From positions 6,749 to 30,110 of the forward strand of contig UZAE01012888.1 in assembly GCA_900617975.1 (NCBI GenBank): a stretch of 23,362 bases of DNA. The letters run 5' to 3'. The notes beneath the pieces are model-generated. The model was not told where the DNA came from. It saw only the letters and a list, made by a program, of their open reading frames with translations, and ran no database searches. Positions 1 through 23,362 of this stretch are shown one piece after another. The number at the start of each line of letters is the position of its first letter. Positions within the stretch are counted from its first letter, which is position 1. The translations under genes and the position numbers were made by a program. This DNA comes from Rodentolepis nana. Taxonomy: Eukaryota > Platyhelminthes > Cestoda > Cyclophyllidea > Hymenolepididae.

Positions 1-135
1 CACCCCCCACCTCACCCAACACATTTTAATAATTCTGAGAACTCATGGAGTATGCTGAAATTTCACACCATAAAGGTGAAGTAGATCCCGACAATTAGAT
101 TAACAACTTGATGCAATTTTAAATGCAACAACAAC

Positions 136-141
136 TTTATT
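136..141 (-). terminator. Poly(A) signal of the cyclophilin gene
   Basis: AATAAA on the minus strand, 35 bases after the cyclophilin stop codon. It is the nearest canonical signal, so the 3' UTR is probably only 50-70 bases long. Inferred from position and motif. Confidence 0.6.
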
Positions 142-175
142 ACACATACACACACATATACACACGAGCGATAAT

Positions 176-244
176 TTATACTAATTCTCCACAGTAGGTT
201 ATTAGAACAGGTTCTTTTGGGTTTCCCGATTTCGTTCCGACTGC
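176..244 (-). CDS. Cyclophilin, last coding exon (C-terminus and stop)
   Basis: On the minus strand a pyrimidine-rich tract ending in CCTTTTAG is followed by 22 codons beginning AVGTKSGNPKEP and ending ITYCGELV, then TAA at 178-176. This is the C-terminal strand of a cyclophilin, whose family normally ends in ADCGxL or a near variant. The exon begins in phase 0, matching the phase-0 end of the exon at 1305-1371. The ending CGEL and the residues KSGxP recall the Cyp33/PPIE branch more than cyclophilin A (CGQL), but 22 residues do not settle this. An AATAAA signal lies 35 bases past the stop. The intron between this exon and the previous one is about 1.06 kb. Confidence 0.88.
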   Translation of the reverse strand, partial: AVGTKSGNPKEPVLITYCGELV

Positions 245-1304
245 CTAAAAGGAAGGTGAACAAAAAAAAGAAATTATTACTCAGTACAGTACAAGCCTCT
301 GGCATTTCTCATCGACAGACTACATAAACCCATATGGGAATAATATTGCACCACTAAGCCGGCTAAACAAAGGGCAAAATCTGTCGATTACTTCCAGGGA
401 AATCGAGCGAAAAAAATGAAGTGCAAAGTTTCCGATTGGTGAGCAAATATTCGCAGGAAAAGGGACGATATTCATGCACTATCATTCCTCAGGGGTGCCA
501 ATTAACGGACTTTAAGAAACCAATTTTGTGGTTGATTCGAGTCTTACCAAGGACAGGAAGCTATTCTGAACGCTGATATTTGATGTCCATATGAATCTCT
601 TAAAGGAACATTTTGCAAAAACAGCAATAGGCACACGCTCTTCCGAGAGGGAAAAGAAGAAGTAAGAATTCCGATTTCCACGAACCAGAACTCCTTACCA
701 CTTTTCCAAATAATGTCCTTGAAGTATGATAGCACCTTCCAGACTTTAACACCCATTATATGGGGATTGCCAGGCAAGACTCCAACTACTGCCAACGTCT
801 ACAGTAGTCAGGCTTAATGAGTGTGGTTGGTCATCCCGCCAACTGGAAGTGTGCCGATGGGATTCAAACCCATGACCCCTAACATGGCAAACTAGAACCA
901 AGACCAATGCACCCCAAACCACAGTATGACATATATGATACTTGTAAAATAAAGTACATATTATTAAAATTAATTATCAAGACCTTCAGATGCTCAAGTA
1001 TTCAGCAAAGTGCCAACTCGTAAGAAAAGTATGAAGTTCACAAACCAGCTATCGAAGGGCAAAAATGGCCAAGAAAAATTCATGCCACAGGCTCTATCAC
1101 GAAGTCCAAGATGGCTGAAGAAATTGCTGTCAAGTGCTTAACAACAATTAAAACTCCTAACAAAATCAATGTTATGAGTGGTATTCTATTGCAAAATTAA
1201 ATAAATGACTCAATGTTGAAAACCGACAGTATTGGCTTATTTACCCAATAAGATTCTTTTTTTTGAAATATACAGCATTTTCAGAAGCATCATCAACAAC
1301 TTAC
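245..1304 (-). other. Last intron of the cyclophilin gene
   Basis: About 1.06 kb between the donor GTAAGT at 1304-1299 and the acceptor at 245-246. It contains one tRNA-like SINE head (845-920). An open frame on the plus strand near 1028-1200 matches nothing I recognise. No other gene seen. Confidence 0.7.
845..920 (-). repeat. tRNA-like head of a SINE relic
   Basis: Minus strand. A B-box-like GGTTTGAATCC (870-860, one change from GGTTCGAATCC) sits about 45 bases after an A-box-like GGGTGCATTGG (near 914-904). This is the normal RNA polymerase III spacing. The segment ends CCCATCGGCAC, like a tRNA acceptor arm, and runs on into unrelated sequence, so it looks like a tRNA-derived SINE head rather than a working tRNA. 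No cloverleaf was computed. Confidence 0.45.
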
Positions 1305-1371
1305 TTCAATTTTTCTGACCACATCCATACCCTCAATGACACGGCCAAAGACGACATGTTTGCCATCCAAC
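1305..1371 (-). CDS. Cyclophilin, penultimate coding exon
   Basis: This 67-base exon completes a split Trp codon (TG|G) and adds 22 residues, [20 protein letters not shown] followed by IE. It contains the family hallmark [10 protein letters not shown]. The Trp equals W121 of human cyclophilin A (cyclosporin contact) and the His equals H126 of the active site. The acceptor is ATTCAG|G and the donor GAA|GTAAGT, a consensus match. The end is phase 0 and joins cleanly to the exon at 176-244. The upstream intron is short, 83 bases. The call as a cyclophilin is secure; the paralogue is not. Confidence 0.93.
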
Positions 1372-1454
1372 CTGAATAGAAAGCGGAAAAGACAAAGGTA
1401 AATGCCAATGATAGTGAGTTAGTGCAAGAATTTGATTGGTGGAGGAATGCTTAC

Positions 1455-1530
1455 CAATCGCAGGGTTCTGTACAAATGAAAAATTGAGAACCATTCGTGT
1501 TTGGTCCAGAATTTGCCATAGACAATACAC
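1455..1530 (-). CDS. Cyclophilin, internal exon with the active-site Gln/Phe segment
   Basis: The exon encodes [20 protein letters not shown] then EPCD and the first two bases of Trp. [14 protein letters not shown] is the most conserved cyclophilin stretch and carries the Ala, Gln and Phe equal to A101, Q111 and F113 of human cyclophilin A. Acceptor TTCTAG|GT, donor TG|GTAAGC. It starts with the last two bases of a codon (phase 1), as expected for the Gly in the usual GPG-VLSMAN. Together the three exons give 69 residues, about the last 40 percent of a single cyclophilin domain. The N-terminal exons, including the catalytic Arg, were not found on this strand anywhere in the window. Peptidyl-prolyl isomerases speed proline cis-trans switching in folding, signalling or the spliceosome. 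Confidence 0.93.
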
Positions 1531-1609
1531 CTAGAAGGAGAAATCAGACAATATTAATTTATTGTAAAGCTAATACACGTAAAAGTGTTGCCATTTTTTC
1601 CAAAGTTAC

Positions 1610-1624
1610 TTCTCTCTCTCTCTC
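1610..1624. repeat. (TC)n microsatellite
   Basis: Short CT dinucleotide run on the plus strand. Confidence 0.8.
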
Positions 1625-2204
1625 CTGCTAGCTATCCACCAAAGTTAAAGCCACAGCTACAGAGGTAAAAATTCTTGATAAATTGACGAGGATCTCAACG
1701 GCTTTTTTGATCCCCTCTCCTTTACCATTTGTTAGCTTCTCTATCAGAATTGGTGTCATTGGCTTACAGCAACAATAATTGGAACTCAATGTATTACTGT
1801 GGATAATATTATTAGTATGGATTTTAAAGGGAAGAAAATGATTGGTGGCTTGGTTTAACAATAATTTCAGCGGTAGTCGATTTGTAGTTTTAGACACCAA
1901 TGAGGAAATCCGATAATAATAAGATATTTAACACTTTAACGCCCAAATGATTTTCCATCGAGAAATGCAATCAACCACGCTCACACGTGCGTCTGACAGC
2001 AGGCTGATGCGATTGTGATAAGTTTCGGTAGTAACATGTTTCGAACGGCAATAGTGCCTTCTGCTACGAGTCTAGTACTGATGCAGCATATTTGGAAAGA
2101 GAACCGTACAGTCCTATGGGGCGATAAAAGAATGACTCGCGCTATTCTGGTTAATTGCATGATTATGGAAAAGGAGATCCTCAAAATAAGGATACGTTTT
2201 GAGC

Positions 2205-2270
2205 TACCGGTGGCGTAGTGGACAACCTGGACGTCTAAAATGTCAGAGGCCACGAGACCGATGACCATGG
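2205..2270 (+). repeat. tRNA-like head of a second SINE type
   Basis: A perfect A-box match, TGGCGTAGTGG at 2211-2221, is followed at the correct distance by a degenerate B-box, GAGACCGATGACC (2254-2266). The surroundings do not fold obviously into a functional tRNA and no anticodon arm is clear. It reads as the head of an old tRNA-derived SINE. Thirty bases further on, at 2301-2321, is a 21-mer that recurs with one mismatch at 20290-20310. Confidence 0.4.
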
Positions 2271-2619
2271 GTGCACACATGATGAAAGTGTACTGATTAC
2301 TTCTGATCAATAAGAGTCGTGTGATAGAATGTGAGCTTCTCGAAAGCTCTGCTTTTGATACCTATGCTCTACTCCAATCAGCTATTGGCAACTTTTTCCC
2401 AAAATGGACTTCAGAAGTCTTGTGCGACTGCATTTTTAACAGGCCAGAAATATAGGTGAAAAATGAATGAATATGATCTCTATTGACAACCTACAAATTA
2501 TAAAAACTAGCGCTCCGCAACAATAAAACGGATACAATGCTTAAGTTGTTAAATTCCACGAGAACTACATTGTGATTTAGTGGATTTGAGTGAAATATCC
2601 CACACTTAAGATTATATTT

Positions 2620-2638
2620 GGGGGGGGGGAGGGAGGGG
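2620..2638. repeat. Poly-G tract with G-quadruplex potential
   Basis: Nineteen bases, all G except two A residues, in an AT-rich setting. It fits the G3+N1-7 quadruplex pattern. Confidence 0.75.
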
Positions 2639-3014
2639 TGACATATGCGGGGGTTTATCATCTATGTACTTTGCATAAAACGTGAAATTAGAGATAAGCA
2701 TCCTGATAGCGTAGGATAAAAAAGAAGAGTAGCAAGTCAGAGTAAAGCCATGAATAAGTATGTCGGGATTTAAGGAATGAAAGATTGGATAAGAGCACAA
2801 AGTGCAAAGATGGAAAACGAAACAATGAGAGAAGAGGTAGCAATCATCTTCTCATAATAACAACCGATCACCTCCCCAGTACAGGGTTATGAGTTGAGTA
2901 TACCTCAAGATATAGGCTCGCGTTCGCCACAGTTCTTCCATGCTGTTATTATGACACAGCAAGTGGTTGTCTACTAACTGACGAGATTGCTAGATTAGTT
3001 TACTTCCAACCCCC

Positions 3015-3015
3015 N
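3015..3015. other. Undetermined base
   Basis: A single n directly after a run of five C (3010-3014), probably a homopolymer sequencing ambiguity. Confidence 0.95.
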
Positions 3016-3147
3016 GAGCTTTTGGTAATCGTTGAAGTTAATGTTGAAACTCATTATTAGTTCAATTAGAAGCCTTAATTTAAAAAAATCGATCGGGGAC
3101 GACTGTATTTTGAGCAAGCATCCATAAGGATTACTTTGCTGACTATC

Positions 3148-3161
3148 AGAATTGTAAAATT
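3148..3161. repeat. Target-site duplication of SINE copy 1, left side
   Basis: AGAATTGTAAAATT; partner AGAGTTTTAAAATT at 3487-3500, 12 of 14 identical. Confidence 0.7.
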
Positions 3162-3486
3162 TATTTATTTATTTCAGGTCTCAGGCGTTTTGATAGTCAT
3201 CATTAGCCCTTTAGCTGACTTCAGACTTCATGGAAGGGAGGAACATCAAAGTGACAATAAGTCGAGGAGAGGAACAGAAGTGTGATTCACAGATGTAAAA
3301 GAGACAGACAGACACAAAGGCAGAGAAAAAAGGCAAGGTGAGCGCTGTGGAAGTGGTGGAATATGACATACAGTGGGTCATGGTAGATTGATGTCAGAAG
3401 TCAACCGCCGGTGAATGGACTTTTTTGCCGTATGAGTGTACTTTACCCAGGATACACCAAGTAGAGGTAAGCCTATTGCACATCCC
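3162..3486 (-). mobile_element. SINE copy 1 (family with LINE-type 3' tail)
   Basis: On the minus strand it starts GGGATGTGCAATAGGCTTAC and ends in an ATAAATAAAT-type tail at 3162. Flanks AGAATTGTAAAATT (3148-3161) and AGAGTTTTAAAATT (3487-3500) match at 12 of 14 positions, a target-site duplication. All family landmarks are present in order: 5' domain, TGACTTCTGA, the CTGTATGTCATATTC block, a pyrimidine-rich middle, and the tail GAAGTCAGCTAAAGGGCTAA. On the plus strand it offers a splice acceptor (TTTATTTCAG, exon start 3178) and donor (GAG|GTAAGC at 3467). Confidence 0.85.
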
Positions 3487-3500
3487 AGAGTTTTAAAATT

Positions 3501-4700
3501 ATTCTTCACAGAAGTTTGCCCACTTTTTACGGTAATTTGTAATCTTACGATAAATATCATTGAATTTACTGCAAAAAAACCAGCCGACACTCGCAAAAAA
3601 TTCTATATATATCTGGTTAAAAGAGGTAGTGGGAAGGAAAACCTTGACAAAATGTACTTTTGTAAGTACAATGTAGGTCATGAAAACACAACTCTGATAT
3701 AATCAACAAACCTAAATTAATGATCTTCAACACAGATTGGAAAGATGTTCAATCTCCTTGATTGTTATGAACCTCTATACCGCCGTAGTGCCTAAAATAA
3801 CTTAATTTTCTAAGATTATTATGGCCTGTCCAAGCAAAACGCAACGAAATGTTCGTTCTTGATACTTTGCAACAATACCTTAAAAGGAAAGTATCAAATA
3901 TTCCGTAAAAATATTTAATCTCGGATAAAAGCGTTAGTTCAACTCTTTCGTATAATTGCAAAATTATTCTCAAAGCCCTGTCAATTCTACCTGGATGAAA
4001 GCTAATCGTAAACAAAAAAGTCTTTTAAACGAAACTATTAACCTAGAGAATATTTGATTTTTATGAAGACATAAACAATAAGTTATTATTTGTTCGTAGA
4101 AAGCTATAAACACCCCAATGTGATCAAGGCTAAGCCATTGACTTGTACATTCGTCGAATTTTTCTATTTTACTAGAATCAGTTTCAACTCAGAAATAGTA
4201 ATACCAAATAGAGCTTCATTCCTTTGGGCTAATAATTATTGCATTTAAGAATAAAATTAAAACTTAATTTTCGTAAAATAGAAATGAGATGCGAAAAATT
4301 ACAAATCGCGCATTTTGTTTAGATAGATTCTATTAGTGCTAGTACTGAAAACAGTAAAACAATTCGATCAAAATCTTGTGTGGTAACGATTATTGAACGG
4401 ATAGCCCCCAAAGACCAAATACAGTCTAATGTTTCACGAGATAAATAGCAACCCATAAAAATGTCACGTGAATAGAGGACGGGGGAGATGGAAGCCAACA
4501 CATCGGATTGGGTGGAGATATAGTGCATTCATGTAATGGAGACTCATAAATTTTTGTGGAAAGGCCTAACGTGATTCCAGCAAAGTTTAAAGTCACATAG
4601 ATCATGATGCTTAAAGTGTTTTAGAAAATGGGAACAATATATGCCAAAAAAAATTTATTTAACCTAAAATAGGTGTATTCCGTTTCCGAAATAATCGTGC
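3501..4700. other. AT-rich stretch, no gene seen
   Basis: Several short open frames on both strands have no recognisable motif or splice context. Nothing annotated. Confidence 0.5.
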
Positions 4701-4710
4701 ATAATACGCT

Positions 4711-4717
4711 TATAAAA
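4711..4717 (+). promoter_or_regulatory. TATA box candidate
   Basis: TATAAAA lies about 30 bases before a possible start site near 4740 and 75 bases before the ATG at 4786. It is only meaningful if the short coding exon that follows is real. Confidence 0.3.
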
Positions 4718-4785
4718 CCAAAACCAAGCATTTTCGCCACAGAAGTGGTTAATTAGTAGACAATTTCACAGAAAATCTCATAGCG

Positions 4786-4881
4786 ATGAGCGAATTTAAA
4801 TCTGCCCTGGAAGACATAGTGGAGAATCACTCATATATGTGTGGTGACGTCCCACCATGTAAAAACAAAGAACCCAACCCC
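4786..4881 (+). CDS. Possible first coding exon of an unknown gene
   Basis: ATG at 4786 opens 32 codons, MSEFKSALEDIVENHSYMCG then DVPPCKNKEPNP, ending at GTGAGT, a strong donor hexamer at 4882. Base composition is clearly richer in G+C than the flanks and falls back after the proposed donor. A TATAAAA lies 75 bases upstream. If not spliced, the frame runs 26 codons further to a stop, giving a 58-residue protein. I do not recognise the sequence. It has no signal peptide or membrane segment and includes two Cys (CGDVPPC). It lies opposite the likely first intron of the carrier gene. It may equally be a chance open frame. Confidence 0.33.
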
Positions 4882-4887
4882 GTGAGT

Positions 4888-6004
4888 GCATTGAATGGAA
4901 AATACTTTAGAATTAGATTAATCATTGATCACGACTATCTTCTCTGTACTAAGATATGCTAATTAAGGAGAGCGTAAGAATCGCCTTTATGATTTATCTA
5001 GTGAAATCAACTATCCTAACAATTTAAGATCGGCACTCAAACGTAACTACGCATAAACTAACAAAGTCATACTTTCGCGCCTTTTCGCCTCTCTAAAGCT
5101 TGACTATAAGAGAATTTGTCAGAGGAATTATATTCAATTGAACTGTCAAGGCCAGTGTTTACTAAAACTTGATTTTTTGAAGCAAACCAATCATATTTTA
5201 ACATAGGTATATGCGCTTTCATGGAACGTTGAACTTAGAATCAATTACTTTCCGCGTAAATGGCATGTTTAAGTAGAGAAAACTCCAGGACCCATTCGAT
5301 TTACCTTCAAAAGAATAACAGAGCTTAGAAAAATTTGGAATATTGGCCTTCAACAAGGGATAGTAAGTAAAATGTTGTTGCATTTCAACCAACATACATT
5401 GCTAAAATAAAGTACAGTTGTGATTGAACCTTATATGCACTAATTTGATCATTTTACATTTGTTACAATGCTTGGTTGCAAAATAAGCATCTTGACCTGT
5501 AAAAACCATCCTTTCCATGATTAAGGTAGTCTGGCAATCTGATTGGCCAATTTTAACCAATTACGTAACAAAATAAGCCAGTACGGTGCTCTTCTCATTA
5601 AATTAGGGTATTTAACGAAAAACGATAAGGCATAAATTAATATTTCATGTTTTTTCAACGAAATAATAAGGGAACAGATGATTTCATGGGAAATTCAAAT
5701 TCTAGTTGATATTGTGAGCCTCTTTTCAGAGGCTAAAATTTGAAGCTAATTTCGAGAAAAAATGTGGCATATTTATAAGAAAAGAAGTATGGAAGAAAAC
5801 AGCTAATCTTACATAGCTAGATGCTTTTTCGCGGAAATTGTATAAGCAGCGCAAATTATGTGCAAATATTGGAATTCGATACAATAAGTGTCGAAATAAG
5901 TGCACTTACAAACTTAATAACGAAAAAAAGTGAAATACAAAAGCAAATTTTATTTGCAATTCATATCTATTTTCTATTAATCAAAGCATAGTTAAGCTCA
6001 ATTT
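4888..6004. other. AT-rich intron-like stretch left of the carrier exon
   Basis: Begins the first intron of the carrier gene (donor GTAAGT at 6010-6005, minus strand). Holds a perfect 7-bp hairpin at 5717-5734 (AGCCTCT, loop TTTC, AGAGGCT). No carrier-domain exon with the PxDxxK/R signature was found. Confidence 0.6.
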
Positions 6005-6010
6005 ACTTAC

Positions 6011-6572
6011 CACCAGCCACAAGAGTTCGCCACGCTTCTCCAGATTTCTTTTCTTCCTCTGTATAATCATCAGGAACTTGCACCAATTCGCCAATATCCA
6101 CAGCCGACGCCCGCCTCCAGTAGTGAAATATATCCTCAAGTCGGGTCTTACCAGAGAGTATAAGGAAATCTCTCCATTCATTGAAATCAATACTAGAAGA
6201 TGCATCTTGATCAACCCTTTTCAACAGTCTTTCTGCTTCTTTGAGAGAAATTTCTACACCGAGTTCCCGCATTTGAGCTTGAATTTCTGAGGCGTCAACT
6301 ACATTGTCCTGATTTTTATCCATTTGACGAAATGCCAGTTTAAGTTGAGTTTCTGTATCTGTAATATAGTCCACAAATTCCTGAAAGGTCATAGTAGTTC
6401 GACTTTCACTACGACCAATGATTTCCGCTGCAGTTGAATCCTTTTCAGCATTATTGATTCTGGAGGCTAGCTCAGCGACACTAACTCGACCATCTTTGTC
6501 GACATCTAACTCTTTGAAAAGTTTGGAAATACGTTCACGATCCTCTGATTTGAGGTTTGATTTCTCTGGCAT
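6011..6572 (-). CDS. Calcium-binding mitochondrial carrier (SCaMC type), first coding exon with the EF-hand domain
   Basis: 187 codons plus one base from ATG at 6572-6570, the only ATG in frame; the frame stays open upstream but only to a GTG. The product is the cytosol-facing calcium sensor of an ATP-Mg/phosphate carrier of the inner mitochondrial membrane. EF1 loop is at residues 23-34 (DVDKDGRVSVAE, canonical). EF2, about 54-65, has lost its Asp ligands. EF3 is at 85-96 (DKNQDNVVDASE) and EF4 at 121-132 (DQDASSSIDFNE, Ser in place of the usual central Asp/Gly). Then come NEWRDFL and the linker PDDYTEEEKKSG before LVAGG, where vertebrate SCaMCs run into the first carrier helix. The donor G|GTAAGT at 6010 splits the Gly codon (phase 1). 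Length and order match the SLC25A23/24/25 N-terminal domain. The six-helix carrier part is missing from the window. Confidence 0.93.
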
Positions 6573-6720
6573 CGATGAGTTAATTCTGACTCCAAGGTAA
6601 AACCACGGCTTAGTAACGCGTGTGCGCACGTACCTGGCCCTGCTGACTAGCGTAGAGCCTTTATGTAGCAGGGTTAGTGCCTTTCCGTTAATTGGTTCAG
6701 TTGACTAAACGGCAGCAAAA
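6573..6720 (-). promoter_or_regulatory. Probable 5' UTR and promoter-proximal region of the carrier gene
   Basis: CpG-containing stretch (ACGCGT, GTGCGCAC near 6616-6630), unlike the AT-rich surroundings, directly upstream of the carrier ATG. An AG|GTACGT on the minus strand near 6632 could be a donor of a non-coding exon or chance. No TATA box is evident. Role inferred from position. Confidence 0.4.
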
Positions 6721-6896
6721 TGTGAAGATGATGATTGGCTTGTCCATTTCAATGATTTTATTGGCTAAGCAGAACGATGGTTGTTTAAAGCTGAATGTCT
6801 GTTGGCTTGAAGACAGCTAAATAAGTAAAGCTGATTGTGTACAAGAATGAAAGCCTCTTACACTTGTGTGCAAAGCGGTACTTATATTTACACCAT

Positions 6897-7197
6897 GGGG
6901 TGTGCGATAGACTTACTTCCACGTGGTACACCCTGGGCAACGTATTCACATACGGCAAAAAATTCTATTAACCAGCAGTTGACTTCTCACCTCAAACTAC
7001 CATGACCCGACTGTATGTGATATTCGACCCCTTCCGCAGTACTCATCTTACCTTTTCTCTGCCTTGGTGTCTATCTGCCCCTTTTCAATCTTTGAATCAC
7101 TCTTCTGTTTCCTCTCCACTTTTTCACACTTTGAAACCCGAAGTCAGCTAAAGGGCTAATGATAAGTATCGTAAAGCCCAACATTCGAAATATATAA
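6897..7197 (+). mobile_element. SINE copy 2
   Basis: Sense strand starts GGGGTGTGCGATAGACTTAC and ends AAACCCGAAGTCAGCTAAAG followed by GGCTAATGATAAGTATCG and an ATATATAA tail. Flanks ATATTTACACCAT (6884-6896) and ATATTAATACCAT (7198-7210) match at 11 of 13 positions. It lies between the divergent carrier and AMDHD1 starts. The CGTAT/ATACG hairpin is kept but the 3' arm of the outer stem is mutated. Confidence 0.87.
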
Positions 7198-7210
7198 ATA
7201 TTAATACCAT

Positions 7211-8884
7211 TCTGACACCAAAGATGGTCATTTTCCTACAAAGATTAATATTTATTAAGTTGGGAGAATAGCTTGAGTGGAATCTCGTTTAGCGACAAAA
7301 CTTTCTATAATCTTAAGCTTGAAACGCGCATAATAATTAGGTCTAATGCCAAAGTATTGCATGAATGTTTCAGGTATATTCTTCAAAGTGTTATTATCAA
7401 AGTTAGATAGTGCATTCCTAATGGAAATCAGAGGCTGAGCACATCAATTGCAATAACTTTAACATTTTGCAGCTGGGTGCTGCACTGATAATCTCAGACT
7501 TATCCTCAGACTTATCAGATGTGCATAACTGGCAAAAGGGCTTTGCCAATAAATGCAAGTTCGGCTAGCAAGACAATACAATGACTATTGATTGCCAATT
7601 GGCTAAGTGGTCTTTGGACTATCGACTACATTTGCTTCTTAATGCGATTGGCTTCATGGTCGCATGTGATGATTAGGGGATAAGTAGTGCGCTGTTCTTC
7701 CCAGAATGATGCAGCGGGAATGGGATTCTTGGGCTCCCCACACTTTGCAATAAATCGACAAAGAACGTCCCGAGAGATTTTAATGACGATTACAAGTTCG
7801 CTCAAGAGCACATTCACCATAAGAACACATAGTAATGATTCTTTGAGTGCAAATAGCAAATAGACCACTGCACTATATGGCCTTGTAACTCATCAGCTCA
7901 GAATTTTGCTTAGACCGTGCAATGGGAAATGACAATTATTTACAAGGATTTTTTAACCTAATGTAAAAGTATCCATTTTCTTACTACGAATGTATATTTC
8001 GGTTTTTCTATACAATTGTGATACTAGGGCCAGTAAGGACTAAACAATTTGTAATTGATAATTAATTTCTGTTGCAGACAATGCCTTTAATTTACTAAAA
8101 ACAATAGTTCAGTTTCTTCCATTCCCTATTGATCTTGACAACCCAACACAGAGTGCCAATGTACTTGGAAATAATAAAAAATTGATTTATCTATATCATT
8201 CTAAAAATACTAAACAAAGCATAATCTCAATAAAAAAGTAGTAAATATATCAATTAAGGCAAATTGTATTGCAGATAAAATGTTTTTAGCATCGCTTAAT
8301 AATCGATTAACATGATAATATCAATGTTTACGAATTATTCTGGCAATCAGTGACTAAAATGGAAAAAAATTTAATTATTAACAAATTATTAAATAATTGC
8401 AGAAAATATTCAACAATGTGAAAGGAAAGGTTTTATTTGAAAAATATACCTTATTAAAATGATCATCAATTTAACAAAATATAACAGTAAAAATTAAAAA
8501 TTAAAGCGCATAACTTACATTTCTGTAAAAATATTTTAATTTAAAATATCTAATTTTGTTTAACCAGTCAAATAAATGGTTAGGTTATGACCTCAGAACG
8601 GCATATTATCAAAATTGCACAAACTGCTCTTCGTGAAGAGTAAATTTGTCAAGTTTTATAACCCAATCCTTAAAAATTTTAATTGCTTTGGAATAAAATT
8701 AGTTTTAAATGAAAAGTTGTGAAACGTGATATATTTAACCTTTTCTCAAATGGCTTTTATACATCCTTTGTTCAATAATGATTTACACTTCAAGTTAACG
8801 ACTTATTATGATTTTATTTTAGTTATTTTAAAAAATATTTATTTTACTGTTTCAATAATTATTTGGACTGTTTATATTTTAGTC
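7211..8884. other. Intergenic region between divergent genes
   Basis: The left part is mixed and the right part (about 8040-8880) extremely AT-rich. A minus-strand open frame at 7626-7868 (80 residues, with EPKNPIPAASFWEEQRTTYP) lies in a stretch of raised G+C and could be an exon or old transposon piece. I do not recognise it. The AMDHD1 promoter should lie near the right end; no clear motif seen. Confidence 0.5.
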
Positions 8885-9027
8885 ATGTCGATTTTACTTA
8901 AAAACATCTCTCAAATCGTCAACGTTACCAGGAATTCCAAACAGACCTTTATGGTTGACGGTTATGATCTCTTTTGTGTCACAAGTGATCCCGACTCGAA
9001 GAGTAAATATGCTATTCTTCTTGACAG
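8885..9027 (+). CDS. AMDHD1: Imidazolonepropionase, first coding exon
   Basis: ATG at 8885 gives 47 codons plus two bases, beginning MSILLKNISQIVNVTRNSKQ and ending SKSKYAILLD, then AG|GTATAT at 9028. Composition jumps from about 20 percent G+C before the ATG to above 40 percent inside. A TTTATATTTTAG directly precedes the ATG, so a non-coding upstream exon is possible. The two-base overhang AG joins the T of the exon at 18025 to make Ser: KYAILLD-S-DGNILSYGSEDL. The pattern (L-L-x-N-x-x-Q-x-V start, spacer, D-G-x-I-x-x-x-G) matches the small beta domain that opens imidazolonepropionases, which hydrolyse 4-imidazolone-5-propanoate in histidine degradation. The metal-binding HxH lies in the next, unseen exon, so another amidohydrolase is not excluded. 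Confidence 0.62.
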
Positions 9028-10335
9028 GTATATGTTTTATCTGTTTATACATTTTACATGTAATAATTTTATCACATATCTTAAGTGAAGAGTATCGGTA
9101 TATATTGTCATATATATTTCCTTGCCTCATTAAAAATTATAAAGAATACTTTAAAAAAATTTAGAATGGGTTGGCATTTTCAGCCCTTTTTTAGCGTTTC
9201 CATAAGACAAATGTTACATTTTTTTATTTTCATCACTTTATACACTTTTTAAAGGTTTATTGAGAAATTGGAATTAAGTCATGTAAATATTTCGATCAAA
9301 TATTGCGTTTGTACTGGTGTCTGAGTTAGATGGAAATGTTCAATTTTGAATGAAATTAATCGGATTTTAGTCTTGGCAAAAAAATGTTATCCCGTTGGAA
9401 AAGATAATCCGATGGAGTGAATAGAGATGTCACAGGGTATATTTTGAGAAAATACCATTTTTGTTAAGGAAAGCATTCTTGAAAAATGTTAACTGGCTTC
9501 TTTTACGTTGGGTTTAAATAAACCTAATTCCGTTTCTGTTGCCTCATCTACAGCAATCAAGATAAAGGTTCACATGTCGGCTAAACTTTGAAGATCTAAG
9601 AAATTCGCTTTTGCTACCTTAGGATGCAAATATAAATCAAGCCCATATCAGATTTGCAATTATTGGGAAAAAATTAAGTCTTATTTACTTTGATCGAAAT
9701 TTACTGATTTTCTTCAAGCCGAATGCATTTATCTAGACGTCTTCGATTTAATTGAGATGGTTACTCCTCTTCTTGAATGATTAGATATAAAACATCAGTG
9801 TTTGCATTTAAGCAACTATATATGTTTTCCCATAATATTAATTTCAGAAATATATATGTATATATTATATGAATTATTTTAAATTTAGTAGGCGTTTTAA
9901 TAAAGCACAAATATTGGTATTTGATTTTGTTTACTAAAATAAGATTTTATTCACTAAAGTGATTAATAAATATTATATTGAGAGGCTTTCTCCTAAGTCA
10001 ACTATATTTATGTATATATTTACTTAAAAAATGTACAAATCGGTTTCATGAATATTTTTAAGCAATAAATAGGCAACGCTTATTCAAATGGATTATTAGT
10101 TACTTACCATATAATTACCGGATGCAATTACCTTGATATGACTTTACTTTCGTTTGCTTTTTTACACTCCCTCATTCAAAATCGGTGTATTTAAACAAGT
10201 GTTTAAATAAGCATTAAAAGCGTACAACAGGAGGCTGTTAAATTCTGAATTGCCTTAAGGGTGGTTAAGAGCGTAGATCTCACTTAGACAAGTGACTGTG
10301 GCTAAAGGGACAATGTGTTTAATAGTTCCTACCAT
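9028..10335 (+). other. First intron of AMDHD1, left part
   Basis: Very AT-rich, no further gene. Contains an inverted repeat at 10188-10209 (TATTTAAAC, 4-base loop, GTTTAAATA). Confidence 0.5.
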
Positions 10336-10638
10336 TTATTTATCTCAACTGACAGGCGTTTTGATAGTTATCATTAGCCTTTTAGCTGACTTCGGGCTTC
10401 ACAGAGGGGAGGAGGAACACCAAAGTCACAAAAAGTCGAGGGGTTGGGCGAATAATGATTCGCAGATGTTAAAGAGACAGACAGACACAAATGCAGAAAA
10501 AAGGTGAGATGAGTACTATGGAGGTGGTCGGATATGACATACACTGGAGTCCTAGTAATTTGAAATGAGGAGTCAACTGCCAGAATGGGTATACGTTGTC
10601 CAGGATGCCCACATAGAGATAAGTCTATCGTACGCCCC
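10336..10638 (-). mobile_element. SINE copy 3, internally deleted
   Basis: Minus-strand start GGGGCGTACGATAGACTTAT; tail GAAGCCCGAAGTCAGCTAAA near 10386-10405. Flanks TAGTTCCTACCAT (10323-10335) and TAGTTCATACCAT (10639-10651) match at 12 of 13 positions. About 20 bases that hold the 3' arm of the outer stem are missing. The antisense splice donor found in the other copies is lost here (GAGATAAG). Confidence 0.86.
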
Positions 10639-11664
10639 TAGTTCATACCATAGGGTAGATAGAAATGTACTTGATACCAATCACGCAAGCTTTGATTTTT
10701 ATCTGCCCAGTGAGTTAGAGATCCTTTCTGGTTCAGTTAAATCTTCCTAGCAGATTCCATCTATGCCATTCACTCTAATATAATTGTTAAACTCATTGTG
10801 ATCTCCTCCCAGACTCATTTCATTTAGAAATAAAAATAATTTTCATGTCGAATGCGATTTTTCGATTAAAATCATGACTAGCTGATTCCCCTCTCTTATT
10901 TTATCCTTAATTACCTGATATAAATCTATTCTAACATTTTAAAAGAAACTGCCGCTGGGGTATTTGAGTTTCGCGAAATAATAGCTGTTTGTCAAAAGAG
11001 GTTAAATTCGGTTTGAACAGGAATGAAAAATGTTAAAACTCAGCTGTAAGACTTGATTCAAGGCTCCACAAGTGAGTTCACGATCGCGGTTTCTATGCTT
11101 GTTGATTAGTTTGAGTAATGGGTCATGAAATTTTGACACTTTCATCTTTTCCCATAGCCAAGTACGACTATTTGGCATATAGTTCTCTCAAACAACACAT
11201 GATTGAATTTCTGGTCATATATTACTAATAAATCAAGATTATTTATTTTGTTTCAAGGTCTACAAATACGGTGATTATAGTGATCGAAAAAACGTAATAT
11301 TGTTATTCACTGAATGACCTTCCCAATTAGACTTCCAGAGCCTTTTTATCCCCCTTCCTCGGAGAAACCTTCTATTCGAGCTTCTTCTTCACTCATTTTA
11401 TTATTTATTACCAATGAAAATAGAGCACTTTATTAATAGGAATACTCATCTTTCCAAATTTCTGTCCCAACAAAAGAATCCTAAAATGTGCCTTTTATCC
11501 CACTTCTAGAACAGTGGCTTGAAACACGCCCAAAAAGCTATTTTTGTTGCGGAGTATTTAATTAAGACGGAAATTGCCTGGCATACATTACTATAACCAT
11601 ATACCTGATTATGCGAGCATTCAAGGGTGAGTGTGAGTCAGCAATTTGTGGAGTGAGCAGGTTT

Positions 11665-11706
11665 GGTGGGGGAGGGGGGGCGTTGGGGTTGGATTTGGGG
11701 AGTTGG
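11665..11706. repeat. G-rich tract
   Basis: Runs of 5, 8, 4 and 4 G on the plus strand, separated by 1-8 bases. Near-match to a G-quadruplex. Confidence 0.7.
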
Positions 11707-13019
11707 AGAAATTTAGGTCAATCTTTTTTGGGCATATATCAATGATTCTTGTCGAATTGTCTAAGAGTACGATGAATCAGTAGAGTGGAAGGAGAGTTTT
11801 TTTCCACGTACTTAAAACGAATGTAATACGGAGTCATTTTTGAGGAAATGCTTCAAAGCAAATGACTTACATAATTTGAAAATATTTGAAATTTGGACAC
11901 CACAAGGAGTAACCAATTACTACAGATGAGGAGAGACCAGAGTGGGAAAGGTAAGGAAAGTTGGAGTTCTAGGATTTTGATGTGTAGTATCGATGGTCTG
12001 ACACCAAAATGCCCAAAAATTATGCTTTAGATCCTTGAGTCTCATTTTTCAATAGGAGTATTCAATAGATTGTCTTTTTTACTCCTCGTTGTCAAGTAGC
12101 CTTAATTAAGAGATTTGCGGTTTACCGTTGGTTCATTTTCCCACTTTGAAAACTGAAAAACAAGCGATTACTAGCAAATGATATTCTGATTTACGATTGG
12201 CTTGGGTAAACTATTCATTTCTTATTAGCTATTTTATTACTTTCTATGAAGTAATATTTAAGCCATTAGTTTTGGTTAATTCAGAAACCCTGCTTCTACG
12301 TTAGTGTCCATAATTATGAAAAGAAAGCTTTTCCTTTCCCAAATCAAGCCGACCGAATGATCGACCACAATCAGCGGAATTTTGCGACTCTAGCAATCTG
12401 TGATAAACTCTGGCTTTATACGAGTGCATATATGTGTACGTTAATGGCAATTATAAACCTTTTAAAGTGAGCCAATCACTTTTCAAATTCTAGAACAATT
12501 GTTCATTGACTCTGTAACAAATCAAATGATGACAATAATTGACGAACATTTGAATTTCATTCTGCTCACTTACAGCTCATCTTATCTTATGACACATTAA
12601 GAATAATTTTGTTGATAATGAAATTAACCATTGAAAGGTAAATTAATTTTATTTATTATCCATGACTGACTGACGGGTAATAATATTAACATTGGGAACT
12701 CTCATGTTTCATGTTCCAGTTTTATCAGCTTTTGAATTTTGACCAACCTCTAACAGCAGAACCATTTCTCGCAGTAGTATTGCTTTTCAAGAGTAGGTAA
12801 AGATCGGCTTACGGAAAGCTCGAAGAGACACTTTATCCATCCCACAAATGTACTTTTTTGCAAAAAAAAAAGTATAATTTTTTTACTTGAAACTACATTT
12901 ATGCCCTCTGAATTCTTCATATGGATGCGAAACAATTAAAAGTAACTAATATATTCTCGTTTGACATCAAATTTAGATTTAAGTTTCCGCTTCCGAAATT
13001 TTGTCTAGATTACACCATT

Positions 13020-13049
13020 GGGGGGTGGGGGGGGGGAGAGGGGCGAGGG
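13020..13049. repeat. G-rich tract with G-quadruplex potential
   Basis: About 25 G in 30 bases on the plus strand, in runs of 6, 10, 4 and 3 with loops of 1-3 bases. Confidence 0.75.
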
Positions 13050-13963
13050 TTTAGAACAATTCAATTATATCAAATTGGTTCTCCATAATTTAATGTAAAC
13101 ATGTGTGAATGCATATATGGGCAGCATTAGAATGCATGTTTCGTGATTTCAGAAAAGAAAATTTTTTATTTTTAAATAAATTATTATCCAGTTAAATACG
13201 TAGGTAGATTTTTTCCCACTTTAACAGGGCAAACAAAATAGAACCCCTTTCAGACAGCATTAATCAGGGAGCACAACCATCTTGTTTAGTTGTTGGCACG
13301 GATATTTTAGACAAGTCAAAACACAATCTAGGGCCTGGCAAAAGTTCTCGCATTTATTTTAGGAAAGTATTTAATAATTGATAAAGCTTAATATCTAACC
13401 ATTCATCTGATCGGCAAATTTATTAAATTTGTTTGACAGAAAAATTACGCCTATGGTAGAGTTTGGTCAAAGGATCGCGTAACTTTAAAATTAAAAGTAA
13501 AAACAGTGAAAATACAAATTTCCGTTGTGAAATCTAGAATATCTTTAGGAATAATTGAAATTCGATTAATTAAATTAGTCTTTCTATTATCCATTCACAT
13601 AAGTTGTGAGACTTTCGCAAAAGGTATATTGTACCGCAGTTAAGAAAATGAAGGGCAGATGATTAACAGGACAGGAATCAAACTTTGAGATTAGAGGATA
13701 ATCGACATTACTCCGTGAGTAGAAATGTGTTTATTACGCAAATTTCAAATCAAGGTTTTCTTGGTGGAACTGATTACACCTTATTCGTCTGATGAGCAGC
13801 CAATCGAATTAATGGTCTAATTATGACTTTCAAAATCTGATACGTCTATAAAACTATCATCTTACTTTGATAATTAACTTGAAGGAATCTTGGTTTCCAC
13901 CTCATTTTGTTAAATTTATGTAATATCAATGATTTCTCCTAACTCCAGAATTCGAACCTCATC

Positions 13964-13981
13964 TATATATATATATATATT
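13964..13981. repeat. (AT)n microsatellite
   Basis: Alternating AT, about nine units. Confidence 0.85.
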
Positions 13982-14460
13982 ATTTTTGTATCTGGCTTTA
14001 TTCTGAAAAATATCGAAGACAATTTCAATTGATAGCTTTCCCAATAGAAGAGAAATAGAATAGGATTACTGGAAAGTATTCTATTTACTAAACTCGATAT
14101 GTTATCAGACTCAAACTTTAGGACATCAGGATGCGATGACCCAAACGAATTAACCATTCAAATAAAGCAAAGTTTATTTGATGTTCTGATATTTTTATCC
14201 GCCCTGTACACCTCATTTGACTTTTAAACCGTTCACTTTTCATGATTAAAACACAAAGGTCTTTCCACTGACGATACTCCTTTATAATAATAATAATACT
14301 GTGTTAGGTTATAATCAATCTCAGCATTTTTCATGTAACTATGACTTTCTTATATTTCAGTGAGTGAAAAATAGCAGAAATAGGTTGCTATCTCATTGTT
14401 CAGGGGTTGAGAACTTCCCTTCCTTATCTTTTGCATAGCAGTACCTAGAAAAACGGGGAT

Positions 14461-14508
14461 TTTTTCTCTCCTCTCCCTCCCTCCCCCCTCCCCATCCATT
14501 TCCCTCTC
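14461..14508. repeat. Pyrimidine-only C/T tract
   Basis: Almost pure C/T over 48 bases (one A at 14494, one at 14498); the minus strand is G-rich and quadruplex-capable. Confidence 0.75.
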
Positions 14509-14728
14509 GTCATTAGACATTAGGGAAAGTCGGCATTCTAGCTTTGGTGATTTTGTAGAAGAAGCGCCTTTTCATTACTAAATGAGCCTCTTGACTTTTC
14601 TGGACGCCACAATTAATCACTTAGTAACTACCTAATGCAACTACTGTTGTCCATAACAATTGGTCGGTATTTTCGAAAATATTTTAAAAAATACCTATAA
14701 ATTTGTTTTAATCAGTGTTTCCATTTTG

Positions 14729-14753
14729 CCCTCCCCCCCCCCCCCCCCCCACC
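14729..14753. repeat. Poly-C run
   Basis: Eighteen uninterrupted C at 14733-14750. Length may be unreliable in the assembly. Confidence 0.85.
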
Positions 14754-15396
14754 TCGAACTGAACATAAGAAGTGCTAATAAGCTTATTATTATTATTACA
14801 AAATTAATATGATTCAAATTTATATCAATTGTTTTATCCTCTCATACGTCAGTCACATGTTATTATTAAAATGTTTTCTCTTTACCTCTGGGCACATGAG
14901 GGCACATGGGAAAGAAGAGATGTCATTTATTTGTTAATAATATTAAAATGGCATAAATAATTAACACAATTTTTCCGAATTTTTCTTAAATTATGTTTTT
15001 AAAAAGTGAGCAATCTGATAGGTTGGCGATAGCTCAAAATGCCTAATGAACATTTCCTGCATACACCTCGCTAACAAGGATTGAGTTAACTATTAGTAAG
15101 TCACTTTTCTATATATATTAATGTGAAATAATTCCCAAGTCGGCTATATAGTCCGCTGCGAAACTAGTTGTTAAGACTTTTCTGAATAGTCACGTCACCA
15201 CTACTTACAATCAATACATGCCTATTGGCCTGAAGTGCACCTAAAATGGGAACTCGAAAATTCAATTTTAAAATGGGTAACTACGTAGGCAATCTATATA
15301 TTAGCATCTCATTTAAATAAAATCATGAGAGATATTTCCATATTGAGAATGCCAAAATCAGGAATTTTTATAATCAATTTAATATTTGTAGAAATT

Positions 15397-15411
15397 TGAT
15401 GTTGTATGATA
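15397..15411. repeat. Target-site duplication of the LINE copy, left side
   Basis: TGATGTTGTATGATA; partner at 15767-15781 differs at one base. Confidence 0.8.
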
Positions 15412-15766
15412 ATAAATATAATTGCAAAGGGTAGGCTATATGATATTTATCATTAACCTCTTAGTTGGCTTCAGCTTTCCCCACGGTTCATTAGTTCATT
15501 AGTTGTATTATGGCTTCCCAGTATCTCTGGGTTTCCGTCGTTGTCTTTAGGACTGGACACCCAATCAGGTGGGTCTTCTCCATTTCTTCCTGTAGGTTAC
15601 ATGGGGGCATGTGGGTTGAGTGCATACTCCCAATCTGTGAAGGTGTTTTGTCAAACAATCGTGTTTGGTACGTATTCTAAACTCAGCAACGGCTTCGATT
15701 CTTGGCCAGTCGGGTATGTCGGAGAGTGCCGCTGTCCACTGTTTCTCCTTTGACTTCTAATTATTA
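15412..15766 (-). mobile_element. 5'-truncated LINE (Jockey-like non-LTR retrotransposon), 3' end only
   Basis: A 355-base insertion bounded by TGATGTTGTATGATA (15397-15411) and TGATGTTATATGATA (15767-15781), a target-site duplication identical at 14 of 15 positions. On the minus strand it holds the last roughly 85 codons of a LINE ORF2 and then a short 3' UTR. About 12 bases after the stop the UTR becomes the tail of the SINE family: GAAGCCAACTAAGAGGTTAA, then TGATAAATATCAT and GCCTACC. Strong 5' truncation is typical of target-primed reverse transcription. Confidence 0.8.
15491..15756 (-). pseudogene. LINE ORF2 C-terminal relic, frameshifted
   Basis: From 15756 the minus strand reads codons containing WPRIEAVAEFRIRTKHDCL and TKHLHRLGVCTQPTCP. 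Near 15601-15604 one base is missing. The adjacent frame continues CNLQEEMEKTHLIGCPVLK, then TQRYWEA, and stops at TAA 15493-15491. HDCLxKHLHRxGV and the CxxC...HxxxC zinc-type cluster are typical of the region after reverse transcriptase/RNase H in arthropod Jockey-like elements. The 5' limit is the truncation, and an in-frame TAG lies just before 15756. Not functional. Confidence 0.78.
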
Positions 15767-15781
15767 TGATGTTATATGATA
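15767..15781. repeat. Target-site duplication of the LINE copy, right side
   Basis: TGATGTTATATGATA; partner at 15397-15411. Confidence 0.8.
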
Positions 15782-16407
15782 GATTGATTGATATAATTTA
15801 TTAGCCCATGTTTTGTCATAAACTGGATTAAATCCACCATGGATTCCACCCACAAATGTATCACTCTGCTGTCAATTTGAATTAGCGTATAATACTGAAT
15901 CTAAAGTAAATTAAAAAGAATAGTGAATGTGTTATGACTTAATTAATTAAGTCAAATAAGAATCCGTAAAAATTGAATCTCAACAACTTTCTACAGATTA
16001 CTTGATTTAACATGGCAAACGTATTAAAATTATAAGTAATTACTTGAATCATTTTGTAATGTCATAATTTTAGGCAAGTAAATATTGATGGAAGACCATA
16101 TTAAGGGACAAAATGAAGAAATTGGATTGAAATCTATAACCTTAATATGATGAATTTCATCAAATCATTACGCCAATAGTAAAGCAAATTTGCCTATTTA
16201 AATGGAACCGGAAGTTCAATTTCTCCTGACCAACGGAATCTCTTTAATCCCCCATAAAATAAATTGGATGGCGCTCAATCTATCATTTAGAACAAATATT
16301 CACACTTTTTATGACTAAAACACAATATTTAAAAAGAAATTGTTGAAGTTAAGTAATCGTACTACGAATGAAAAGGCATATAATATTTTAAGCATTTTAT
16401 CAAGTGA
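15782..16407 (+). other. AMDHD1 intron segment between LINE and SINE copy 4
   Basis: AT-rich, no gene. Contains the perfect 20-bp palindrome TGACTTAATTAATTAAGTCA at 15935-15954. Confidence 0.5.
15935..15954. repeat. Perfect 20-bp palindrome
   Basis: TGACTTAATTAATTAAGTCA equals its own reverse complement; the outer TGACT/AGTCA are AP-1-like half sites around a TTAATTAATTAA core. Confidence 0.8.
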
Positions 16408-16420
16408 AAGCGTCTATATG

Positions 16421-16814
16421 CGGGGTGTGGGATAGACTTACCTCCTCGTGGTGCACCCCGGTCAACGTATAATCATACGACAAAAAAGTCTATTAACCGG
16501 CAGTTAACTTCTGACGTCAAACTACCATGGCCCGACAGCTTGTCATATTCGACCCCTTTCACAGTACTCATCTTACCCTTATTTTCGACCCCTACCACAG
16601 TATTCATCTTACCCTTTCTGAGCTCCCTACCACAGTACTCATCTTACCCTTTCTGAGCCTTTGTGCCTGTTTCTTTTACATCTGTGAATCAATCTTCTGT
16701 TCTCCCTCCCAAATTCTTTTCATTTTGATGTTTCTTCTCCCCTCTGTGAAGCCCGAAGTCAACTAAAGGGCTAATGATAGCTATCAAAACGCCTGCCGTT
16801 TGATATAAATAAAT
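16421..16814 (+). mobile_element. SINE copy 4, with internal triplication
   Basis: Starts CGGGGTGTGGGATAGACTTA and ends in GATATAAATAAATA. Flanks AAGCGTCTATATG (16408-16420) and AAGTGTCTATATG (16815-16827) match at 12 of 13. Outer stem ATAGACTT/AAGTCTAT and inner CGTAT/ATACG are both intact. It is about 70 bases longer than its relatives because a 35-36-base unit is present three times (16548-16660). Tail GAAGCCCGAAGTCAACTAAA is well preserved. Confidence 0.9.
16548..16660 (+). repeat. Tandem triplication inside SINE copy 4
   Basis: Three units of 35-36 bases built on TACCACAGTACTCATCTTAC and CCTTTC; other copies carry one unit. The second and third units share changes (TACCACAG, CTTTCTGAGC) not seen in the first. 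Confidence 0.8.
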
Positions 16815-16827
16815 AAGTGTCTATATG

Positions 16828-18024
16828 TAGAGCAATGAAGAATAAGTCATGAATCGTAATTTACTGAAACTAGCAATCCGTCGGATTGTCCGATTTCCAC
16901 CGTACGTAAATGGAACTCTGCTCGAATTCCTCGTGTTCTTACTTCGGGTCAGCCTGTGTGAGTTCTAGGTAAAAAAAGAAATTTTCTGTTTCACGCTTTC
17001 TAGGTGCTTTTCTTTCTCTACTGATTCACAATTGAAGAATGGCAATGAATTATAGCATCTTCTTGAAATGGGAAAAGAAAATTTTGAGATAACCAAATAA
17101 ACAAAAAAACTACGTGTAAAGAATGTGGCGATCAAGCACTCGATCGAACGACTGACATGTTAGTGATCAGCACATGATCGAAAATTCGAGTCATGAGGCA
17201 ATGATTAGCAAAATGTTAGATAAAAATCAGATACTACCTTCTTCTGCTCACAATGAGTATTGAACACACTGGTCTTCTGTGTGTTTGCAACTTATTTCAA
17301 TATTTTCACACAACTGGTAGCTAGCATTTATTTACGAAATGGAGGGAAAAGGCGATTTGGGATACTTTTAGAAAGAGGCATTGATAATGGAACAGGGCCT
17401 CTCTGACAGTAATTTGTTTAAACGTACCATATTGCGCACAATTAATGGATGATTTAAAATGCCGGCTTTTCCCTCTCCCCCACCCCCCTCCCATCCCCTT
17501 CCTTCCCCCCTCCCCCTTTATGAGCTGTAACCTTTTAATAATATTAGATGGTATTTATGGATAGATTTTTCTAAAGCAACAATTCTCTTACCAATCAAAA
17601 ATAGTCAATCAACACCCAATCTTTTCATAATAAATTAAATCTCATCTTAAATGCAGATAGATGGGAAAATTCTGTCTGATAACAGTTTCATATCAATTTC
17701 TATGAACCAATTTATCAATATTGTAGTGTGTATTTCGATGTTTTTGCATTTGAATCATTACTGAAAGCTGAATTTGAACGTTGTACTAACTAGTGCAAAT
17801 TTTGGAATTTCCAATAAGAATTTTTTATAACTTCTCGGTGATCGTAAATACAAGTCATCGTCAGAAAAAGTTGTAAGCAAAAAAAACGAATTTCCCACTA
17901 TTAGAAGATAACACTTTAAATCACCCAGTTGAAACTATTCTTCATCTAATCATTGATGCATTAAAAGTTGTAGTTAAGCTAACCATCATTTTTAATTAAC
18001 ATCTTGTTTCTTCTTTGAAATTAG
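16828..18024 (+). other. AMDHD1 first intron, right end
   Basis: Holds a C/T tract at 17467-17517 and ends in the pyrimidine-rich acceptor of the exon at 18025. A 39-codon frame at 16849-16968 sits in a patch of higher G+C but has no recognisable content. Confidence 0.5.
17467..17517. repeat. C-rich pyrimidine tract with G-quadruplex potential on the minus strand
   Basis: Six C runs of 3-6 within 50 bases, broken mostly by T. The complement gives several G3+ runs with short loops. Confidence 0.75.
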
Positions 18025-18125
18025 TGATGGGAACATACTCTCCTATGGCTCTGAGGACCTTGTAATCTGCCCAAATTACGAATATGACACAGTAATCGAT
18101 TGCAATGGAGGAACAATTCTGCCAG
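18025..18125 (+). CDS. AMDHD1: Imidazolonepropionase, second coding exon
   Basis: After a pyrimidine-rich acceptor (TTCTTCTTTGAAATTAG) the exon supplies one base, 33 codons and one base: DGNILSYGSEDLVICPNYEY then DTVIDCNGGTILP and the first base of Gly. The ending VIDCxGxxILPG is the amidohydrolase segment that directly precedes LVDAHTHP in animal imidazolonepropionases. The donor reads CCAG|GCAAGT, a GC-AG site with otherwise perfect consensus. Reading on without splicing is possible but gives unrelated sequence and a stop. With 8885-9027 it forms an 81-codon N-terminus, close in length to the same region in animal family members. No exon with a His-x-His motif was found to its right in the window. 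Confidence 0.62.
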
Positions 18126-18502
18126 GCAAGTGGGCTTTCTCTAGCGTCTTTTTGGGTTGCACGATTCATTTATTAAAGTACTTTTCCCTCTTCTTATTAC
18201 AAAGCTTGCAAGATAAGGTAACTCATTCAGGAATACTTTTTTACCTTACAAATTATTTAGGCTCTCTGATTAAGTTGTCAATTTAACATTAGACTGGATT
18301 CAGGTCATTCTAATAAAAGAATCCCAAATCTCCATTTGATTAAATAAAAAAAATCGGAGTGAAGATGTGGAAAAAAATGTGTCAAACATCATCACAAGTA
18401 CTGAAGTGAGTTACTTACTCGAAAATCATCAATGAACTTTAATCAAAGCCACTTTGTGTTAAGTAAGTTAAAGCAACATCCCTTTAGGGAAATTCCGACA
18501 CA

Positions 18503-18575
18503 ATTAGGCGGAGCACTCGACTGTTGTTTCACGCCCAAGTGTTCTTTTTTCAATTTTCGAGATTCCACCCCCGGA
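18503..18575 (+). repeat. Weak tRNA-like segment, possible SINE head
   Basis: TAGGCGGAGCACTCG resembles an A-box with one inserted base. TTTTCGAGATTCC about 50 bases on resembles a B-box, also with an insertion, and is followed by CACCCCCGG. Not a functional tRNA by eye. Confidence 0.25.
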
Positions 18576-18581
18576 TTGCAA

Positions 18582-18598
18582 AGAGAGAGAGAGAGAGA
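18582..18598. repeat. (GA)n microsatellite
   Basis: Eight and a half AG units on the plus strand. Confidence 0.85.
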
Positions 18599-20330
18599 AA
18601 GCGAGTTTCTATTCCAGATGTTCAAAGCGAAATGATCAATGGGTTTGGAGTGTATTTTTGATGCTAAAGAACACACCATTTCTTGTTTAAAACCAAATTT
18701 ATCTTCAAATGTTGAATTATCCTATTTGGGCAATAAATAATTGAAATACCGGGTGGCCAAGATAAATAGGCTCTGAGTGAATAATGAAAGATAAATGAAA
18801 ATTATCATACTTTCATTTTAAAATCGTCATGTTGAGGTAAAAATCGTCCTATAGGCTAATTTAAACTGAAAAGTGGGAAAAGGTGCCAGTTATGACACAA
18901 TTAAATGTCATAAGAGTGAGACATCGGAATAAAATTAATCAGTGACAATGAAGTGAAAGCTGTCAAACTTTTACTAGGAGCTTGAAATTTAAGTCTACTG
19001 GAAAACAGCATGCTGTCATCTGCTACAGGGTCATAAGCATCAGTGTTGCAGATATCGCAAACACAAGAGGAAATTTCATGCTTCATATTTTATAATTAAC
19101 ATAATGAGGATGGCAAATAGTGGATGACAATGGCTCCTTTGTGTCTCATCTGCAAACTGACCAACTGGCTAGTAAATTCAGGGTCATGCGGATTTGTCCA
19201 TTCCCTATTATCTTGAATGGAAAATTGCCTCTATTAATTCTGGTCAACGTGAGGATGACAGAATTCGGGGTTCTATTGATGTTGGCTCAGGTTACATTCT
19301 CTCTGTTCAGATTAATTTTACCTATTTCAATGCTCAAAATAAAAGAGGCTTTTTTTCTTTCGTTGCTTTCATACCAATCCTGATTTTTTCTGTATATTTA
19401 ACAAAAGTGCAACACTTAATGATGTCTATTATTTTTCGCATTAAAGCAAAAGAAATAATAGTAACATTTGACTATTTGGGCAACAAAAAATTGAACTGAA
19501 ATCGCTTAGATGTGGGTCCGGAAAAATGGTGAGTTTGTCAGCGATTGTTTAACCCAATTCAGTGGGCGCAATATTCAATAACTTTTATTGCTACACTCAG
19601 CGGAGAAGTGATAGCCAAAAGTCTAAGTTAGCAGAGCTCTGTAGGTTGTTCTCCCATGGCAATTCAATTTAGTTGGGGTAGTTCCCATGTATTTTTCTCC
19701 GGATTACAAGTGGTTTTAGCCCTTTTTAACTACCTGAAATATCTTTGATTCACTATTCAACTTTACCTATCTTCTATCAGCTGTACAAGCTCTATTGTTT
19801 TCCAACGGAATTATTTACTGCCGAATGATCGTTTTAACGTTTTCTCATACCATAACTAGGCATGACATGACTGCGTTTTTTATCCACCCTCTTTTAGCGA
19901 AGGTATGAAATTGACTGTGCTTTTCATCTGTCAAACTGGACTGACTTTATCAGAAGCGTAAAACACCTTTAAGGCTTCGCACAGAAAAAAAGGCCAAAGA
20001 ATGCAAAGCATCAGACAAATCATTTAATTTACACTAACGTTTAGTAAACAACAACAAAGTAACAACGTCTACTTTAGGCAGAGAAATAGTGTGTAGAAAC
20101 CTCGATAGTAATCCGACTTCCAAAAATACAGTTGGTCATAAATATCAAACGAAAATGGACTTAGATTCCACATCTTTAATTTTGCTGAAGATTAAAATTT
20201 CACCACTGTGGCTAGCATACACATCGGACAATTTAAAAGTTCAGTAAGGTGCACATTCATTGGCGTTGTTGGCGGACTGCGAGGGGTAATTCTGATCAAT
20301 AAGAGGCGTGGTGGATTAAAAATTACTTAT

Positions 20331-20656
20331 TTATTTATTTATTTCAAATGGCAGGCGTTATGATAGGTATCATCAGCCCTTTAGTTGACTTCGGGCTTCA
20401 CAGGAAGGAAGAGGAACATCAAAGTGGCAAAAAGTCGAGAGGGGGACAGAATAATGATTCACAGACGTAAAAGAGACAGACAGACACAAAGGTAGAAAAA
20501 AGATGAGGTGAGTACTGTGAAATTAGTCGAATATGACATACAGTGGGGTGATGGTGGTTTGAAGTCAAAAGTCAACTGTCGGTTTATAGGCTTTTTGCCG
20601 TATGAGTATACGTTGTCCAGGGTGCACCACGTGGAGGTAAGTCTGTCGCACACCCC
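20331..20656 (-). mobile_element. SINE copy 5
   Basis: Minus strand starts GGGGTGTGCGACAGACTTAC and ends in an AAATAAATAAATAA tail at 20331. Flanks AAAAATTACTTAT (20318-20330) and ACAAATTACTTAT (20657-20669) match at 12 of 13. Antisense to AMDHD1, it presents on the plus strand an acceptor-like TTTCAAATGGCAG|G (20354/20355) and a consensus donor GAG|GTAAGT (20636/20637), 282 bases apart. Confidence 0.9.
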
Positions 20657-20669
20657 ACAAATTACTTAT

Positions 20670-23008
20670 AAAAGTAGCTCAAAAACGCATTTAATTTGTC
20701 TAATTCAGAGATAATAGAAAAGACTCCTCTTAATAGACTTAAGAAGGTTGTAAATTTTTATGTTTAAAGAAAGAACTGGTATATTCAAAATTCATTCTCA
20801 GCATTTACTCTCATGACAAAAAGAAGACTTTTTCCAGCAGTTTCGATATAACTCTTCATGCTAGTGTTAAGATAAGACGTGAAACCTTCAATACTTTATT
20901 TCATTTTATCAAAACACATGCTTTTTACCGGAAAAGCGTACAGTAAGTTAAATTAGAGTCTAACTTTAACGTTGATGAAAGAAATAAATCCAACTATTTA
21001 ACAAATACGTTAATCAAAATGGTGCAATTGAGGAACCATTCTTACTATGCGAATAGCGTATATTATTTAATTTTCTTCAGTTAAAATGACATGCGGGGGC
21101 AATTAAGGCTTAAGTCGTTGATGCTAAACACGAAATGCGCCATTGAATGCTTTTTATTTTATTTATTTTAAAAAAGTGATTTGATGAAAATAAAAGCTAC
21201 TTACCAAATAGTTAAATTTATACAAATAACGCGATTGGATGAACAATAAGTGCTTTTGATTGGACGTATTTTTCATCGCGATTTGCTAGAAATTTTTTTG
21301 AAAAATATCTCTTCAATTCATTCAAATTTATAAATTATTACACATTCTGCTGATCAATTTACCTCAATTGAAATTTTTATTTGGGCCTTAACGCGAATTA
21401 TTAAATATGCCGTTGTTTGCTAAATATGCCGTCATAATTTGTCAGACAATTAAGTAAAAAAGGTGTGCATTAATATTAAGTGAGTTATTTAAATCCCGCC
21501 TTTTTAAAGAGAAGGAGGAAAGTGACTTTCATTTCTTTGCTATTAGCAAGAAATCAATTAGTTTTGGGGTGAAAGTTAATCTAACGATCTTTTATCCGTT
21601 CTGGCAGTTTTCTGACACCAAAATCCTAAACTACGTTTCAATCAACCTATCTCCTCTATTTCAAGAAAGAAAATAAAATAAAACCCCTGTAATTTTTTGT
21701 CAATATTTGCTATAAAATGTGCTTCTTCAAAACACTGAAACTAGCCATTTATATTTATATTTATATATATTGATTGGTTCGTGAATTTTGCTCTTCCAAA
21801 GACTAGCATTGATCAGAATAAAGCAAAAATTCAAAATCTGATAATATTAGGCATGGGCTGACGTTAATTTTAAACTTATTAGGAATGGTGCGCATAAAAT
21901 CCTGACTGATTCCATTGAGAATGTGTCTTTAATTGACCATATTGTGCCAACTACATCGATTTTAATGAATTCGCAATATTTGATAGACAACAGCGATAAA
22001 ACCAATTAAATCAAAGTTTAAGTGTCTTAAATTGACTTCATAAAGTGATCAGATGCTGATAGCCTTGTCAACGCAGGGTTCATACAGGAGTTCTGAGTCC
22101 CTAATGAAAATACTGCTGGATGTTAATGTACACTTCAGTTTAACAAAATATCTAATTTAAAGAAAATTTTCTTGTATTATAAAAATTTAACTTTCTCATT
22201 CCTTCTTCGTTAAATTGTGCCTGAGCATTATGTTTTTGCAATGACTCGAAAAGTGAAAATAATAATTCAAGTACTTATACTGACCAATAATCACTGAATG
22301 TCATAGACGAGGGTTTTCTGCAATCAAGGAAATAAGTAACAAAATGAAAATGTTGCTGCGTGAGATGTCAACTTACACAGACGTCTCGAAAATTCAGTGA
22401 AATAGAAATCTTTGCCACATTGATGTCGATCTCAGTATCCCTCAATGAAAGTGTGGACAATCACCTCATATTTCTGTGAGTAACAATAAGTTGCCATTTT
22501 ACTGAACAAAGGCTGATCAATTGATTTGCAAGTTTAGAGAAATTCATCGCAAATAATAATTATGATGTAGTTTGAAAAAAATTCTTTCATGACTCTCCTT
22601 GTCCAGCATGTGAAGGGCATAGCTTCCTCTTCAAACTCTGCACACTATGGAGGAGGTGATGTTGGGCCTCATTAATAAAATATTTAATTACATCGGAATA
22701 TTACATGATCAAAAATGTGCTGTGTTAATGTATGACATTATTTATTTAGAAGGGAAGATTTCCCTGAGGCAAGTTCTCCTGTGCAACAAGAATGGCTGTT
22801 TTGGGATAATTGGACCAATATAAAGGGCATAAGCAACTTAGTTATCTAATATACTCTCCCTCAAAAATTTTATTTTGGCATTTATTTTTGATTTAGTGAA
22901 CGATAGTTCAAATTTAAACCTTTTAAGTTATTTTATTTATTGATGTAGCTTTGTAAGAACTTCAAATTACTTATTAAACAATTACTTTGTAATAAGACAT
23001 TATTTCCT
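20670..23008 (+). other. Second intron of AMDHD1, right part
   Basis: AT-rich, no supported exon. A 12-base direct repeat TAAATATGCCGT occurs twice near 21403 and 21421, and an ATATTT-type run lies near 21750-21770. Confidence 0.5.
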
Positions 23009-23021
23009 ATATTAAATTTAA

Positions 23022-23348
23022 GGGGTGTGCGATAGACTTACCTCCACGTGGTGCACTCGGGGCAGCGTATATTCATACGCCAAAAAGTCTATTAACTGGC
23101 AGTTGACTTCAGACTAAAAACTACCATCACCCCACTGTATGTCGAATTCGACTACTTCAACCGTACTCACCTCACCTTTTTTCCAACTTTGTGTCTGTCT
23201 CTTATACATCTTTGAAACACTCTTCTGTCCCCCCCCCATCTCGACCTTTTCCCTTTGATGTTCCTCCCCATCTGTGAAGCCTGAAGTCAACTAAAGAGCT
23301 AATGATAACTATCAAAACGCCTACCATTTGATATAAATAAATAAATAA
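23022..23348 (+). mobile_element. SINE copy 6
   Basis: Starts GGGGTGTGCGATAGACTTAC and ends CCATTTGATATAAATAAATA plus further ATAA units. Flanks ATATTAAATTTAA (23009-23021) and ATATTATATTTAA (23349-23361) match at 12 of 13, so the copy is complete just before the window ends. The outer stem and inner hairpin are intact. A run of nine C near 23229-23237 lies in the pyrimidine-rich middle. Confidence 0.9.
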
Positions 23349-23362
23349 ATATTATATTTAAA

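Follow-up and report, generated by a model that had tools for sequence, protein, structure and literature searches.

What moves the short repeats that recur along this piece of the Rodentolepis nana genome, and which enzyme do they depend on? The window, by which we mean the whole 23,362-nucleotide stretch that was analysed, holds six copies of a repeat resembling a short interspersed element (SINE) and one 5′-truncated fragment of a long interspersed element (LINE), with the features collected in Table 1. A preliminary description had proposed that the tail of the SINE is the 3′ UTR of this LINE, which it called Jockey-like, and hence that the two are partners. In stringent-type LINE/SINE tail pairs, such as UnaL2/UnaSINE1 and similar ones, the head of the SINE is Pol III–derived, and the question is whether the present pair is of that kind. 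The LINE has its sense on the minus strand, running from 15752 to 15421; 3′ of its stop codon TAA the sense strand continues to GAAGCCAACTAAGAGGTTAATGATAAATATCATATAGCCTACC and ends near 15421. On both sides of the fragment lies a target-site duplication of 15 nt, its two copies differing at one position (equalled in 1 of 300 shuffles); the fragment is therefore most likely a true 5′-truncated insertion. Another 14 nucleotides (15753-15766, minus strand), perhaps gained during insertion, separate the 5′ duplication from the LINE homology. In the 107-Mb assembly—where totals from DNA searches are lower bounds or extrapolations from the matches listed—long matches to the fragment are 82–93% identical. 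Many of them reach further 5′, most LINE copies being longer on that side than the one in the window, and they end in GAAGCTGAAGTCAAAGTTTAAGGGCTAATGATAAATATCATAAAGCCTGCCATTTGAAATAAATAAA or a variant of it, beyond which the flanks are unrelated.

Table 1. Positions in the window of the LINE fragment, the SINE/SIDE copies, their tails and their predicted ribozyme heads.
Feature	Position	Strand	Basis or remark
LINE 3′ fragment (ORF end and 3′ UTR), 5′-truncated	15421..15752	-	genome matches
LINE ORF stop codon TAA	15491..15493	-	
Tail common to LINE 3′ end and SINEs	15421..15479	-	alignments
TGATAAATATCAT, core of possible tail hairpin	15440..15452	-	predicted fold, no better than shuffles
3′ target-site duplication TATCATACAACATCA of LINE fragment	15397..15411	-	
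5′ target-site duplication TATCATATAACATCA of LINE fragment	15767..15781	-	
SINE/SIDE copy	3168..3486	-	80.7% to consensus
SINE/SIDE copy	6897..7192	+	76.3% to consensus
SINE/SIDE copy	10339..10638	-	74.5%; degenerate head without Rfam match at E ≤ 1
SINE/SIDE copy	16422..16809	+	extra internal repeats
SINE/SIDE copy	20338..20656	-	85.9%; 11-nt target-site duplication
SINE/SIDE copy	23022..23337	+	94.7%; nearest to consensus in the window
SINE tail homologous to LINE tail	3174..3230	-	
SINE tail homologous to LINE tail	7132..7188	+	
SINE tail homologous to LINE tail	10345..10401	-	
SINE tail homologous to LINE tail	16747..16803	+	
SINE tail homologous to LINE tail	20344..20400	-	
SINE tail homologous to LINE tail	23275..23331	+	
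Predicted HDV-like ribozyme head	3415..3486	-	weak match, 25.4 bits, E 0.57
Predicted HDV-like ribozyme head	6897..6968	+	37.7 bits, E 7.9e-4
Predicted HDV-like ribozyme head	16422..16493	+	RF02682, 39.9 bits, E 2.4e-4, cut-off 44
Predicted HDV-like ribozyme head	20586..20654	-	35.8 bits, E 0.0022
Predicted HDV-like ribozyme head	23024..23092	+	weak match, 27.8 bits, E 0.16

The tail of the SINE is a genuine LINE 3′ end, as the preliminary description had it. The 20-mer GAAGTCAACTAAAGGGCTAA of the SINE has six matches in the window, none with more than two mismatches (three were allowed), as against 0.01 expected. The exact strings said to be present in every SINE copy are rarer: TGATAGCTATCA is present in 1/6 (the copy at 16422-16809) and GCCTGCC in 2/6. 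The LINE comprises an older and a younger subfamily, both of which carry the tail. Aligned locally, the SINE consensus scores 94 with the younger tail, with 69/82 columns identical (best of 500 shuffles, 29), and with the older tail 98, with 81/98 columns identical (best of 500 shuffles, 31), the latter match starting at ATGTTCC. An earlier set of LINE copies had the tail core in 19/20, the exception (L052) continuing into a second LINE copy that has the tail. Since the query used for that set itself held the tail, the test was repeated with coding sequence only: at least 40 places were listed, the 3′ ends of 20 previously unfetched ones were retrieved, and the tail was found on 20/20. In every copy its score exceeded that of all 100 shuffles of that copy, and no flank resembled another. 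There was thus no LINE copy without the tail among the 20 fetched of the at least 40 coding-sequence matches listed, and a chance SINE fragment adjoining the LINE is ruled out.

Which of the two subfamilies provided the tail is suggested by the length of the match. The longer stretch shared with the older tail (81/98 rather than 69/82 columns) suggests that the tail of the SINE came from the older LINE lineage; the tail of the LINE fragment in the window scores 78 against the older tail, 71 against the younger tail and 51 against the SINE. The 20 older 3′ ends were fetched after a search with an older copy, and three of them (L093, L100 and L103), which look young, were excluded from the older consensus. 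The older subfamily (L084-L103) has the tail motif twice in tandem, the upstream copy overlapping the last ORF codons and the stop; the two are 35/44 identical in the consensus, with 0/1000 shuffles equally good, and the repeat is significant against its own shuffles in 18/20 older copies, L100 and L103 being the exceptions. Tandem repeats of the tail motif also end some SINE copies (L020, copy at 2750; G000:C3830), and look as if reverse transcription had restarted on the tail.

The hairpin that had been proposed for the tail core (TGATA...TATCA) stands only in part. The same hairpin is predicted in the LINE and in the SINE, but the folding energies of four tails lie within those of shuffles (z −1.00 to +0.32). 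Changes in its pairs likewise reveal no covariation above the shuffle control in the 42-row tail alignment, which combines younger LINE tails (20 with the window included, from which L046, L051, L054 and L057 were left out), 20 older tails and the six window SINEs. We therefore dropped the idea that the hairpin is proven by energy or covariation, neither of which exceeds shuffles.

Identity between SINE and LINE is not confined to the tail, which is where we depart from the preliminary description, in which such confinement was to support the partnership. The first ~90 nt of the SINE also match the 5′ end of the LINE, with 83/96 columns identical and a local score of 126 (at most 29 in 300 shuffles), in an alignment that stops shortly 5′ of the first LINE ATG. 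This head was first met at the LINE 5′ end of L051, where an ORF ~30 nt downstream leads into the endonuclease. When the LINE sequence that follows the head was used as query, at least 40 places were listed, and in the 20 that were fetched (L059-L078), together with L051, the LINE 5′ end starts with the ribozyme-like head in 21/21. L043, considered as a ribozyme fused to a LINE 3′ part, was set aside in view of a single N at the junction.

What kind of sequence is this shared head? The Rfam family RF02682 (HDV-F-prausnitzii) matches 5/6 of the SINE heads in the window with 25.4–39.9 bits, all below the curated cut-off of 44, and among 20 SINE loci three matches exceed this cut-off (44.3–44.5 bits). 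The LINE heads match Rfam at E ≤ 0.05 in 15/20 fetched sources (best 40.2 bits, all below 44), with no match at that threshold for L061, L069, L074, L077 and L078, whereas RF00094, the family of HDV itself, reaches at most 37.5 bits against a cut-off of 50. In an alignment of 62 heads—41 from SINEs and 21 from LINEs, with L011:2308-2387 and L036:1499-1578 left out of 42 SINE heads and the window copy at 16422 added—P1 (1-7/32-38) opens with a G-U pair, and P2, P3, P1.1 and P4 can form. Paired cells make up 94.2% of 1585, as against 36–50% when the partners are slid, a contrast that is partly circular in that the structure was itself designed around these heads. The J4/2 position taken as the catalytic cytosine, which we take to be the equivalent of C75 of HDV, is C in 56/62 heads. 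One near-complete LINE copy, L059, in which head and tail are both present and the target-site duplication is a perfect one of 13 bp, has A there, and its ribozyme is probably dead.

In the paired positions of the head, the main differences between LINE and SINE (U-G to C-G at 7-32 and G-U to G-C at 10-75) are both one-sided, a single pair is changed on both sides, and covariation does not exceed shuffles (94.2% of cells paired vs 94.3%) because the copies are much alike; compensatory changes were thus discarded as an argument. Pseudoknot-free folding of the two heads that were tried is indistinct from shuffles (z −1.19 and +0.40). With covariation absent and plain folding uninformative, what identifies the head as a predicted ribozyme is its Rfam score, its agreement with the known core and the location of the 5′ end. 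These same features bear on whether the head might be an internal promoter only, similar to Pr77, whose likeness to HDV is incidental or nonfunctional in most copies. That the majority sequence keeps all HDV-like elements (P1, P1.1, P2, P3, P4 and the J4/2 C), that the element begins where cleavage is predicted and that three matches lie above the curated Rfam score makes this unlikely in our view, even though the predicted catalytic C is lost in 6/62 heads, covariation is lacking, and the corresponding 77 nt of trypanosomatids serve as promoter and ribozyme alike (PMC4035085).

The position of the head is informative, as the ribozyme match begins at SINE nucleotide 1 and this end is nearly fixed. 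A target-site duplication scoring at least 9 was found for 30/39 end-to-end SINE copies, compared with 1/39 when the downstream flanks were shuffled; 22 of these 30 duplications abut nucleotide 1, and the other eight are 1–3 nt off (3 being the maximum offset searched). In the loci that were chosen for their LINEs, there are 14 body-bearing SINE copies that extend to the 3′ end, of which 11 begin at nucleotides 1–3 and the remaining three at nucleotides 4, 46 and 143, and the LINE copies of the same loci break at varied points, some of them ended by contig ends or N. A nearly fixed 5′ end is what would be expected if the ends were made by a ribozyme whose cleavage is predicted. Over their 98,304 bases the same loci contain 20 body-bearing SINE copies, which corresponds to ~200 per Mb and perhaps to ~20,000 copies in 107 Mb, a rough extrapolation from a small sample near LINEs. 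The family looks recent, judging by two copies that are 99.4% identical to the consensus. The copy at 16422-16809 (plus strand) is longer than the others owing to additional near-repeats of the CACAGTACTCATCTTACCC unit.

Between its two shared ends, ~90 nt on the 5′ side and ~60–85 nt on the 3′ side, the ~320-nt element has a middle of its own. The part of it that was compared (140 of ~165 nt) gave only matches of 9–13 nt, with E ≥ 0.93, to L051, L059, L079 and L080, in a comparison that covered the LINE incompletely, with the interiors of the old subfamily outside it. Since the middle is unmatched in the fetched LINE parts, a simple internal deletion probably does not explain the whole element. 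The direction of transfer could in principle be the reverse, the SINE having supplied the ends of the LINE, or a third element those of both. This would agree with the unmatched middle in the parts compared and with the far greater abundance of the SINE-type head, exact 47-nt versions of which number 1258 in the genome vs 53 of the LINE type (reversed control, 0 for each), but both LINE subfamilies carry the tail, and the older of them matches the SINE over the greater length, which is what a branching of the SINE from that older LINE would produce; we consider the reverse direction highly improbable.

If the SINE did derive its ends from the LINE, is it nevertheless an ordinary Pol III SINE whose head, with an internal promoter, is of tRNA or 5S type and that is mobilised through a borrowed LINE tail? 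A tRNA-, 7SL- or 5S-derived head with an internal promoter was found neither by pattern search nor by ARAGORN or Rfam: pattern search shows neither an A nor a B box in the consensus, ARAGORN detects no tRNA in the window, and the tRNA, 7SL and 5S-type Rfam families have no match to the window SINEs at E ≤ 1. A tRNA-derived head was thus rejected. The consensus also contains runs of six, four and five T, with T6 at 157, and such internal T4-T6 runs should terminate transcription by Pol III. A size of ~320 nt, the high copy number, the target-site duplications, the (ATAA)n at the 3′ end and the shared tail would all suit a Pol III SINE; the head, LINE-like and ribozyme-like, does not, and so this explanation is very unlikely. 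What is found instead, by sequence and Rfam score, is a predicted 5′ ribozyme and a 3′ end that are both common to the partner LINE. Eickbush and Eickbush set the elements of this type that they describe apart from SINEs, as those are no Pol III transcripts, and call them SIDEs, for short internally deleted elements (PMC3414825). We thus keep the partnership between LINE and SINE, for which the shared tail makes it the best reading, and replace the ordinary SINE: with a probability of roughly 0.8, the repeats of the window are SIDE-type non-autonomous retrotransposons that parasitise the LINE represented at 15421-15752 and carry both of its ends. The genome has other reverse transcriptase genes (150 matches scored), which counts against the assignment of this LINE as the partner, the SINE tail having been compared with the 3′ ends of the two subfamilies of this LINE only.

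The shared ends, which are found together in one genome, suggest how such a SIDE might move. Its RNA would be made by read-through within a longer, probably Pol II, transcript, from which the predicted ribozyme would cut itself 5′ of nucleotide 1, freeing the exact 5′ end of the element. The reverse transcriptase of the LINE would then recognise the shared tail and use target-primed reverse transcription to copy the RNA at staggered cuts, which would leave the target-site duplications, mostly of 10–15 bp, that flank the copies.

The class to which the LINE had been assigned is uncertain. Its endonuclease domain (PF14529, 46.9 bits), reverse transcriptase domain (PF00078, 129.3 bits) and RNase H domain (PF00075, 66.3 bits) were found in L059, L079 and L055, respectively, so that the domain layout is assembled from separate copies. 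An APE endonuclease and a reverse transcriptase, here in different copies, are features of the Jockey clade. To our knowledge, Jockey-clade elements have no RNase H, and because RNase H is present in one LINE copy the label Jockey-like is doubtful. A LINE that has a 5′ ribozyme as well as APE, reverse transcriptase and RNase H instead follows the I/Ingi-type (L1Tc-like) pattern, a comparison of layout only. The solved chains closest to the reverse transcriptase part are those of 8c8j, the LINE-1 ORF2 protein, R2 proteins being more distant in the PDB, and searches of NCBIfam and the PDB returned nothing beyond generic relatives of reverse transcriptase, endonuclease and RNase H.

SIDEs are a known kind of element, and several systems can be set beside this one. 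Ruminski et al. (2011) reportedly described 5′ HDV-like ribozymes in animal retrotransposons. As in UnaL2/UnaSINE1, LINE and SINE have a 3′ tail in common, with a possible hairpin and then a short repeat, but unlike in that pair, whose SINE has a Pol III–derived head, the head is also that of the LINE. Close counterparts are the R2 SIDEs (PMC3414825), which are non-autonomous and combine a 5′ HDV-like ribozyme with the 3′ end of the partner LINE. Those SIDEs are rare in Drosophila and lie in rDNA, at R2/R1 sites (PMC3414825), whereas the present element is dispersed and has a SINE-like copy number; it further differs from them by its ~165-nt middle matching no fetched LINE part and by a partner with RNase H. 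SIDEs with HDV-like ribozymes are by contrast widespread in trypanosomatids, where L1Tc/NARTc, ingi/RIME and the SIDERs resemble our pair in two respects (PMC4035085): AP endonuclease, reverse transcriptase and RNase H are all encoded by the LINE, which has a 77-nt 5′ HDV-like ribozyme in common with its short non-autonomous partners. These are elements of protists for which a promoter role of Pr77 is known, and the likeness is considered here at the level of layout. Metazoan retrozymes, too, are non-LTR elements that are small, non-autonomous and equipped with a self-cleaving ribozyme, which in our case is predicted, but they are characterised by hammerheads and circular RNAs (PMC7761336), unlike the single predicted 5′ HDV-type ribozyme here. 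In other animal retrotransposons, a 5′ HDV-like ribozyme is thought to release the RNA from a co-transcript (PMC8256844).

What may be new is a dispersed, SINE-scale example in an animal with an RNase H–bearing LINE as partner. In the open-licence literature, judged largely by titles and abstracts, we found no description of such an animal SIDE and no case of a ribozyme-bearing SIDE in a flatworm. A broader idea, which we advance tentatively and at slightly less than even odds, is that promoterless, ribozyme-defined short elements can reach SINE scale in an animal genome by means of both ends of a LINE: the ribozyme would excise them from host transcripts and the tail would recruit the LINE enzyme, so that definition of the 5′ end by a ribozyme would take the place of the Pol III promoter. 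A young and abundant pair that shares both ends makes it testable which minimal ends the LINE enzyme requires, and whether a ribozyme can stand in for a Pol III promoter in building a family of SINE scale. The thousands of potential cutters per genome also have relevance for host RNA processing.

Two observations on coding sequence were made along the way. The minus strand of the window has an open frame of 233 aa at 6003-6704, which presumably resembles the EF-hand part of a mitochondrial ATP-Mg/phosphate carrier, and some of the window SINEs may sit in introns of this carrier-like gene. The COX1 of the assembly (L083), which presumably resembles that of tapeworms, points to a flatworm, as it reads in the flatworm/echinoderm mitochondrial code, with AGR where Ser fits and TGA within the frame, and AAA stands at the Asn of its DRN motif, a residue that we take to be conserved.
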